64,000 nucleotides of DNA from Croceivirga sp. GTDB taxonomy: Bacteria; Bacteroidota; Bacteroidia; Flavobacteriales; Flavobacteriaceae. The notes below the pieces were generated by a model. The model worked only from the letters and a program-made list of their open reading frames with translations, did not search any database and had not been told where the DNA came from. Numbering within the stretch: the stretch's first letter is position 1; each line of letters begins with the position of its first letter. The DNA lies in contig JANQRG010000046.1 of the NCBI GenBank assembly GCA_028284665.1, positions 62,001-126,000 of the forward strand, given 5' to 3'. The translations under genes and the position numbers were made by a program. Positions 1 through 64,000 of this stretch are shown piece by piece.

Positions 1-363
1 GGTAAAACAAACCGAAGTGATCACTTGATGCCATTTGCCGGAGAGTTTTTGCAGCATTTCCTCAGCTTCCTTGGTAGTGGACGCTTTGGCAAGGGAGGTA
101 TTCTCGTGCCATACCACGGTATCCGAGGTGATTAGAATTTCACCCGGGTTTAAATCCGAATGCAACGCGCTTGCTTTTAGTTCGGCGAGATAGTTCGAAA
201 TCTCAGCAGCTTGTAAGTGATCCGGATACACCTCATTTACATCCGGGATACGGATTTCAAAAGGGATGCCCATCTCTTCAAAGAATCGTTTTCTTCGCGG
301 TGATCCCGATGCCAATATAATGCTACGATCTTCTAATTTTTTGGCCAGAGGGTTTTCAATCAT
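1..363 (-). CDS. maf: Maf-family nucleotide pyrophosphatase, C-terminus cut by window edge
   Basis: The first 121 residues of a Maf/YhdE-type NTP pyrophosphatase, which hydrolyses non-canonical or modified nucleoside triphosphates to monophosphates in the cytoplasm. Reading the minus strand from the ATG at 363 gives a continuous frame to the window edge. The family signature ASGSPRRKRFF lies at residues 18-28, and a second conserved acidic segment, ITSDTVVW, near residues 77-84 matches the usual (A/S)DTVV active-site motif. The start overlaps the end of the KdsC-like gene by 8 bp, so the two are probably translationally coupled in one transcript. Family proteins are about 190-200 residues, so roughly 70 residues are missing beyond base 1. 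The family call is firm; exact nucleotide specificity cannot be read. Confidence 0.93.
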   Translation of the reverse strand, partial: MIENPLAKKLEDRSIILASGSPRRKRFFEEMGIPFEIRIPDVNEVYPDHLQAAEISNYLAELKASALHSDLNPGEILITSDTVVWHENTSLAKASTTKEAEEMLQKLSGKWHQVITSVCFT

Positions 364-883
364 TTTTCGAACTATAGTTGGTATTCCAATCCCCCCTTAC
401 CTTCAATACCTGTTCAATAATATCCCGCACACAACCTTCCCCTCCATTTTTGTGACTCACATAATCACAAATAGCTTTTACTTCCGCAACCGCATTCTGT
501 GGGCAACTGGCAAGCGCTACCCTCCTCATAGGAGGAATATCCGGGAGATCATCACCCATATAGATCACCTGCTCCGGAGCGATCTTGTGACGCTCCAGAT
601 ACTCCATAAGCGGTTGCTCTTTATGATGCGCTCCAAGGTAGACATCCGTTACCCCCAGTCCTTTTAGGCGGTCTCGTACGCCTTCATTACTTCCTCCGGT
701 AATAATGCAAATATTGTAACCCTGTAACAACGCAGTTTTTATGGCATAACCGTCCTTCACATTCATTTTTCGAAGCATTTCTCCATTGGTGGTTACCAGG
801 ATAGAACCGTCGGTTAATACGCCATCCACATCCAATATAAACGTGTTGATATCCTTAAGGTATTCTTTATAGTTTTTTTTCAT
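356..883 (-). CDS. HAD-family phosphatase, KdsC-like (KDO 8-phosphate phosphatase type)
   Basis: A 175-residue HAD hydrolase of the C0-capped KdsC type, which removes phosphate from 3-deoxy-D-manno-octulosonate 8-phosphate in lipopolysaccharide core synthesis. Motif I is DVDGVLTDG at residues 18-26 (Asp18 nucleophile, Asp20 acid/base). Motif II is the ITGG(S) strand near residue 60 and motif IV is MGDDLPDIPPM near residue 110. The length fits KdsC and rules out capped HAD enzymes. It overlaps the DUF2520 gene upstream by 17 bp and maf downstream by 8 bp, giving a compact three-gene unit. The enzyme class is sure; KDO8P as substrate is a family-based inference, since related proteins act on other sugar phosphates. 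Confidence 0.88.
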   Translation of the reverse strand: MKKNYKEYLKDINTFILDVDGVLTDGSILVTTNGEMLRKMNVKDGYAIKTALLQGYNICIITGGSNEGVRDRLKGLGVTDVYLGAHHKEQPLMEYLERHKIAPEQVIYMGDDLPDIPPMRRVALASCPQNAVAEVKAICDYVSHKNGGEGCVRDIIEQVLKVRGDWNTNYSSKND

Positions 884-1628
884 AGAGTTCTTGTATTGAA
901 TGGCTCATCACTTCATAGATATTTCGGTGTGTAGGATTTTTGAGCATTTCCAGATGTTTTTGCATCGTAGCGGCATCTTGCCGTCTTGCCGGTCCCGTTT
1001 GCGCCTTCTTAGGCGGCAAAAATCGCATTTTATTGGCAGTTTCCAGGATTAGCGGATGCAATAGTTCAAAATTAATCTCCTGCTCCTTGCAGATCTCCTG
1101 AGCCAAATAATACAAGTAGTTGCTGAAATTGTTGGCAAAAATAGCCGCAAGATGCAGCTGTAAACGTTGTTGAGAGTCCATTCTACACACAGTACGAGAA
1201 AGGGATTTAGCCAATACCTCCAATACCTGAAAATCTTTCTCGTGTTCCGCCTCCAGGCAAATGGGAATGGTGGTAAAATTGACGGGGATATCCCGGGTAA
1301 AGGATTGCAACGGATAGAAAACCGCTCTTCTGCTGTTCGGTAAGCTCGTAATGGGAACAGCTCCCGAAGTATGTGCGACGAGACCTTTCTTTTGTCTAAT
1401 ACCTGCGGCTACCTCAGGGATAGCGTCATCGTTTACCGCAATAAGATAAAGATCGGCATCAACAATAGTTTCTGCTGACGTGGTCACCAAAGTGTTGTAT
1501 TCAAAATCCTTTAACCCTTGCTCATTTCTTCCGTACACTTGAACTACGCGTACGGTAGCAGAGGAGTTAATAGCCTGGTATAGATGATGTGCAACATTTC
1601 CGTTTCCTAGTAATACAATAGTGAGCAT
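867..1628 (-). CDS. Rossmann-like / DUF2520 domain protein
   Basis: A predicted NAD(P)-binding protein of the Rossmann-like plus DUF2520 type (ProC/F420-oxidoreductase-like fold). With the ATG at 1628 the protein begins directly with a beta strand and the dinucleotide loop LLGNGNVAHHL (GxGxxA type) at residues 6-16. An upstream ATG at 1658 would add ten residues ahead of this strand and is less likely. The C-terminal half (from about residue 120) contains the helical dimerisation segment seen in DUF2520, including LHLAAIFANNFSNYL. The reaction is not established for this family. It is the first gene of the overlapping DUF2520 / KdsC-like / maf unit and is transcribed divergently from ccsBA. 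Confidence 0.85.
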   Translation of the reverse strand: MLTIVLLGNGNVAHHLYQAINSSATVRVVQVYGRNEQGLKDFEYNTLVTTSAETIVDADLYLIAVNDDAIPEVAAGIRQKKGLVAHTSGAVPITSLPNSRRAVFYPLQSFTRDIPVNFTTIPICLEAEHEKDFQVLEVLAKSLSRTVCRMDSQQRLQLHLAAIFANNFSNYLYYLAQEICKEQEINFELLHPLILETANKMRFLPPKKAQTGPARRQDAATMQKHLEMLKNPTHRNIYEVMSHSIQELYEKKL

Positions 1629-1689
1629 GACCAAAGGTATAAACTTCAACAGATTCATTTTATCAAAGAATTAACAAAATTGTTGAGCC

Positions 1690-1703
1690 TTTTACATGTA
1701 AAA
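1690..1703. promoter_or_regulatory. Perfect 14-bp palindrome between divergent genes
   Basis: TTTTACATGTAAAA is a perfect dyad lying between the divergent DUF2520 gene (start 1628) and ccsBA (start 1762). Its centre is about 36 bp upstream of the ccsBA -7 element, where a dimeric regulator would sit. The binding protein is unknown, and a chance AT-rich palindrome is possible. Confidence 0.4.
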
Positions 1704-1731
1704 CTATCCTGTAAAATCACCTAAAACGCTG

Positions 1732-1739
1732 TAATTTTG
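1732..1739 (+). promoter_or_regulatory. ccsBA promoter, -7 element TAATTTTG
   Basis: TAATTTTG matches the Bacteroidota -7 consensus TAnnTTTG and ends 23 bp before the ccsBA ATG. I see no good TTTG at the usual -33 spacing. The palindrome at 1690-1703 occupies that area, which would fit a regulated promoter. Confidence 0.6.
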
Positions 1740-1761
1740 CAAGCCAAACGACCAGAGCATT

Positions 1762-4700
1762 ATGATCGAGGTAATAAAGAAGACCTTGTTTTCCACTAAA
1801 CTTATGGCAGCGCTCTTTTTGGTTTTTGCTGCTGCTATGGGAATAGGGACATTCATTGAGAGTAGGTACAGTACAGAAACGGCTAGAATCTACATTTACA
1901 ATGCTACCTGGTTTGAGGCCATTATGGTCTTCTTTGTACTCAATTTTATCGGCAATATTTTCAGGTACCGTTTGCTACGTTGGAAAAAGTGGCCCGTCCT
2001 GATGCTCCATCTATCGTGGATATTAATTATCGTTGGTGCTTTTGTTACCCGATACATCAGCTACGAGGGAATGATGCCCATTCGGGAGGGGAGTGCGGAA
2101 AATGTCTTTTATTCTGACAAAACCTTTCTTACTGCCTATATTGATGGGGAAATCAATGGTGAAACAAGACGAAAAATCCTTGAGGATGACATTTTGGTAA
2201 CCCCGGAAGGGAAACGATCCAGTCTCCCATGGCGTGACGATTTTGCAGGCACCCCATTTACCATAGCATATGCAGGCTTTATTAAAGGTGCCAAAGAAGG
2301 GTTAGTTACGGATCCAACAGGACAGGAATACCTGAAGATCGTAGAAGCCGGAGATGGGCAACGTCATGAACATTATCTGGAAAATGGAAAGGTGAGCAGT
2401 ATCCATAATGTGTTATTCGCTTTAAATCGGGAAACCAAGGGTGCTATCAATATCTTCACCTCGGGGGAACAATACGAAATTAGATCTCCCTTTGAGGGCG
2501 GATTTATGCGAATGGCAGATCAATTCCAGGGGCAGGTGCTAAAAGATAGTCTACAGCCCCTGCAACTACGTTCCTTATATACCTTGGCGGGGATGCAGTT
2601 CGTTTTTCCGGAACCGCTTACTAGAGGGGTTTATGACGTGGTTGAAGTTCCAAAAGATCAGATAACAGAGCAGACTCAGGATGCCCTTGTAGTGGCCATA
2701 ACGGTAAACGGGCAAACCGTTGAGAAAAAGTTGCTGGGAAGCCAGGGGCCATCAGATTTTTCGGATAAGTTTTCGTTAGGAGGTCTTGAGTTTTCTTTGC
2801 GGTTCGGATCAAAAGTACACCAGCTCCCGTTTCGGGTGCGACTTAATGATTTTATTGCGGAAAAATATCCGGGAACGGAAACCAGCTACAGCTCCTTTAT
2901 GAGCAAAATTACGGTAGAAGACCAACGCCCCTTTGATTATGATATTTATATGAATCATATTCTTGATCATAGGGGATATCGGTTCTTTCAGTCCAGTTTT
3001 CATCCGGATGAGAAAGGGACGGTACTCTCTGTCAATCATGATCAATGGGGAACATGGATCACTTATGTAGGTTATTTTCTGTTATACCTGGGGCTTATGG
3101 GGATCATGTTTTTTGGGAAAACCCGTTTCAAAGAACTCGCCGGGGCTTTGGAGAAGGTGAAGCGTAAGAAAGCCACTTTAGCGACTATTATTATCCTGCT
3201 TTTATCCGTAAGTGGTCAGGCGCAGCAGGAAAGCCATGAGCATAACAGGCTACCCACTGCTGAAGAGGTAGATTCAGTTCTACAGGCTACCACAGTCAGA
3301 AAAGAACATGCTGAAGCATTTGGTGCTTTGGTGATACAGGACGAGGGTGGGCGTATGAAGCCTATTCATACCTTTTCCTCAGAGCTTTTACGCAAACTCA
3401 GCGGATCGGATCGTTACGATGATATGTCGGCGAACCAGGTATTTCTCTCCATGATGCTAAATCCGCCACTATGGCTTAATGTAGAATTCATCAATGTTGG
3501 GGAAAGACAGAACGATAGCATCCGGGAAATTATAGGAGTTGAGAAGGGTAAGAAGTTCATTAAGGCAACCGACTATTTCGATGCCACCGGGATGTATAAG
3601 TTAAAGCCGTATCTGGAAGAAGCAACATCCACTACCAATCCCAATAAGTTTCAAAAGGACTTTATCAAAGTGCACGAACGATTTGGTTTATTGGATATGG
3701 CTTTGAACGGGAGGATATTGAAGATATTTCCGCTGTTGAACGATGAGAACAATAAGTGGATCTCAGCGTTGGAATTTCGTTCCGGGCAGTATCAGGTACA
3801 TGATTCCCTTTACGCCAATTTCATTGCAAATGGGTTACCCTATTACCTAAATACTTTACAAGGCGCTATTCAAACCGGGGATTACACTACAGCAGATAAA
3901 CTTCTGGATGCTTTTAAGCAAAATCAAAAAAATCACGGTGAAGAGGTACTCCCCAAAGAAAGGAAAGTAAAAACGGAGATTCTTTACAATAAACTGGACA
4001 TTTTCAACCGTTTGTTCAAATACTATGGTGCTGTAGGGCTCCTTTTGTTTTTGGTTCTGGTATTCCGAATCTTTAAGGATCGAGAACTATGGAAAGCCGC
4101 TACGTATTTTTTAAAGGGGGTGATCATACTCTTTTTTATTTGGCATACCGCGGGCCTTGCACTACGTTGGTATATATCGGGGCATGCCCCCTGGAGTAAT
4201 GCTTATGAGAGTATTCTGTATGTTGCCTGGGCCACTCTGGCCATTGGCCTGGCCTTTGGCAGAAAAAGTGAGCTCACTATTGCCGCAAGTACTTTTGTAG
4301 CGTCTATGTTACTGTGGATCGCACATCAAAGTTGGGTAGATCCTGCTATAGCCAATCTCGTACCGGTTCTGGATAGCTATTGGTTAATGATCCATGTAGC
4401 GGTAATTGTTGGTAGTTACGGCCCGCTTACAGTGGGAATGATACTGGGGGTTACGGCCTTGTTACTGATCATCCTAACCACTAAAAAGAACAAATCCCGA
4501 ATGGAACTCAATTTAAAGGAGTTAACCATTATCAATGAGTTGGCCCTAACGGTAGGATTGGTGATGCTTACCATTGGAAACTTCCTTGGAGGGCAGTGGG
4601 CCAATGAAAGCTGGGGACGGTATTGGGGTTGGGATCCTAAAGAAACCTGGGCGTTGGTCTCAATTATGATCTATGCCTTTGTTTTACACATGCGCCTGGT

Positions 4701-4932
4701 TCCCGGCTTGCGGGGAAGATGGACGTTTAATTTCATGAGCGTTGTTGCTTTCGGGGCAATTATGATGACGTATTTCGGAGTGAATTTTTATCTGGTGGGC
4801 TTGCATAGCTATGCCCAGTCTGGTGCGGCAGCCATCACTCCGGATTATGTGAAATATATAGTTCTCGGCGTAGTGATCCTGGGGGGTATCAGTTACTGGC
4901 GCTATCGGGCGAATTACGTACAGGTGAACTAG
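1762..4932 (+). CDS. ccsBA: Fused cytochrome c biogenesis protein CcsBA (ResB-CcsA)
   Basis: A 1056-residue fusion of the two system II cytochrome c maturation components, which exports haem across the inner membrane and attaches it to periplasmic apocytochromes. The N-terminal ResB/CcsB part (about residues 1-460) starts with membrane helices at roughly 10-30, 50-65 and 75-95, then a large periplasmic domain and another helix near 435. A further helix near residue 475 and a periplasmic linker lead into the CcsA part from about residue 750. This contains SGHAPWSNAYE and the haem-binding tryptophan-rich motif WGWDPKETW at residues 955-963, set among the last helices. The length is typical of Bacteroidota fusions. 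It is monocistronic here, with its own TAATTTTG promoter. Confidence 0.95.
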   Translation: MIEVIKKTLFSTKLMAALFLVFAAAMGIGTFIESRYSTETARIYIYNATWFEAIMVFFVLNFIGNIFRYRLLRWKKWPVLMLHLSWILIIVGAFVTRYISYEGMMPIREGSAENVFYSDKTFLTAYIDGEINGETRRKILEDDILVTPEGKRSSLPWRDDFAGTPFTIAYAGFIKGAKEGLVTDPTGQEYLKIVEAGDGQRHEHYLENGKVSSIHNVLFALNRETKGAINIFTSGEQYEIRSPFEGGFMRMADQFQGQVLKDSLQPLQLRSLYTLAGMQFVFPEPLTRGVYDVVEVPKDQITEQTQDALVVAITVNGQTVEKKLLGSQGPSDFSDKFSLGGLEFSLRFGSKVHQLPFRVRLNDFIAEKYPGTETSYSSFMSKITVEDQRPFDYDIYMNHILDHRGYRFFQSSFHPDEKGTVLSVNHDQWGTWITYVGYFLLYLGLMGIMFFGKTRFKELAGALEKVKRKKATLATIIILLLSVSGQAQQESHEHNRLPTAEEVDSVLQATTVRKEHAEAFGALVIQDEGGRMKPIHTFSSELLRKLSGSDRYDDMSANQVFLSMMLNPPLWLNVEFINVGERQNDSIREIIGVEKGKKFIKATDYFDATGMYKLKPYLEEATSTTNPNKFQKDFIKVHERFGLLDMALNGRILKIFPLLNDENNKWISALEFRSGQYQVHDSLYANFIANGLPYYLNTLQGAIQTGDYTTADKLLDAFKQNQKNHGEEVLPKERKVKTEILYNKLDIFNRLFKYYGAVGLLLFLVLVFRIFKDRELWKAATYFLKGVIILFFIWHTAGLALRWYISGHAPWSNAYESILYVAWATLAIGLAFGRKSELTIAASTFVASMLLWIAHQSWVDPAIANLVPVLDSYWLMIHVAVIVGSYGPLTVGMILGVTALLLIILTTKKNKSRMELNLKELTIINELALTVGLVMLTIGNFLGGQWANESWGRYWGWDPKETWALVSIMIYAFVLHMRLVPGLRGRWTFNFMSVVAFGAIMMTYFGVNFYLVGLHSYAQSGAAAITPDYVKYIVLGVVILGGISYWRYRANYVQVN

Positions 4933-4964
4933 CGCTTAAAAACACTACGAAATACACTTGTATA

Positions 4965-6242
4965 TTACTCCATCAACAAACGCATTAACTCCTCTGCGGC
5001 CACTTTTCCTTTTTCCTTTAGAAAGGGACGGGGCGTATTGTCACCGAGTTCAAAAACGATGGACGGGATTTGGTAACTTGCAAAGAAATGGTTTCTTGAG
5101 GTCATAGTGGGATACAACTTTTTTGAAGCACTTACATTGGCCTTCTTCTGAGGAAGTCTATCTTCAATACTTTCTATCCAGTCAAAAACTATTTTACCTT
5201 TTGCACCTGTGACCGTGGTATCCAAAGGATAATAAATATCGTCCCAGGTTGAATGGAAATCAGCCCCAAAAACAAAGGTATAACCTTCTTTATCCTTTTG
5301 CTGCAGAAAGTCACGGACAGATTGGGTCTCTGGTTGGTTAAAATCAGCCCAATCCCTGTTGAGGTCAATACCTCCAAAATTATGCCGCCAATGCCCATTA
5401 TCCACCCCATCCGGATTCATTAAAGGCACGCTAAAAATGGTGAATTCTCTTCGAAATACTTTGGCTTGTTCCGATTCCCCTGTAAGAGTTTCCATAAACG
5501 ATTTCATAGCGAGAAATCCTGTAACTTCCGGAGGATGCTGGAAAGAAATGATCATCAGGGCTTTTTTTGAATCCCCTCCGTTGACTTCCATTAGGTTAAT
5601 AGGTCGTTTTTCCCTGCTTTTCCCAATAGGGTAATTCGTTACAAAAGACTGTTGAGAAAGGGAGTCCACCCATTTTGTTACTCTCCTGGAAGTGTATAGT
5701 TCCTGGGCTGTGATCCAGGTCGGTTGTTCATCTATAGGAATGGTAATTTCTGCAAACTCAGGGGCCGCTTTCAACCCAAATTGGCCTTCCCCCGGGTTAA
5801 TGGGCTTAAATCGGCTACTGTCCAATACTTTAAAATATTGTCCATCTCTACTTATCTTGGGATAATATCGGTTACGGCTATCCTGATACGTAAACTTTAA
5901 AACGACCTCTTGTGGCATCGTGCTCCAGATCTTAAATCCATACCAGGGACTAGGGTTAACCGGGGTGTTTTCTGCGGTAAACCAAAGCGTATAATGATTC
6001 TCTCCATCGTGCACAACACCATTTAATCGCGCACCATCAAATTGATTGCTAAAAAAGACCGTGCTATCCTTTAGGGTCCAGATCCCTTTCCATTGCTTTT
6101 GAACCGGCCGGGTAGTTGTGGAAACCACAGGTGTAGGGCCTTGCCCTTGGTATCCCGATTTTTCCGTGATAGGTTCTGCGTTCTTACAAGAGCAAAAAAA
6201 CAGTACTACAGGAAATAAAAGCAGTTTAAAATACGCCTTCAT
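4965..6242 (-). CDS. M14-family zinc carboxypeptidase-like lipoprotein
   Basis: A secreted metallocarboxypeptidase-like protein. The ATG at 6242 is preferred over one at 6323 because it begins a lipoprotein signal (MKAYFKLLLFPVVLFFCSC) with the acylated Cys near residue 19. The zinc site is complete: HPPE with His236 and Glu239, then His330 in DFHSTWDD, and the general base Glu398 in VFELGDN. The substrate-binding LNRDW segment lies between them. An N-terminal beta-rich region of about 150 residues precedes the peptidase domain, a layout common in Bacteroidota M14 proteins. It is probably anchored to the outer or inner membrane and trims peptides. The substrate cannot be inferred. It is transcribed divergently from the MATE gene. 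Confidence 0.88.
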   Translation of the reverse strand: MKAYFKLLLFPVVLFFCSCKNAEPITEKSGYQGQGPTPVVSTTTRPVQKQWKGIWTLKDSTVFFSNQFDGARLNGVVHDGENHYTLWFTAENTPVNPSPWYGFKIWSTMPQEVVLKFTYQDSRNRYYPKISRDGQYFKVLDSSRFKPINPGEGQFGLKAAPEFAEITIPIDEQPTWITAQELYTSRRVTKWVDSLSQQSFVTNYPIGKSREKRPINLMEVNGGDSKKALMIISFQHPPEVTGFLAMKSFMETLTGESEQAKVFRREFTIFSVPLMNPDGVDNGHWRHNFGGIDLNRDWADFNQPETQSVRDFLQQKDKEGYTFVFGADFHSTWDDIYYPLDTTVTGAKGKIVFDWIESIEDRLPQKKANVSASKKLYPTMTSRNHFFASYQIPSIVFELGDNTPRPFLKEKGKVAAEELMRLLME

Positions 6243-6360
6243 ACATTTAGAATTAGCTACCTGAAAAATATTGAATTTTGTGAAAACAAAAAGTTTTATT
6301 CCCAATTCAAAACTTTTATGCATCTTTGCACCATCATGAAGTTATAAGAATTATGTACAC

Positions 6361-6424
6361 ACTAGCATTTCCGGAGCTGATCCTGACCAAGTAACCGAAA
6401 GGGAGTTTTTGGTTACCCGCTAGT
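6361..6424 (+). promoter_or_regulatory. Structured 5' leader before MATE gene, possible riboswitch
   Basis: Two nested pairings are visible. ACTAGC (6361-6366) pairs with GCTAGT (6419-6424), closing a domain that contains a second stem, GTAACC (6391-6396) with GGTTAC (6411-6416), around a 14-nt purine/T-rich loop. The 24-nt stretch between the two left arms is C/G-rich and could hold a binding pocket. The right arm is followed by a short T-run and then 33 nt to the MATE ATG. I could not match it confidently to a riboswitch class I know (TPP, guanidine-I, SAM and fluoride were considered). Confidence 0.45.
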
Positions 6425-6457
6425 TTTCTTCATTCTACAACACATAATTTCTTTATC

Positions 6458-7864
6458 ATGTCATCACAACCTTTTACAATAAAAAAACTATTCAGATACT
6501 TCTGGATTGCCGTTTCCGGTAAAGAAACAGAATTCACTACAGGGAGTATTCGCAAAGCGATTTTTATGCTTTCCATCCCCATGATCCTGGAGATGTTAAT
6601 GGAAAGTATCTTCGCCCTGGTGGATATTGCTTATGTTTCTCAAGTGAGCGTTAACGCTGTAGCCACGATTGGGTTAACGGAATCCGTAATTACCTTGGTC
6701 TATGCGGTGGCGATAGGACTAAGTATGGCCGCTACAGCAGTCGTAGCCCGCAGGGTAGGGGAAAAGGATATACAGGGTGCTCGGGAGGCAGCGGTACAAG
6801 CCATATTTTTGGGGATTTTGGTCGCGGTAATCGTGGGTGTAATAGGGTTCCTTTTCAACAAGGAGATCCTGGCACTAATGGGTGCTGAAGAAGACCTGAT
6901 CGAGGAAGGTCACGGCTACACCAAATGGTTGATTGGTGGGAACATCACCATTATGTTGCTCTTTTTGATCAATGCGATCTTTCGCGGTGCCGGGGACGCC
7001 AGTATTGCCATGTGGACACTGGTGCTTTCCAATGGGCTGAATATTATTTTAGATCCCATATTCATTTTTGGATTAGGACCTGTTCCGGAGTATGGTGTTA
7101 CGGGCGCTGCGATAGCCACCAATATCGGCAGGGGAACTGCGGTGCTTTTTCAACTGGGAATCTTGTTCTTTGGCTGGGGCAAGATTAAACTCATTGTTGC
7201 GGATGTTGTATTGAATGCCAAGGTGATGCTAAACCTCATCAAGGTATCTCTGGGAGGAATAGCACAGTTCCTGATCGGGACGTCAAGTTGGGTATTCCTG
7301 ATGCGGATCATGAGCGAATTTGGAAGTGAAATATTGGCGGGCTATACCATTGCCATACGGGTAATGATGTTTACCCTAATGCCTTCCTGGGGGATGAGTA
7401 ACGCTGCCGCTACTTTAGTAGGGCAGAACCTGGGCGCCAAACAACCGGATCGGGCAGAGCGCTCGGTTTGGAAAACGGGGAAATACAATGCCTTTTTTAT
7501 GGGTTTTGTGTCCTTGATCTATTTGTTGTTTGCCAAACAGATCGTAGGCTGGTTCAATGCAACTCCTGCCGTAGTGGAAAATGGGGCGCTTTGCCTCCAG
7601 ATTATTGCGGCGGGTTACGTTTTTTATGCCTACGGAATGGTGGTAACCCAGGCCTTCAATGGTTCCGGAGACACGCAAACCCCAACCAAGATCAATTTGA
7701 TCTCTTTCTGGACCTATCAGCTTCCCCTGGCATACGTGCTGGCACTTGTTTTAGATTTTGGTGCACTGGGAGTATTTATTGCGATCACTACAGCCGAGGT
7801 ATTGCTGGCGATAATTGCAATCGTTTGGTTTAAGAAAGGGAATTGGAAGTTGGTGAAGGTGTAG
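6458..7864 (+). CDS. MATE family efflux transporter
   Basis: A 468-residue multidrug-and-toxin-extrusion (NorM/DinF-like) transporter with about twelve hydrophobic helices arranged as two homologous halves. Each half opens with the family pattern: near residue 45 (SIPMILEMLMESIFALVDI) and again near residue 265. It would export cationic compounds across the inner membrane using a Na+ or H+ gradient. A hydrophilic N-terminus of about 35 residues precedes the first helix. A structured leader RNA lies directly upstream, so expression may respond to a ligand. The substrate is unknown; the PLP enzyme downstream starts 43 bp after the stop and may share the transcript. Confidence 0.92.
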   Translation: MSSQPFTIKKLFRYFWIAVSGKETEFTTGSIRKAIFMLSIPMILEMLMESIFALVDIAYVSQVSVNAVATIGLTESVITLVYAVAIGLSMAATAVVARRVGEKDIQGAREAAVQAIFLGILVAVIVGVIGFLFNKEILALMGAEEDLIEEGHGYTKWLIGGNITIMLLFLINAIFRGAGDASIAMWTLVLSNGLNIILDPIFIFGLGPVPEYGVTGAAIATNIGRGTAVLFQLGILFFGWGKIKLIVADVVLNAKVMLNLIKVSLGGIAQFLIGTSSWVFLMRIMSEFGSEILAGYTIAIRVMMFTLMPSWGMSNAAATLVGQNLGAKQPDRAERSVWKTGKYNAFFMGFVSLIYLLFAKQIVGWFNATPAVVENGALCLQIIAAGYVFYAYGMVVTQAFNGSGDTQTPTKINLISFWTYQLPLAYVLALVLDFGALGVFIAITTAEVLLAIIAIVWFKKGNWKLVKV

Positions 7865-7907
7865 GATGCTTTCGATTTTACTATTTTTAGTCGATTAAAT
7901 GTATTTG

Positions 7908-9074
7908 ATGAAAACTAAAAAGGGAATCAATACCATATGCGCACATGTTGGCGGGGTCAAAGATGAGCGCTTCAAAGGAGCGATATCACCTTTGTATATG
8001 GCTACCTCCTATGCTTTTGACGATATTGATGAAAAGCGGTATCCCCGGTATTTTAATACACCCAACCAGCAGGCGTTGGTACAAAAGATTGCGGCTTTGG
8101 AACATACCGAATCCGGTATGATCTTCGGAAGTGGGATGGCGGCTATTAGCCATACGCTAATGGCCTTTTTGAATGCCGGGGACCATATTGTGTTTCAGCA
8201 AACGTTGTACGGCGGCACCTATAATTTTGCCACGACCCAACTGGAAAAATATGGGATTTCCTATTCTTTCACTAAGGGATGGCAAACAGCAGATTTTGAT
8301 CGGGAAATTCGACCCAACACCAAGCTGATTTATGTAGAAACACCATCGAATCCCTTATTGACCATTACTGATTTAGAGGCGGTTGGGGCATTAGCTAAAT
8401 CGAAGGGAATACTTACTGTGATCGACAACACTTTTGCCAGCCCGGTGAATCAAAATCCTGCAGACTTTGGGATAGATATCATACTACATAGTGCCACCAA
8501 ATACATGGGAGGGCATTCCGATATCTGTGCCGGAGCTGTTGCTGCTTCCAAAGAACATATTGAACGTTTATGGCACTCTTCCATTTGTTTTGGAGGGAGT
8601 TTAAGCGATCAAACCGTTTGGCTTTTGGAACGGAGTTTAAAGACCATGGGACTGCGGGTTAAGACACAAAGCGATAATGCCCTGGCCCTGGCAAAACAAC
8701 TCGAACAACAAGAAGACATTGCAGCGGTACACTATCCCGGATTGGAATCCCATCCTGAACATGAATTGGCGAAAAAACAGATGCATGGTTTTGGAGGAAT
8801 GTTATCGTTTGAATTGCATGCTTCTTTAGATGCCTTACAGTTTATGCGATCATTACAACTAATTAAACCTTCCATGAGTCTGGCTGGTATAGAAAGTACA
8901 GTAACTTCTCCGGTGATGACCTCCCACGCTTTGATGGATCCTGAGGATAGAAAAAAACAAGGGATCAATGACGGACTAATTCGTTTTTCTGTGGGGATTG
9001 AGGAGGAAGAAGACCTGGTTAACGATATCATTCAGGCGGTTGAACAGGTCAAATCTAAATCGATAATACTCTAA
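7908..9074 (+). CDS. Trans-sulfuration PLP enzyme (cystathionine gamma-synthase/lyase or methionine gamma-lyase type)
   Basis: A PLP-dependent enzyme of the Cys/Met metabolism family, about 388 residues. The ATG at 7908 places MKTKKGINTICAHVGG at the N-terminus, as in relatives; an ATG three codons earlier (7899) is also possible. The PLP Schiff-base lysine is Lys198 in HSATKYMGGHSD, and the SGMAAI cofactor-phosphate loop is near residue 80. Sequence alone does not separate cystathionine beta/gamma-lyase, gamma-synthase and methionine gamma-lyase. The stop and the bshB1 start overlap as TAATG, implying coupled translation. Since bacillithiol contains cysteine, a role in cysteine supply or thiol turnover is a reasonable inference. 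Confidence 0.88.
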   Translation: MKTKKGINTICAHVGGVKDERFKGAISPLYMATSYAFDDIDEKRYPRYFNTPNQQALVQKIAALEHTESGMIFGSGMAAISHTLMAFLNAGDHIVFQQTLYGGTYNFATTQLEKYGISYSFTKGWQTADFDREIRPNTKLIYVETPSNPLLTITDLEAVGALAKSKGILTVIDNTFASPVNQNPADFGIDIILHSATKYMGGHSDICAGAVAASKEHIERLWHSSICFGGSLSDQTVWLLERSLKTMGLRVKTQSDNALALAKQLEQQEDIAAVHYPGLESHPEHELAKKQMHGFGGMLSFELHASLDALQFMRSLQLIKPSMSLAGIESTVTSPVMTSHALMDPEDRKKQGINDGLIRFSVGIEEEEDLVNDIIQAVEQVKSKSIIL

Positions 9075-9796
9075 TGAAGCTGGATCTTTTGGTTTTTGGC
9101 GCGCATCCGGACGATGCGGAATTAGGCGCAGGGGCAACTATTGCCAAAGAAGTGGCCCGGGGAAAAAAAGTAGGAATTATAGATTTAACCCGAGGGGAAC
9201 TAGGTACCCGGGGTACTGCTGAAATTCGGGACAAAGAAGCCATTACCGCGGCTGAAGTGTTAGGGGTCCGGGTACGTGAGAACCTTGAATTTGCAGATGG
9301 CTTTTTCGCAAATGATAAGGCCCATCAGATGGAAGTGATCAAAATGGTACGAAAGTACCGCCCGGAAATTGTACTGTGCAATGCTGTTTCGGATAGGCAT
9401 ATTGACCATGCCAGGGGCGCTGCACTGGTGAGCGATGCCTGTTTTTTGAGCGGATTGGTTAAAATTGACACTAAGATGGACGGAGATGATCTATGGCAAG
9501 AGCCCTGGCGCCCAAAAAATGTCTATCATTATATCCAGTGGAAAAACCTGGAACCGGATTTTGTGGTTGATGTTTCGGAATATATTGAAAAAAAGACCGA
9601 GGCAATCCTCGCGTATTCCTCACAGTTCTATGATCCGAATAGCGAAGAACCGGAAACACCTATCAGCAGTAAGAATTTTATCGAAAGTGTTAATTATAGA
9701 GCTCGGGATCTTGGTAGGCTGGTTGGGGTGGACTATGCTGAAGGCTTTACCGCAGAACGCCTCTTAGCAGTTAAACAACTGGACGATTTACTTTAG
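9074..9796 (+). CDS. bshB1: Bacillithiol biosynthesis deacetylase BshB1
   Basis: A 240-residue LmbE/PIG-L fold zinc deacetylase that removes the acetyl group from N-acetylglucosaminyl malate in bacillithiol synthesis. The zinc motif AHPDDAE lies at residues 10-16, and a further metal ligand sits in the DRHIDHARG segment near residue 113. The GELGTRGT segment near 45 and the C-terminal GVDYAEGF are characteristic of BshB1 rather than of general LmbE proteins. It begins inside the stop codon of the upstream PLP enzyme. bshA and bshC are not in this window. Confidence 0.93.
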   Translation: MKLDLLVFGAHPDDAELGAGATIAKEVARGKKVGIIDLTRGELGTRGTAEIRDKEAITAAEVLGVRVRENLEFADGFFANDKAHQMEVIKMVRKYRPEIVLCNAVSDRHIDHARGAALVSDACFLSGLVKIDTKMDGDDLWQEPWRPKNVYHYIQWKNLEPDFVVDVSEYIEKKTEAILAYSSQFYDPNSEEPETPISSKNFIESVNYRARDLGRLVGVDYAEGFTAERLLAVKQLDDLL

Positions 9797-9801
9797 TTGC
9801 G

Positions 9802-11895
9802 TTAACTGGCCTTCTGATAGCGTTTCGTTACTTTGGGAAGAGTGAAATAAAAGGTTGATCCCTTTTTAGGGGCACTCTCCACCCATATTTTTCCACGGTT
9901 TTTAGCTACCATTTCCTGGCAGAGCGAAAGTCCTATTCCGGTACCCTTCTCGTCATTGGTGCCGTAGGTCGTAATGTTGGAGTTTTCACTAAAAATATGC
10001 TGCTGCGTACTCTGGTCCATACCAATCCCGGTATCCCTTACCTTAATCTTCCAGTGTTCACTGTCTTCTTCCGCTTCCAGGGTGATCAAACCATTTTTTG
10101 GCGTAAACTTTATGCTATTACTTAACAAATTTCGTAGCACGACATCAATGTGATCCTCGTCAGCAAAGGCCAAACTGTTTTCCGGTATTTGATCAATAAT
10201 TTTAATTGCTTTTTTACTGGCCATCTCAGACATCAGATTAATATTGCTTGCCACCAGTTTGTTAATGCTAACCATCTTAGGCCTTGAAACTGTTCCGTTC
10301 AGCTGGGCATGACCCCATGACAGTAAATTGTTGAGGGTAAAAAGGATATGGTCTACATCGGATTTTAGTTTGGGTACAAACTTTGAAAAATCCTTTCGGG
10401 CAATATCACCGGATGAAAACAGCTTTAGCATTCCTTGTAATGCCCCGATGGGCCCACGTAGATCGTGTCCAATAATGGAGAAAAGTCTGTCCTTAGTTTT
10501 GTTGATCCCAGCCAATTCTGCTTCCCTATCCCTCAGGTTCTTAGTGTTGACCTGTAATTCCTTGTATAACCGTTTTAATTTCTTTTGATTGAAATAGAGC
10601 GGGATAGCGGCAGCAAGTAATACGATCAGGATAATGATAGACAAATTAACATAATTCCGCTGTCTGGCCAATGCTTTTTGATTTGAGGAAATCAACTCTT
10701 CCTTTTGCTTGTCGTAATTGATTTTTGTTTTTAAAAGCGTCAGGGTTTTTTTGTTTTCATCTTTATACAGGGAATCTGAAAGTGCTTGGAAGATTTCGTG
10801 ATAGTACAATGCTTTTTCAAAATCGTTGCCGTTTTTGTTGATACGATACAACGTCTCTGCACAGTCCCGTTGTCCTTCAAGGGATTTTATTTTTTTTGAA
10901 ATACTATAACCCTGCAGGGCGTATCGAGAGGAAATAGTGTCTTCTCCAAGGCCCAAATAAGAAGCAGCCAATCCATTTAGGAGATCGATTCTGCTCCGGT
11001 CATCTTCCAGGTTTTTATGTAACAGCTGGCTTTGGTCAAACCAATGCAGTGCCCATTTGTATTTCTCCTGCGCCAGGTAAATTTCCCCTTTTACACCATA
11101 GGCAAAAGCGAGCCAATCGTATATTTCGTTTTTCTCTAAAATGGCAATACTTTCATTTACATATCGCATTGCCAACTTGGGTTTTCCCATGTCGGAATAT
11201 AGGGAACCAAGATTGCTAAAGGTCTCTGCCGTAGTGATCTCGTTGCCTATCGCTTCATTCAGTTTTTGTACCTCTTGATAAAACTCCAAAGCTTCTCCAA
11301 ACTCCTTCTGAGAAGAATAAAGCCCGGCAATGTTTTCATTGATGATGGAAAGCATCAATTTATCATCAATTTCCTGGGCAAGATCAATTCCCCTGAGATA
11401 ACTTTTTAATGCTTCCGCATAATTTCCCAGGTAGGAGTATTGTGCTCCTAGGTCATTTAAGATGCCGGCCTTTATTGTCTTTTTATTTAAAGAATCTGCC
11501 AATAAAAAGGATTGTTGGTAGTAACGGATTGCTTTTTCCGTTTCTCCCTTGTCCGAATAAAAATCGCCAATATTCCCTAAAGCTTTACACTCTCCTAAAG
11601 TATACTGGCGATTTCTACTTAAGGCAAGTGCTCTGTTGGACAGGCGAAATAAGCTATCCAATTTTACAAATCGGTAGGCTGCTCCCAATTCGATGATAAG
11701 ATTGATATGACGCTGGGGCTGTATCGTATCCAAACCCTGTTTTTCCAGCACCCTTAGTGTCAACGCCAGGCTGTCTCGGGTATCCTGTTGGCCCAAAACA
11801 GAATGTACAGGTGATACGTAAAGTAGCAGTGCTAATAAAAGACCTACTGCTTTGCGGAATTTTTTTAAAATAGTTTTGGTGGCAACCTGAGGCAT
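9802..11895 (-). CDS. TPR-containing sensor histidine kinase
   Basis: A membrane sensor kinase of the Bacteroidota TPR-HK type. From the ATG at 11895 it has a signal-like hydrophobic segment (residues about 15-35), a periplasmic array of tetratricopeptide repeats (roughly 50-390), one transmembrane helix near 420-440, a short coiled coil, then a HisKA dimerisation domain with the phosphorylated His477 in SIIGHDLRGPIGAL. The HATPase domain has an N box (LLSNSIKFTP), G1 (DTGIGM) and G2 (GTGIGLSL). An upstream ATG at 11940 would add 15 residues. I favour 11895 because a TAAGTTTA promoter-like element at 11923-11916 lies between them. No response regulator is adjacent, so it is an orphan. It ends 5 bp from the convergent bshB1. 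Confidence 0.88.
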   Translation of the reverse strand: MPQVATKTILKKFRKAVGLLLALLLYVSPVHSVLGQQDTRDSLALTLRVLEKQGLDTIQPQRHINLIIELGAAYRFVKLDSLFRLSNRALALSRNRQYTLGECKALGNIGDFYSDKGETEKAIRYYQQSFLLADSLNKKTIKAGILNDLGAQYSYLGNYAEALKSYLRGIDLAQEIDDKLMLSIINENIAGLYSSQKEFGEALEFYQEVQKLNEAIGNEITTAETFSNLGSLYSDMGKPKLAMRYVNESIAILEKNEIYDWLAFAYGVKGEIYLAQEKYKWALHWFDQSQLLHKNLEDDRSRIDLLNGLAASYLGLGEDTISSRYALQGYSISKKIKSLEGQRDCAETLYRINKNGNDFEKALYYHEIFQALSDSLYKDENKKTLTLLKTKINYDKQKEELISSNQKALARQRNYVNLSIIILIVLLAAAIPLYFNQKKLKRLYKELQVNTKNLRDREAELAGINKTKDRLFSIIGHDLRGPIGALQGMLKLFSSGDIARKDFSKFVPKLKSDVDHILFTLNNLLSWGHAQLNGTVSRPKMVSINKLVASNINLMSEMASKKAIKIIDQIPENSLAFADEDHIDVVLRNLLSNSIKFTPKNGLITLEAEEDSEHWKIKVRDTGIGMDQSTQQHIFSENSNITTYGTNDEKGTGIGLSLCQEMVAKNRGKIWVESAPKKGSTFYFTLPKVTKRYQKAS

Positions 11896-12100
11896 ATCCC
11901 TAATCCAATTAGCACTAAACTTATCGTATCCGCTAATCACTCCCCAATTAATGTTGTGAAGCGGCTATTTTTGTGTGTTTCGGACCAGGAAATGTGCATT
12001 TTGTCGATGATTTGAAGATAGGAGTTCTTGGATATCAAAATAACCCCCTGTTTGGTGTGGAAAAAAGGAGGCATGGAAATTAGGACTCATGCATTTTATA

Positions 12101-12132
12101 TTTGAACTATAACCGAAAAAAAATTACCTTTG
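12101..12132 (+). promoter_or_regulatory. tRNA-His promoter
   Basis: TTTG at 12101-12104 and TACCTTTG at 12125-12132, separated by 20 bp, match the Bacteroidota -33/-7 consensus well. The -7 element ends 16 bp before the tRNA. Confidence 0.75.
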
Positions 12133-12148
12133 CCCACGCTAAAAAATG

Positions 12149-12222
12149 GTGGTTGTAGCTCAGTTGGTTAGAGCGCTGGATTGTGGTTCCAGAGGTCGCC
12201 GGTTCGAACCCGGTCTTCCACC
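12149..12222 (+). tRNA. tRNA-His (anticodon GTG)
   Basis: A 74-nt cloverleaf. The D arm is GCTC/GAGC, the anticodon arm is CTGGA-TTGTGGT-TCCAG with anticodon GTG, the T arm is GCCGG-TTCGAAC-CCGGT, and the discriminator is C. A G at 12148 supplies the extra G-1 characteristic of tRNA-His. CCA is not encoded. The acceptor stem GTGGTTG/CTTCCAC has two adjacent T-T mismatches (positions 5:68 and 6:67). Confidence 0.95.
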
Positions 12223-12225
12223 CCT

Positions 12226-12270
12226 AAAGAATGGAGCGTTCTCTTTTAAAATCGCTCCATTCTTTTATTT
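12226..12270 (+). terminator. Intrinsic terminator after tRNA-His
   Basis: AAAGAATGGAGCG (12226-12238) and CGCTCCATTCTTT (12253-12265) form a perfect 13-bp stem with a 14-nt loop. The right arm runs into a T-rich tail. Confidence 0.85.
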
Positions 12271-12616
12271 ACAGCACATCCCAAACTTGTCGTAACTCAG
12301 TTTTCATTCGTTTTGCTAAAAATGCGTGTCAAATCAATCTAAAATTTCAAAGGATTCAGGTGTAAGTAATTGAAAATCAATATGTAAATATTAGAAGTAT
12401 AGCTAAGAAGACGCTGGTCTTCTACCCTAGGAATAAACCCAATCCATCGGATTGGACTTATTATAGATAAGACACCAGGACACACTTTTGCAGGACAACT
12501 TACAGGAACTCTATTGCTAATTCATTCACTCAGAAGTAGAAAGGGCAAAGAGCAAAGAATCACTTAGGGATATGATTAACCAGGTAATGAAGAAGCAGGG
12601 GGCGAAGGATTGAAAC
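12271..12616. other. Gene-free stretch with two small hairpins and a possible decayed ORF end
   Basis: No intact gene is visible. Two perfect 7-bp hairpins occur close together: AGAAGAC/GTCTTCT (12406-12423, 4-nt loop) and CCAATCC/GGATTGG (12439-12455, 3-nt loop). On the plus strand one frame around 12530-12614 reads as a plausible charged protein C-terminus (ending QVMKKQGAKD) directly before the terminator at 12617, but it has no start and a stop just upstream. It may be the tail of a degraded gene beside the tRNA; this is weak. Confidence 0.3.
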
Positions 12617-12647
12617 AAAAAAAGAGAGCCGTTAAGCTCTCTTTTTT
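12617..12647. terminator. Bidirectional intrinsic terminator
   Basis: AAAGAGAGC and GCTCTCTTT flank a 6-nt loop, with A7 on the left and T6 on the right of the stem, so the hairpin terminates in both directions. On the minus strand it would end the candidate small RNA that begins near 12768. Confidence 0.8.
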
Positions 12648-12768
12648 AATTCTTAAGTTTGAGTTTGAGGTCTAAATTCAAACGATGATGGTTAATTGTT
12701 TGACAGACAGAAAAGGCTAACCAATCGTCTCCTCTTCTTCTGTAATTGATGAATTAATAATTGTTGTT
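12617..12768 (-). ncRNA. Candidate small RNA (about 150 nt) or leaderless 18-codon ORF
   Basis: On the minus strand a textbook promoter, TTTG-N18-TATTTTTG, lies just after the stop codon of the 314-residue gene (12810), and transcription would end at the bidirectional terminator 12617-12647. The promoter's start point falls on or next to an ATG at 12773 that opens an 18-codon ORF (MITTIINSSITEEEETIG) ending at 12717. The product is therefore either a small RNA of about 150-160 nt or a leaderless micropeptide mRNA. The function is unknown. Confidence 0.45.
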
Positions 12769-12779
12769 ATCATAGTACA

Positions 12780-12812
12780 AAAATATAGTTTAAATGTTAA
12801 TGGCAAAGTTTA
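12780..12812 (-). promoter_or_regulatory. Minus-strand promoter TTTG-N18-TATTTTTG
   Basis: Reading the minus strand between 12812 and 12777, a TTTGCC -33 element is followed 18 bp later by TATTTTTG, a full match to TAnnTTTG. It points away from the 314-residue gene and into the otherwise empty stretch ending at the terminator 12617-12647. Confidence 0.65.
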
Positions 12813-13754
12813 TTTTGTAAAAATTAACCTACAACCTTGCCTTGGTAGGATTAATCCTTGATACCTTGCTTGGAGTATAGTCGTATCACCATTGTGGTTT
12901 TTTGACTCCCTAAATTCCTTTTTAGTTCCCATAGCATAAAATTTTAAATTCAATTCTCTAGGAAAGGTTACCATTAGTTTAAAATTTTTAATAAGCTGAT
13001 TTGCTCGGATACTCTTGTTATTTTCCACAATTAAGCTATAACACTTTTCTTCTTCCCTTTCGATTAAATAACTAGTTGTCCCCTTTAATTCTTTATTATG
13101 TTTCACAGAAATCGTGCCATTCCTCTTCCTAATTGTGGGCTTGTTCTCTGGCTTATCCAAATCCACTTCAGATTCATTTATCTTTAGGCTGATAAGTTCG
13201 TAGCCTGATCTTTCGTGGTCAGTTTTGGGGTGTTTAAAAGTAGAGGAGGTTTTAAAATGAATAGGTTGCGAACCCATTGCTTTTATTGTAAATTCTTCCT
13301 TCTCATTCAGAATTATATATTGCTTTTCATCATCAAGAAATGAAATATGAATTTCATAGTTAAAATTGTCATAATACCATTTAGCGTCTGTTGGAACATA
13401 GCCAAGAAGTGCCTCAGAGATATCTCTAGTAAGCTCAGGAAAACGAGATTGATATAATTGTTTAGTTACATTTTCCCAAATAGTGTTTATATCACTCCTA
13501 ACACTTAAATGTTCATCACAATATACCACCTTACGCAATTGGTCCCTAAAAATGTCGGTAAAGAACTTAGATTTTACGATAGCTGAAAAAACACCACTAG
13601 CAACTATAATTGATCCCAACGTTCTTAACAAATCTTTCACCCAATCCTTATGTATGAATACTGCAAAAGAAAGCAGTAGTAAAATGATTCCAATTGTTAG
13701 ACTATAGGTAAGGATATTCTGTTGATACTGGATTTTTACATATCTCCACTTCAT
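12810..13754 (-). CDS. Unrecognised membrane-anchored protein
   Basis: A 314-residue protein I do not recognise. Two hydrophobic helices near residues 14-34 and 42-60 anchor it by its N-terminus, leaving a cytoplasmic region of about 250 residues that is rich in beta-type segments and charged residues (Lys, Glu). No catalytic motif is visible. Its base composition is clearly more AT-rich than the flanking metabolic genes, and it lies in a gene-poor area next to tRNA-His, which suggests later acquisition. It is followed 38 bp downstream on its strand by the small-RNA promoter. The gene at 13793-14053 lies just upstream in the same direction and could be co-transcribed. Confidence 0.7.
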   Translation of the reverse strand: MKWRYVKIQYQQNILTYSLTIGIILLLLSFAVFIHKDWVKDLLRTLGSIIVASGVFSAIVKSKFFTDIFRDQLRKVVYCDEHLSVRSDINTIWENVTKQLYQSRFPELTRDISEALLGYVPTDAKWYYDNFNYEIHISFLDDEKQYIILNEKEEFTIKAMGSQPIHFKTSSTFKHPKTDHERSGYELISLKINESEVDLDKPENKPTIRKRNGTISVKHNKELKGTTSYLIEREEEKCYSLIVENNKSIRANQLIKNFKLMVTFPRELNLKFYAMGTKKEFRESKNHNGDTTILQARYQGLILPRQGCRLIFTK

Positions 13755-13792
13755 ATTAAAAGAACGTTTTTGGTTGGTATATGGTTTGTTTA

Positions 13793-14053
13793 TTAAAACT
13801 GAATAATCCCGGAATCCCGTTGTTCATCGTCCGAAAGCTTCAGTTCTAATTTTATCTTTCCTTTAATGGTGATGTATTTGGTTATTTCTAAGCGGTTTTC
13901 AATAATAGAATCCATGATCTCTTCGCGTAGGTCTTCGTATAGATCCCCACGAAATGCCTCAAGCCTATCCTTTGGTGGGTCCTGATCAAAACCATCATTA
14001 CCGGCAAAAAGGCAACACCAAGACCAATCTAAAAATCTACTCAAAGACTCCAT
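13793..14053 (-). CDS. Small hypothetical protein
   Basis: An 86-residue protein without a recognised domain. It begins with a Trp/Cys-rich segment (FLDWSWCCLFAG) and continues as an acidic, helix-prone protein with many Asp, Glu and Arg. There is no signal peptide or convincing transmembrane helix. It lies 38 bp upstream of the membrane-anchored gene in the same orientation; both are in the AT-rich patch after tRNA-His. A real gene is likely given a clean frame, but its role cannot be stated. Confidence 0.5.
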   Translation of the reverse strand: MESLSRFLDWSWCCLFAGNDGFDQDPPKDRLEAFRGDLYEDLREEIMDSIIENRLEITKYITIKGKIKLELKLSDDEQRDSGIIQF

Positions 14054-14187
14054 TGTATTTTTTCCTGTCTGGAATTTTAAAGGTCCATTAATGAAAAATT
14101 TTTAAGCTATCACAGAGAGCTTTTAAATGTCGAGGGGGAGGAAACAATCTAATAGTCGTTAAATACTATTGCCCCGCAATATAAGAG

Positions 14188-14205
14188 GTGAAAACCAATT
14201 TTCAC
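14188..14205. repeat. Inverted repeat GTGAAAA/TTTTCAC in the 14.05-14.34 kb intergenic region
   Basis: A perfect 7-bp inverted repeat around a 4-nt loop (CCAA). It lies in the roughly 290-bp gap between the small hypothetical gene and the M28 peptidase, upstream of the former on the minus strand. It could be an operator or a leader hairpin. A second weak hairpin with AGCT arms is near 14104-14120. No gene is seen in this gap. Confidence 0.35.
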
Positions 14206-14341
14206 TAAACGAAAGCCTCCTTTTTTCTAGGGTTTACGTTGTTAACGCGTCATAAGAAAGATCTTATTAAACCTCTTGTTTACGTTTACTATAAAAGCAC
14301 TCTAATTATTAAACTTGATTTTTTCTTTGCAAGCCGATCGC

Positions 14342-15898
14342 TCACTTGGCAACCTTATCAACCACTACCTTATCCGGTCGGTTGGCTACTTCCCAGGCAG
14401 TATGGAAAATCAATTGTGCCCGCTTTGCTAACAGGTCATAGTTAATCTTATCCGGAGTATCTCCCGGTCTATGATAATCAGCATGGGTACCGTTGAAGTA
14501 AAAAATGATAGGGATATTGTTTTTTGCAAAATTGTAATGGTCACTTCTATAGTAAAACCGATTCGGATCATTCTCATCGTTATAGGTATAATCCAAAACC
14601 AAATTGGTGTATTTTGCATTAATCTCTTCAGAAAGTTCATGCAAATCAGTACTCAGTTTGTCGGAACCAATCAAATAAATGTAGTTTCGGTCACCACTTC
14701 TTTTTGGATCTATTCTTCCGATCATATCAATATTGAGATTGGCTACGGTATGTTCCAAAGGAAAAATCGGAGCATAATCGGTATAATACTTAGATCCTAG
14801 TAAGCCCTTTTCCTCTCCGGTTACGTGTAAAAAAACAATAGATCGTTCCGGCCCTTTACCTTCATCGGCTGCCTTCTTAAAGGCCTGAGCAATCTCCAAC
14901 ATGGCCACGGTTCCCGAACCATCATCGTCTGCACCATTGTTAATTTGACCACCTGCCGTCACGCCAATATGATCCAAATGTGAGGAGATCACTACGTATT
15001 CCTCAGGTTTGGTTCTGCCCTTTAAGACGGCGACCACATTTTCCGAAGATATTTGTTCATTGGCACTTGCTACCGCCAATTGCAGTTTTGTTTTCAATAC
15101 TTCCGTATTCCTCCGTGTGCTAATATCGGGCAATAGATAAGTAATTGCACGCTTATTTAGCAAGATCAGGAACTGATCTGAAGTTTCCCCTGCCAACTGC
15201 ATGCTGCCACTCTTGTTATTGCGCATAAAATCAAAATACCGCTTATATCGTGTGAAATTTTCGGGATCGTAGTACAAAACGCCTTTCGCACCTTTTTCAG
15301 TGGCCAGTTGCCGCTTTTTGTTTAAGGCTTCCGACATATTGCTCCAAATCGATTTTTGGTCACTTCCAGAAATTACATAGGACCCATCATCATTCATAGG
15401 TTCTCCGGATCTAATCAGCACCACTTTTCCAGCGATATCGCGGTTGTAGTCGGAGTAGTTTTCTGCTTCTATACCATATCGGAGATAAACAATTTCCTCA
15501 AACTGCCCTTCAGCTCCGGAAAAAGCGAGTACATCATCACCGAGAGTAAACGCTTTTTCTCCAATTTGCAATGTTCCCACCGGAACCTGACCTATTTCTA
15601 AAGGTACGGGTTGAAAATAGTCACCATTTTTTTGTGCCGGTGGAATTCCAAGGGACTCATAATATGTTTTGAGATACTCAACTGCCTTTTTTTGACCGGG
15701 TTTTCCTGTTTCCCTTCCCTGAAAATCATCCGATGCATAAACGAACAAGTGGGTTTTTAGCTCTTCTTCTGTAATTGTAGAAGCGTACTCCAAAGGATCT
15801 GAGGTTACCGTCGCTGCTTTTTCCGTATCAGCAATGGGCTGTTGATAGGAGTTGCAGGATATGATCGTACCGAGTACGATAAGCGCTAACATTTTCAT
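14342..15898 (-). CDS. M28-family zinc aminopeptidase lipoprotein
   Basis: A 518-residue secreted metallopeptidase. Residues 1-15 form a lipoprotein signal ending in the lipobox IISC. A protease-associated (PA-like) insert occupies about residues 110-280. The co-catalytic dizinc site of M28 is complete in order: His in SSHLDHIG, Asp in NGADDDGSG, the Glu pair in TGEEKGLLG, Asp in NIDMIG and the final His in RSDHYNF. It would release N-terminal residues from peptides in the periplasm or at the cell surface. It is transcribed divergently from the hydroxyproline operon; peptide breakdown could feed that pathway, but that link is only inferred. Confidence 0.92.
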   Translation of the reverse strand: MKMLALIVLGTIISCNSYQQPIADTEKAATVTSDPLEYASTITEEELKTHLFVYASDDFQGRETGKPGQKKAVEYLKTYYESLGIPPAQKNGDYFQPVPLEIGQVPVGTLQIGEKAFTLGDDVLAFSGAEGQFEEIVYLRYGIEAENYSDYNRDIAGKVVLIRSGEPMNDDGSYVISGSDQKSIWSNMSEALNKKRQLATEKGAKGVLYYDPENFTRYKRYFDFMRNNKSGSMQLAGETSDQFLILLNKRAITYLLPDISTRRNTEVLKTKLQLAVASANEQISSENVVAVLKGRTKPEEYVVISSHLDHIGVTAGGQINNGADDDGSGTVAMLEIAQAFKKAADEGKGPERSIVFLHVTGEEKGLLGSKYYTDYAPIFPLEHTVANLNIDMIGRIDPKRSGDRNYIYLIGSDKLSTDLHELSEEINAKYTNLVLDYTYNDENDPNRFYYRSDHYNFAKNNIPIIFYFNGTHADYHRPGDTPDKINYDLLAKRAQLIFHTAWEVANRPDKVVVDKVAK

Positions 15899-16017
15899 AT
15901 GAAAAACAATTTATGAGACCTTAAAATTAGCTAAAAGTGAGGGAATTCAGGCCATGGCACTTGCAGAGTTTTCGAATTGCATTATGTATCTTGTGATGCG
16001 AATATAGAAGATTACCT

Positions 16018-16920
16018 ATGACATTGAAATGGGAAGGTGTAATGCCGGCAGTGACGACCAAATTCACGGATAAAGACACCCTGGATTTGGAATTGTTTGC
16101 GCTCAACATTAAGGCACAATTAGAAGCAGGTGTTAGTGCTATTATCCTTGGAGGTACCTTAGGGGAAGCGAGTACGCTTACCAATTTAGAAAAGCGGACC
16201 TTACTGGAACATACGGTGAGCCTTGTAACTGGCAGGGTTCCGGTAATCCTAAATATCGCTGAGCAATCTACCAAAGATGCCGTTAAGGCAGCTAACGAGG
16301 CCCAGGAATATGGGGCTGGCGGATTAATGATGCTACCTCCAATGCGGTATAAAGCTACTGACCGTGAAACTGTAGCGTACTTCAAAACTGTAGCAAGCAA
16401 TACAGACTTACCCATAATGGTGTATAACAATCCGGTTGATTATAAAATTGAGGTAAGCCTGGCGATGTTTGAAGAATTGTTGCAGCTAGATACTATCCAG
16501 GCGGTAAAGGAATCTACACGTGATATCTCAAACGTTACCCGGATAAAAAATACATTTGGGGAGCGGCTGAAGATCCTTTGCGGGGTAGACACCCTGGCCC
16601 TGGAAAGCCTTTTAATGGGGGCTCACGGTTGGGTAGCAGGGCTGGTATGTGCCTTTCCTAAAGAAACGGTAACCATTTACAATTTGATTCAAAAGGGTAG
16701 GATAGCAGAAGCCATCTCACTATACCGTTGGTTTTTGCCACTGTTAGAGTTAGACATTAGCCCGCAGTTAGTACAAAATATAAAATTGGCTGAAGTCGCT
16801 ACGGGAATAGGTTCGGAGTACGTTCGGCCTCCCAGGCTGCCTTTGCAAGGTGCAGAACGAGAACGAGTACTGGAAATTATCGAATCCGGGATGAGATCGC
16901 GTCCCGAAATACCAGAATAG
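16018..16920 (+). CDS. DapA-family lyase, probable pyrroline-4-hydroxy-2-carboxylate deaminase
   Basis: A 300-residue class I (Schiff-base) aldolase/lyase of the dihydrodipicolinate synthase family. The catalytic lysine is Lys164 (AVKEST) and the family tyrosine is Tyr136 (MVYNNP). The GGTLGEAS phosphate/carboxylate-binding loop near residue 45 has the usual (G/S)TxGE form. Genomic context sets the role: it is the first of four genes that together make up bacterial trans-4-hydroxy-L-proline breakdown. In that pathway a DapA homologue deaminates and dehydrates the cyclic imine to alpha-ketoglutarate semialdehyde. Function is inferred from the operon; the fold is certain. The next gene starts 8 bp after the stop. 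Confidence 0.85.
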   Translation: MTLKWEGVMPAVTTKFTDKDTLDLELFALNIKAQLEAGVSAIILGGTLGEASTLTNLEKRTLLEHTVSLVTGRVPVILNIAEQSTKDAVKAANEAQEYGAGGLMMLPPMRYKATDRETVAYFKTVASNTDLPIMVYNNPVDYKIEVSLAMFEELLQLDTIQAVKESTRDISNVTRIKNTFGERLKILCGVDTLALESLLMGAHGWVAGLVCAFPKETVTIYNLIQKGRIAEAISLYRWFLPLLELDISPQLVQNIKLAEVATGIGSEYVRPPRLPLQGAERERVLEIIESGMRSRPEIPE

Positions 16921-16928
16921 TAACGGTT

Positions 16929-18512
16929 ATGATTACAGGAAAAAATTTGATTGGCAACGAACAGTCTGCTAAGGACGGTGCTGTTTTTACAACCTTTGAC
17001 CCGCAATTAAACGAGGCAAATGCATGGGAGTTTACAGAAGCTTCCCTAAACGAAATACATGCTGCTGTGGAGCTGGCCGAAAGGGCTTCCAAAGAATATG
17101 CCCTTATTGATGGTACAAAAAAAGCGCGCTTTCTTAAAGAAATTGCCACTCAAATTGAAACCCTGGGGGATGAGCTTATAGCTGTGTATTGCAAAGAATC
17201 GGGGTTGCCAGAAGGCCGTGCAAAAGGAGAACGGGGGCGTACTTGTTTTCAATTGCAAACCTTTGCTGATTTGGTAGCAGAAGGTTCCTGGGTAAATGCC
17301 ACAATCGACTCTGCACTTCCGGAGCGAGTCCCGGTACCGAAACCAGACTTACGTAAAATGCTTGTCCCAATTGGCCCAATTGCTGTTTTTGGAGCAAGCA
17401 ACTTTCCGCTGGCGTATTCCACTGCCGGCGGGGATACCGCAAGTGCTTTGGCGGCGGGATGTCCTGTAATTGTAAAAAGTCACCCTATGCATGCAGCAAC
17501 AGGTGAGTTAGTCGCCCATGCCATAGTTAAAGCAGCCGAATTAACTGGGATGCCCAATGGAGTGTTTTCCAATTTAAACAGTAAGGGGATTGAGGTCGGG
17601 CAAGAACTTGTAAAACACCCGGCAGTCAAAGGAGTAGGTTTTACCGGAAGTGTAAAAGGAGGACGTGCGCTGTTGGACCTTGCAGGACAGCGCCAGGAAC
17701 CTATCCCTGTTTTTGCTGAAATGGGGAGTGTAAACCCCGTAATCTTCTTACCCGAAGCCTTAAAGCGGCAGGGGGATTTCTGGGCAAAAACCTACGCGGG
17801 TTCTATTACCCTTGGGACCGGCCAGTTCTGTACCAATCCGGGCTTGCTTTTTGGGATAGCCGGGGATGCACTATCTGCTTTTGTAAATAGTTTATCTGAA
17901 GAAATTTCAGCAATACAACCGGGTTGTATGCTACATCCTAATATCAAAAAAAACTACGATACCAATACTGCAGCAATGTTGTCACAAAATGGTATTGAAG
18001 TAGTGGCAAAATCTCAAAATGTCACTCCTGCCAATTACCCACAACATACGCTTACCATGGTTCAGGGGAAGGATTTCTTATCCAATCCGAGACTTCACCA
18101 GGAGGTATTTGGCCCATTCTCCATGGTGGTGGCGTGCAAAGACCTGGAAGAACTGGAAGCCATAATCACCAATTTGGAGGGACAACTCACTGGGGCTATA
18201 ATTTCGGAGAACTCAGAAATTAAGGAGTACGGTAATCTTATCGGGATCTTGAAGAATAGGGTAGGGCGATTGATTTATAATGGAGCGCCTACTGGTGTAG
18301 AGGTTTGCCCGGCAATGCAGCATGGAGGACCCTATCCTGCCTCTACAGATAGCAGATTCGGTGCTGTGGGAATTCATGCCATACAACGTTGGGTACGACC
18401 GGTAAGTTATCAGAACTGGCCGGAAGATCTTTTACCAGGGGCTTTAAAGGATTCGAATCCCCTTGGAATTTCCCGTTTGGTGAATGGCAGTTTAACGAAT
18501 AAACCGCTCTAG
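16929..18512 (+). CDS. Alpha-ketoglutarate semialdehyde (2,5-dioxovalerate) dehydrogenase
   Basis: A 527-residue aldehyde dehydrogenase of the KGSADH type, oxidising alpha-ketoglutarate semialdehyde to 2-oxoglutarate with NAD(P)+. The catalytic cysteine is Cys301 (GTGQFCTNPG) and the general base is Glu264 (PVFAEMGSVNP). The cofactor-binding VGFTGSVKGG segment precedes them. The length and the C-terminal QHGGPYPASTDSRFGAVG region are typical of this ALDH branch rather than of succinate semialdehyde enzymes. It is the second gene of the hydroxyproline operon and supplies the final step into the TCA cycle. The specific substrate is inferred from branch and context. Confidence 0.9.
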   Translation: MITGKNLIGNEQSAKDGAVFTTFDPQLNEANAWEFTEASLNEIHAAVELAERASKEYALIDGTKKARFLKEIATQIETLGDELIAVYCKESGLPEGRAKGERGRTCFQLQTFADLVAEGSWVNATIDSALPERVPVPKPDLRKMLVPIGPIAVFGASNFPLAYSTAGGDTASALAAGCPVIVKSHPMHAATGELVAHAIVKAAELTGMPNGVFSNLNSKGIEVGQELVKHPAVKGVGFTGSVKGGRALLDLAGQRQEPIPVFAEMGSVNPVIFLPEALKRQGDFWAKTYAGSITLGTGQFCTNPGLLFGIAGDALSAFVNSLSEEISAIQPGCMLHPNIKKNYDTNTAAMLSQNGIEVVAKSQNVTPANYPQHTLTMVQGKDFLSNPRLHQEVFGPFSMVVACKDLEELEAIITNLEGQLTGAIISENSEIKEYGNLIGILKNRVGRLIYNGAPTGVEVCPAMQHGGPYPASTDSRFGAVGIHAIQRWVRPVSYQNWPEDLLPGALKDSNPLGISRLVNGSLTNKPL

Positions 18513-18517
18513 TCGAT

Positions 18518-19531
18518 ATGGCAAAGCATGTTTTTCATTGTATCGATGCCCATACCTGTGGTAACCCTGTACGGCTGGTAAAGACAGGTGGCCCTGATTT
18601 GGTAGGGGACTCGATGAATGCAAAACGACTACACTTTTTGAAGGAATTTGATTGGATCAGAACAGGTTTGATGTTTGAACCGAGAGGGCATGATATGATG
18701 AGTGGCAGTATTTTGTATCCGCCACATGATCCAAAAAATGATTGTGCCGTGCTTTTCATTGAAACAAGTGGTTGCTTACCCATGTGTGGCCATGGCACCA
18801 TTGGTACTGTAACTATAGCACTGGAAGAAGGTGTTTTGGAACCCAAGACCCCGGGAAAGGTTTATATTGAGGCTCCGGCAGGATTGGTGGAAGCAGCGTA
18901 TTATCAGAATGCGTATGGAAAAGTGGAGTGGGTAGAATTGACCAATGTAAAAAGTTATCTGGCAGCAAGCGAATTGGAGATTGAATGTGAAGGACTGGGT
19001 ACAGTGATTTTTGACGTTGCCTACGGTGGAAATTTTTATGCCATTATTGAACCACAGGAGAGTTACTCGGATGTCAACGACTACGCCGCCAGTGATTTAA
19101 TACGGTTTTCCAAAATGATACGAGAACAGATCAATACCAAATATCCAAATCAGTTTGTCCACCCGGAGAACAACACCATCCGGGGAGTTTCGCATGTTTT
19201 ATGGACAGGATCTCCCTTACAAAATGGGAGTAGCGCACGAAATGCAGTTTTCTATGGGGACAAAGCCATTGACCGTTCTCCCTGTGGTACCGGAACTTCA
19301 GCCCGAATGGCACAACTTCATGCAAAAGGCCGTTTAGCGGTGGGAGAACCCTTTGTTCATGAAAGCATTATCGGATCTACATTTACGGGGCGTGTTAAAA
19401 CGACTACCACCCTGGGACAGTATCAGGCGATTGTTCCCGTTATAAAAGGATGGGCAAAGGTCTATGGGGTGAATACCATCACCATAGACACCGATGATGA
19501 CCCTTATGCTCACGGTTTTCAAGTAGTTTGA
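18518..19531 (+). CDS. 4-hydroxyproline 2-epimerase (proline racemase family)
   Basis: A 337-residue cofactor-independent epimerase converting trans-4-hydroxy-L-proline to cis-4-hydroxy-D-proline. Both acid/base cysteines are present: Cys90 in PMCGHGTIG and Cys256 in DRSPCGTGTSA. This Cys/Cys pair distinguishes a racemase/epimerase from the related trans-3-hydroxyproline dehydratases, which lack the second cysteine. The N-terminal CIDAHTCGNPVR segment is also characteristic. It starts 5 bp after the dehydrogenase, and the FAD oxidoreductase begins one base after its stop, so the operon is tight. Confidence 0.93.
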   Translation: MAKHVFHCIDAHTCGNPVRLVKTGGPDLVGDSMNAKRLHFLKEFDWIRTGLMFEPRGHDMMSGSILYPPHDPKNDCAVLFIETSGCLPMCGHGTIGTVTIALEEGVLEPKTPGKVYIEAPAGLVEAAYYQNAYGKVEWVELTNVKSYLAASELEIECEGLGTVIFDVAYGGNFYAIIEPQESYSDVNDYAASDLIRFSKMIREQINTKYPNQFVHPENNTIRGVSHVLWTGSPLQNGSSARNAVFYGDKAIDRSPCGTGTSARMAQLHAKGRLAVGEPFVHESIIGSTFTGRVKTTTTLGQYQAIVPVIKGWAKVYGVNTITIDTDDDPYAHGFQVV

Positions 19532-19532
19532 G

Positions 19533-20783
19533 ATGGCAAAGAACGTAATCGTGGTTGGTGGAGGTATAATAGGGTTGTGTTGCGCGTATTATCTTCAAAA
19601 AGAAGGACATCAGGTTACTATTATCGACAAGTCCAAAATGGATTCCGGCGCCTCTTTTGTGAATGCCGGATACCTGGTTCCCAGCCACTTTATTCCGCTG
19701 GCAGCTCCTGGTATGATCAATCAGGGAATTCGCTATATGTTTAATTCTGCCAGTCCCTTCTACATCAAACCCAGATGGGATAGTGACTTTTTAAAATGGG
19801 CCTGGTATTTTAAAAAATCCTGTACTGCCGCCAAAGTAGAAAGGGCTATTCCGGTTATCCGGGATTTGAATTTGTTTAGTAAACAGTTGTTTGAAGCCAT
19901 AAAAACTTCTGGAGATCTCGGTGATTTCCATTTAGAGAAAAAAGGACTCCTAATGGTGTATCAAACCAAAAAATATGAGGAGTTAGAGGGGAAAACTGCT
20001 GAAAGGGCCCGGGAATTAGGGCTTGAAGTAACTCAGTTGAGTTCAGCAGCCTTAAAGGACGTAGAACCCAACAGGGCGCTAAATGCTCTTGGGGCGTACC
20101 ACTATTTATGTGATGCCCATACCACTCCAACCGAATTCATGAGGGCCATGACCAACTATTTATCCGGAGTAGGGGTTCAAATTAAACAGCAGGAAAGGGT
20201 AGTGGAACTGCAGCATAACGGGGATAAGATACAAGGGGTAAGCACAGATAAAAAAACGTACGCTGCGGATGAGGTGATCCTGGCTATGGGTTCCTGGTCT
20301 TCCGGGTTAACTAAAAAGTTGGGATGGAATTTGCCTCTGCAAGCTGGAAAAGGGTACTGTATTAACCTAAAGAGCACCACTGGAATTACCATGCCCGCCT
20401 TGTTATGTGAAGCGAAAATTGCAGTTTCCCCAATGCGCGGGTTTACCCGCTTTGCAGGAACAATGGAGTTCTCCGGAATAAACCATCACATACGAAGAGA
20501 ACGGGTAGGCGCAATAGCTCAAGGTGTTGCGAAATACTATCCAGGTCTTAGTATTCCGGAAGAGGCGGCCAATACTGCTCAATATGGTCTACGGCCTGTT
20601 TCTCCTGATGGGTTACCCTACATCGGCAGGTACAGCAAAATCAAGAATTTAGTAGTTGCCACCGGTCATGCCATGATGGGCTGGAGTTTGGGTCCTGCTA
20701 CTGGAAAATTGATCAGTGAAGTGGTTTCGGAGAAAAAACTGTCCCTGGAGATCTCATTACTTAACCCGGAACGAAAGTTTTAA
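19533..20783 (+). CDS. FAD-dependent D-amino-acid oxidoreductase, probable D-hydroxyproline dehydrogenase
   Basis: A 416-residue DadA/DAO-family flavoprotein. The FAD dinucleotide fold is at the N-terminus with VVGGGIIG at residues 7-14 and the following acid-containing strand near residue 34. A C-terminal FAD-contacting segment contains ATGHAMMGWSLGPATG (near 375). In this operon it should oxidise cis-4-hydroxy-D-proline to the pyrroline imine consumed by the DapA-family enzyme. The electron acceptor (quinone or O2) cannot be told from sequence. It is the last operon gene; the next gene has its own promoter 70 bp downstream. Confidence 0.88.
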   Translation: MAKNVIVVGGGIIGLCCAYYLQKEGHQVTIIDKSKMDSGASFVNAGYLVPSHFIPLAAPGMINQGIRYMFNSASPFYIKPRWDSDFLKWAWYFKKSCTAAKVERAIPVIRDLNLFSKQLFEAIKTSGDLGDFHLEKKGLLMVYQTKKYEELEGKTAERARELGLEVTQLSSAALKDVEPNRALNALGAYHYLCDAHTTPTEFMRAMTNYLSGVGVQIKQQERVVELQHNGDKIQGVSTDKKTYAADEVILAMGSWSSGLTKKLGWNLPLQAGKGYCINLKSTTGITMPALLCEAKIAVSPMRGFTRFAGTMEFSGINHHIRRERVGAIAQGVAKYYPGLSIPEEAANTAQYGLRPVSPDGLPYIGRYSKIKNLVVATGHAMMGWSLGPATGKLISEVVSEKKLSLEISLLNPERKF

Positions 20784-20852
20784 ACTGGCCTAAACTTTGG
20801 TGAATTTCAACGATTGGCATTGCTTTTGTTTTTCCAATCTTTTAGAAGCGCT

Positions 20853-20860
20853 TAATTTTG
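20853..20860 (+). promoter_or_regulatory. Promoter -7 element TAATTTTG directly before an ATG
   Basis: TAATTTTG ends four bases before the ATG at 20865, with a TTTG at 20825-20828 upstream. The transcript would begin at or within a base or two of the start codon, so this mRNA may be leaderless. Confidence 0.55.
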
Positions 20861-20864
20861 CAAT

Positions 20865-21797
20865 ATGACAGAAAACTACTTAACACTATACTGTTGTCTC
20901 GTCCTATCCTTATATGGAGCTATTGCCCAAGAAATTGAGCAATTTACAGTAAAGGATTTTGATTTAAGAGGAAGCGTTAAACAGTGCCAGGTGATCACCG
21001 ATTACGGCAGTGAAGTCTTTGAATTTGATGAATTGGGGAGGTTACTTACGGTTACTACTAAATATAATGAAGAGGATAGGGATGTGACCGTTTACAAATA
21101 TGATAACGGTACTTTGGCGGAAAAACGCGCAGAAAGTTATAAGAATAACACTTTGGACTTATCCAGTTCAATGGCGTATCTCTATACGGTTGACAGCACG
21201 GATCATAAAATAGTCAAGGAAAAAATCATTTCCTATGACAAAGAATTTCTGGAAACACAAGAGTACCATTTTGACGACAGTGATCAATTACAACGGATAG
21301 TAGTCTCCCATCAGAATGCAGTGGATGAAATTATCATAGAATATACCAGTTACAAAAATGAAACTACCAGAACGTATCTGGAATATGGGGTGATTCAAAA
21401 GTCGATCCGGGAGTCTTATGGAAAAAACGCAAGGGGGGAGCAGCAGAAAACGATTTTGACCAAAGAATATCTGGATGGCGAATTGGACAAAGCCGTTGAA
21501 GAGCGATTTGACTCAAATAACAATTTGATTGTTAAAGAATTATTCATTTTTGACACCACCGAAAAACAATTCAAAAGCCAGGAAAAACACGTTTATCGAT
21601 ATAATGCAGATGGTTTTCTAACTAAGGAAATTACGCAACGGGGAAATGCTGTTGGCGAAAAGGAATATATCTATCAATTTGATAATGCCCCTGAAAAAAA
21701 CTGGGTTAAAAAGATCATTACCCCGGACAACAGCTATGTCACGCGAAAAATAAATTACCATATAGCTGCAGAAGACAAGGAAAATCCTCAGAAGTAA
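20865..21797 (+). CDS. Secreted YD/RHS-like repeat protein of unknown function
   Basis: A 310-residue exported protein with a signal peptide (cleavage probably after about residue 21, YGAIAQ). The mature part consists of repeated short beta-hairpin units of the type EFDELGRL, KYDNGTL, RYNADGFLTKE and YQFDN, resembling YD/RHS-like repeats that form extended beta-sheets. Such short proteins are widespread in Bacteroidota and have no assigned role. There is no catalytic motif and no toxin domain. It stands between the hydroxyproline operon and a convergent esterase gene, 3 bp from the latter's end. Confidence 0.7.
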   Translation: MTENYLTLYCCLVLSLYGAIAQEIEQFTVKDFDLRGSVKQCQVITDYGSEVFEFDELGRLLTVTTKYNEEDRDVTVYKYDNGTLAEKRAESYKNNTLDLSSSMAYLYTVDSTDHKIVKEKIISYDKEFLETQEYHFDDSDQLQRIVVSHQNAVDEIIIEYTSYKNETTRTYLEYGVIQKSIRESYGKNARGEQQKTILTKEYLDGELDKAVEERFDSNNNLIVKELFIFDTTEKQFKSQEKHVYRYNADGFLTKEITQRGNAVGEKEYIYQFDNAPEKNWVKKIITPDNSYVTRKINYHIAAEDKENPQK

Positions 21798-21800
21798 ATA

Positions 21801-22448
21801 TCATTTGGCAATTTCTAAAAGTATTTCCGGGCGTAACTCATGCCCTCCTTTGAACGAAAGAGTCTTGATGGTAGGTCCAAAAAGAGCCTCTACTTTTTTC
21901 GTTTCTGCGGCGATACGGTCTGGAGATAAGTAGGGATCGTCTTCTCCATAAATCAGTAATACTTCTGTAGTATTCTCGCTTAAAAAAGTAAAATCGTTAC
22001 GGGTGAGCTCCTTTGGAATACCACCGGCATACAGGACTATTTTTTTACAAGGAATTTTTTTTCGAGCCCACCACCGAAGTGCGATCGACACCCCTTGTGA
22101 AAATCCGAAAATGATAAGGTTTTTTATTCTCCCTGTGTTTTCCGTTTCCCAGACCTTATCAACATAATTCAGGACATTGTCTATTTCTTGCGACGTATCT
22201 TCCCGGGTAAGCCAACTGGCTCCAACGTTTTTAAAGGCAGTATCAAGATAATACTTTGAGGGTGCCTGGGGCGCAATCAGATAGTTGTCTTTTTCATCCA
22301 GTACCTGGAAGGGCCTTAAAAAGTAGCGACCTAAATGACCCATACCATGAAAAGTTATCCACACATTTTTGGTATTCTTAGAAAGTTCGTGTAGTGTTTC
22401 ATACGAATTGGTGCTTTGGTAGCTGACGGTTTTAGTTGTTTTTTTCAT
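21801..22448 (-). CDS. Alpha/beta hydrolase (phospholipase/carboxylesterase type)
   Basis: A 215-residue cytoplasmic serine hydrolase. The nucleophile elbow is GFSQG near residue 112. The catalytic Asp lies in IYGEDDPYLS near residue 175 and the His in FKGGHEL near residue 203, a full triad in the order expected for the YpfH/carboxylesterase branch. There is no signal peptide. The natural ester is unknown. It is transcribed divergently from the menaquinone cluster, so the two share the promoter region at about 22450-22510. Confidence 0.85.
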   Translation of the reverse strand: MKKTTKTVSYQSTNSYETLHELSKNTKNVWITFHGMGHLGRYFLRPFQVLDEKDNYLIAPQAPSKYYLDTAFKNVGASWLTREDTSQEIDNVLNYVDKVWETENTGRIKNLIIFGFSQGVSIALRWWARKKIPCKKIVLYAGGIPKELTRNDFTFLSENTTEVLLIYGEDDPYLSPDRIAAETKKVEALFGPTIKTLSFKGGHELRPEILLEIAK

Positions 22449-22489
22449 GTGTTTCGGAAATCGTTACCTAAGGTAGCCGGTTGAATCCG

Positions 22490-22497
22490 TAATTTTG
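22490..22497 (+). promoter_or_regulatory. Promoter -7 element TAATTTTG for the menaquinone cluster
   Basis: TAATTTTG ends 13 bp before the ATG at 22511 of the thioesterase gene, the first gene of the plus-strand cluster. Confidence 0.55.
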
Positions 22498-22510
22498 CAA
22501 AAAAAATTTG

Positions 22511-22933
22511 ATGCAAGATCACAAAACGAAAATATTAGCAGTTTGTAATCAGGTAAGCCAGGGCACATTGATGGAAACATTGGATATTGAGTATGTAGAT
22601 GTAGGGGAGAATTTTTTGATTGCCAGGATGCCTGTTGGTCCTAAAGTCTTTCAACCGGATGGGGTCCTCCATGGAGGAGCAACAGTCGCACTTGCGGAAA
22701 GTGTGGGAAGTGCAGCGTCGTATATTTTTTTGGATGCTAACAAGCTGGTTGTGCGTGGGATAGAAATAGCTGCCAATCACGTTAGAAGTGTCAGAGAAGG
22801 TTTTGTTTATGCCAAGGCTGCTATGATCCATAAAGGCAGAACCACCCAGCTCTGGGAAATTAAAGTTACAAATGGAGAAGGAGAACTTATTTCGAATTGC
22901 AAATTAACGACCATTGCCCTCCCCAAAGAATAG
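22511..22933 (+). CDS. menI: Hotdog-fold thioesterase, probable 1,4-dihydroxy-2-naphthoyl-CoA hydrolase
   Basis: A 140-residue PaaI/YdiI-type hotdog thioesterase. The active-site pattern is GVLHGGATVALAESVGS near residues 54-70, with the HGG loop and the acidic Glu (ALAE) of the YdiI/PaaI group. An in-frame TTG at 22508 is one codon upstream, but the ATG at 22511 is the natural start. The position immediately before menF, overlapping it by 20 bp, makes DHNA-CoA hydrolysis in menaquinone synthesis the best assignment. A general acyl-CoA thioesterase remains possible. Confidence 0.8.
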   Translation: MQDHKTKILAVCNQVSQGTLMETLDIEYVDVGENFLIARMPVGPKVFQPDGVLHGGATVALAESVGSAASYIFLDANKLVVRGIEIAANHVRSVREGFVYAKAAMIHKGRTTQLWEIKVTNGEGELISNCKLTTIALPKE

Positions 22934-23966
22934 TATTCCATTTACCGAAATTAGCGAACGGTTATCCCGGAATCTCCCCTTTGTCTTGTTTAGAACTCCC
23001 GGATCCAAAACGATTCATGCTGTTTATCAAGAGGATCAGGAGGTAATATTGCTAAAGGACTATGAGCAATCTGGTTTCCTTTTTGCTCCCTTTGATATGC
23101 AATACACTACTATATTGCTTCGTGCGGATCAAATTGAAACATACCCCTGGGAAAAATCTGAGCTCCCGGATACCAATACTAAACGACTTGTCAGTGAAGG
23201 AAGGACGAGGCACAAGGCGCTACTCAAAAAGGGGATTAAAGCTATTGAGGATGGAGACCTGAAAAAGGTTGTGCTGTCGAGAAAAATTAGGGCCTCCAAT
23301 CGGAAAGCGCCTTTACCCATCTTTGAAGACATGCTATCCCGATATTCCGATGCCATGGTATATTTTTTTCATCATCCTAAGGTAGGAACCTGGTTGGGGG
23401 CTACCCCGGAACGTTTTTTGGAAATTAGAAAAGGAAGGTTGTCTACTACTTCCCTGGCCGGTACGCTTCCCTTCGTAGAGGGAGTAGCTCCAATGTGGAC
23501 TTCAAAAGAGTTGGAGGAACAACAAATAGTTACAGATTTTATCAAAGAAAAGTTGCGTGGTTATGTAGGCGCTTTAGAATGTTCTGTACCCGAAACTGTG
23601 AGATCTGGCAAATTGTGGCATCTAAAAACTGAGATTTCTGCAATGGGGGTTACATTTCAAGATTGGGACCCCATTATTAACGCCTTACATCCCACCCCGG
23701 CAGTATGTGGTCTACCCAAATACGAGGCTATGGCATTTATACTGGAAAATGAATCGTATTCCAGGGAGTATTACACAGGGTTTTTAGGGGGCTTAAATTT
23801 GGATCAAAAAGAGCAGCTTGATCTTTATGTAAACCTTAGGTGCGTGAAAATGGAAAAAGAGGTTGTCCAGATCTTTGTTGGTGGAGGCATAACCAAGGAT
23901 TCTGATCCTGAACAGGAGTGGTTAGAGACCCAATATAAAAGTCGTACGATGCTGGACGTCCTGTAA
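22914..23966 (+). CDS. menF: Isochorismate synthase
   Basis: A 350-residue chorismate-utilising enzyme converting chorismate to isochorismate, the first committed step to menaquinone. Typical segments are VVLSRKIRA near residue 120 (general-base Lys region), GATPERFL near 160, the SLAGT loop near 180, the metal-ligand segment HLKTEISA near 240, LHPTPAVCGLPK near 260 and YYTGFLGG near 290. The frame contains no ATG near the N-terminus; the start is TTG at 22914, inside the end of the thioesterase gene. Translational coupling to that gene is therefore likely. Confidence 0.9.
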   Translation: MPSPKNSIPFTEISERLSRNLPFVLFRTPGSKTIHAVYQEDQEVILLKDYEQSGFLFAPFDMQYTTILLRADQIETYPWEKSELPDTNTKRLVSEGRTRHKALLKKGIKAIEDGDLKKVVLSRKIRASNRKAPLPIFEDMLSRYSDAMVYFFHHPKVGTWLGATPERFLEIRKGRLSTTSLAGTLPFVEGVAPMWTSKELEEQQIVTDFIKEKLRGYVGALECSVPETVRSGKLWHLKTEISAMGVTFQDWDPIINALHPTPAVCGLPKYEAMAFILENESYSREYYTGFLGGLNLDQKEQLDLYVNLRCVKMEKEVVQIFVGGGITKDSDPEQEWLETQYKSRTMLDVL

Positions 23967-23973
23967 GCTACTG

Positions 23974-24005
23974 TTGGTTTATAAACACCAGCCGTCGTAC
24001 TTTTG
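23974..24005 (+). promoter_or_regulatory. menD promoter TTG-N21-TACTTTTG
   Basis: TTG at 23974-23976 and TACTTTTG at 23998-24005 fit the Bacteroidota promoter consensus. The -7 element ends six bases before the menD ATG, so the message would have almost no leader. Confidence 0.6.
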
Positions 24006-24011
24006 CGCTTC

Positions 24012-25763
24012 ATGGAATACTCAAACATACCTTCCGCAAGGAATTTAGTGTTAGCCTGCAAAAAAAGGCAGATCAAACATATCGTAATTTCCCCGGGTTC
24101 TCGTAACGCTCCCCTTACCTTAAGTTTTGCCAACGATCCTTTTTTTGAGTGTTTTAGCATAGTAGATGAACGAAGCGCAGCTTTTTTTGCTATGGGTATT
24201 GCCCAGCAAAACAATAGGCCTGTGGTGGTGGTGTGTACTTCCGGAAGTGCATTGTTAAATTATTATCCGGCGATCGCAGAAGCCTTTTACAGTGCCATTC
24301 CTGTGGTGGCCATATCCGCTGATCGACCTCCGTATAAAATTGATATCGGTGATGGTCAAACCATTCGACAAGACCTTGTATTTGACAGACACATAGGCTA
24401 TTCGGCAAATTTAAAATTGGATATCGCCCATGCCGTAGAAACCATCGGAGAATTTAGCCCTGAGCTCTTAAGTAGTACCCAAGAAGAGGTGGAAAGGTTT
24501 AACCTGCAGGAAGTGGACAAGGCGATGTGTGTAGCGTTTGAAGAGAAATTACCAGTGCATATTAATATTCCCTTTGAAGAGCCCTTATATGGTAAAGTTT
24601 CGTGGAACGAATCCCCAACAGAAAATGTCTCCAGACCTATAGCTTCTTCCAAAAAAGAACCTGTTCAAATTCCGGAAGCCAGGAATTCCTGGAATACAGC
24701 GCAGCGCAAGATGGTTCTGGTAGGGGTAAATAACCCGGAAAGCATCAACCCGGCATTTCTTCACATTCTGGCAGAGGATCCTTCGGTTCTGGTTTTTACA
24801 GAAACCACATCCAATTTACATCACCCCAACTTTTTTCCCAGTATAGACAGTATAATTTTTCCTGTGGAAAAGGCAGCGGACACAAATGATCTGTTCAAAT
24901 TACTGCAGCCTGATATTTTATTGACTTTTGGAGGGCTAATTGTATCGAAAAAAGTGAAGGCCTTCTTAAGAAAGTATAGGCCAAAACAGCATTGGCATGT
25001 GCACGAATACAAAGCATACGATACGTACCTTGCCCTTTCCGAGCATTTTAAAACGGATGCGAATACCTTCCTAAGTGGTTTACTTTCCGGCACTAAACCA
25101 ATAAAAAGTGAGTACCGAACTTTCTGGGATACGTACAAAAGCAAGTATATAAAACGAAGAAAGCAGTATTTAGAGAAAATCGTTTTTTCAGACTTCAAAG
25201 CTTTCGATACTATTCTCCGGAGTATTCCCCAAGGTCATCAACTCCAACTTTCCAACAGTTCCACAGTACGATATGCCCAGCTCTTTGATATACATCCGAG
25301 CATAGCAGTATTTTGTAACCGGGGTACTAGTGGTATTGATGGTAGTACCTCCACGGCGGTTGGGGCGGCATATTATTCCAAAAACCCGACCTTACTTATT
25401 ACCGGTGATTTGAGTTTTTTCTATGATAGCAACGCGTTTTGGAATCGATATGTCAGACCTGATTTTCGGGTCATATTGATCAATAATTCCGGGGGCGGCA
25501 TTTTTAGAATTTTACCTGGATTTGACGGTTCTGAACTTTTTGCCAAATACTTCGAAACCACACATCAACTAAGTGCTGCTCATCTATGCGAGCAGTTCGG
25601 CTTACACTATCATTCTGCCTGTAATCATAAGGAGTTGGAGAATGCACTTCAAGATTTTTATTTACCGTCTGATCGGGCAAAAGTGTTGGAAGTTTTTACC
25701 CCACGAGAAGAGAACAACAAAATTTTGCTTGATTACTTTGATTTCATATCTTCGGACTATTGA
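24012..25763 (+). CDS. menD: 2-succinyl-5-enolpyruvyl-6-hydroxy-3-cyclohexene-1-carboxylate synthase
   Basis: A ThDP-dependent enzyme of 583 residues that joins isochorismate and 2-oxoglutarate. The N-terminal PYR domain carries VISPGSRNAPL (near residue 27) and the activating-glutamate segment DERSAAFFAMG (near 50). The C-terminal PP domain has the ThDP/Mg motif GDLSFFYDSNAFWN (near 464) and NNSGGGIFRILPG. The ATG at 24012 is chosen over the TTG at 24003, which lies inside the promoter element. Its 2-oxoglutarate co-substrate is the same compound made by the hydroxyproline operon, though no regulatory link is evident. Confidence 0.95.
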   Translation: MEYSNIPSARNLVLACKKRQIKHIVISPGSRNAPLTLSFANDPFFECFSIVDERSAAFFAMGIAQQNNRPVVVVCTSGSALLNYYPAIAEAFYSAIPVVAISADRPPYKIDIGDGQTIRQDLVFDRHIGYSANLKLDIAHAVETIGEFSPELLSSTQEEVERFNLQEVDKAMCVAFEEKLPVHINIPFEEPLYGKVSWNESPTENVSRPIASSKKEPVQIPEARNSWNTAQRKMVLVGVNNPESINPAFLHILAEDPSVLVFTETTSNLHHPNFFPSIDSIIFPVEKAADTNDLFKLLQPDILLTFGGLIVSKKVKAFLRKYRPKQHWHVHEYKAYDTYLALSEHFKTDANTFLSGLLSGTKPIKSEYRTFWDTYKSKYIKRRKQYLEKIVFSDFKAFDTILRSIPQGHQLQLSNSSTVRYAQLFDIHPSIAVFCNRGTSGIDGSTSTAVGAAYYSKNPTLLITGDLSFFYDSNAFWNRYVRPDFRVILINNSGGGIFRILPGFDGSELFAKYFETTHQLSAAHLCEQFGLHYHSACNHKELENALQDFYLPSDRAKVLEVFTPREENNKILLDYFDFISSDY

Positions 25764-25789
25764 TAACTTATAAAAGAGCACTAACGAAA

Positions 25790-26131
25790 ATGAGTAAAAG
25801 AGATGAATTAATCGAAAAGTATGCGGCGGACATCAAAGAAAAGTTTGGAGAAACTCCAGATATGGATTTTCTTACCAAAGTCGCAATTGGTTTAGGACCG
25901 GCTATCTACAATCTTGACGCTTCTAAGGTTTCAGGGAGCGATAACAAAGAATTAGAAACGGTTAAGAACAATTTCTTGATCAAAAAGCTAGGACTTGCTG
26001 ATGGCCCCGAATTGATGGATGCGATAAACAGCGTAATCGATAAATATGGAAGAGGGGATAAAAACAAGCATAGAGCGGTAATCTATTATCAGTTGGCAAA
26101 GCATTTCGGTAAAGAATCCGTTTACAATTAA
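25790..26131 (+). CDS. DUF2853 family protein
   Basis: A 113-residue, fully helical cytoplasmic protein matching DUF2853. It begins MSKRDELIEKYAADIKEKFG and has the conserved AIGLGPAIYNLDASKVSGSD segment. The ATG at 25790 is used rather than the TTG at 25760, which overlaps menD. It lies 26 bp after menD and is followed by a strong terminator. Its placement after menD recurs in flavobacteria as I recall, but no function is known. Confidence 0.85.
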   Translation: MSKRDELIEKYAADIKEKFGETPDMDFLTKVAIGLGPAIYNLDASKVSGSDNKELETVKNNFLIKKLGLADGPELMDAINSVIDKYGRGDKNKHRAVIYYQLAKHFGKESVYN

Positions 26132-26157
26132 TAGCCCCTGTCACAAAAAGTAAGATA

Positions 26158-26181
26158 AACCGTGCTTAGCACGGTTTTTTC
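26158..26181 (+). terminator. Intrinsic terminator after DUF2853
   Basis: AACCGTGC and GCACGGTT form an 8-bp stem with a 3-nt loop (TTA) followed by a T-run. It closes the thioesterase-menF-menD-DUF2853 transcript. Confidence 0.88.
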
Positions 26182-26198
26182 TTTTTAATATCCTTGTA

Positions 26199-27038
26199 AT
26201 GATTAAGATCGGAGATTTTAATGAACTAAGTGTGCTACGAAGCACAAGTGTGGGGATATTCTTAGGAGATGCTGAAGGAACAGAAATTCTGTTGCCCAAC
26301 AAATACGTTCCCAAAGGAATAAAACGCGATGAAAAAATTCAGGTATTCTGTTATTTGGATCATCAGGAAAGACCAGTCGCCACGACAATAACACCTTTGA
26401 TCAAAAGGGATGGTTTTGCGTATTTACACTGTGTTGCTACCAGCGCTGTTGGCGCATTTGTAGATTGGGGATTGGAAAAGCATTTGTTTGTGCCTTTTAG
26501 AGAACAACGCGAACGAATGATGGTCGGGAAAGCCTACGTTGTGCATTGCTATTTGGACGAGAAAAGCTTCAGATTAACAGCCTCCTCCAGAATTGAAAAC
26601 TATCTGAGAACTTTTGATCAGCGTTTGTCCGACAACGAAGAGGTAACGCTTTTAATTTACCGAAAGACAGAATTAGGTTGGGAAGTTATAATCAACAACG
26701 CCTTTAAAGGATTGCTGTATTTTGATGATGTTTTTAAAAAGATTGGAATCGGGGACGTTACAAAGGGTTACATAAAAAAGGTAAGAGAAGATGGCAAGGT
26801 AGATGTAACACTTCAGCCTATGGGATTTAAAATGTTGGGAGCGACCGCTCAGTATGTCCTTCAGAAACTAAAGGAAAGCGGTGGTTTTCTTCCATTACAT
26901 GATAAGTCCTCTCCCGAAGAGATTAAGGACCAACTCGAGCTCAGTAAAAAGCTATTCAAAAAAGCGATAGGAGTACTGTATAAAGCACGTAAAATAGTGT
27001 TGAAACCCGAAGGCATCTATCTGGTAGCTAGCGAATAG
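26199..27038 (+). CDS. CvfB-like S1 RNA-binding domain protein
   Basis: A 279-residue protein of the CvfB/YitL type, built of tandem S1-like OB folds and a C-terminal winged-helix domain. The first S1 unit (about residues 1-65) contains LGDAEGTEILLPNKYVP, the second (70-130) has GAFVDWGLEKHLFVPFREQ, and the third (145-215) has GLLYFDDVFKKIGIGD. The C-terminal part (about 220-279) resembles the CvfB winged helix, with SSPEEIKDQLELSKKLFKKAIG. CvfB proteins bind RNA and affect gene expression in Firmicutes; a role in flavobacteria is not established. It starts 18 bp after the terminator and lacks an obvious promoter of its own. Confidence 0.82.
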   Translation: MIKIGDFNELSVLRSTSVGIFLGDAEGTEILLPNKYVPKGIKRDEKIQVFCYLDHQERPVATTITPLIKRDGFAYLHCVATSAVGAFVDWGLEKHLFVPFREQRERMMVGKAYVVHCYLDEKSFRLTASSRIENYLRTFDQRLSDNEEVTLLIYRKTELGWEVIINNAFKGLLYFDDVFKKIGIGDVTKGYIKKVREDGKVDVTLQPMGFKMLGATAQYVLQKLKESGGFLPLHDKSSPEEIKDQLELSKKLFKKAIGVLYKARKIVLKPEGIYLVASE

Positions 27039-27172
27039 GACAAATCGTCAAAGCACTTGGTTTTTAGTATGGTTTTTTTCTTTGGTCAAAACCATTACAT
27101 TTGCAATTATTGGGTTCCCTAAGTAATTGGTTTTTATCTTCTTACTTCATTAACAATTAAATTTTCGAAAGC

Positions 27173-27763
27173 ATGCCATTCATAGAAGAAAATGATTTGT
27201 TAGATCTACACAAGGATATCGAAAAGTCCCAAATCATTAACGAAAGATTGCTGGATCAGATAAAGTTCAAGAACAAAGACCTAAGGAAGTTTAAGATTCA
27301 GCGTAATGTTTTTATAGGAATTACGGCTTTGTTGTTAGTTAGTGCTTTGGCCATCACTTCTTTTACGGCTGGGGTAAGTACTTCAAAGGGCAATCAAAAT
27401 GTTTTGTTTTCCATAGATAGCCTGGAGGCGATAAAAACACGAATGGATAACCTTAGGCTGCAAAACCAGGAATTAAGTCTGGTAAAGGAGTTTTACCTGG
27501 CGAAACAATTTTTGGAAAAGGAAAAGATTTATTCCGTACAGGTAAAATCTTTTGTGGATAACAATATTACACTAGCCTCTGAAGCTTTAACCAACACCCT
27601 GTTTGTTAAGACCAATCCTTATTACGCCTACTCCCTTGGAACTTTCGAAACCTTAGAGGAAGCACAATCTTTCAGATTACAGTTGGTGAGCATAGGATTT
27701 GAAGATGCTTTTGTAGCATCTTATCAGGACGGAAAGCGCCTTAAAATTGAATCTGCCGAATAA
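27173..27763 (+). CDS. Membrane protein with coiled coil and C-terminal SPOR-like domain
   Basis: A 196-residue single-pass protein. Residues 1-42 are charged and helical, a transmembrane helix spans about 44-66, a coiled coil follows (about 80-118), and the C-terminal 75 residues (IYSVQVKSF ... YYAYSLGTFETLEEAQSFRLQL ... SYQDGKRL) resemble a SPOR-type alpha/beta domain, which in other proteins binds denuded septal peptidoglycan. A TACATTTG element at 27096-27103 may be its promoter. It ends with TAA directly followed, in the same frame, by the TTG start of menA. The SPOR assignment rests on pattern only. Confidence 0.68.
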   Translation: MPFIEENDLLDLHKDIEKSQIINERLLDQIKFKNKDLRKFKIQRNVFIGITALLLVSALAITSFTAGVSTSKGNQNVLFSIDSLEAIKTRMDNLRLQNQELSLVKEFYLAKQFLEKEKIYSVQVKSFVDNNITLASEALTNTLFVKTNPYYAYSLGTFETLEEAQSFRLQLVSIGFEDAFVASYQDGKRLKIESAE

Positions 27764-28672
27764 TTGAACAGCATTAAAACTTGGCTACGTGCGGCAAGAC
27801 TGCGCACACTTCCCTTATCGATTTCCGGAGTAGTAGTCGGGACAGCGTTGGCGAACCATGCTACCTACCAGGATTGGTTTACGTTTTTACTTTGCATTTT
27901 AGTAACTGTCGGATTTCAGGTTACTTCTAATTTTGCCAATGATTATGGCGATGGCATCAAAGGAACAGATGGGAAAGAGCGCATTGGACCTGTTCGCGCA
28001 TTTCAGAGCGGGGCGCTATCTGCCATTGAACTCAAAAGAGGAATTGTAATAAGCGCAACGATTAGTCTTTTACTCGTAATAGTACTTTTAGTACACGCAT
28101 TCGGTAGGGAACAGCTACCGCTTCTCTTCCTCTTTTTCATATTAGGGATATTCAGTGTTTGGGCCGCTATACGATATACGGTAGGAACCAACGCCTATGG
28201 ATACATTGGCCTGGGTGATGTATTTGTGTTTCTATTCTTTGGATTATTGGCGGTATTGGGAACTAAATTTTTGTATACCCTACAATTGACGTATTGGGAT
28301 GTACTTCCGGCTATTGGCATTGGAGCATTATGTGTTGGCGTATTGAATCTTAACAATTTAAGGGATGTGGTCTCCGACAAAAAGCATGGTAAAAACACCA
28401 TGGTGGTCCGTATGGGTTTTGCTAGCGGAAAAAGGTATCATACGTTTCTGGTAGTGCTAAGCTTCTTGTGTTTTTTGGTGTATAGTAGTGCTCAAATACC
28501 TACTCTTTTTGGGTTGGTCCATATACTATTGTATGTGCCAATTTTTCTTCATTTACGTAAAGTGTGGAACACTGATAATCCCTCCGAATTGGACCCTGAA
28601 TTAAAGAAATTAGCCTTAAGCACATTCTTCCTCTCCCTTTGGTTTTACATATCGATCAATTATTTTTTGTAA
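27764..28672 (+). CDS. menA: 1,4-dihydroxy-2-naphthoate polyprenyltransferase
   Basis: A 302-residue UbiA-family integral membrane prenyltransferase that attaches the polyprenyl chain to DHNA. The first aspartate-rich motif is NFANDYGDGIKGTD (near residue 52) and the second is NNLRDVVSDKKHGKNT (near 188), both with the usual Mg-diphosphate aspartates. About eight to nine transmembrane helices are seen. No ATG is near the N-terminus; the TTG at 27764 places WLRAARLRTLPLS at the position typical of MenA. That TTG follows the upstream TAA in frame with no spacing. Confidence 0.93.
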   Translation: MNSIKTWLRAARLRTLPLSISGVVVGTALANHATYQDWFTFLLCILVTVGFQVTSNFANDYGDGIKGTDGKERIGPVRAFQSGALSAIELKRGIVISATISLLLVIVLLVHAFGREQLPLLFLFFILGIFSVWAAIRYTVGTNAYGYIGLGDVFVFLFFGLLAVLGTKFLYTLQLTYWDVLPAIGIGALCVGVLNLNNLRDVVSDKKHGKNTMVVRMGFASGKRYHTFLVVLSFLCFLVYSSAQIPTLFGLVHILLYVPIFLHLRKVWNTDNPSELDPELKKLALSTFFLSLWFYISINYFL

Positions 28673-28706
28673 TTTTGAGTGTTAAAAATTTCTAAACTAA
28701 GCCATT

Positions 28707-29462
28707 TTGGAACACCCCATCAAAATTCTTATAGTTGAGGATAATGTCATCATAGCCGATGATATGCAGTCTATGCTGGAAGAAATTGGTTATGAAGTGG
28801 TTGACAATGTGATCGTTTACGAGCAGGCCATAGAGGTGCTTAAAAACAACCATGTAGATCTTGTTTTGATTGACATTATTTTGGCCTCAGATAAAACTGG
28901 GATTGATTTAGGTAAACATATCCGGCAGAACTACAACATTCCTTTCATTTTTGTAACCTCAAACTCAGATAAAGCTACTGTTGAAAATGCAAAAACGGTT
29001 AAACCAGACGGTTATTTGGTAAAACCTTTTGAGCAACAAGACTTATACACTTCTATTGAAATTGCGTTATCCAATTTTAATTATTCCAAGAAAAGTGTCA
29101 GTACCGATATTGCGGAAAGTGGAGAAGAAAGCTTTACCTCCAATTCTGTTTTAAAGGATTCCATTTTTGTCAAAAAGCAGCACTTGTATTACCGTATCCA
29201 ATTTGGAGATATACAGTTTATCAAAGCGGATAATGTTTACCTGGAGGTGAACACGGTGGATAAAAAATTCCTGGTACGTTCTCCTTTGAAGGACTACTTG
29301 GAGAAATTACCAAAGAACAAGTTTTTTAGGGCCCATAAATCCTATATCGTTAATGTAGATCACATAGATGCCATTAACTCTAAGGATATTATGATAAATA
29401 ACACGCTAATCCCAATTTCAAAGGACTTCAAGGAATTCATCATATCCTCAATGAATTCGTAG
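28707..29462 (+). CDS. LytTR-family response regulator
   Basis: A 251-residue regulator. The receiver domain (1-120) has the acidic pair Glu11/Asp12, phosphoacceptor Asp56 (LIDIILAS), Thr84 and Lys106 (LVKPF). The LytTR DNA-binding domain (about 155-250) has the FIKADNVYLEV and FRAHKSYIVNVDHI segments. Such domains bind pairs of roughly 9-bp direct repeats spaced one or two helical turns apart. The in-frame TAA at 28698 leaves only ATT or TTG as starts; TTG at 28707 is used. A HisKA_2 kinase follows after 640 bp, and three sets of 21-bp-spaced direct repeats lie in that gap, which are strong candidate targets. Confidence 0.92.
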   Translation: MEHPIKILIVEDNVIIADDMQSMLEEIGYEVVDNVIVYEQAIEVLKNNHVDLVLIDIILASDKTGIDLGKHIRQNYNIPFIFVTSNSDKATVENAKTVKPDGYLVKPFEQQDLYTSIEIALSNFNYSKKSVSTDIAESGEESFTSNSVLKDSIFVKKQHLYYRIQFGDIQFIKADNVYLEVNTVDKKFLVRSPLKDYLEKLPKNKFFRAHKSYIVNVDHIDAINSKDIMINNTLIPISKDFKEFIISSMNS

Positions 29463-29492
29463 AGAGGACATGGGTTAATTAGCATTCGAAAC

Positions 29493-29524
29493 GAAAAAGT
29501 GCCGTAATTACGGCACTTTTTTAT
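29493..29524 (+). terminator. Intrinsic terminator after LytTR regulator
   Basis: AAAAGTGCCGTAA and TTACGGCACTTTT form a near-continuous palindromic stem followed by further T residues. It separates the regulator gene from the downstream regulatory modules. Confidence 0.88.
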
Positions 29525-29548
29525 TGTCCTCAACTAGTATTCTAGACA

Positions 29549-29614
29549 TTCACCACAGTTTAAAAGAGCTTCACAACAATAGTTTCTCTCAGAATATCTT
29601 CATGAGTAGATTTG
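29549..29614 (+). promoter_or_regulatory. Module 1: 21-bp-spaced direct repeats plus promoter (candidate LytTR site)
   Basis: TTCACCACA (29549-29557) and TTCACAACA (29570-29578) are direct repeats with a 12-bp spacer. After exactly 28 bp comes TAGATTTG (29607-29614), a match to TAnnTTTG. There is no proper -33 element at normal spacing, as expected of an activator-dependent promoter. The same layout occurs twice more in this gap. Confidence 0.75.
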
Positions 29615-29618
29615 AAGT

Positions 29619-29715
29619 GTTTAAAAATGATATCAAATTGTAAAGGATAATTTTTTCATTTTCATATAGTGTTCTCGTAAAAGGGCCTTGTTTTCGGACA
29701 AGGCTCTTTGTTTTT
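29619..29715 (+). ncRNA. Candidate small RNA 1 (about 95 nt)
   Basis: This is the segment from just downstream of the module 1 -7 element to a strong intrinsic terminator. No ORF of note and no gene follow before the terminator. The 5' half is A/U-rich and the 3' end is the 11-bp terminator hairpin. The transcription start is inferred from the promoter. The function is unknown; a LytTR-controlled regulatory RNA is proposed. Confidence 0.5.
29680..29715 (+). terminator. Terminator of candidate sRNA 1
   Basis: AAAGGGCCTTG (29680-29690) pairs with CAAGGCTCTTT (29699-29709) over 11 bp, with one G-U pair and an 8-nt loop, followed by GTTTTT. Confidence 0.85.
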
Positions 29716-29794
29716 AAATACCTTCTTGCTTACCCCTTTCCATGAAATGCACAAAACCACGATAAAATGCATCTGTGCATCGGTAGACCCTCAG

Positions 29795-29860
29795 TTCACA
29801 ACAAAAAAATACACTTTCACAACAAAACAGCAACTTGCACCTGCTTTCATTCTATTTTTG
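29795..29860 (+). promoter_or_regulatory. Module 2: 21-bp-spaced direct repeats plus promoter (candidate LytTR site)
   Basis: Two identical TTCACAACA repeats at 29795-29803 and 29816-29824 have a 12-bp spacer. A 28-bp gap leads to TATTTTTG (29853-29860). The geometry is the same, to the base, as modules 1 and 3. Confidence 0.78.
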
Positions 29861-29864
29861 AATC

Positions 29865-29943
29865 GGACATTGTTGCCCCCCAAATCTTACATCCATATAA
29901 TGTCTTAAAAGACTGTACAAAGATTAAGTGCAGTCTTTTTTTT
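29865..29943 (+). ncRNA. Candidate small RNA 2 (about 78 nt) with C-rich loop
   Basis: From the inferred start just after the module 2 -7 element to a long terminator. The 5' part can fold with GACATT (29866-29871) pairing AATGTC (29899-29904), exposing a 27-nt loop that contains CCCCCC. The rest is the 12-bp terminator stem. An exposed C-run would be suited to pairing with G-rich mRNA segments. Transcript existence and function are inferred. Confidence 0.5.
29907..29943 (+). terminator. Terminator of candidate sRNA 2
   Basis: AAAAGACTGTAC (29907-29918) pairs with GTGCAGTCTTTT (29928-29939), giving a 12-bp stem with one G-U pair and a 9-nt loop, followed by a T-run. Confidence 0.88.
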
Positions 29944-30009
29944 AATTGTGGAACATCTTTACGGTAATGAATACATTGTCGTACAGGTAGTAGTAGGATT
30001 TTTGCAATT

Positions 30010-30075
30010 TTCACCACTTAAGCCACTGGATTTACAACAAAAATTAATTACGCAGCCAAGAGGATACTAATTTTG
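30010..30075 (+). promoter_or_regulatory. Module 3: direct repeats plus promoter of the histidine kinase gene
   Basis: TTCACCACT (30010-30018) and TTTACAACA (30031-30039) have a 12-bp spacer, and TAATTTTG (30068-30075) follows after 28 bp. It lies 30 bp upstream of the kinase ATG, so the regulator probably controls its own partner kinase. Confidence 0.75.
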
Positions 30076-30105
30076 TAATAAAAAAAGAAAGACTGCATTT
30101 TTAAA

Positions 30106-32103
30106 ATGGATTCGTTCCAAAAAATAGGACATCAAGTAATGGCTATGCCAAAAAGAAAAACGCTGATTTTTTTTGTATTCCTTTCTCTCGGATTAGGAGT
30201 ACTACAGGCGCAATTTGTCCAGGAGGAAGAAGATCCTTTCAAAACATTCCAGGAAACCAACGGCGTAGCAAATAAATTAGACTTTTTCTATGAAACCCCA
30301 AACCGATATAAAAATAGCTCGGCGTATGATTGGTTAGAGGTTGTGAAAGTATATCTGAATACCGCGGAAAAATCAAAAGACACTCTGGGTATTCAGGTGT
30401 ATAGACTGATGCAAGCACAATTGTATAATGATATCGCGGATCACTATAAAAGCATCGCTATCGCCAACGAACTTTTCAAGGAGGTAGATAGTTTGGATAG
30501 TACTTCCGTTAAGTTAATCCTACAGCTTTTAGACCTCAATTACGGAAAGCTCCAAATGTATGACAAGCAAATTGAGATCCGCGAGCAAATGCAGGCGCTC
30601 GGCATTACCCAAAGCGTTCCATTTTATGATATTTATGCGAATATGGGGCTATACCGGAAGGCTATGGAGCAATATATACTTGCCGTTAAGCCTACCATCC
30701 CGGACAATGATCATTTAGCATTGGCCAAACACCACAATACTGTGGGGTACTACCTTTACCTTGATAAATCCCCGGAAACCGCTACTAACGAATTTAAAAA
30801 GGCTTTAGGATTTTTGGAAGTTTATATCAACGACATTTCCAAGCAAAAATCCGATAAAGATATTTTTGAAAGTGAAGCACTAAAGGCCGAGATCGAAGGA
30901 AACATTGGCAAATGTCATGTGCAACTTAAAGAGTACCCGGAAGCGGTCCCTCTTTTGACCAATAGCCTAAGTGTTTTAGAAGAGCTCAATAATGGAAGCT
31001 ATAAAAAGCAAATTATTGACAACACCTTAAATCTGGCAGAAGCACATTTAAAACTGGAAAATGACGAAACTGCGAAGGAGCTTTTGGATAATGAATTTGA
31101 AGGTATAACCATTAAGCAAGAAATCAAGAGAAATAAACTTTTGGCAGACTACCATGATAAGCAAGAAAGCTTCAGAAGTAGCTCAAGCTTTTACAAGCGG
31201 AACGAATACATTATGGATTCCCTAAAAGCCAATGAGAGATCTATTTTGCAACAACAATTGGTAGCCATAGTGGGCACCTCGGATCTGGAAAATTCAAGGC
31301 GACTTATCAACGAGCAAAAATTGGCCAACGAAAAAATTCGAAGTGAAATACAGGCAAAGGACGAAAGGATAAACCTGGTCATTATTTCGTTGATTTTTAC
31401 ATTACTGGGCTTCATTGGGTTGGTATATGCTTATCTTAAAAGTATCAAGAATCAACGCCTTATTGCTGAGCAAAATCATATCATTGAAAACTCACTGAAA
31501 GAGAAAGATTCGCTGTTAAAGGAAATTCATCATCGTGTGAAGAACAACCTGCAAATGGTCTCAAGTTTATTGAGCCTTCAAACCCGAAACACGAAAAGCA
31601 AAGCGGCAATTGAAGCTCTTGAAGAAGGAAAAAGCAGGGTGAAAGCAATGGCCCTGATCCATCAAAAGCTGTATCAAAATGAGGATCTTTCGGTGATTGA
31701 GATGCAAGGATATATAGAGAGTCTGATTAACAGTGTGCAATCCGTGTACAAAAAGGGAGGTCATAATATCAGCATAACGGTAGATGCTGAAGGGACTGAA
31801 CTGGACATCGACAGAGCCATTCCGTTCGGGCTTATTTTGAATGAGTTGGTGTCTAATACCTTTAAATACGCATTTCCGGAAAGTGATGATAATGGAAAAA
31901 TCTACATCCATTTAAGGAAGAATGGTGATGAAGGTTATTTCGAGTATTCGGATAACGGAGTAGGTTTACCCGAAGATACCGACGAACGTACCAGTAATTC
32001 CATGGGGCTACGGTTAATCAATCGGCTTGTGAATCAGTTACAATCCAAGTTAAATGTTGATCGGGCAAACGAAGGAGTTCGTTTCTGGTTTAATTTTAAC
32101 TAA
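30106..32103 (+). CDS. TPR sensor histidine kinase, HisKA_2 type
   Basis: A 665-residue kinase. A signal-like hydrophobic segment lies at about residues 17-34 (an alternative ATG at 30145 would start directly at MPKRKTLIFF). Periplasmic TPR-like helical repeats run from about 60 to 390, a transmembrane helix lies at about 423-442, and then comes the HisKA_2 domain with EIHHRVKNNLQM (His475/His476). The HATPase follows with NELVSNTFKYAFP (N box), YSDNGVGLP (G1) and SMGLRLINRL (G2). HisKA_2 kinases commonly pair with LytTR or similar regulators. The regulator gene upstream and the shared cis sites make it the partner by inference. Confidence 0.9.
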   Translation: MDSFQKIGHQVMAMPKRKTLIFFVFLSLGLGVLQAQFVQEEEDPFKTFQETNGVANKLDFFYETPNRYKNSSAYDWLEVVKVYLNTAEKSKDTLGIQVYRLMQAQLYNDIADHYKSIAIANELFKEVDSLDSTSVKLILQLLDLNYGKLQMYDKQIEIREQMQALGITQSVPFYDIYANMGLYRKAMEQYILAVKPTIPDNDHLALAKHHNTVGYYLYLDKSPETATNEFKKALGFLEVYINDISKQKSDKDIFESEALKAEIEGNIGKCHVQLKEYPEAVPLLTNSLSVLEELNNGSYKKQIIDNTLNLAEAHLKLENDETAKELLDNEFEGITIKQEIKRNKLLADYHDKQESFRSSSSFYKRNEYIMDSLKANERSILQQQLVAIVGTSDLENSRRLINEQKLANEKIRSEIQAKDERINLVIISLIFTLLGFIGLVYAYLKSIKNQRLIAEQNHIIENSLKEKDSLLKEIHHRVKNNLQMVSSLLSLQTRNTKSKAAIEALEEGKSRVKAMALIHQKLYQNEDLSVIEMQGYIESLINSVQSVYKKGGHNISITVDAEGTELDIDRAIPFGLILNELVSNTFKYAFPESDDNGKIYIHLRKNGDEGYFEYSDNGVGLPEDTDERTSNSMGLRLINRLVNQLQSKLNVDRANEGVRFWFNFN

Positions 32104-32187
32104 GTTGGTCCTTCGTATTGGGAGGGTGTTCAAAGCATCAACTTCTTTCCACCTTACCTGTAGCCATACATTACGTTGTAATAGTGG

Positions 32188-32195
32188 TATTTTTG
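32188..32195 (+). promoter_or_regulatory. menC promoter -7 element TATTTTTG
   Basis: TATTTTTG ends six bases before the menC ATG (32202). The mRNA would have a minimal leader, as with menD. Confidence 0.5.
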
Positions 32196-32201
32196 CGATC
32201 A

Positions 32202-33254
32202 ATGCAAGCAAGGTATTCAAAGTATAATCTCAATTTTAAAAGGCCGAGTGGAACCTCCAGGGGTATCTTAAAAGAAAAGGAAACCTGGTTTATTGTACTT
32301 CGTGAGGGGAACCGTTTCGGGATTGGAGAATGTGGACTGCTACGGGGTTTAAGTGTAGATGACAGACCCGATTATGAGCGGCAATTGCAATGGACGTGCG
32401 AGAATATCCACTTAGATAAGCAAGAACTTCTGAAGAAATTAGGGGATTTTCCATCCATAGAATTTGGACTGGAACAAGCATTATTGTCACTTGAGGCCAA
32501 AAACCCCTTTGAACTCTTTCCCTCCCAATTCACGACATCGGAAGCGGCTATTCCTATAAACGGTCTTATTTGGATGGGAGAAGAGTCATTCATGTTGGAC
32601 CAAATTCAACAACGTTTGGAACAGGGATTCCGATGTATTAAAATGAAGATCGGAGCCATCGATTTTGCAGTCGAATTGAAGCTCCTAAAAAATATCAGAA
32701 AGCAATTCTCGGAAAAGGAGTTGGTGTTACGCGTTGACGCAAACGGCGCTTTTTCGCGCTCAAGAGCCCTGGCGGTCCTAAATCAATTGGCAGAATTAGG
32801 GATACATTCCATTGAACAGCCTATTCCAACCCTGCAATGGAAAGCAATGGCCGATCTGTGTCGAAAAACTCCTGTTCCCATTGCACTGGATGAAGAATTG
32901 ATTGGGATCCATAACACAATGGAAAGAAAGGAGTTGTTGCAACTCGTTCGTCCGCAATATATCATTTTAAAACCCAGCTTACTTGGTGGATATACCTCTT
33001 GCGAGGAATGGATCGCCATCGCAGAGGAGCTTGGAATAGGATGGTGGGTCACCAGTGCGCTGGAAAGTAATGTGGGGTTAAATGCTATTGCCCAATGGAC
33101 CTTTACATTGAACAATACGATGCCGCAAGGGCTTGGTACAGGAAGCCTGTTTACCAACAATTTTACGAGCCCGCTGGAAGTGGAAAAAGGAAATCTATAT
33201 TATAGAAAACACCTATCTTGGCAGCACGATATAATCAAGCAACTATGTATATAG
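32202..33254 (+). CDS. menC: o-Succinylbenzoate synthase
   Basis: An enolase-superfamily enzyme of 350 residues that dehydrates SHCHC to o-succinylbenzoate. The catalytic KMK pair is in RCIKMKIGA (near residue 147). The Mg ligands are Asp in RVDANGAF, Glu in SIEQPIP and Asp in LDEELIG, and the second catalytic Lys is in ILKPSLLGG. The ATG at 32202, right after the promoter, is taken; a longer frame from 32118 would carry an untypical N-terminus. The neighbours menE and menA support OSBS over dipeptide epimerase. It overlaps the CPBP gene by 10 bp. Confidence 0.92.
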   Translation: MQARYSKYNLNFKRPSGTSRGILKEKETWFIVLREGNRFGIGECGLLRGLSVDDRPDYERQLQWTCENIHLDKQELLKKLGDFPSIEFGLEQALLSLEAKNPFELFPSQFTTSEAAIPINGLIWMGEESFMLDQIQQRLEQGFRCIKMKIGAIDFAVELKLLKNIRKQFSEKELVLRVDANGAFSRSRALAVLNQLAELGIHSIEQPIPTLQWKAMADLCRKTPVPIALDEELIGIHNTMERKELLQLVRPQYIILKPSLLGGYTSCEEWIAIAEELGIGWWVTSALESNVGLNAIAQWTFTLNNTMPQGLGTGSLFTNNFTSPLEVEKGNLYYRKHLSWQHDIIKQLCI

Positions 33255-34189
33255 AACAGGGCTACCGAGGTGATATAGGTTTGTGGAAGTTTTTTATCAT
33301 TCCTACATTATTTGTGGGTTATGTGGCCTTTAACGCAGTAGCCATGTACTTATCTCCCATGGATACCACGGCCATGATGAACACCATGATCGAACAACTG
33401 GGATCTTCGCTAACGCTAATTTTTTTACTCCTCCCTTTTGCCGTTGGACTTTTGGTGGTAATCGGTTGGACGTATCTGGTACACCCGCAGCCACTAACTG
33501 CTTTAACAACCTCTCGCAAAAAAGTGGACTGGAAACGTATTTTTTACGCCTTTTTTCTTTGGGGAGGGATCACCGTACTTTTTACCCTCGGGGATGTCTT
33601 TGCCTCCCCTGACGACTACGTTTGGAATTTTGATTTGAATAAGTTTTTGGTACTGGCGATAATAGCGATACTTCTTATCCCTTTGCAAACCAGTTTTGAG
33701 GAATACCTTTTTCGAGGTCATCTCATGCAGGGACTTGGATTATTGGCAAAGAACAGATGGGTACCGTTAGTGGTTACTTCGATCCTATTTGGACTGTTAC
33801 ATGTGGCGAATCCCGAAGTGGAAAAGCTGGGCTATGGTATTATGGTGTATTACATTGGTACTGGATTTTTTTTGGGGATAATGACACTAATGGATGAAGG
33901 GCTGGAATTGGCTTTGGGATTCCATGCAGCAAATAATCTGATCACAGCTTTGTTAGTTACCGCAGATTGGACCGCCTTTCAAACAGACTCGCTTTATCGA
34001 AATGTTGCTGAACCAACTTTGGGTTGGGATGTGATCATCCCCGTATTTGTGGTATTTCCAATATTGTTATTCATCTTTAGTAAAAAATACCGCTGGACCA
34101 ATTGGAAAGAGCGTTTATCCGGGAAAGTATTGACGAAAGAACAATTTGTTGCTTTGCAAAATGAGGATGCACCCGCAGTTCAAACTTAA
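33245..34189 (+). CDS. CPBP-family intramembrane metalloprotease
   Basis: A 314-residue polytopic membrane protein of the CPBP (Abi/Rce1) family. The catalytic motifs are present: EEYLFRG (Glu-Glu-x3-Arg), a second-helix His in LLHVANPEV and the FHAANN motif. About eight hydrophobic helices are seen. The ATG at 33245 is used (an in-frame TTG at 33218 lies deeper inside menC). It overlaps menC by 10 bp and menE by 29 bp, so it belongs to the menaquinone operon, as I recall for other flavobacteria. A role in menaquinone synthesis is not established. Confidence 0.87.
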   Translation: MYIEQGYRGDIGLWKFFIIPTLFVGYVAFNAVAMYLSPMDTTAMMNTMIEQLGSSLTLIFLLLPFAVGLLVVIGWTYLVHPQPLTALTTSRKKVDWKRIFYAFFLWGGITVLFTLGDVFASPDDYVWNFDLNKFLVLAIIAILLIPLQTSFEEYLFRGHLMQGLGLLAKNRWVPLVVTSILFGLLHVANPEVEKLGYGIMVYYIGTGFFLGIMTLMDEGLELALGFHAANNLITALLVTADWTAFQTDSLYRNVAEPTLGWDVIIPVFVVFPILLFIFSKKYRWTNWKERLSGKVLTKEQFVALQNEDAPAVQT

Positions 34190-35231
34190 CGGCTATAGTT
34201 ATAACAACGAAACCTTAAGAGAGGTTGCCACTACCTTATTTAGAGATGGAAAACCCTATGAACAAGCGATCGGTGATTTTTTGCAGCATTGGTTGAATAC
34301 CTCAAAGACAATTGCCGTAAGCACTTCTGGCTCTACGGGGTCACCTAAGAAGATCTCCTTGAAAAAGGAATACATGATCAATTCTGCCCTGGCTACGGGA
34401 AGCTTCCTGAATATTAATCCTGGAGATTCCGCGCTCTTATGTCTTTCTGCTGAATTTATCGCCGGCAAGATGATGCTGGTCAGAGCCCTGGTACTCGGAT
34501 TGGATTTAGATACTGTTGCACCTACTTCCAAACCTTTACAATCGCTCTCGAAATCATATGATTTCTGTGCTATGGTACCTTTACAGGCACAGAACTCCCT
34601 TCCTGATCTAAATAGCGTCAAAACCCTTATCCTTGGTGGTGCTCCGGTATCCTCCGGACTGGCGCAGGAACTAAAAGCCCTACATACCAATATTTATGAA
34701 ACCTATGGGATGACGGAGACCGTTTCCCATATAGGTTTAAAACAAATTACTTCGGAAGGCTTACTTGAAAATTCTAGCTACTTCCAAACCCTTCCGAATG
34801 TTAGTATCGCTGTAGATAATAGAGACTGCCTGGTGATAACTGCACCAAGGGTAAGCGATAAAAAAATTGTGACCAATGATCTGGTAAGATTAAAGGATCC
34901 TACTCGTTTTACGTGGTTAGGGAGGTATGACAATATTATCAATTCGGGGGGAATCAAATTGATTCCGGAAGAAATAGAAGCAAAGCTGGCCGCTAGCCTT
35001 AATCACCGATTCTTTATCGCAGGAGTACCGGATGCCGAACTTGGCGAAAAAGTAGTCCTGTTTGTCGAAGGGCGACAAGATGGACAACTGCTATTGGAAA
35101 AGTTGAAAGCGAACAAGGCGCTTACCCGATTTGAAATTCCCAAAGAAGTGGTGACGGTAGTAACGTTTAAAGAAACCAAAAACGGTAAAGTAGACCGTAT
35201 GGCGACACAGAAATCTTTAGGGAAAACCTAA
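34161..35231 (+). CDS. menE: o-Succinylbenzoate-CoA ligase, short form
   Basis: A 356-residue ANL-family adenylate-forming ligase activating o-succinylbenzoate. The P-loop is STSGSTGSPKKISL (near residue 55), the A5 motif is YGMTETVSHIG (near 180), the hinge aspartate is in WLGRYDNIINSGGIKLIPEEIE (split here around the hinge), and the A10 lysine is in KNGKVDR near the C-terminus. It is much shorter than the usual roughly 450-500 residues because the N-terminal subdomain is reduced, as in other Bacteroidota. ATGs at 34161 and 34167 are both possible. Confidence 0.9.
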   Translation: MRMHPQFKLNGYSYNNETLREVATTLFRDGKPYEQAIGDFLQHWLNTSKTIAVSTSGSTGSPKKISLKKEYMINSALATGSFLNINPGDSALLCLSAEFIAGKMMLVRALVLGLDLDTVAPTSKPLQSLSKSYDFCAMVPLQAQNSLPDLNSVKTLILGGAPVSSGLAQELKALHTNIYETYGMTETVSHIGLKQITSEGLLENSSYFQTLPNVSIAVDNRDCLVITAPRVSDKKIVTNDLVRLKDPTRFTWLGRYDNIINSGGIKLIPEEIEAKLAASLNHRFFIAGVPDAELGEKVVLFVEGRQDGQLLLEKLKANKALTRFEIPKEVVTVVTFKETKNGKVDRMATQKSLGKT

Positions 35232-35267
35232 ATTTGAACATGCACCTTTAAAATAAAATATATAGTG

Positions 35268-36608
35268 ATGACCATCCGATTGTTATTCCTTTTGGTACCG
35301 TATTTTCTTTTTTCACAACAAATCCTCTCGGAACGAGAACAGGCAAAAGTAATTGATGAAATCCTGGCAGAACGCTTTACCAACCTGTTACCGCAATTAA
35401 TGGATGAGGCAGGTCTTGATATGTGGGTACTCATATCCCGGGAATACAATGAAGATCCTGTGTTGCGAACCATGTTACCTGCGACCTGGTTAAACGCAAG
35501 GAGACGCACAATCCTCCTGTTTTACAGGGACAAAGAAAATGATAGTATTCATAAACTAGCTGTGGCTCGCTATAATGTTGGCAAAAACATTGTCTCCGCC
35601 TGGGATAAAGAAAAGGAGCCGGATCAATGGAAGCGATTAGTGCAGCTTATAGAAGAACGGAATCCTGATAAGATCGGCCTCAACTTTTCCAAGGATCACA
35701 ATATTGCGGATGGATTGGTAAAAACCGACTATTCAGAATTTGTGCAGCGATTATCAAAAAAATATCAGGACAAGATCGTTTCGGCGGAGCAATTGGCCGT
35801 TCGATGGATAGAAACGCGAACCGACAGAGAAATGGTCATTTACGATCAACTGGTCAATATTACGCACAACATTATTGCGGAAGCCTTTTCGGAAAAAGTG
35901 ATCACCCCCGGAGTAACAACTACCGGAGAAGTGGAATGGTGGATGCGGCAAAAAGTTACCGATTTGGGATTGAAGACCTGGTTCCATCCAACAGTAGACG
36001 TTCAACGTACGAGCGAAGCATTGGAAGGACACCTGTATTCATTCTCAGGCAGACCGGAAAACATGATTATTTTACCCGGCGACCTTCTGCATTGCGACGT
36101 TGGGATTACCTATTTACGGCTGAATACGGACTGTCAGGAACTGGCCTATGTCTTAAAACCGGAAGAGACGGAAGCCCCTGACTTTTTGGTTAAAGCACTA
36201 GAAGCAGGGAATAAGGTTCAGGACTTCTTGACAGCTAACCTGATTGAAGGTAGAACAGGTAATGAAATATTGGCAAAGTCCCTGGCTGATGCTAGAGCGG
36301 CTGGGTTTAAACCTGTAATATATACCCATCCTTTGGGTTTCTATGGACATTCGGCAGGGACTACAATAGGCATGTGGGATGCCCAGGAAGGGGTAATGAA
36401 AGACGACGGGGAAAAGTATCCATTACGGCCTAATACAGTGTATGCAATCGAATTAAATACCACGGTTACTATTCCTGAATGGAAGCAAGATATTCGAGTA
36501 ATGTTAGAGGAAGCTGGCTTTTTTGGGGAGCAGGGATTTCGCTACGTAAAAGGAAGGCAGACGAAGCTTTTACTTCTTCCAAGGGTAAGAAATTACCAGG
36601 GGAATTAG
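35268..36608 (+). CDS. Secreted M24-family metallopeptidase (Xaa-Pro aminopeptidase-like)
   Basis: A 446-residue exported protein with a signal peptide (cleavage near residue 17, FLFSQQ). It has a creatinase-like N-terminal domain (about 25-185) and a pita-bread M24 domain (about 190-440). Candidate dimetal ligands appear in order: Asp in LHCDVGI, Asp in LNTDCQE, His in FYGHSAGTTIG, Glu in YAIELNT and Glu in MLEEAGFF. It should release N-terminal residues next to proline from periplasmic peptides. The ATG at 35268 is used; a GTG one codon before is in frame. It is the last gene before the plug-protein cluster. Confidence 0.87.
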   Translation: MTIRLLFLLVPYFLFSQQILSEREQAKVIDEILAERFTNLLPQLMDEAGLDMWVLISREYNEDPVLRTMLPATWLNARRRTILLFYRDKENDSIHKLAVARYNVGKNIVSAWDKEKEPDQWKRLVQLIEERNPDKIGLNFSKDHNIADGLVKTDYSEFVQRLSKKYQDKIVSAEQLAVRWIETRTDREMVIYDQLVNITHNIIAEAFSEKVITPGVTTTGEVEWWMRQKVTDLGLKTWFHPTVDVQRTSEALEGHLYSFSGRPENMIILPGDLLHCDVGITYLRLNTDCQELAYVLKPEETEAPDFLVKALEAGNKVQDFLTANLIEGRTGNEILAKSLADARAAGFKPVIYTHPLGFYGHSAGTTIGMWDAQEGVMKDDGEKYPLRPNTVYAIELNTTVTIPEWKQDIRVMLEEAGFFGEQGFRYVKGRQTKLLLLPRVRNYQGN

Positions 36609-36684
36609 CCTTGTTAAAATTTTCCTTACGAATTCTTAAATAGTGATATTTTTTAGTAATTTAATGAAACATAAAGAATTAGCT

Positions 36685-38544
36685 ATGAAAAATATAGTAC
36701 TCCTCTTGTTTCTGGTCTCATGTGTAGGGTTTTCCCAATCCGTTACAAAAACCATTTCAGGTCGTATCACCGATGGTAAGAATCCCATGGAAAATACTTC
36801 TGTAAGTATTGAAGGCTCCGCAAAGAGTACATTTTCAGATCGCAATGGAAAATACAGTATTTCTGCTACTGTGGGTGACGTTGTCCAATATTCCTACCAG
36901 GGAATGAAGACAGTAAAAATCAGGATAGAAGATGTAACGCGCATACTGAATATTGACATGGTACCGGATATTGAAGAATTGGAAGAGGTAACAGTGCTGG
37001 GCAGTAATCGAAAATCCCAACGCGAATTGTCATTGGAATATCCCAGCAACTTAAATATCATTAGGACTGCGTATGGTTATATCAACGCAGAAACGGCTCC
37101 TGGTAAAATACGGTTTATGCACGAAGAACAGATCAATCCGGTGGCAATATGTATCCTGGATCTTCTCCAAAACGAGTTTGCAGGGGTTCGGGTGCAGGGA
37201 AACTGTCTGGGGGCTTTCGGTCCTGGAGCAGGAACGTCTCGGCAGTTAACCAATCTGGTAGGCGGTAATAGCAATGCTCCGGGTGTTGTTGGCCTGGCTG
37301 CAGGTGCCAATGCCCAGCAGACGGCATTAATTAATGGTAGGGTTTTCATTCGTGGTAACAACTCCATATTTAATACAAGATCAGCAATATTTGATGTAGA
37401 TGGCCAAATTTTTACAGATGCCCCAATATGGATCGATGTAAAGAATATTCAAAGGATAGCCATTTTGAATAATTTTGCAACTACTACGCAGTACGGAAGT
37501 ATAGGGACAGGAGGGGTCATTGTGATCAATACTATCGCAGCCAGTCCCAAGGCAGATAAGATATATGATCGCGCCCGTTTACGCAATAATTTTGTGGACG
37601 GAAATATTGTATCTCAGGAGGCGGTAAGCCGAAACTGGCCAAATTATTTAACAGAACTCTATACCAGCACTTCTTTTGACACGGCTAAAAATGTTTATGA
37701 GAAATATGCCAAAACGTATTCCGGTTCGCCCTACTTTACGTTAGATGCCCAGAAGTATTTTGTTTCGCAATGGAACGAAAAGGGGTACGCCGATGATATC
37801 GTAGCTTCCACCGCAGCTATTTTTGAGAAAAACCCAGTGCTGCTGAAGGCCCTTGCGTATCAATATGAAGAATCAGGCGACTATGCAGCGTCAAATGAAT
37901 ACTATAAAAAAGTGCTAAGACTACGACCCAATTATGGACAATCCTATTTGGACCTGGCCAATAGCTACAGGGATTTAAAAAGCCCACAGCAAGCCGCATC
38001 ACTTTATACCCGCTATACACATCTCGTTGAAGAAGGATTTATGAGTTTGGACTCTATTGGGTTTGGACCAATTTTTGAAAGGGAGTACAACAACTTTCTT
38101 TTTCTGAATAAAAATGCGGTCGTAGCCGGACAACAAGCAACGGAACTGTATATCGCTGAAGAAGAATTTGAAGGAACCCGATTAGTGTTTGAATGGAACG
38201 ATAGTGAAGCGGAATTTGATTTGCAATTCGTTAACCCTAAAAAGCAATACTTTCTCTGGAAGCATTCGCTTTCTTCAAATGCAGAAGTTATTTCCAGGGA
38301 AAAGGAATATGGGTATGCTACCACTGAATATTTGATTGATGGTTCCTTACCAGGCAACTGGACCGTAAACATCAATTACTATGGCAATAAAAGCTTAACT
38401 CCGACCTATTTAAAGGCTACTGTATATTACAATTACGGTAGCTATGCCCAGCGGAAGGAAACGAGAGTATTTAAGCTTAGCCTTAAAAATGTCCCCCAGG
38501 AATTATTTACGGTATCCGTAGGAGGAAAACTGGTTTCCCGATAG
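36685..38544 (+). CDS. Plug protein A: carboxypeptidase-regulatory, SusC-like plug, TPR, DUF2135-like
   Basis: A 619-residue exported protein (signal about 1-19). Domain order: carboxypeptidase-regulatory beta domain (about 20-100, ITDGKNPMENTSVSIEG); TonB-receptor plug (about 150-285) with the SusC-type FIRGNNS, IFDVDGQIF and GGVIVINT; a conserved RARLRNN linker; a helical region with TPR units (about 380-450, LLKALAYQYEESGDY ... LRPNYGQSYLDLANSYRDL); and a C-terminal beta domain (about 497-615) like DUF2135 (FEWND ... GYATTEYLIDGSLPG). There is no beta-barrel, so it cannot be a receptor by itself. It has a unique Gly/Ala/Asn-rich insert near 180-215. The ATG at 36685 begins the signal peptide. 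The function is unknown. Confidence 0.83.
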   Translation: MKNIVLLLFLVSCVGFSQSVTKTISGRITDGKNPMENTSVSIEGSAKSTFSDRNGKYSISATVGDVVQYSYQGMKTVKIRIEDVTRILNIDMVPDIEELEEVTVLGSNRKSQRELSLEYPSNLNIIRTAYGYINAETAPGKIRFMHEEQINPVAICILDLLQNEFAGVRVQGNCLGAFGPGAGTSRQLTNLVGGNSNAPGVVGLAAGANAQQTALINGRVFIRGNNSIFNTRSAIFDVDGQIFTDAPIWIDVKNIQRIAILNNFATTTQYGSIGTGGVIVINTIAASPKADKIYDRARLRNNFVDGNIVSQEAVSRNWPNYLTELYTSTSFDTAKNVYEKYAKTYSGSPYFTLDAQKYFVSQWNEKGYADDIVASTAAIFEKNPVLLKALAYQYEESGDYAASNEYYKKVLRLRPNYGQSYLDLANSYRDLKSPQQAASLYTRYTHLVEEGFMSLDSIGFGPIFEREYNNFLFLNKNAVVAGQQATELYIAEEEFEGTRLVFEWNDSEAEFDLQFVNPKKQYFLWKHSLSSNAEVISREKEYGYATTEYLIDGSLPGNWTVNINYYGNKSLTPTYLKATVYYNYGSYAQRKETRVFKLSLKNVPQELFTVSVGGKLVSR

Positions 38545-38682
38545 GGAAGGAGCAGTCTGTATTCGCACGGAGAACAAAATTGATACTATGAAATACTATA
38601 TTTTATAAGGGAGATTTTACCTGTTGGAACGATTATTGCTATCAAAAAAGTGTGCTAATCACACAAAATCAAAAGTATTACT

Positions 38683-40419
38683 ATGAAAAAGCTACTTTCA
38701 TTTATTTTGGTTTTCACGGTCCTATCCGTTACTGCTCAAGAACGGATAATTAAAGGTAAAATAACAGATGGCAAATTACCTTTGGAAAATGTAAAGATTT
38801 CGATAACGGGGAAGGACACTGCTACAATTACCAAAGCCAACGGAGGATATGAAATTGCCGCTGATACAGGAGATGTGCTGCAGTACTCCTATATTGGGAT
38901 GCGTACGATTACCATACAGGTGGAAGATGTAACGCGTTTTCTGAATATCGCAATGCTCCCGGAAATTACCGAACTGGAGGAAGTAATTGTAGAGGGCAGC
39001 CTCAGAAAATCGCAATCCCTATTGGAAGAAGAATATCCTTATAATAACAGGATCATTCGAACAGCTTTCCAATATCTGGATGCCGATCGAACCCCTGGTT
39101 TTGTCCAGTTTCTAAATGAAGATGAGATCAATCCAATTGGAATTTGTATCCTGGATGCCCTCAGGTCGCAGTTCGCCGGGGTAAGAGTTGTGGGCAATTG
39201 TGCCGGAGGTGGCGACGTATTTTTAAGATCAACCGGTTCCTTAACAAGTGCAACTCCAGCTATTTATGATGTGGACGGCATTATCTTTACAGATGCCCCT
39301 ATTTGGTTAAACATTGGTAATATTAAACGGATAGCCCTACTCAGAAACATAGGGCAAACGTTGCTGTATGGCAATATTGCCTCCGGAGGTGTAATTGTTG
39401 TGAATACCGTAGCGGGTAATCCAAGGTTGGCGCAAACCGTTGATCGTGCGCGCTTAAGAAACAACTACGCAACCGAGAAGACCTTGAAGCCTTCTGAAAT
39501 CCTCAAAAATGAATCCACGTATTTGAAAGAACTGGAAGGGAGTGCCTCTTTTACTGAGGCCAAGGGTGTTTTTGAGCATTTTGAAAGCAATTTTTCGAAC
39601 GCTCCTTATTTTTACCTGGATGCCTACCAATATTTCTTGAACAGATGGAATGCAGTTGATTATGCTGATGCAATAATCACGGCAAACTATGGGCAGTTTG
39701 AAGGCAATGCAGTGTTATTAAAGGCTTTGGCATATTCCTATGAAGCCCAGGACCGTTTAGAAAAGGCCCATAGCATATACAAGGAAGCCTTTATCTTACG
39801 GCCTAACTATGCCCATAGCTATCTGGACATGGCCAATAGTTATCGCAATTTAGATGAGCATCAACAAGCCGCTGCCATATATACCCGGTATGAGTATCTC
39901 ATTGAAAATGGCATGATGAAGAAGGATACCGTTCATTTTGGTCCCATAATCAATCGAGAGTTTAACAATCTTCTCACCTTAGAAGGGGAATCTGTAGTAA
40001 ATAACCAAAAGGTGGAAAAACTTTACGTGGCCGAAGAGGATTTTAGAGGTACCCGATTGGTTTTCGAATGGAATGATGGCGAAGCGGAGTTTGAATTACA
40101 ATTTGTTAACCCGGAGAACCAGTACTACAAATGGAAACATAGTTTAGCGGATAATCCTGAAGAAATTGCAAGGGAAAAACAGTTTGGGTACAATATCAAC
40201 GAATACCTGTTAGACGGCTCTTTACCGGGAACCTGGAGGATTAACGTCAGGTATTTGGGGAATAAGAGCCTTTCACCTACCTATTTAAAGGCCACGGTAT
40301 ATTATGATTATGGTAGCTTGAGGCAACGAAAGGAAACCCAGGTATTCAAGCTAAGTTTAAAGAATGTGAACCAGGAACTCTTTACGGTACAGTCAATTGG
40401 TACTATAGCAAAGGAATAG
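38683..40419 (+). CDS. Plug protein B, paralogue of A
   Basis: A 578-residue exported protein (signal 1-19, MKKLLSFILVFTVLSVTAQ) with the same order of domains as plug protein A: regulatory beta domain (about 20-95), plug (about 125-245, FLRSTGS, IYDVDGIIF, GGVIVVNT), RARLRNN linker, TPR region (about 320-410, FILRPNYAHSYLDMANSYRNL) and DUF2135-like C-terminus (about 457-575, FEWNDGEAEFELQFVNPEN). It lacks the Gly-rich insert of A and is therefore the most compact member. It ends LKNVNQELFTV plus a short tail, as A and C do. The gap to A is 138 bp and includes a small GTGTG/CACAC hairpin. It is closest to C in sequence by eye. Confidence 0.83.
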   Translation: MKKLLSFILVFTVLSVTAQERIIKGKITDGKLPLENVKISITGKDTATITKANGGYEIAADTGDVLQYSYIGMRTITIQVEDVTRFLNIAMLPEITELEEVIVEGSLRKSQSLLEEEYPYNNRIIRTAFQYLDADRTPGFVQFLNEDEINPIGICILDALRSQFAGVRVVGNCAGGGDVFLRSTGSLTSATPAIYDVDGIIFTDAPIWLNIGNIKRIALLRNIGQTLLYGNIASGGVIVVNTVAGNPRLAQTVDRARLRNNYATEKTLKPSEILKNESTYLKELEGSASFTEAKGVFEHFESNFSNAPYFYLDAYQYFLNRWNAVDYADAIITANYGQFEGNAVLLKALAYSYEAQDRLEKAHSIYKEAFILRPNYAHSYLDMANSYRNLDEHQQAAAIYTRYEYLIENGMMKKDTVHFGPIINREFNNLLTLEGESVVNNQKVEKLYVAEEDFRGTRLVFEWNDGEAEFELQFVNPENQYYKWKHSLADNPEEIAREKQFGYNINEYLLDGSLPGTWRINVRYLGNKSLSPTYLKATVYYDYGSLRQRKETQVFKLSLKNVNQELFTVQSIGTIAKE

Positions 40420-40500
40420 AACGACAAGGTAGTTATACTATGGTATTATTTTTGATTGGTAAAAAAGAAAAATTAATTGCTAAGATTTAAACCAATTGTT

Positions 40501-42285
40501 ATGAAAATGAAAACAGTATTGCTCGTATTTTGCCTGGCAACCTTTGTCGGGCTCGCTCAAGATCGTATGGTTAAGGGAAAAGTCACCGATGGCAAACTAC
40601 CTTTAGAAAATGTCAATATCACGGTTTTGGATAAAGACACCATGGCCGTAACCGATACGGAAGGAAAGTATGAGATAGCGGTCGAGACAGGAGATCGCTT
40701 GCAGTACACCTACACGGGGATGCGCACCATCACTATTCGTGTTGAGGATGTTACCCGTATACTCAACCCGGTGATGATCCCTGATGTTGAACGCTTGGAT
40801 GAAGTAGTTGTGGAAGGGAGTCAGCGTAGATCACAAAAAGATCTGGCTGAGGATTACGTGCTCAACAAGAACATAGTAAAAACGGCATGGGGCTTTTTAG
40901 ACGCGGATAAAGCTCCGGGTAATGTAAGAACACTAGACGATTCTGAAATAAACCCGGTCAATGTTGGAATTCTCGGGCTGCTACAAAATAGATTTCCTGG
41001 GGTTAGCGTAGTTGGCTCTATAATAGGTCCCGGAGGAACATCTTCTCCAGGTCAAGTGGGAAATCCTTCTCGAGGTGCTGCGGTGTTTATCCGAGGCTTT
41101 GGCTCTATTAACAATCAACAGGCAGCCATTTTTGATGTGGACGGGCAGATCTTTACCGATATCCCGTATTGGTTAGATATCGGGAACATAAAAAGGGTAG
41201 CCATTTTAAATAATCTTGCCACCACCACCATGTATGGAGGACTTGCTTCGGGAGGAGTTGTGGTGATCAATACTTTCTCAGGAAACGCTGGAAACAATGA
41301 AATTGTTGATCGTGCGCGCCTGCGTAACAACTATGCAACCGGTAAGGTACTAACTCGGGAAGAGATCCTGGAAAATGCTCCTTCCTACCTGAAGGAGCTG
41401 GAAGCCAGCAGTTCTTTTGAAGCCGCGAAAACGGTTTTCGAAAACTATGAAACTAATTTTTCGAACTCCCCCCACTTTTATATAGCTGCCCATCGGCATT
41501 TTGCAGACCGGTGGAATGAGCTGGAGTACGCTGATAACATCATTGCAGAGAATTTTGCACAATTTGAAGATAACGCCGTATTGTTAAAAGCGTTAGCCTA
41601 CGTTTACGAAGCTCAGGGCAGGTTTGAAAAGGCCAATGATATGTACAAAGAGGTCTTTGTTCTTAGGCCTAATTATGTGCAAAGCTATTTTGATATGGCC
41701 AATAGCTATCGTAATCTTAATGAGCCCAGACAGGCGGCCTCAATGTATGCAAGGTATGAATATCTTATTGGTGAAGGCTTTTTAGAGGCAGACAGTGTTG
41801 GTTTTGGCCCGGTCATGACAAGGGAATTTAACAACTTACTCTTGTTAAATAAAAGTGCCGTGGTGGATGGGAGAAAGGCGAAAAAAATGTATGTGGCAAA
41901 AGAGGATTTTAAAGGAACCCGTATGGTCTTTGAATGGAATGACGGGGAAGCCGAGTTTGAACTGCAGTTTGTCAACCCCGAAAATCAGTTCTACAAATGG
42001 AAACATAGTTTGGCAGAGAACCCTGAGGAGATAGAGCGGGAAAAAGACTTTGGGTATAACGTGAAAGAATATTTGATAGACAGTTCACTACCCGGTACCT
42101 GGAGGATCAATGTCAATTACTTGGGTAATAAAAGCCTTTCACCTACTTATGTAAAGACGACCGTGTATTATAATTATGGAACCCGGTCCCAGCGGAAAGA
42201 GACCCAGGTGTTTAAACTTAGTTTAAAGAATGTAAACCAGGAACTTTTTACAGTACAGGCTAGTGGCAATGTTGCAAACCGATAA
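40501..42285 (+). CDS. Plug protein C, paralogue of A and B
   Basis: A 594-residue exported protein (signal about 1-20, ending VGLAQ). Domains: regulatory beta domain (about 21-95, VTDGKLPLENVNITVL), plug (about 130-258, FIRGFGS, IFDVDGQIF, GGVVVINT), RARLRNN linker, TPR region (about 340-425) and DUF2135-like domain (about 473-592). A Gly/Pro/Ser-rich insert precedes the plug strand, as in A but different in sequence. The ATG at 40501 is chosen because it opens the signal peptide; the frame is open upstream to 40477. A TATTTTTG element at 40447-40454 may be a promoter. Its end overlaps the next gene by 17 bp. Confidence 0.83.
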   Translation: MKMKTVLLVFCLATFVGLAQDRMVKGKVTDGKLPLENVNITVLDKDTMAVTDTEGKYEIAVETGDRLQYTYTGMRTITIRVEDVTRILNPVMIPDVERLDEVVVEGSQRRSQKDLAEDYVLNKNIVKTAWGFLDADKAPGNVRTLDDSEINPVNVGILGLLQNRFPGVSVVGSIIGPGGTSSPGQVGNPSRGAAVFIRGFGSINNQQAAIFDVDGQIFTDIPYWLDIGNIKRVAILNNLATTTMYGGLASGGVVVINTFSGNAGNNEIVDRARLRNNYATGKVLTREEILENAPSYLKELEASSSFEAAKTVFENYETNFSNSPHFYIAAHRHFADRWNELEYADNIIAENFAQFEDNAVLLKALAYVYEAQGRFEKANDMYKEVFVLRPNYVQSYFDMANSYRNLNEPRQAASMYARYEYLIGEGFLEADSVGFGPVMTREFNNLLLLNKSAVVDGRKAKKMYVAKEDFKGTRMVFEWNDGEAEFELQFVNPENQFYKWKHSLAENPEEIEREKDFGYNVKEYLIDSSLPGTWRINVNYLGNKSLSPTYVKTTVYYNYGTRSQRKETQVFKLSLKNVNQELFTVQASGNVANR

Positions 42286-43450
42286 CACAATTTCAAAAGG
42301 CTACCCCTTAAGGGTGGCCTTTTTTGTTTTTCTTTTCTGTCATTTGCTGTTTGCCCAGCAGGATTACAAGGGCCAGGTAATGGACACAGAAACGGGTTTG
42401 CCTATTCCCTATGTAAATATTGGTATTTTAGAACAGGGCATAGGAACCGTAAGCGACGAAGAAGGAAAATTTCATTTGTACATTACCCCTGGTACCCAAG
42501 ACCCAAATGCAGAAGTATTATTTTCAGCCCTGGGGTACAAAACCCTTACGATCCCTATAACGGAAATACCCTTAGTGTATAATGAATACCCAAAATTTAA
42601 AATGGATCCTACAGTGGTAGCGTTGGATGAAGTGGTGGTTTCGAATAAGGGAGAGCGATTTATAACAGATTTTGTGGGCTTTAAGAATTTTGGCGAAAGA
42701 ACATTTGGGTATTGGAAAGACAATGTTGCCCTGGGGGGAGAATTAGCCACCTGCATATTAGCTCCAAGTGGTATTCGGAGGTTGGACCGATTTAATTTCG
42801 AGGTACTAAAAAACGAATCCGATAGCCTTTTACTGCGTGTAAATGTTTATGAGGATGATGGGCCGGGAAGTAAACCGAAAACCAATTTGAATAAGTCCGG
42901 GAAGAACGTGTTCGTTACGATTAAGAAAACGGACAAAATTGTTTGGGTAGACCTTAAGCCATTTAACATTTACGTGAATGGAGACTTCATCATATCCTTG
43001 GAATTACTCGGAGTATATGGTGATCAAAGATTGGAATTGGTCCTGGCTGCCGCCTCTGAATTCAATCGTTCCGGGTCCTACCGTAAATATGCGAGTCAGG
43101 ACAAGTGGGAGCGGGTGGCAGATCAAAGTATGGCCTATTATGTGGAAACTTCCCTAATGGTAACGGAAAAGAGAGCTGAACGCTATGACCGTAAAGTAAA
43201 ACGAAGAAAACTTAAAGCGCAAACTATATCGGGTTTTGCTATCCTCAAGGGTAGGATGGTAGAGGGGGTGGAGGTCACAAATAACCGAACACAGGAAACC
43301 GTAATCACTGATGAAAACGGGAGATACAGCATTCCCGCAGACAAAAATGATATTCTCCAATTCCGTAAAAAGGGGTATAAGGTAATGGCCTTGAAGGTAT
43401 CCGATAAACCTACAGCTAATGTTATCATGAAACCCGAGGAAGCCCCTTAG
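42269..43450 (+). CDS. Exported protein with two carboxypeptidase-regulatory-like domains
   Basis: A 393-residue exported protein with an N-terminal hydrophobic signal (about residues 14-32, cleavage after LLFAQQ). The first regulatory beta domain spans about 33-120 (GQVMDTETGLPIPYVNIGI, DEEGKFHLYI, LDEVVVSN). A central beta-rich region of unknown type (about 130-295) follows, and a second regulatory domain closes the protein (about 320-393: GRMVEGVEVTN, TDENGRYSIP). There is no plug, TPR or barrel. The start lies inside the end of plug protein C, implying translational coupling and shared function. A terminator follows. It may be a partner of the plug proteins. Confidence 0.72.
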   Translation: MLQTDNTISKGYPLRVAFFVFLFCHLLFAQQDYKGQVMDTETGLPIPYVNIGILEQGIGTVSDEEGKFHLYITPGTQDPNAEVLFSALGYKTLTIPITEIPLVYNEYPKFKMDPTVVALDEVVVSNKGERFITDFVGFKNFGERTFGYWKDNVALGGELATCILAPSGIRRLDRFNFEVLKNESDSLLLRVNVYEDDGPGSKPKTNLNKSGKNVFVTIKKTDKIVWVDLKPFNIYVNGDFIISLELLGVYGDQRLELVLAAASEFNRSGSYRKYASQDKWERVADQSMAYYVETSLMVTEKRAERYDRKVKRRKLKAQTISGFAILKGRMVEGVEVTNNRTQETVITDENGRYSIPADKNDILQFRKKGYKVMALKVSDKPTANVIMKPEEAP

Positions 43451-43498
43451 TCGGTTTGCATTAGCGCTGGAAATTTTTCGACGGGAAATATGTGCATC

Positions 43499-43526
43499 GC
43501 TACCTAAAATAGGAAGCTTTTTTTTA
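43499..43526 (+). terminator. Intrinsic terminator between the twin-domain gene and plug protein E
   Basis: GCTACCTA and TAGGAAGC form a stem with one internal A-A mismatch and a 3-nt loop, followed by T8. It divides the plug-protein cluster into two transcripts. Confidence 0.75.
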
Positions 43527-43578
43527 ATTTCCCAGGAGGTACGGTATAATTCAAAAATACTTGGGGGGCATTTAGAAC

Positions 43579-45813
43579 ATGGTAAAACCTAAAGTAAAGC
43601 TATTGTGGTTTGGACTATTGTCGTATATCTGGATTTTTGGACAACAACCAGATGACACTACCTTAACGGTCTGCTGGGATATTTCGCTTTCAATGCGGGA
43701 AAGAGATCTGGGCAAAGACCTTGCTGTGCTAGATAGCATCATTGCAAAAGATGCAATTAATACGGTGCAACTGCTTTCATTTTCTAATGTTGTACAAGAA
43801 CAAATTATCACAATTCCAAATGGAGATTGGAACCTGTTGAAAAGGACACTATCTAAAATGAGTTATGATGGGGCCTCTTTTTTTGAACAGCTGAACAGCA
43901 TTACTAAGAAAGGCAAAGCTCTTGTATTTACGGATGGTAGAAAGACAGATCCAAACGATTTCCTTTCTTTAGACAGAGGGGATGTTATCATTAACAGCTC
44001 ATCTCAGGCGGATCGGAAAACACTTCAGCTTTGGGGGTTTTTGAACCGGGTTACATTGTTAGACCTTGCTGCCGGACAAAATTCTACACAACCCAAAGTT
44101 TTTTCAAATGAGCATAAGGGAGCAGTTTACCTGGACGGACAACCCCTTGCTAATGTTTTGATCAATACTTCAGGAGGTAAATCCATGATTACCGATAACA
44201 CCGGAGAGTTTACATACAATGGAGGAATAGGCGACACACTCTGGATTAAGGTAGACGAAAGGATCAAACATCAAGTGGTAGTAAACGATAGGGAAGCTGA
44301 ACTCAACTTTTACCTGGATTCAAAAACAATTGCATTGGATGAGGTAGTTGTAAAAGAAAACGTTTTGAAAAGACCGCAGAAAGTTAGGACGGCATATGGT
44401 ATGGAGGATGCCAGAGCTGTTGGGTATTCCGTTGGAAGAGTTGGAGATGAAGACATCAGTGATTCAGAGGCCAAATTACACGAGGCCTTAGATGGTAAAG
44501 TTTCGGGCATGCAAATTACAAAGGCCTCCGGATGGGACAGCAAAAGCACCTTGGGGAAAACATTGATTCGAGGGGCGAATTCCTTGAATACGAATACTTA
44601 TGCACTAATTGTAATAGATGGTGTGCCAATGGAATCCTCAAAGCGTGCTGATGCTTTCGGTGCAACGCAGTTTGCATCTTCATTCTCTGGCGCATCAGGG
44701 AATGGTCAGTTTGATACGAATACAGACTATATAGATCCTTCAAATATTGCTGAGGTAACCGTTTTAAAAGGTCTGGCCGCTACGAATCGTTTTGGCACTT
44801 TAGGGGCGAATGGGGTTATCATGATCACTACCAAAACCGGAAAAAAGAAAAATAGTTCGGATCAAACCGTAGACAGCGCCCGATTAACGAACAACATATT
44901 TGAAGGAAATCTGGACGTAAGAAAAAGAAAACGTGCTATCGCGTATTTGAAAGAACTACAGAATGCTAGGCATCTAGAAGAGGCTTACCAAAGGTATTTA
45001 GCGCAACGGGAGTCCTACTTTAATGCGTTTGCTTACTTCATTGATGTAGCCGATTATTTCAGAACGGCTAGTGTTGTGCTGGCAGATCTTGTGCTTTCTA
45101 ATATTCTTGAAACTCCTTCGGAATATGAAGCGTTGCGATCACTATTTTTAAAATACTCTGAATTACAAAATGCCGAAATGGCACTGTTAACCGCAAAGAT
45201 CACCAAAGACCGTTTCCCTAAGAAAATACAGTCCTACTATGACCTTGCGATAGCGGAGGAACGAGCAGGAAATTATCAGATAGCCGCGGACCTTCTAAAC
45301 GGTATCGTTATGGGGTCACTGGATCCAAAGCTTGATTTTAGTCCTTTGAATAAGGTAGCAGGTACAGCACTTCGAAATCTGGTTAACCGGCATCGATCGG
45401 CATTGGATATCACCAAAATCGGTATCAATTATCAAAACAACCTCACCTATAACGTCCGTCTGGTTTTTGATTGGGAAGGCCCCGAGAAGGAGTTTATTCT
45501 GAAATTTGTAAATCCTCAAAACCGTTTCTTTGATTGGGAACACTCAAGGGTTGCAGACGGAAAAAGAATTAGCAGTGAGATAATACACGGCCATGCTACC
45601 GAACAGTTTGAGATAGTTGGGGATACTGCAAAAGGAGAGTGGCAGGTTTATGTTACCAACCTTTCTAAGGAAAGGGCCACAACTCCTTTTTGGATAAAGT
45701 GTACGGTGCAATATAACTTTGGTAAAGTCAATCAGCGGACTGAAGAACGACTTATTAGGCTTTCTAATTCGGAAGTTAAAGAGCAGCTCTTTTTTAAATT
45801 TACCTCGTCTTAA
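43579..45813 (+). CDS. Plug protein E: VWA-like, regulatory domain, SusC-like plug, TPR, DUF2135-like
   Basis: A 744-residue exported protein (signal about 1-21, IWIFGQQ). An N-terminal VWA-like domain (about 26-165) has a MIDAS-type DISLSM (Asp34, Ser36, Ser38), a SYDGASFFEQL segment and VFTDG with Asp119. A regulatory beta domain follows (about 175-245), then a longer SusC-type plug (about 260-425: LIRGANSLNT, IVIDGVPME, VTVLKGLAATNRFG, NGVIMITTKTG), an ARLTNN linker matching A-C, TPR-like helices (about 440-600) and the DUF2135-like end (about 625-740, FDWEGPEKEFILKFVNPQN). There is no barrel. VWA and DUF2135 domains occur together in other bacterial proteins, which supports both calls. 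Confidence 0.8.
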   Translation: MVKPKVKLLWFGLLSYIWIFGQQPDDTTLTVCWDISLSMRERDLGKDLAVLDSIIAKDAINTVQLLSFSNVVQEQIITIPNGDWNLLKRTLSKMSYDGASFFEQLNSITKKGKALVFTDGRKTDPNDFLSLDRGDVIINSSSQADRKTLQLWGFLNRVTLLDLAAGQNSTQPKVFSNEHKGAVYLDGQPLANVLINTSGGKSMITDNTGEFTYNGGIGDTLWIKVDERIKHQVVVNDREAELNFYLDSKTIALDEVVVKENVLKRPQKVRTAYGMEDARAVGYSVGRVGDEDISDSEAKLHEALDGKVSGMQITKASGWDSKSTLGKTLIRGANSLNTNTYALIVIDGVPMESSKRADAFGATQFASSFSGASGNGQFDTNTDYIDPSNIAEVTVLKGLAATNRFGTLGANGVIMITTKTGKKKNSSDQTVDSARLTNNIFEGNLDVRKRKRAIAYLKELQNARHLEEAYQRYLAQRESYFNAFAYFIDVADYFRTASVVLADLVLSNILETPSEYEALRSLFLKYSELQNAEMALLTAKITKDRFPKKIQSYYDLAIAEERAGNYQIAADLLNGIVMGSLDPKLDFSPLNKVAGTALRNLVNRHRSALDITKIGINYQNNLTYNVRLVFDWEGPEKEFILKFVNPQNRFFDWEHSRVADGKRISSEIIHGHATEQFEIVGDTAKGEWQVYVTNLSKERATTPFWIKCTVQYNFGKVNQRTEERLIRLSNSEVKEQLFFKFTSS

Positions 45814-47438
45814 ACTTGTAAAACCCCCATGTTAAAGGGCCGGGTTAGTGGAGCGCAATTGGCCGCTTCAATACCTTTAGAGATCCAATTACGTGTGGCT
45901 AATGGATCGATGATCGCATCTGTCCAAAGCCGGGCGGCAGCATAGTAAGGGGATATTTGTTGATCGTAGCCGGTTTTAATTCTCTCGAAGAGTGCCTGTT
46001 CCTTTTCTGCGTTAAAGGTTTCTCCTTTACTTTCCAGGCTGGCTTTTTCAATTTGCAACAGCACCTTAGCAGCCGAATTTCCACTCATAACTGCCAATTC
46101 CGCACTAGGCCAGGCAATAATCAACCGGGGATCATAAGCCTTTCCACACATGGCATAGTTACCCGCTCCATAGCTATTGCCAATAACGATGGTAAATTTA
46201 GGCACCACGGAATTGCTAACGGCATTAACCATCTTCGCACCGTCTTTTATAATACCCCCGTGCTCGCTTTTGCTGCCCACCATAAAACCGGTAACATCCT
46301 GCAGAAATACCAAGGGGATCTTTTTTTGATTACAGTTGGCTATGAATCGCGTGGCTTTATCAGCAGCGTCGGAATAGATCACCCCACCAAATTGCATTTC
46401 ACCCTTTCCATTTTTAACCACCTTCCGCTGATTCGCTACTATCCCTACTGCCCAACCATCAATTCGCGCATATCCGGTGAGTAAGGTCTTTCCGTATTCT
46501 TGTTTATACTGTTCAAAATCAGAATTATCCACCAGACGATGAATAATCTCAAGCATATCGTATTGGTCAGAACGTGATTTGGGTAATAGGCCATAGATAT
46601 CTTCGGGATTTGCTTTTGGAGGATGCGTAGAACTTCTGTTAAATCCGGCCTTGTCAAAATCCCCAATTTTTGATACGATACTTTTAATGGTATCCAAAGC
46701 CGCCTTGTCATCTTTTGCTTTGTAGTCAATTACACCACTTATTTCAGAATGTGTGGTGGCCCCACCAAGGGTCTCGTTATCAATACTTTCTCCTATGGCT
46801 GCCTTTACCAGATAGCTTCCCGCCAAAAAGATACTCCCGGTTTTATCAACGATCAGCGCTTCGTCACTCATAATGGGTAAGTAGGCTCCACCCGCTACGC
46901 AGCTTCCCATGACTGCAGCAATTTGGGTAATGCCCATGCTACTCATAATAGCATTATTCCGAAAGATTCTTCCAAAGTGTTCCTTATCCGGAAAGATCTC
47001 ATCTTGCAACGGTAGGTATACTCCTGCGCTATCCACCAAATAGATAATGGGAAGCCTGTTTTCCATGGCAATTTCCTGGGCACGTAAGTTCTTTTTTCCG
47101 GTAATCGGAAACCAGGCTCCCGCCTTTACCGTAGCATCGTTTGCGACAACAACACATGGTCTGCCTTGAACAAGCCCAATCTTAACTACAACACCACCAG
47201 ACGGGCAACCCCCATGTTCACTATACATGTCTTCCCCTGCCAGGGCACCTATTTCCAGTGCATCCTGCTGAGGGTCCAATAAGTAGTCAATCCGCTCTCT
47301 TGCCGTCATTTTTCCCTTGGCGTGGTGTTTTTCTATTCGTCTTTTCCCCCCGCCCATTTTTACTTGATTCAGCTTTTTCCGCAGGTCCGAAAGCAACAAT
47401 TTATTATGGTCTTCATTTTTGTTGAAGTTGATGTCCAT
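45810..47438 (-). CDS. Acyl-CoA carboxylase carboxyltransferase (beta) subunit
   Basis: A 542-residue biotin-dependent carboxyltransferase of the propionyl-/methylcrotonyl-CoA carboxylase beta family, moving CO2 from carboxybiotin to an acyl-CoA. The N-terminal crotonase-fold half has GKMTARERIDYLLD, the acyl-CoA site GSCVAGGAYLP and DSAGVYLPLQDEIFPD; the C-terminal half has QDVTGFMVG, GAKMVNAVSNS and GNSYGAGNYAMCGKAYDP. The pattern DSAGVYLPLQ(D) and MCGKAY favour the methylcrotonyl-CoA branch (leucine degradation), but the biotinylated alpha subunit is absent here. Its 3' end overlaps the convergent plug protein E by 4 bp. Confidence 0.9.
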   Translation of the reverse strand: MDINFNKNEDHNKLLLSDLRKKLNQVKMGGGKRRIEKHHAKGKMTARERIDYLLDPQQDALEIGALAGEDMYSEHGGCPSGGVVVKIGLVQGRPCVVVANDATVKAGAWFPITGKKNLRAQEIAMENRLPIIYLVDSAGVYLPLQDEIFPDKEHFGRIFRNNAIMSSMGITQIAAVMGSCVAGGAYLPIMSDEALIVDKTGSIFLAGSYLVKAAIGESIDNETLGGATTHSEISGVIDYKAKDDKAALDTIKSIVSKIGDFDKAGFNRSSTHPPKANPEDIYGLLPKSRSDQYDMLEIIHRLVDNSDFEQYKQEYGKTLLTGYARIDGWAVGIVANQRKVVKNGKGEMQFGGVIYSDAADKATRFIANCNQKKIPLVFLQDVTGFMVGSKSEHGGIIKDGAKMVNAVSNSVVPKFTIVIGNSYGAGNYAMCGKAYDPRLIIAWPSAELAVMSGNSAAKVLLQIEKASLESKGETFNAEKEQALFERIKTGYDQQISPYYAAARLWTDAIIDPLATRNWISKGIEAANCAPLTRPFNMGVLQV

Positions 47439-47545
47439 GCGTGCATTTTTAACAGTACGGCTAAAGATACAATGTCAAATTGTTTTAGATAAGTTAACTT
47501 TCATCCATTTTTTACGATATTTGGCTGAGTTCAAAAAAAGTTTTT

Positions 47546-47728
47546 ATGGGAATGAACAAGAATACGGTTTTGGCGTATGCGACAATAATTATGATTGTCG
47601 TAGGCCTGGGTATGATTGCACTGGGAGCATTTAAATATGATGAAGTAGCGGGCTATGGCTTTGGGGCGGTAGGAATAGGTTTCTTTGCAATTGCCTGGGT
47701 ATTTAATGCCCTTAAGGGTAGGGTATAA
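47546..47728 (+). CDS. CAL67264-family small membrane protein
   Basis: A 60-residue protein with two hydrophobic helices (about 9-28 and 37-54) joined by a short turn (KYDEVAGYG). It matches, by my recognition, the flavobacterial CAL67264 family that sits just before ettA. An ATG two codons in (47552) is an equally good start. The gap to ettA is 43 bp and there is no terminator between, so they are probably co-transcribed. No function is known. Confidence 0.8.
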   Translation: MGMNKNTVLAYATIIMIVVGLGMIALGAFKYDEVAGYGFGAVGIGFFAIAWVFNALKGRV

Positions 47729-47771
47729 AACCGGTTCTAAATAGCAACTTTCCAAAAAATCCACACGCAAA

Positions 47772-49463
47772 ATGTCCGACGATAAAAAAGTCATCTTTTC
47801 CATGGCAGGGGTCACTAAGACTTACAAAAATGCCAATACTCCTGTACTAAAAAACATTTACCTGAGTTTCTTTTACGGTGCGAAAATTGGTATTCTCGGC
47901 CTTAATGGCTCCGGGAAGTCTACGGTACTAAAGATCATCGCCGGTGTTGATAAGAATTTTCAAGGCGATGTGGTCTTTTCTCCGGGATACTCAGTGGGAT
48001 ATCTTGAACAGGAACCCCAACTTGACGAAGAAAAAACAGTATTGGACGTGGTAAAAGAAGGGGTAGCAGAAACTGTGGCGGTACTGGACGAATACAACAA
48101 GATCAACGATATGTTTGCGTTGCCTGAGGTGTATGAGGATGCAGATAAAATGCAAAAACTTATGGACAAGCAGGCTGCGCTTCAGGACAAGATTGATGCC
48201 AGCAACGCCTGGGAACTGGATACCAAACTGGAAATTGCCATGGACGCTTTGCGTACCCCGGAACCCGATAAGAAAATCGAGGTGCTCTCCGGTGGAGAAA
48301 GGAGGCGGGTGGCCTTATGCCGTTTATTGCTTCAGGAACCGGATGTGCTTTTACTAGATGAGCCTACCAACCATTTGGATGCCGAATCTGTGCATTGGCT
48401 GGAGCACCATCTTGCACAATACAAGGGTACGGTGATCGCAGTAACACACGATCGTTATTTTTTGGACAATGTAGCAGGATGGATACTGGAATTGGACCGC
48501 GGGGAAGGCATCCCCTGGAAAGGCAATTATTCCAGTTGGTTGGATCAGAAGGCAAAGCGATTGGCGCAAGAGAGTAAGCAGGCTTCCAAGCGACAGAAAA
48601 CCCTGGAACGGGAGCTGGAATGGGTGCGTCAGGGGGCCAAAGGGCGCCAGGCCAAACAAAAAGCACGTTTGAAAAATTATGACAAACTGGCCAGTCAGGA
48701 TCAAAAGCAGTTGGAAGAAAAGCTAGAGATCTATATCCCCAATGGCCCCCGTTTAGGCACGAATGTCATTGAAGCCAAAGGCATAAGCAAAGCTTATGGG
48801 GATAAACTGTTATATGAAGCGTTGAATTTTAACCTTCCGCAAGCGGGTATAGTAGGGATAATAGGCCCTAATGGGGCAGGAAAAACCACTATTTTCCGAA
48901 TGATCATGGGGGAGGAACAACCTGATAAAGGAGAATTTGTGGTTGGAGAAACTGCAAAATTGGCCTACGTGGATCAATCCCATTCCAATATCGATCCTCA
49001 AAAAACCATTTGGGAAAATTTTAGCGGCGGTCAGGACCTTGTGATGATGGGAGGGAAGCAGGTCAATTCGCGGGCGTACTTGAGTCGCTTCAATTTTTCG
49101 GGAAGTGAGCAAAACAAAAAGGTGAATATGCTCTCCGGAGGGGAACGTAACCGTTTGCATCTGGCCATGACACTTAAGGAAGAAGGTAACGTTTTATTGC
49201 TGGATGAGCCCACGAACGACTTAGATGTCAATACGCTGCGTGCTTTGGAGGAAGGCTTGGAAAATTTTGCGGGCTGCGCGGTGATCATCTCCCACGATCG
49301 TTGGTTCCTGGACAGGATATGCACGCATATCCTGGCTTTTGAGGGCGATTCCCAGGTATATTTCTTTGAAGGTTCTTTTTCCGATTACGAGGAGAATAAA
49401 AAGAAACGACTCGGTGCAGATGTGATGCCGAAGCGTATAAAGTATAAAAAATTGGTGCGTTAG
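47772..49463 (+). CDS. ettA: Energy-dependent translational throttle protein EttA (ABC-F)
   Basis: A 563-residue ABC-F ATPase that binds the ribosomal E site and gates entry into elongation by energy state. It has two ABC domains: Walker A GLNGSGKST (near 40) with signature LSGGERRRVALCRLLL and DEPTNHLDAES, and Walker A GPNGAGKTT (near 365) with LSGGERNRLHLAM and DEPTNDLD. The P-site tRNA-interaction linker between them is Lys/Arg/Gln-rich (about 250-310, RQGAKGRQAKQKARLKNYD), as in EttA, and there are no transmembrane segments. It converges with the MBL-fold gene with a 4-bp overlap. Confidence 0.95.
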   Translation: MSDDKKVIFSMAGVTKTYKNANTPVLKNIYLSFFYGAKIGILGLNGSGKSTVLKIIAGVDKNFQGDVVFSPGYSVGYLEQEPQLDEEKTVLDVVKEGVAETVAVLDEYNKINDMFALPEVYEDADKMQKLMDKQAALQDKIDASNAWELDTKLEIAMDALRTPEPDKKIEVLSGGERRRVALCRLLLQEPDVLLLDEPTNHLDAESVHWLEHHLAQYKGTVIAVTHDRYFLDNVAGWILELDRGEGIPWKGNYSSWLDQKAKRLAQESKQASKRQKTLERELEWVRQGAKGRQAKQKARLKNYDKLASQDQKQLEEKLEIYIPNGPRLGTNVIEAKGISKAYGDKLLYEALNFNLPQAGIVGIIGPNGAGKTTIFRMIMGEEQPDKGEFVVGETAKLAYVDQSHSNIDPQKTIWENFSGGQDLVMMGGKQVNSRAYLSRFNFSGSEQNKKVNMLSGGERNRLHLAMTLKEEGNVLLLDEPTNDLDVNTLRALEEGLENFAGCAVIISHDRWFLDRICTHILAFEGDSQVYFFEGSFSDYEENKKKRLGADVMPKRIKYKKLVR

Positions 49464-50248
49464 GGCTTATACCAATCCAATAAGGTAACTTTGATTTTCG
49501 GATTTCTATCCGTCACTATTTTCGCAAACTTTTGAACATCCGAAAGCCCTGCTGTTCCAAGGTAACAGTAGGGAAGTACTTCTTTGGGAGCAAATGCTAG
49601 GACAGCATCCGCGGTACTCTCAACAGACATGGTATAGATCGGATTCATACCAATAAAAGCCCTAGTAACATTTTTCAGCGCGCGCATTTCCGGAATAGCC
49701 TCGGTAGCTCCTGAAATGTATATTCGCTCACTTTCCATATTGAGAAGGTATCCGTTGCCGCTTCCTTTGGGATGGTAGGTAAGCGCTTCTTTCCGCAAAT
49801 TATACATTGGAACGGCTTCCACGGAGATCCCATAGCGCTCTTTGGAATCTCCGTTGTCCAAAACGTCAATCTGCGGAGTAAACTCTTCCGGCAATTGGTC
49901 TGCGACAGCCTGTGGTACCACTATCTTTGCCTTTTTCGTATCTAATCCTTCCAAGGTCTTTAAACTGAAGTGGTCGCCATGAATATCGGTGATCAGGATC
50001 AAGTCCGGCTTTTTATGGTTGAAAAAAGTAGCGGCACCTCCTACAGGGTCCACATAAATTGTAATATCCTTCCATTCCAATACCATCGTAGCGTGTTGGA
50101 TAGGGGAAATCGTTAGTATGGGTGCATGAGAGGATTCAGGGAAGGGAGTTTCAGGTAATTGGCTCGTTTTTTCCTTCTTTTCCCCCTTTATGCAACCCAC
50201 AAAAAGGCAACAAACCATTGTAAAAAGACTAAAGTGTTTAGTTTTCAC
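49460..50248 (-). CDS. MBL-fold (UlaG-like) metallohydrolase lipoprotein
   Basis: A 262-residue protein with a lipoprotein signal (lipobox FVGC at about 16-19) and a single-metallo-beta-lactamase fold. The metal motif is reduced to DIHGDHFS near residue 94 (HxxDH variant: His-Gly-Asp-His). The LEWKDITIYVDPVGG strand-turn pattern and ISGATE segment are typical of the UlaG-like L-ascorbate-6-phosphate lactonase branch. An exported location is unusual for sugar-phosphate lactonases, so the substrate is open. It is monocistronic on the minus strand. Confidence 0.83.
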   Translation of the reverse strand: MKTKHFSLFTMVCCLFVGCIKGEKKEKTSQLPETPFPESSHAPILTISPIQHATMVLEWKDITIYVDPVGGAATFFNHKKPDLILITDIHGDHFSLKTLEGLDTKKAKIVVPQAVADQLPEEFTPQIDVLDNGDSKERYGISVEAVPMYNLRKEALTYHPKGSGNGYLLNMESERIYISGATEAIPEMRALKNVTRAFIGMNPIYTMSVESTADAVLAFAPKEVLPYCYLGTAGLSDVQKFAKIVTDRNPKIKVTLLDWYKP

Positions 50249-50396
50249 ACAATTTTTTTGTTTCCTAAAGCTACGTATTCAAAGGGCTTTTCAGAGGTTT
50301 TTAACATATACGAACAAAAAAAAAGTCTAAAACGGAATCTATACCGTATATAACCAAGACACAAACAAATTTGTACTTGTTAGAAAAACTAAGATT

Positions 50397-51284
50397 ATGA
50401 CAGAAGCTAAGAACAACAACAGTTTAAAGGTAATTGCAGGCCTTTTAGGAGTAGTTCTTTTAGGAACAATCATCTATACGGTAAGTCTTTACCAGGATAA
50501 GAAAAAAACCACAGCAGCTCTTACACAGGAAAAAGAAATGGTGGTTGAAGATTTAAATAGCCTAAAATCTGAATACGACAAGGCTATTTTGGAAAGCAAC
50601 GCCACCAACGAAGAATTGGTAGCTGCTCGTGACAGAATTGCAAAATACATAGATTCTGTTCAAAGCATGAAAGCTGATATTGCTACCTTGTCACGTTACA
50701 GAAGACAAGTAGGACAATTGAAGGCAGAACGCGAAGAACTAATGAAACAAGTGGATTCGTTAACCCAATCCAACACCTTGTTAGCAATGCAACGCGATAG
50801 CACTTTTGTTGAATTGGAAAAACAAACAGTTTTTAACGATTCATTGATCGTACAAAACACACAGTTAGCAGACGCGGTTGAGCGCGGGTCTGCACTTAAC
50901 CTATCCGAATTTAAAATTGATGCGGTTAAAGAAAGAAGCAGTGGAAAACTGGTTTCTACTTCCCGGGCAAAAGCTACTGATAAATTTAAGGTTTGCTTTA
51001 CCGTAGCTGACAATGCTATTGCATCAGCGGGAGATCGTGAATTCTTTATTGAGGTTTTGGATCCTCAAGGAAATGTCTTGGGAGAAAGTTTTACCAAAAC
51101 TGATGAAGAAGGCGCTTCTATTACCTACAGCAAAGGAACGAGCTTCTACTACGAAAACAATTCTTTAGATGTCTGTGATTACATCAACAAGCCTGCTAGT
51201 GAATTCCAAAAAGGGAATTACATGGTAAATGTATATGATGATGGCTTGAAACTTTTAGGTACTTCCAAGTTTATCCTAAAATAA
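50397..51284 (+). CDS. Membrane-anchored periplasmic coiled-coil protein
   Basis: A 295-residue protein with one transmembrane helix at about 10-30, a long coiled coil (about 35-155, heptads rich in Leu, Glu, Gln and Lys) and a C-terminal beta-rich domain (about 165-295) with VCFTVADNAIASAGDREFFIEV and LDVCDYI. Two cysteines (in KVCFTV and DVCDY) could form a disulfide in the periplasm. Similar proteins are common in Bacteroidota without assigned role. It is monocistronic with a strong terminator directly after. Confidence 0.75.
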   Translation: MTEAKNNNSLKVIAGLLGVVLLGTIIYTVSLYQDKKKTTAALTQEKEMVVEDLNSLKSEYDKAILESNATNEELVAARDRIAKYIDSVQSMKADIATLSRYRRQVGQLKAEREELMKQVDSLTQSNTLLAMQRDSTFVELEKQTVFNDSLIVQNTQLADAVERGSALNLSEFKIDAVKERSSGKLVSTSRAKATDKFKVCFTVADNAIASAGDREFFIEVLDPQGNVLGESFTKTDEEGASITYSKGTSFYYENNSLDVCDYINKPASEFQKGNYMVNVYDDGLKLLGTSKFILK

Positions 51285-51301
51285 ACACTATCCACTATAC
51301 T

Positions 51302-51338
51302 TAAAAAGGGCGTCCTGCGAGGGATGCCCTTTTTTTTG
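51302..51338 (+). terminator. Intrinsic terminator after coiled-coil gene
   Basis: AAAAGGGCGTCC and GGGATGCCCTTTT form a stem with a short purine loop, followed by further T residues. On the minus strand the A-run makes it a possible terminator for fumC too. Confidence 0.88.
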
Positions 51339-51360
51339 CTTTATGAATTTTGGGTTGCTG

Positions 51361-52758
51361 TCATTTAAGACTTCCCACCATATCCTCTGGTTTCACCCAT
51401 TGATCATAATCTTCAGGGTTTACATACCCTAGATTAATAGCTTCTTCTCTCAATGTTGTGCCATTCCTGTGGGCGGTGGTGGCAATTTCAGCAGCTTTAT
51501 AATACCCGATCTTGGTATTAAGAGCAGTCACCAGCATTAAGGAATTGTTGAGGAGCTTTTGGATGGTTTCATGGTTCGGTGCTATGCCCACAGCACAATT
51601 TATATCAAAGCTTATGCACGCTTCCCCCAGAAGCTGTGCCGACTGCAGAATATTAGCGGCCATCACGGGTTTAAATACATTTAATTCGTAATGCCCCTGA
51701 GCACCTCCTACCGAAATAGCAACATCGTTCCCCATTACCTGGGCACATACCATTGTTAACGCCTCGCATTGGGTGGGGTTCACTTTACCAGGCATAATAG
51801 AACTCCCGGGTTCGTTAGCCGGAATAAGGATCTCACCAATCCCGGAGCGGGGACCAGAAGCCATCATTCGGATATCATTGGCAATTTTATTAAGGGCTAC
51901 GGCCAGTTGTTTTAATGCGCCATGGCTTTCCACAATAGCGTCGTGAGCAGCCAACGCTTCAAATTTGTTGGTTGCGGTAACAAATGGATGTCCGGTAAAA
52001 TCGGCAATATATTTTGCAACCAGAACGTCATACCCTTTTGGAGTGTTTAATCCGGTCCCTACGGCAGTACCCCCTAAAGCTAACTCCGAAAGGTGTGGTA
52101 AGGTGTTCTTTAAAGCGTTTAGCCCGTGATCCAATTGCGAGAAATAGCCCGAAAATTCCTGACCTAAGGTTAGGGGAGTAGCGTCCATGAGGTGGGTTCT
52201 GCCTATTTTAACGACCTCCTTAAATTCCTCTGATTTTTTATATAAAGTGTTTCTAAGTTGTTCTACACCAGGGATAGTCACCTCAACAATTTTCTTATAG
52301 GCTGCAATATGCATTCCGGTGGGGAAGGTGTCGTTAGAGGACTGTGATTTGTTAACATCGTCGTTGGGAAGTAAGGCTTTCTCTCCTTCACCAATTTTTT
52401 TCCCTGCCAATTCATGCGCCCGGTTCGCGATTACCTCATTCACATTCATATTACTTTGCGTCCCAGAACCGGTTTGCCAGATCACCAACGGAAACTGATC
52501 ATCATGCTTACCAACCAAGATTTCATCGCATACATTGGCGATAAGATCTCTTTTTTCCTTGGGCAGGACGCCCAGTTCATGATTGGCATAGGCGGCCGCC
52601 TTTTTCAGGTAAGCAAAACCGTAGACTACTTCTAAGGGCATAGAGGCAGATGGCCCGATTTTAAAGTTATTTCGGGAGCGTTCGGTCTGGGCGCCCCAGT
52701 ATTTGTCTGAGGGGACCTTGACCTCCCCCATAGTGTCCTTCTCAATCCTATATTCCAT
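51361..52758 (-). CDS. fumC: Class II fumarate hydratase
   Basis: A 465-residue iron-independent fumarase interconverting fumarate and malate in the TCA cycle. The family signature [16 protein letters not shown] lies near residue 316, with the catalytic serine loop. The active-site segments [18 protein letters not shown] (near 98), [12 protein letters not shown] (near 185) and the conserved NDTFPT (near 140) are all present. The ATG at 52758 begins [16 protein letters not shown], the standard class II N-terminus; the longer frame from 52800 adds an unlikely hydrophobic stretch. It diverges from the small membrane protein gene. Confidence 0.95.
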
Positions 52759-52823
52759 GATGATGATTTTATACACAAAAATACTGCATGAAATGTGCAA
52801 TTAAGAATTTTTAATTTCATTTG

Positions 52824-52852
52824 TTGGTTTTATTTCTGAACCGCTATCTTTG
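52824..52852 (+). promoter_or_regulatory. Promoter TTG-N18-TATCTTTG
   Basis: TTG at 52824-52826 and TATCTTTG at 52845-52852 are a good match to the Bacteroidota promoter, 19 bp upstream of the ATG at 52872. Confidence 0.65.
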
Positions 52853-52871
52853 TATCTCAAAAGAGTTTCCA

Positions 52872-53060
52872 ATGCACGAGAATTTAGTCGAATTTGATCA
52901 GTATCTGGGATTTTTAGCGTTCTTAACCATCCTTACCATTGGTTTTTGGTTAATGATCTTTTTGCTAACCTTTGTAGTTCCTTACTGGTTGACGGGAAAT
53001 TTGATGGAAATGTGGAAAGAGCGTCGTGCGGCGCGAGAGGCCAGCCTGGAAGAGGAATAA
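52872..53060 (+). CDS. Small single-pass or hairpin membrane protein
   Basis: A 62-residue protein with a long hydrophobic segment (about 11-43, possibly two helices) and a charged C-terminal tail (EMWKERRAAREASLEEE). The ATG at 52872 lies 19 bp after a clear promoter, which excludes the longer upstream frame. I do not recognise the family. It stands alone between fumC and a convergent TonB-dependent receptor gene. Confidence 0.65.
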   Translation: MHENLVEFDQYLGFLAFLTILTIGFWLMIFLLTFVVPYWLTGNLMEMWKERRAAREASLEEE

Positions 53061-53073
53061 GAAAAAGAGTAGT

Positions 53074-55515
53074 TTAACGTCCCGGAGATCCTTCAAATTC
53101 TTCTTCGCCACCGAATTGCCTTTGGCGTTGTCCTCCACGTTTCTTCTTTTGGTTAAAGCGATAGGTAAAGGCTAAATTAAAACTTCGTACCCTCCGTTGG
53201 AACTCGCTATCACTCTCAAAAAAAGGCGTTACCGTTTCACTTACCCGCCTTCTGCTGTTAAAGACATCGCTGACATTAAAGGCCAATGATCCTTTTTCAG
53301 CGAAAAAGTCTTTACTGAACGCGAAGTCCAACGAAAAAATACCCTGGTTTCTCGTCTGCGCATTTTCCGTGGGCCCACGGTAAAAAATACGGGTTTGCCA
53401 GTCTATTTTTTCAGGCAGCGTGATTTTATTATTCAATCGAATAAACCAACTAAGGTTTTCCGCATCAAAATTTTGATTGTTAAAATCACCTCGTGTGATC
53501 AAGTTAAAAAGGTTAATGTTGGTGTTGAGGTTCCATTTTCGGGTAGGACGATAGTTCATCGTAAAGTCCACGCCGTATCGATCGTTTCGCGCCAGGTTTA
53601 CAGGGGTACGACGCAAAATGCTTACTATCTCCCCATCAAAAAAAATATCCTCCCCCGTATCCTCCGTGATAAAGGTGATCACATCTGTTGCCCGTTGAAA
53701 ATAGATAGAACTGTTAAGCGTTAGTTTTTCCCATCGCTTCAGATATCCAAGGTCTATTTGATTAGAAAAGCTGGGTGTCAAATTGGGGTTCCCCTGGAAT
53801 AGATTCGTAGGACTGGATCTGGATGGAAATGGATTTAAAAAGAAGGATCGGGGCCTTCGCACACGTCGGTTATAACCCAGCTGAAAGCTCTCTTTTTCCT
53901 CAATTTCCCAATTTAAATTAAGTGTGGGGAAAAAAGCATCAAAATTGTTGCGATTAAAGTCATTGGTTTCCAGTTGATTAATGATCAATCGTGTTGCCTC
54001 GTAGCGAAGGCCGGCCAGAAACGAAAATTTGTTGAATTGATTTCCATATTGGGTATACACCGCATTGATGGTTTCCTTGTAATCCAGCACATTGCTGGGA
54101 TTGGTAATTCCTAACTCCTCTTCTGTAGGGTTGATAAAAACAACTTCGTAATCGGTGTTTAAGCTGTTAAAATCCCCGCGATACCCTAACTCAAACTGCC
54201 CGGATTTTCCAAGGGGAACCACGTAATCGGTCTGTAGGAATACCCGTTGCTGGTCTTCTGCCGTTCGGACACTTTCGCTATCAAACCCGTTTTGGATTAT
54301 TAAAGATTCTTCTACCTCGTCACTGGTCTCATATTGAAAAGCAAACGTCAATTGATGTTCGGCATCCCCGTTAAACTGTTTGTCAAAATTGAAGGCGTAT
54401 TGAAAGGTCTCATCCGATTCTGTTTCGGGATCAAAACGGAACCCGGAACTGGTATTTCCGGCGATATCAGTCTGCAAAAAATCGTTTGTGGTCTCACTAC
54501 TATTGTCAGAATCTCGAATAAATATGGAATGGGTGATGGAAGCCGTTTCATTCACATACCATTCCACGCCAAAATTAGCATTCAAGCCTTTCCGTATCCG
54601 ATCAAATTCCCGTTCTTCCCGTAGGGCATTGGTGAAATTTCCGGCATCATCGAAAAAATCAGTATCGTTCAAAGAATTTCCTGGACGTTCGCGGTAGTTA
54701 TAGCCGGTATTGGTGAAAATATTGATATTACCCGTCCTGTAATTTATATTCCCGTTAATTCCGGCAGAATAGGGATAACCGCCATTAACAGTCAGTGCGC
54801 CGTTTAATCCTTGTAATTTACTTCGACGAAGTATAATATTAATGATACCTCCGGAACCTTCCGCATCATAACGTGCCGACGGAGAAGTAATTACCTCGAC
54901 CCTTTCAATAGATTCTGCCGGAAGCTGGCGCAAGGCTTCTGTGCTATTTAGCCCGGTAATTGCTGAAGGTTTGCCGTTGATAAGGATGCGGACATCGTCG
55001 TTCCCTCTGAGTTGTACATTGCCTTCAACATCAACAGAGACGGAAGGCACATTGTCCAGCACGTCACTTACCGTTCCTCCCCTTACTGTAAGATCTTTGC
55101 CTACATTGTAGATCTTTTTATCCAAACGAAGCTCAACTGTAGTGCGTTCTGCGATCACCTCAACTTCATCGAGTCGGGCAACATCCGGATAGAGCGCAAT
55201 ACTACCAAGATCAGTACTTGATCGCAGCAGTTGCCGTTCTGACCTATAGGTTAGGTAAGCAATGTATTCCACAGAGATCGTGAACATCCCAGGGAGGGTT
55301 TCCACCTCAAATCTTCCGTTTTCATCGGTAATCCCCCCTGTTACCTGGTCGGGGTCCCGAACCCGTTGCAAAATGAGCGTAGCATATTCCAGGGGTTGGC
55401 CTGTTTCTTTATCTATAACTGTTCCGGTTATTTTTATGGACTGTGGGTTTTGAGGTCTTTGGGCTAGCAGTACGATAGGAAATAACAGGCCAATCCACCA
55501 GAACAGTTGCTTCAT
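53074..55515 (-). CDS. TonB-dependent outer-membrane receptor, small-barrel family
   Basis: An 813-residue outer-membrane protein. Signal peptide about 1-18; carboxypeptidase-regulatory domain about 25-110 (GTVIDKETGQPLEYATLIL, DENGRFEVETLPG); plug about 115-235 with VSDVLDNVPSVSVDVEGNVQLRGNDDVRILING and SARYDAEGSGGIINIIL (each continuous motif is longer than quoted limits and is split by short turns); then a beta-barrel of about 570 residues rich in alternating aromatic strands. It belongs to the outer membrane beta-barrel (OMP_b-brl_3-like) group rather than SusC. The substrate is unknown. The upstream small gene ends with TAA directly abutting its ATG. Unlike plug proteins A-C and E in this window, this one has a full barrel. 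Confidence 0.9.
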   Translation of the reverse strand: MKQLFWWIGLLFPIVLLAQRPQNPQSIKITGTVIDKETGQPLEYATLILQRVRDPDQVTGGITDENGRFEVETLPGMFTISVEYIAYLTYRSERQLLRSSTDLGSIALYPDVARLDEVEVIAERTTVELRLDKKIYNVGKDLTVRGGTVSDVLDNVPSVSVDVEGNVQLRGNDDVRILINGKPSAITGLNSTEALRQLPAESIERVEVITSPSARYDAEGSGGIINIILRRSKLQGLNGALTVNGGYPYSAGINGNINYRTGNINIFTNTGYNYRERPGNSLNDTDFFDDAGNFTNALREEREFDRIRKGLNANFGVEWYVNETASITHSIFIRDSDNSSETTNDFLQTDIAGNTSSGFRFDPETESDETFQYAFNFDKQFNGDAEHQLTFAFQYETSDEVEESLIIQNGFDSESVRTAEDQQRVFLQTDYVVPLGKSGQFELGYRGDFNSLNTDYEVVFINPTEEELGITNPSNVLDYKETINAVYTQYGNQFNKFSFLAGLRYEATRLIINQLETNDFNRNNFDAFFPTLNLNWEIEEKESFQLGYNRRVRRPRSFFLNPFPSRSSPTNLFQGNPNLTPSFSNQIDLGYLKRWEKLTLNSSIYFQRATDVITFITEDTGEDIFFDGEIVSILRRTPVNLARNDRYGVDFTMNYRPTRKWNLNTNINLFNLITRGDFNNQNFDAENLSWFIRLNNKITLPEKIDWQTRIFYRGPTENAQTRNQGIFSLDFAFSKDFFAEKGSLAFNVSDVFNSRRRVSETVTPFFESDSEFQRRVRSFNLAFTYRFNQKKKRGGQRQRQFGGEEEFEGSPGR

Positions 55516-55968
55516 TTAGCTTTTACTTTTTTTCTTCTTTTTCTGCTTTCGTTTGACCTTTGAACGATTTTCCCGAAGCTCCAGATAGGTTTGGAATTTT
55601 TCTTCCGGTAGGCCGGCCTTTAATTCCGCATCCTGTAATTCCTGGATTTTTGTGTACTCTTCTTGCATCTTTTTAGGTTCCAATTGCAAGATCTGTAGCT
55701 CCATCCGTTTTTGGACATATTTTTCCAGAATAGATCGGACCACAGCTTCCTCAAAAGGATCGAGCTCCATCAACTCCTTAATCTCCGGCATTTCCTTATC
55801 TACATATTGCGCAGCAGTGAGTTTTTCAGGTTCTCTCGGCGCTTCTTGTGCTTGAGGAATAGCAGTGCGCTGGCGGCCAAATCGGTTTTGCATGCCCACC
55901 TGAGCATGTAAGGACGCTCCGAATAAAAGAAAAAAGGTGATCAGAAAAAGGGAATGAATACTTTTCAT
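55516..55968 (-). CDS. Small periplasmic helical protein linked to the TonB receptor
   Basis: A 150-residue exported protein. The ATG at 55968 opens a signal peptide (LFLITFFLLFGASLHAQ) and a further ATG at 55986 is less likely. The mature part is highly charged and helical (about 55-135, LDPFEEAVVRSILEKYV ... KMQEEYTKIQELQDAELK), ending in a Lys-rich tail. The helical periplasmic pattern is loosely like Spy/CpxP-type proteins but no signature confirms it. Its stop codon TAA touches the receptor ATG, so it is co-translated with the receptor and probably serves it. Confidence 0.65.
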   Translation of the reverse strand: MKSIHSLFLITFFLLFGASLHAQVGMQNRFGRQRTAIPQAQEAPREPEKLTAAQYVDKEMPEIKELMELDPFEEAVVRSILEKYVQKRMELQILQLEPKKMQEEYTKIQELQDAELKAGLPEEKFQTYLELRENRSKVKRKQKKKKKSKS

Positions 55969-56066
55969 AGTATAAAACGATTTCAAAAATAGGTGTTGTG
56001 CTGAGCGCAGGCGGTTAAATGTTTGTTAAATGGATGAAAAAGTTAAACAAAATAAACCCTGTTGGG

Positions 56067-57162
56067 TTAGTCTTGTTTTTGTCCCATCATCATAAGATAG
56101 GCCTTAAGAAAGGTATTAATATCTCCATCCATCACGGCATCTACATTGCCTGTTTCCGTCATTGTTCGTACATCCTTGACCAATTTATAAGGATGCATCA
56201 CATAGTTTCGTATTTGGGAGCCCCATTCGATTTTCATCTTTGAGGCTTCAATTTCATCTCGGGCTTCCTGCCGTTTGCGTAGTTCAATTTCATACAATTG
56301 CGATTTTAACATGCGCATTGCGGTAGCTCTGTTGTCATGTTGTGAACGCGAATCGGAGCAGGAAATCTGAATTCCGGTAGGCTTATGCACCAACTGTACC
56401 TTGGTTTCTACCTTATTTACGTTTTGACCACCGGCGCCACTGGACCGGGCTGTGGTGATCTCAACATCCGAAGGATTGATATCGATTTCTATTGAATCAT
56501 CCACCAGCGGATACACATACACCGATGCAAAGGAGGTGTGTCTTTTAGCGTTACTATCAAAGGGAGAGATACGTACTAATCGATGCACGCCATTTTCCCC
56601 TTTTAACCAGCCAAAAGCAAATTCACCTTCAACTTCAAGCGTTACCGTTTTTATACCGGCTACATCGCCATCCTGATAATTCAGCTCCTTTACCTTGTAT
56701 CCATTTTTTTCCGCCCACATAACATACATGCGCATCAACATTGCGGCCCAGTCACAACTTTCCGTACCTCCTGCTCCCGCTGTGATTTGCAGTACCGCAG
56801 TGAGCTCGTCCCCTTCTTCAGAGAGCATGTTTTTGAACTCCAGTTGCTCAATGGCATCTAAAGCACTGGTGAATTTTTCGGAAAGCTCGGTTTCTTCCAG
56901 TTCGCCCTCATGGTAAAACTCAAGTAGCACTTCCAAGTCATTTGCTAAACTCAGGGCAGTCTCATAGTCTGAAATCCATCTTTTTTTGGACTTAAGAAGC
57001 TGCATCTGTTTTTGGGCTTCTTGCGGATTATCCCAAAAACCGGGACTCATCGTTTTCTCTTCCTCGTTCTCTATCTCTATACGCTTGGCATCAATGTCAA
57101 AGATACCTCCTTAACGCACCAAGGCGTTCAATAAGATCTTTATGCTGATCTGTAGTAACCAT
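56067..57162 (-). CDS. prfB: Peptide chain release factor 2, with programmed +1 frameshift
   Basis: RF2 terminates translation at UGA and UAA. The gene is split across two frames: an ATG at 57162 opens 21 codons ([21 protein letters not shown]) ending at an in-frame TGA (57099-57097). A +1 slip at CTT TGA C continues in the frame [16 protein letters not shown], then MSPGFWDNP, to 56067, giving 364 residues, the normal RF2 length. The stop-recognition SPF motif is in VRISPFDSN and the peptidyl-hydrolysis GGQ motif in [11 protein letters not shown]. Synthesis is autoregulated: low RF2 allows slippage. Starting at the internal ATG (57050) would lose 37 residues and is not favoured. Confidence 0.95.
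57096..57111 (-). other. prfB programmed frameshift site
   Basis: AGG AGG TAT CTT TGA C on the minus strand: a Shine-Dalgarno-like AGGAGG, a three-base spacer, the slippery CTT and the UGA stop followed by C. The spacing equals that in the well-studied E. coli site (AGGGGG TAT CTT TGA C). It is one of the few strong Shine-Dalgarno-like sequences in the window. Confidence 0.93.
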
Positions 57163-57204
57163 TAAACAATTTTTTGTAAAAATAGGTTGTTTACCGGATA
57201 AAAG

Positions 57205-58059
57205 CTATTGCTGTGAGGCAATAACTTCCACGATATGGGAAGTAGTATTCTTTCCTTCTGCATATACCACTCCTTTTAAAGGGGCACAATCGTTGTAGTC
57301 GATGCCATGGCATACTTTTACGTGGTTTTGAGCCGCCAAAATATTATTTGTAGGGTCAAAACCTATCCATCCGCCATTGGGAACAAAGGCTTCCACCCAT
57401 GCATGCATCTGGGAGTCGCCAAAATAGCCATTTCCCTGGTGCAAGTAACCCGAAACATATCGTGCGGGGACGTTGTGCTGACGCGAAATGGCCAGGAAGA
57501 GATGTGTAAAATCCTGACATACCCCATGTCTTTTCATAATGATCTCTTCCAGAGGCGTATTCACATCGGTTACACCTACTTTAAAAAAAAGATGATGATA
57601 CACCCAGGTATTTAGTGCCATAAGGTTATCAAATGCATTCTTTTTTCGGTCAAAAGAAAAAATAGCATGATGTTGAACAGGAAGTGTGGTAAATGGTGTT
57701 TTTCGAAGTTCAGTTTCGTGGTCTGCTTGAAAATCTACGGTTGCCATTACCTCATAGTCCATTGCGGGATCAGCATTCGGGATAAAGCCAAAGGGATTGC
57801 GTTCTTCCTTTTGTACTATGAAAGTTGCATCTATTTTCAGATCTGTGAACGTCTGGTTGGCCTGGATTCGGATCGTTTTAAAACCAAGGCCGTTGATAGA
57901 TACATTTACGTCCGCCGCCAAATTGTTCGCAACATTCCAGCTGATCAGTTCCTGGGAGCGATTGTCTTCCGGTAGGATCAAAAACTGCCAGGACGCACCT
58001 CTCGCCGGACTTTCATAGTGATTTTTACTTTGGTAACGAATGGTGTAGGTCAAGCTCAT
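57205..58059 (-). CDS. Transglutaminase-like protease of the ATP-grasp/alpha-E system
   Basis: A 284-residue cytoplasmic transglutaminase-fold protein. The N-terminal beta domain (about 1-95) is the bacterial transglutaminase N-terminal region. The core has the catalytic triad Cys in HGVCQDFTHLF (near 182), His in MHAWVEAF (near 223) and Asp in GFDPTNN (near 239). It is the third gene of a transglutaminase / alpha-E / circularly permuted ATP-grasp set transcribed together. In such sets the ATP-grasp enzyme is thought to form peptide-like bonds and the transglutaminase to cleave or process them. The physiological product is unknown. Confidence 0.9.
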   Translation of the reverse strand: MSLTYTIRYQSKNHYESPARGASWQFLILPEDNRSQELISWNVANNLAADVNVSINGLGFKTIRIQANQTFTDLKIDATFIVQKEERNPFGFIPNADPAMDYEVMATVDFQADHETELRKTPFTTLPVQHHAIFSFDRKKNAFDNLMALNTWVYHHLFFKVGVTDVNTPLEEIIMKRHGVCQDFTHLFLAISRQHNVPARYVSGYLHQGNGYFGDSQMHAWVEAFVPNGGWIGFDPTNNILAAQNHVKVCHGIDYNDCAPLKGVVYAEGKNTTSHIVEVIASQQ

Positions 58060-58090
58060 CGGATAACATATCTAGTAGCAGGCAGATCCT

Positions 58091-59038
58091 TCAATACAGA
58101 AAGAACTCTTCTTCCATTTTGTTGGAAATTTGGTAGAGTCGTTCTAAGACCTTTTGAATAAAACCATTGATATCCTGCTCTATATCTTCAACCCGCAAAT
58201 ATTGAAATTCTGCTCTTAACTTTCCGGCCAGAAAAGAAGTTGAACCCTTGTCCGGACGGTGGTCTAAGTGTAGTATATGCATATGATTGCAAACCTGGTT
58301 CAGGCTGTTCATTACAGATCTGGGGCAATCGCCATTGAGTACTAAAAACTCCAATGCACTTAAAAGTGTTGGCGTTTTGCGATACGATCTTCGCATCATA
58401 TCATAGGACTCCGCACACTTTAATAGAGTGGTCCATTCAAAGCTATTGCCTACTTTATCGCCATAGCTCCCCTTGGTCAGTAAAGCGTCGTGATACTTGG
58501 CGTTGATCATCCTGATTATTTGAGTAGCACGCTCGATGTTCACCCCCATCATGATAATAGAATAGATTTCATCATGTAAGAGGGTTCCCCGAATTTTACC
58601 CCTAAGAATTGCAGTTCGTTGGGTAACACCAATGGTAAAATCATATAGTCCGCGCTTCACAAAATAGTTGGGATCGTAATTCAGGACGTAATGGTAGAAT
58701 CGATTGATAGATTCGTATAATTCGGTGGAAATTAAATCCCTTGCCCCATTTGCGTTTTCGCGGATGGCTTTCACGTTATTAAGAATAGCGTGATCATATT
58801 CCGGATTTAAACCGATATTATAAATGATTTCCTCCTCATGTAACGGTTTTTGCGCATCTTGCTCCGGAGCGCCTATCATAAAAAGTAAGGAACGCAGCAC
58901 AAACTGCCTGGATTGGGATATCGCATTTGGCGCATCTAGTGAAGAGAAATAGTTCACATTCGTATAGCGCGCCACATGTTCTGAGCGTTCTAAATATCTC
59001 CCCATCCAAAAGAGATTGTTGGCTACCCTTGCTAACAT
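58091..59038 (-). CDS. Alpha-E domain protein
   Basis: A 315-residue all-helical protein of the alpha-E family. It begins MLARVANNLFWMGRYLERSEHVARY, the family hallmark, with further conserved segments such as MGVNIERATQIIRMINAKYHD near residue 165. There are no transmembrane helices and no catalytic motif of its own. The gene lies between the ATP-grasp gene (1-bp gap upstream) and the transglutaminase gene (31-bp gap downstream), the arrangement typical of this three-gene module. It is probably a partner or scaffold of the ATP-grasp enzyme. Confidence 0.92.
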   Translation of the reverse strand: MLARVANNLFWMGRYLERSEHVARYTNVNYFSSLDAPNAISQSRQFVLRSLLFMIGAPEQDAQKPLHEEEIIYNIGLNPEYDHAILNNVKAIRENANGARDLISTELYESINRFYHYVLNYDPNYFVKRGLYDFTIGVTQRTAILRGKIRGTLLHDEIYSIIMMGVNIERATQIIRMINAKYHDALLTKGSYGDKVGNSFEWTTLLKCAESYDMMRRSYRKTPTLLSALEFLVLNGDCPRSVMNSLNQVCNHMHILHLDHRPDKGSTSFLAGKLRAEFQYLRVEDIEQDINGFIQKVLERLYQISNKMEEEFFLY

Positions 59039-59039
59039 T

Positions 59040-60512
59040 TCAGCTATCTTTTTTTACCACCCAGGTATCCTTCGAGCCTCCGCCCTGAGAAGAATTCACA
59101 ATTAAGTTTCCGGCTTTCAGTGCCACCCGTGTCAATCCCCCTTTCAAGACAAATTCAGTATCCTTACCTAACAAGGTGAAGGTCCTGAGGTCTATATGCC
59201 GCGGTTCGAAGGATTGATTTTCGTCTATGTATGTAGGATGTACCGAAAGGGAAAGTATAGGCTGCGCTACGTATTTTCTGGGGCTTTCTTTAACCTGGTT
59301 TTGTACGGTTTCGATTTCTTCTTTAGTTAAACGATTGCCGATAGATATGCCATAGCCACCGGCCTCATCAACCGGTTTCACCACCAACTTATCCACATTT
59401 TCCAGGACGTACTTCAAATCGTCCGGTCGATCACAGCGATACGTCTTGACATTATTTAGAATGGGTTCCTCGTCCAAGTAGTACTTGATGATATCAGGAA
59501 CATAGGTGTAAATTGCTTTATCGTCTGCCGCCCCGGTACCCGGAGCATTGGCCAAACAAACATTTCCTTTTTGGTAAGCGGCAAATAAACCGGGTACTCC
59601 CAAGCTGGAGTCCGGTTTAAACTCCAGGGGATCCATGAAAAGATCATCTACCCTTCTATAGATAACGTCTACCCGCACCGGACCTTTGATGGTCTTCATA
59701 TATACAAAATCGTTCTCAACGAAAAGATCCCGGCCTTCCACAAGTTCAACACCCATAGCTTTTGCTAAATATGAATGTTCATAGTAAGCGGAGTTGTACA
59801 TTCCTGGGGTGATGACTACACAATTCGGATTATCCACGCCTTGGGGCTTCACACTTTCCAGAATTTGCAAAAGATTTTCCGCATAATTCGTTACCGCATG
59901 GGCTTCGTAATGGTTAAAAACCCCAAATAGTGCTCTTTTCAATGCTGTTCTGTTGCATACAACGTAACTTACCCCCGAGGGACAACGTATGTTATCCTCC
60001 AGCACATAATACTTCCCATCAGAATGTTTGATAATATCCGTACCGGAAATATGATTGTAAATCCCTCCGGGAGGATCCACGCCATACATTTGGTGGAGGT
60101 AATTAACGGAGGATGAGAGTAAAGACAGTGGTACAATTTGGTCCTTTATGATTTTCTTTTCGTGATAGATATCCCATAAGAAAAGGTTCAGGGCACGGTT
60201 GCGTTGTATTACCCCGGATTCAATCTTTTCCCAGTCAGCAGTATCGATAATCCTTGGAAATAAGTCGAAAGGAAAGATTTTCTCCTGAGCACTTTTATCA
60301 CCATGTACCTGAAAAGTGATGCCCTGATTAAAAAACGAGGCTTTAGCTTTGTTGTTTAAATGGACATAATCATCTAAGGCATGTTGTCCGAAAAGTGTGA
60401 TAAGCTTTTCATAGATCGCTTTAACCGTTCCATCGTTATCGAAGACTTCATCAAATAGATTCGGCTTCCTGTTATACGACGAAAAAAGAGCGTTTTGGTG
60501 GTGATCGGACAT
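59040..60512 (-). CDS. Circularly permuted ATP-grasp protein
   Basis: A 490-residue predicted amide/peptide ligase of the circularly permuted ATP-grasp type 2 family. Recognisable segments are NRALNLFLWDIYH and GVDPPGGIYNHISGTDI in the N-terminal part, DVIYRRVDDLFMDPLEF near residue 280, the lysine-bearing VVKPVDEAGGYGISIG near 375 and RHIDLRTFTLLG near 440. There is no signal peptide. It is the first gene of the three-gene operon with the alpha-E and transglutaminase-like proteins; there are 178 bp upstream to the divergent zinc protease. The acceptor substrate is unknown. Confidence 0.92.
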   Translation of the reverse strand: MSDHHQNALFSSYNRKPNLFDEVFDNDGTVKAIYEKLITLFGQHALDDYVHLNNKAKASFFNQGITFQVHGDKSAQEKIFPFDLFPRIIDTADWEKIESGVIQRNRALNLFLWDIYHEKKIIKDQIVPLSLLSSSVNYLHQMYGVDPPGGIYNHISGTDIIKHSDGKYYVLEDNIRCPSGVSYVVCNRTALKRALFGVFNHYEAHAVTNYAENLLQILESVKPQGVDNPNCVVITPGMYNSAYYEHSYLAKAMGVELVEGRDLFVENDFVYMKTIKGPVRVDVIYRRVDDLFMDPLEFKPDSSLGVPGLFAAYQKGNVCLANAPGTGAADDKAIYTYVPDIIKYYLDEEPILNNVKTYRCDRPDDLKYVLENVDKLVVKPVDEAGGYGISIGNRLTKEEIETVQNQVKESPRKYVAQPILSLSVHPTYIDENQSFEPRHIDLRTFTLLGKDTEFVLKGGLTRVALKAGNLIVNSSQGGGSKDTWVVKKDS

Positions 60513-60690
60513 ATGTTAAAATGTAGCGGTTTTTGAATAAAAAATCAAGAGAGGATTCCCAAAAAACGTAGCGCTAAAAAACAATAATAACAGTCTTCTT
60601 TGGGATATTTTATCAAATGCTGAAAAATGACAGAACACTCATAAAATCAAATAGCGCTGTTTTACTATTTTAGAAGTCTAATTCGATACC

Positions 60691-63111
60691 ATGAAAAAAA
60701 TAGTTTTTGCGCTCATTTTCATTCCTTTTGTTTTTGGTTATTCTCAGACCTTTGAAAAAGCAAACGATTTTCAAAAGTTCAATGGCTATTTCAATTTTTA
60801 CTATGACGATACTACGGATAAAATTTTCCTTCAGGTAGATCAATTGGAACAGGAATTCCTTTATGTACATGCGCTAAGCAGCGGTATCGGTAGTAACGAT
60901 ATTGGTTTAGACAGGGGCCAATTGGGGAATGAGCAAGTAGTCTACTTTAAGAAGGCAGGGAAAAAGTTATTACTAGTACAGCCTAACTTAAAATTCCGCG
61001 CTATTACTGAAAATACTTTGGAGCAGGCCGCTGTAGAACAGGCTTTTGCAAAATCTATACTCTTTGGATTTGAAATTACTGAGGAATCCAGAGGTAGTTA
61101 CTTAATCGATATTACCGACTTTTTATTTCAGGATGCCCATGGGGTAGCTTCCCGATTAAAACGCACAAAACAAGGCACATTTAGTTTGGATAAATCCAGG
61201 AGTGCGTTTGCGTTTGAACGTACCAGGGCCTTTCCCAACAACATAGAGTTTGATATTACGCTTACTTTTAAAGGAAACCCTGAGGGAGATTATATTCGAT
61301 CGGTTACCCCAAACCCTGCTTTGGTCACGGTCGCCCAACATCATTCTTTTATTGCCTTACCCGAAGACGGTTTTGAAAAACGAGAATATGACCCAAGATG
61401 TGGTTCTTATCCCTTTACATACTATGATTATGCTACTCCGGTACAGGAATCAATTTTAAAACGATTTATTCCCAGGCATCGACTTGAAAAGAAGGACCCA
61501 AATGCCGAAGTAAGTGAAGCGGTAGAACCCATTGTGTACTATTTAGATAACGGTACTCCGGAGCCGGTCCGTTCAGCACTTTTGGAAGGCGGGCAGTGGT
61601 GGAATCAGGCGTTTGAAGCTATCGGATACAAAGATGCTTTCCAGGTAAAGATCTTGCCGGACGATGCTGATCCCCTGGACGTGAGATATAATGTGATCCA
61701 ATGGGTGCATCGCTCAACCCGGGGATGGAGTTACGGGAATAGTGTTCGCGATCCCCGAACGGGTGAAATTATCAAAGGTCATGTGAGTCTGGGGAGTTTG
61801 CGAATACGACAGGATTTTATGATTGCTCAAGCACTAATGAACAAACCTTTTGCCGAACGTGATGATAATTATGAACCGATGCTGCAAATGGCCCTTGCGC
61901 GGATACGTCAATTATCCGCACATGAAATTGGGCATACACTGGGTTTTGCTCATAATTTTGCTGCAAGTGCCAATAACTGGGCTTCTGTTATGGATTATCC
62001 ACACCCCTATTTTGAACTAGTTGGAAATCAAGTGGACTTTTCCAACCCATATGATACCGGAATAGGAGAATGGGACAAGGTCACGGTAGCGTATGCCTAT
62101 TCCGATTTCCCTACCGGGACAAATGAGAAAGAGGCGCTAAATGCTATTTTGCGAAAAGCCCAATCGGATGGACTTCGATACCTATCAGATCAGGACGCCC
62201 GACCAATAGGAGGGGCCCATGCCCTCGCACATCTTTGGGACAACGGGAAGAGTGCCACACAAGAATTGGAGCGGGTACTCGAAATTCGGCAAAAAGCAAT
62301 AGCAAACTTTTCAATTGACAATATACGGACGGGTGAGCCTTATTCGGTTTTGGAAGATGTCTTTGTACCCCTCTATTTTTTTCATCGATATCAGGTGGAA
62401 AGTGTGGTGAAGCTAATCGGTGGTTTAGACTATAATTATAAAGTAAAAGATGATGGTCAGTTTTCGGTAAAAACCTTAAACCGGGTCACACAGGAAAACG
62501 CTCTAAAAATGCTGATGAAAACCCTGGAGCCGGACGTTTTGGCCATTCCAAAGGATAAACTGGAACTGTTTCCCCCCAGAAGCATTGGGTATCCGAGAAC
62601 CCGGGAATCGTTTCGGGGCAAAACCGGAGTAGCTTTCGATCCCCTAAGTGCAGCAGAGACAGCCGCCGCTACCACGCTAACCCTGTTATTACATCATGAG
62701 CGGGCTAACCGACTGGTAACCCAACAAGGAATTGATGAAGACCAACTGGGGTTTGATGAGGTAGTAGAAGACTTGTTGAAAGAAACCGTAAAGGGGAAAA
62801 AGAAAAAAGGGTACGCCGGTCAAATTCAACAGTTGGTCAATTGGCAGGTACTACAAAGTCTTATGCGTGTAGCCGGTCATAAAGACAGTTATCCACAGGT
62901 TACGGAAACGGTGCTTTTTGAGATGATGCGGCTAAAGACCTATTTGGGAGAGGGTCCCAATGCTACCAATCCTGCCGCGATTCTCCTGAAACAAGAGGTA
63001 GAAGGATTTATAAAGAACCCCCGAGGCTACAAAGCCAAGGTGGTAGCTCCTAAAATTCCAGATGGCTCCCCTATCGGGATGGGATGTACTAATTTCTTCT
63101 TATGGAAATAA
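60691..63111 (+). CDS. Secreted zinc-dependent metalloprotease (DUF5117/DUF4953 type)
   Basis: An 806-residue exported protease with a signal peptide (about 1-19, FVFGYSQ). The N-terminal DUF5117-like beta domain spans about 75-270. The catalytic domain has the metzincin-type zinc site HEIGHTLGFAH at residues 411-421 (His411, Glu412, His415, Gly418, His421), with a Met-turn candidate in SVMDYP soon after. The C-terminal half is helical (DUF4953 region). Such proteins are widespread in Bacteroidota and of unknown target. It overlaps the threonine aldolase gene by 10 bp. Confidence 0.9.
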   Translation: MKKIVFALIFIPFVFGYSQTFEKANDFQKFNGYFNFYYDDTTDKIFLQVDQLEQEFLYVHALSSGIGSNDIGLDRGQLGNEQVVYFKKAGKKLLLVQPNLKFRAITENTLEQAAVEQAFAKSILFGFEITEESRGSYLIDITDFLFQDAHGVASRLKRTKQGTFSLDKSRSAFAFERTRAFPNNIEFDITLTFKGNPEGDYIRSVTPNPALVTVAQHHSFIALPEDGFEKREYDPRCGSYPFTYYDYATPVQESILKRFIPRHRLEKKDPNAEVSEAVEPIVYYLDNGTPEPVRSALLEGGQWWNQAFEAIGYKDAFQVKILPDDADPLDVRYNVIQWVHRSTRGWSYGNSVRDPRTGEIIKGHVSLGSLRIRQDFMIAQALMNKPFAERDDNYEPMLQMALARIRQLSAHEIGHTLGFAHNFAASANNWASVMDYPHPYFELVGNQVDFSNPYDTGIGEWDKVTVAYAYSDFPTGTNEKEALNAILRKAQSDGLRYLSDQDARPIGGAHALAHLWDNGKSATQELERVLEIRQKAIANFSIDNIRTGEPYSVLEDVFVPLYFFHRYQVESVVKLIGGLDYNYKVKDDGQFSVKTLNRVTQENALKMLMKTLEPDVLAIPKDKLELFPPRSIGYPRTRESFRGKTGVAFDPLSAAETAAATTLTLLLHHERANRLVTQQGIDEDQLGFDEVVEDLLKETVKGKKKKGYAGQIQQLVNWQVLQSLMRVAGHKDSYPQVTETVLFEMMRLKTYLGEGPNATNPAAILLKQEVEGFIKNPRGYKAKVVAPKIPDGSPIGMGCTNFFLWK

Positions 63112-64000
63112 ACCTTATAAGTGATACGGTAACCCGACCTACCCCGGGGATGTTAAAAGCTATGATGACAGCCAGAGTGGGGGATGACGTGTTTAAAAAC
63201 GATCCCTCAGTAAATGCCCTGGAGTCCGAAATGGCACAACTATTCGGTAAGGGAGCAGCGCTTTTCTTTCCAAGCGGGACCATGACCAACCAAACGGCGA
63301 TCAAATTACATACACAACCTGGAGAACAGCTTATTTGTGATAAATATGCTCACGTTTATAATTATGAAGGTGGGGGAGTTAGTTTCAATAGTGGAGTTTC
63401 CTGTAAGTTAGTCGATGGGCATCGGGGTATGATGACGGCCCACCAGGTAGAACAAGCCATTAATCCACCGGATTTTTACCATAGTCCTAAAACGAGTCTG
63501 GTATGTATAGAAAATACGACCAATAAAGGCGGGGGTGCGTGTTGGGATTTTAAAGAACTGGAGAAGATACGGGCAATATGTGATGAACACAGCCTGGCAT
63601 ACCACCTGGATGGGGCACGATTATGGAACGCCTTAGCAGAAAAAAAAGAATCCCCAAAACAATACGGGGCCTTGTTTGATTCAATTAGTGTCTGTTTGAG
63701 CAAAGGATTAGGATGCCCGGTAGGCTCTGTGTTGGTCGCTAGCGAAGAATTGATCCATAGTGCTATTCGAGTGCGTAAAATATTGGGTGGCGGGATGCGT
63801 CAGGCCGGGTATTTAGCTGCTGCAGGGCTATATGCTTTGGAACATCACCAGGAGAGGCTACGGGAAGATCACAAAAAGGCGAAAGAATTGGGTGAAGCGC
63901 TCCGTCAATTAGATTTTATCCGAACTGTTGAACCTTTAGAAACCAATATCATCATTTTTGAGCTGGATACTACTGTCATTTCCGAGGAGGACTTTTTGAA
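63102..64000 (+). CDS. ltaE: Low-specificity L-threonine aldolase, C-terminus cut by window edge
   Basis: The first 299 residues of a PLP fold-type I aldolase that splits L-threonine or L-allo-threonine to glycine and acetaldehyde. The N-terminus MEINLISDTVTRPTPGML is canonical. The PLP lysine is Lys201 in CLSKGLGCPVGS, preceded by the cofactor aspartate in HLDGARLWNA (near 170) and FFPSGTMTNQ (near 55). The ATG at 63102 lies inside the end of the protease gene, implying coupling. About 40-50 residues are missing past base 64000. The family call is firm. Confidence 0.93.
   Translation, partial: MEINLISDTVTRPTPGMLKAMMTARVGDDVFKNDPSVNALESEMAQLFGKGAALFFPSGTMTNQTAIKLHTQPGEQLICDKYAHVYNYEGGGVSFNSGVSCKLVDGHRGMMTAHQVEQAINPPDFYHSPKTSLVCIENTTNKGGGACWDFKELEKIRAICDEHSLAYHLDGARLWNALAEKKESPKQYGALFDSISVCLSKGLGCPVGSVLVASEELIHSAIRVRKILGGGMRQAGYLAAAGLYALEHHQERLREDHKKAKELGEALRQLDFIRTVEPLETNIIIFELDTTVISEEDFL

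Follow-up and report, generated by a model that had tools for sequence, protein, structure and literature searches.

Regulators of the LytTR type act at paired direct repeats of about 9 bp that are separated by a 12-13 bp spacer and lie just upstream of the core promoter, and sigma promoters of Bacteroidota carry a -7 element with the consensus TAnnTTTG. LytTR-driven regulatory RNAs are already known in Firmicutes, from agr, whose RNAIII is about 0.5 kb long, and from VirR, which is also of the LytTR type; LuxO of Vibrio is a sigma-54 dependent response regulator. In Staphylococcus aureus, AgrA is described as driving both the promoter of its own operon, P2, and the RNAIII promoter, P3 (PMC8228455). 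VirR of Clostridium perfringens works through pairs of direct repeats that precede promoters, and it controls the VR-RNA gene (PMC2838878); in Vibrio several sibling sRNAs, the Qrr RNAs, have a common conserved pairing region and one response regulator, LuxO (PMC3262071). Among flavobacterial sRNAs, deletion of Rfp18 in Flavobacterium psychrophilum lowers the mRNA of two metalloproteases (PMC9723704). Our search of the open-access literature found no system combining a LytTR regulator with an sRNA for Bacteroidota or flavobacteria.

The locus described here lies in a 64-kb window, meaning the whole stretch of DNA analysed, and has three putative promoter modules between a LytTR response regulator and a histidine kinase (Table 1). 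As in the published account of agr, a LytTR response regulator, a kinase and a candidate regulatory RNA are encoded together, with predicted feedback on the own operon and an RNA effector (PMC8228455); the AgrA P2 oligonucleotide given in that source has, by our own reading, two 9-bp repeats 12 bp apart, although its half-site sequence differs from that of the modules. Unlike agr, the locus would use short multicopy sRNAs instead of a single RNAIII, and it has a HisKA_2 TPR kinase and a Bacteroidota -7 element. It resembles VirR/VirS in having a response regulator, paired direct repeats and a regulatory RNA gene under apparent control, but the spacing of VirR repeats is 7-8 nt as defined in PMC2838878, and the RNA and targets differ. 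The arrangement of sibling sRNAs with a common pairing core under one response regulator recalls Qrr (PMC3262071), although LuxO belongs to a different regulator class and the sRNA, the targets and the phylum are unrelated. Rfp18 was considered as a possible counterpart of sRNA1 and rejected, since its predicted pairing through a third stem-loop, as published, does not fit an RNA with an unstructured core and one terminator hairpin; the two are set apart by description (PMC9723704).

The reading we favor, with a probability of roughly three in four, is that the adjacent LytTR regulator activates all three modules, which would produce the kinase and two sRNAs, and that sRNA1 represses translation of a CAP-domain lipoprotein. 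As far as sequence can tell, the comparative case for the parts of this circuit (modules, terminators, conservation, co-occurrence, copy number and complementarity) is strong; the phosphorelay, DNA binding, transcription, repression and the signal are steps that we infer.

Table 1. Features of the regulator-kinase region, with positions counted from the first base of the window.
Feature	Position	Strand	Basis and remarks
LytTR-type response regulator (receiver + LytTR domain), presumed activator	28707..29462	+	Pfam Response_reg 1.7e-21, LytTR 2.8e-18
Terminator hairpin of the regulator gene	29493..29522	+	13-pair stem, T run
Module 1, putative sRNA1 promoter	29549..29614	+	TTCACCACA-N12-TTCACAACA-N28-TAGATTTG; 35.6 bits in the module model
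Putative sRNA1	29620..29716	+	About 97 nt, predicted ends; start 5-6 nt past the -7 element; terminator hairpin at end
sRNA1 ultraconserved 26-nt core, predicted pairing region	29653..29678	+	Core matches in genomes of the family; flanking columns decay
sRNA1 terminator hairpin	29680..29709	+	6 of 13 pairs covary among 20 chosen aligned copies
Module 2, putative sRNA2 promoter	29795..29860	+	TTCACAACA-N12-TTCACAACA-N28-TATTTTTG; 41.3 bits
Putative sRNA2	29866..29943	+	About 78 nt, predicted ends; conserved CCCAAATCTTA core at 29879-29889
sRNA2 terminator hairpin	29907..29939	+	T run; compensatory change at 9 of 12 consensus pairs in 16 chosen sequences
Module 3, putative kinase promoter	30010..30075	+	TTCACCACT-N12-TTTACAACA-N28-TAATTTTG; 36.8 bits
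TPR-HisKA_2-HATPase histidine kinase, presumed partner of the regulator	30106..32103	+	Pfam HisKA_2 6.4e-27

The initial annotation had placed a LytTR regulator and a HisKA_2 kinase on either side of the gap, and Pfam bore out both: the Response_reg and LytTR domains of the regulator score above the curated cut-offs, and the kinase has TPR, HisKA_2 and HATPase_c domains. To this locus we compared 85 related ones, consisting of the best 80 of 282 from a scan of genome contigs (regulators 87-98% identical) and five further loci. In each of the 85, the regulator is followed, across a gap of 324-1404 nt, by a downstream HisKA_2 kinase homologue with an identity of 41-97% over the aligned part. Under relaxed scoring with the 28-bp spacing, the gaps of the best 80 of the 282 loci hold one module in 5 cases, two in 59 and three in 16. 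Among 73 stretches that span 12 kb or more, counting the window, all have homologues of menD, menA and menC near the system, and 66 have one of menE. Within the window, the regulator-kinase system sits among menaquinone genes (24003-35231).

The three modules were recovered at exactly the positions first reported for them. The repeat pairs start at 29549/29570, 29795/29816 and 30010/30031 and match TTYACMACW-N12-TTYACMACW without mismatch, and the -7 elements, at 29607, 29853 and 30068, each lie 28 bp past the second repeat. All three have a TAnnTTTG element and the layout of LytTR-type sites, namely paired repeats of about 9 bp with a 12 bp spacer ahead of the -7 element. Even with up to two mismatches allowed, they are the sole matches to the repeat-pair pattern in the window, and in dinucleotide shuffles of the window the mean was 0.16 matches, with three reached in none of 100. 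When the regulator-kinase gaps of 86 sequences, the window among them, were measured with no preset spacing, 326 strong half-sites gave 127 pairs with starts 21 bp apart and only 3 pairs at the runner-up distance within 60 bp; TAnnTTTG occurred 28 bp past a half-site 94 times and 49 bp past (28 plus one repeat unit) 93 times, against 2 for the runner-up. With 27, 28 or 29 bp permitted, 183 of 186 modules in these gaps have the 28-bp spacing. The rigid 21-bp/28-bp geometry claimed for the window is thus also the dominant one in its relatives, where modules recur at corresponding places in the same gap while the sequence between them varies. Given this conservation and the shuffles, it is extremely improbable that the modules are chance matches or decayed, functionless repeats, a view for which we found no support; the initial annotation had likewise judged chance an unlikely source. 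Among 135 sRNA1 copies (see below), the seventh base of the -7 element is T in 76%, and its last base is A in 60% and G in 38%, so that most copies are off consensus at that last position.

A strong intrinsic terminator follows module 1, and another follows module 2, each ahead of the next module; a simple terminator scan picks up just the first of the two. Because a terminator of its own comes after each of modules 1 and 2, module 3 alone, whose end is 30 nt from the kinase ATG, would be the kinase promoter, and modules 1 and 2 appear to be promoters of the short non-coding RNAs sRNA1 and sRNA2 instead. The proposal that the modules are activator sites of the adjacent regulator therefore survives in part: their conservation and rigid geometry and the co-occurrence of regulator and core fit LytTR-dependent promoters, but the sRNAs had been missed, and a single module of the three precedes the kinase. 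Putative sRNA1 is short and has a promoter-like module and an intrinsic terminator, a layout also seen in its homologues. It was judged non-coding by eye; an ATG at any point between -25 and +65 occurs in 75 of 199 copies. Fold z-scores against shuffles are -4.6 for sRNA1 and -4.8 for sRNA2. No Rfam family reached its gathering score in 29400-30200 (the best match had 23.6 bits, where the gathering score is 48), and the matches to SSRC34_2 and other families, being far under threshold, were taken as chance.

Many loci of the Croceivirga, Croceitalea and Eudoraea types show a predicted transcript behind module 2 that has the CCCAAATCTTA core and a terminator. Loci of the Muricauda type have no evident terminator at this place, and the leader of the kinase follows module 2 at once, an arrangement that favors an alternative in which all three modules promote the kinase or long leader RNAs, the hairpins are attenuators and the core acts in cis only. 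This alternative is improbable, however, since the terminators of both sRNAs show covariation and since the core and its module also occur away from regulator and kinase, for example by menB: among 125 short stretches with the 22-nt core, 33 match menB and 27 match the regulator. We found no target for sRNA2. CCMAAATCT was tried as a widespread leader motif and is unsupported in the window, with 2 matches against 2.72 expected. As a separate observation, a motif resembling CCAAATCT, in the orientation of the sRNA2 core, is frequent in the leaders of CAP genes from regulator-less genomes (L359, L367, L368, L371, L374 and others).

A search of 299 Flavobacteriaceae genomes with the 26-nt core pattern (up to 3 mismatches) gave 142 matches in 49 genomes, representing 42 of 236 genera, and none with the reversed pattern. 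Two to five matches were present in 47 of these genomes and one in the other two. Across the phylum, the 24-nt core (up to 2 mismatches) was found in 6 of 395 genomes, 41 of which belong to the family, and all 6 lie within the family. The regulator was detected at E <= 1e-80 in 58 of the 299 genomes, and the 49 with a regulator 79-100% identical are exactly the 49 core-bearing genomes, so that the core accompanies a close orthologue in 49 of 49 cases and is found in 0 of the 250 others; the nine genomes with a regulator 58-75% identical have no core at up to 3 mismatches. Of the 142 matches, 139 were examined first, 121 of them exact, and a module at the right distance precedes 135 of the 139, compared with 0.36% of shuffled upstream sequences. 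Three of the four module-less matches (L166, L176 and L240) are gene starts on the opposite strand, with an earlier in-frame ATG at L166, and the remaining three of the 142, each with 3 mismatches, are CAP gene starts. The fourth module-less match, L241, has two mismatches and no obvious gene start. The 135 module-bearing copies are distributed as two or more in 46 genomes and one in three. Judged by sequence alone, sRNA1 is a multicopy family of sibling sRNAs whose copies share the core and the putative regulator site.

Among 199 distinct copies chosen for having the exact 24-nt core, conservation is 82-98% in a region that extends from 4 nt upstream of this core to 7 nt downstream of it, and drops beyond. 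The exact 22-nt core TTTTCATTTTCATATAGTGTTC is inside the gap in 74 of the best 80 of the 282 loci and absent from the other six (L036-L039, L077 and L109). Where a module lies 50-130 nt past the regulator, the core is right behind it in 79 of 80 such sequences. From core-bearing genomes, 11 regulator stretches were picked for having no core hit nearby; the exact core is absent from 10 and a module is present in 8. In the genome from which the window comes, a second sRNA1 copy (C22:306654) adjoins menB. A second unit of module and sRNA1 close to the first, as would result from recent duplication, was seen at L072, L079, L080, L116 and L122.

The initial annotation had proposed a genome search for the module. 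A sequence-only model built from 47 modules gave four high scorers in the whole genome, the three sites of the window and the menB-side sRNA1 copy (34.5-41.3 bits), followed by a drop to 26.8 bits. Two weaker sites have the exact geometry. One (C45:19999) precedes a response-regulator gene beside a different regulator-like match (C45:18920) that spans the LytTR part, and the other (L386, C46:77995) starts 85 nt before a 59-aa reading frame (MKAYKIKSL...). The module geometry is therefore probably not private to the adjacent regulator but a common trait of LytTR promoters here, so that it is somewhat uncertain which regulator acts where. The same site on C45, together with 40 matches to the regulator in the genome at E <= 0.001, some of which may rest on the receiver domain alone, would suit binding of the modules by another LytTR regulator, or several, instead of the adjacent one. 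We regard this as unlikely, with a small yet real chance, in view of the exact co-occurrence of the core with close orthologues of the adjacent regulator and of the modules that directly adjoin that regulator in related loci. On C45 (L388, L391 and L392), module-like sites were also seen before response-regulator, sugar-nucleotide dehydrogenase-like and epimerase-like genes (named by eye), and the cluster near C45:18920 is possibly an exopolysaccharide cluster with a LytTR regulator of its own.

For targets of sRNA1, the 49 core-bearing genomes were searched with a 17-nt complement of part of the core (up to 2 mismatches). There is no clear overall excess of complementary sites in this search: about 135 of the 226 hits are sRNA copies, which leaves about 91 against 82 for the reversed pattern. 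From at least 59 listed non-sRNA sites still to be examined, 40 were read, the ten one-mismatch sites first, and together with five known loci 45 sites were inspected, one of which (L188) belongs to an sRNA copy. Of the 45 sites, 14 have an ATG that opens a reading frame no shorter than 100 aa and preceded by an in-frame stop. In 11 of these 14 the product is the same orthologous lipoprotein, which is about 158 aa long and has a CAP domain (PF00188, one member scoring 3.7e-13). The other three are an M23 peptidase (PF01551) and two exported or TonB-receptor proteins assigned by eye; the rest of the 45 sites lie inside genes or at no gene start. Six further sites included two (L347 and L350) that begin signal-peptide-like proteins.

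The CAP lipoprotein is present in all 49 core-bearing genomes at E <= 1e-15. Over -40 to +20 of its start in 30 genomes, predicted pairing with the core averages -25.4 kcal/mol compared with -11.0 for shuffled cores; 28 of the 30 starts do better than each of the 200 shuffles, another does better than 198, and the last was scored from the wrong start (-22.6 from the right one). In a wider comparison (-60 to +40; 48 sRNA-bearing genomes, G168 being left out for want of a reading frame), pairing of the CAP start with the core is at least as strong as -18.1 kcal/mol in 41 of 48 genomes and in 0 of 30 comparison loci, the best of which reaches -12.4 (Mann-Whitney p = 4.6e-12, with related genomes treated as independent). 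The comparison loci, 24 from regulator-less genomes and 6 with a diverged regulator, have starts placed according to the homology match, possibly with an error of some residues, and some may be paralogues because they are only 33-45% identical to the query. As background, 726 gene starts in the neighborhood of the regulator were scored in 40 related loci, and none pairs better than -19.0. The sRNA1 core is thus strongly and recurrently complementary to CAP starts, from which we infer repression of the CAP mRNA. In the genome of the window, the CAP pairing is only -18.4 kcal/mol, a value equaled by 3 of the 726 background starts. At up to 2 mismatches there are 27 complementary sites in it, including the two sRNA copies, whereas the reversed pattern gives 16; the sites are mostly inside genes or off starts, and that genome offers no convincing target beyond the weak CAP pairing.

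In 7 of the 48 sRNA-bearing genomes the CAP pairing is weaker than -14 and the core is unchanged. Such constancy, greater than a drifting target needs, could be understood if the core were fixed by protein binding, as in a decoy or sponge RNA, and the CAP-start match were chance or something else; the sRNA2 core CCCAAATCT also resembles, in the same sense, leader motifs before other genes. We consider this unlikely. The CAP mRNA carries the complement of the core and not the same sequence, so a single-strand binding site would not explain the match, and the pairing sits on the start codon and tolerates changes that keep G-U pairs.

The start of porX (the T9SS regulator, NCBIfam T9SS_RR_PorX) in the genome of the window pairs with the core at -19.1 kcal/mol, yet porX was rejected as a conserved target. 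Its orthologues average -11.3 in 30 of the 49 sRNA-bearing genomes and -8.9 in 30 comparison genomes, a slight difference (p = 0.004), and just 3 of the 30 sRNA-bearing genomes have a start better than -17. Upstream of the CAP start, L266, L267 and L277 contain an additional stretch of the GAGAACAC or GAGAATCC type together with a CCCCATT motif; this could be a second pairing site.

In the circuit that we favor, a signal would act through the TPR/HisKA_2 kinase to cause phosphorylation of the LytTR regulator, two LytTR domains of which would occupy the 9-bp direct repeats two helical turns apart, at predicted centers near -67 and -46, and the bound regulator would recruit RNA polymerase to the TAnnTTTG -7 element. 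Module 3 would give positive feedback on the kinase, and modules 1 and 2 would produce the two short regulatory RNAs. sRNA1 would be made from several copies, nearly all with a module and an intrinsic terminator of their own, usually one by the regulator and others elsewhere (in the genome of the window, by menB). Its invariant core, just 5' of the terminator, is predicted to pair with translation-start regions of type AGAACACUAUAUGAAAAUGA and to repress translation by covering the start codon, that of the CAP lipoprotein mRNA in many genera and possibly those of further envelope-protein mRNAs. Bacteroidota are described as lacking Shine-Dalgarno sequences and as tuning initiation by nucleotides and structure near the start codon (PMC6847099), which makes direct masking of the start codon plausible.

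A broader reading, to which we give somewhat less than an even chance, is that a Flavobacteriaceae lineage has a two-component/sibling-sRNA circuit built like agr and Qrr from unrelated parts. Its invariant 24-26-nt core would be a general antisense to AGAACACUAUAUGAAAAUGA-type starts of exported lipoproteins and other envelope proteins, allowing a coordinated translational shut-off without Shine-Dalgarno sequences, and more diverged regulators would keep the module layout with different sRNAs. If true, the proposed circuit would add an sRNA family with a core invariant over some 42 sampled genera, a promoter rule for predicting the regulons that LytTR regulators control in the group, a start-codon target directly testable by compensatory mutation, and a route to sRNA repression of mRNAs without Shine-Dalgarno sequences.

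Downstream of the diverged regulators (58-75% identical), modules with the 28-bp spacing were found in 7 of 9 loci, weakly in L246 and L248; L250 has a single module and L249 only a weak match with 29 bp. Several of these loci have predicted short terminated transcripts, all without the core. At L247, where the regulator is 73% identical, four modules lie at about +30, +260, +476 and +693 past the regulator stop, and there are apparently three short terminated RNAs that share a different sequence.
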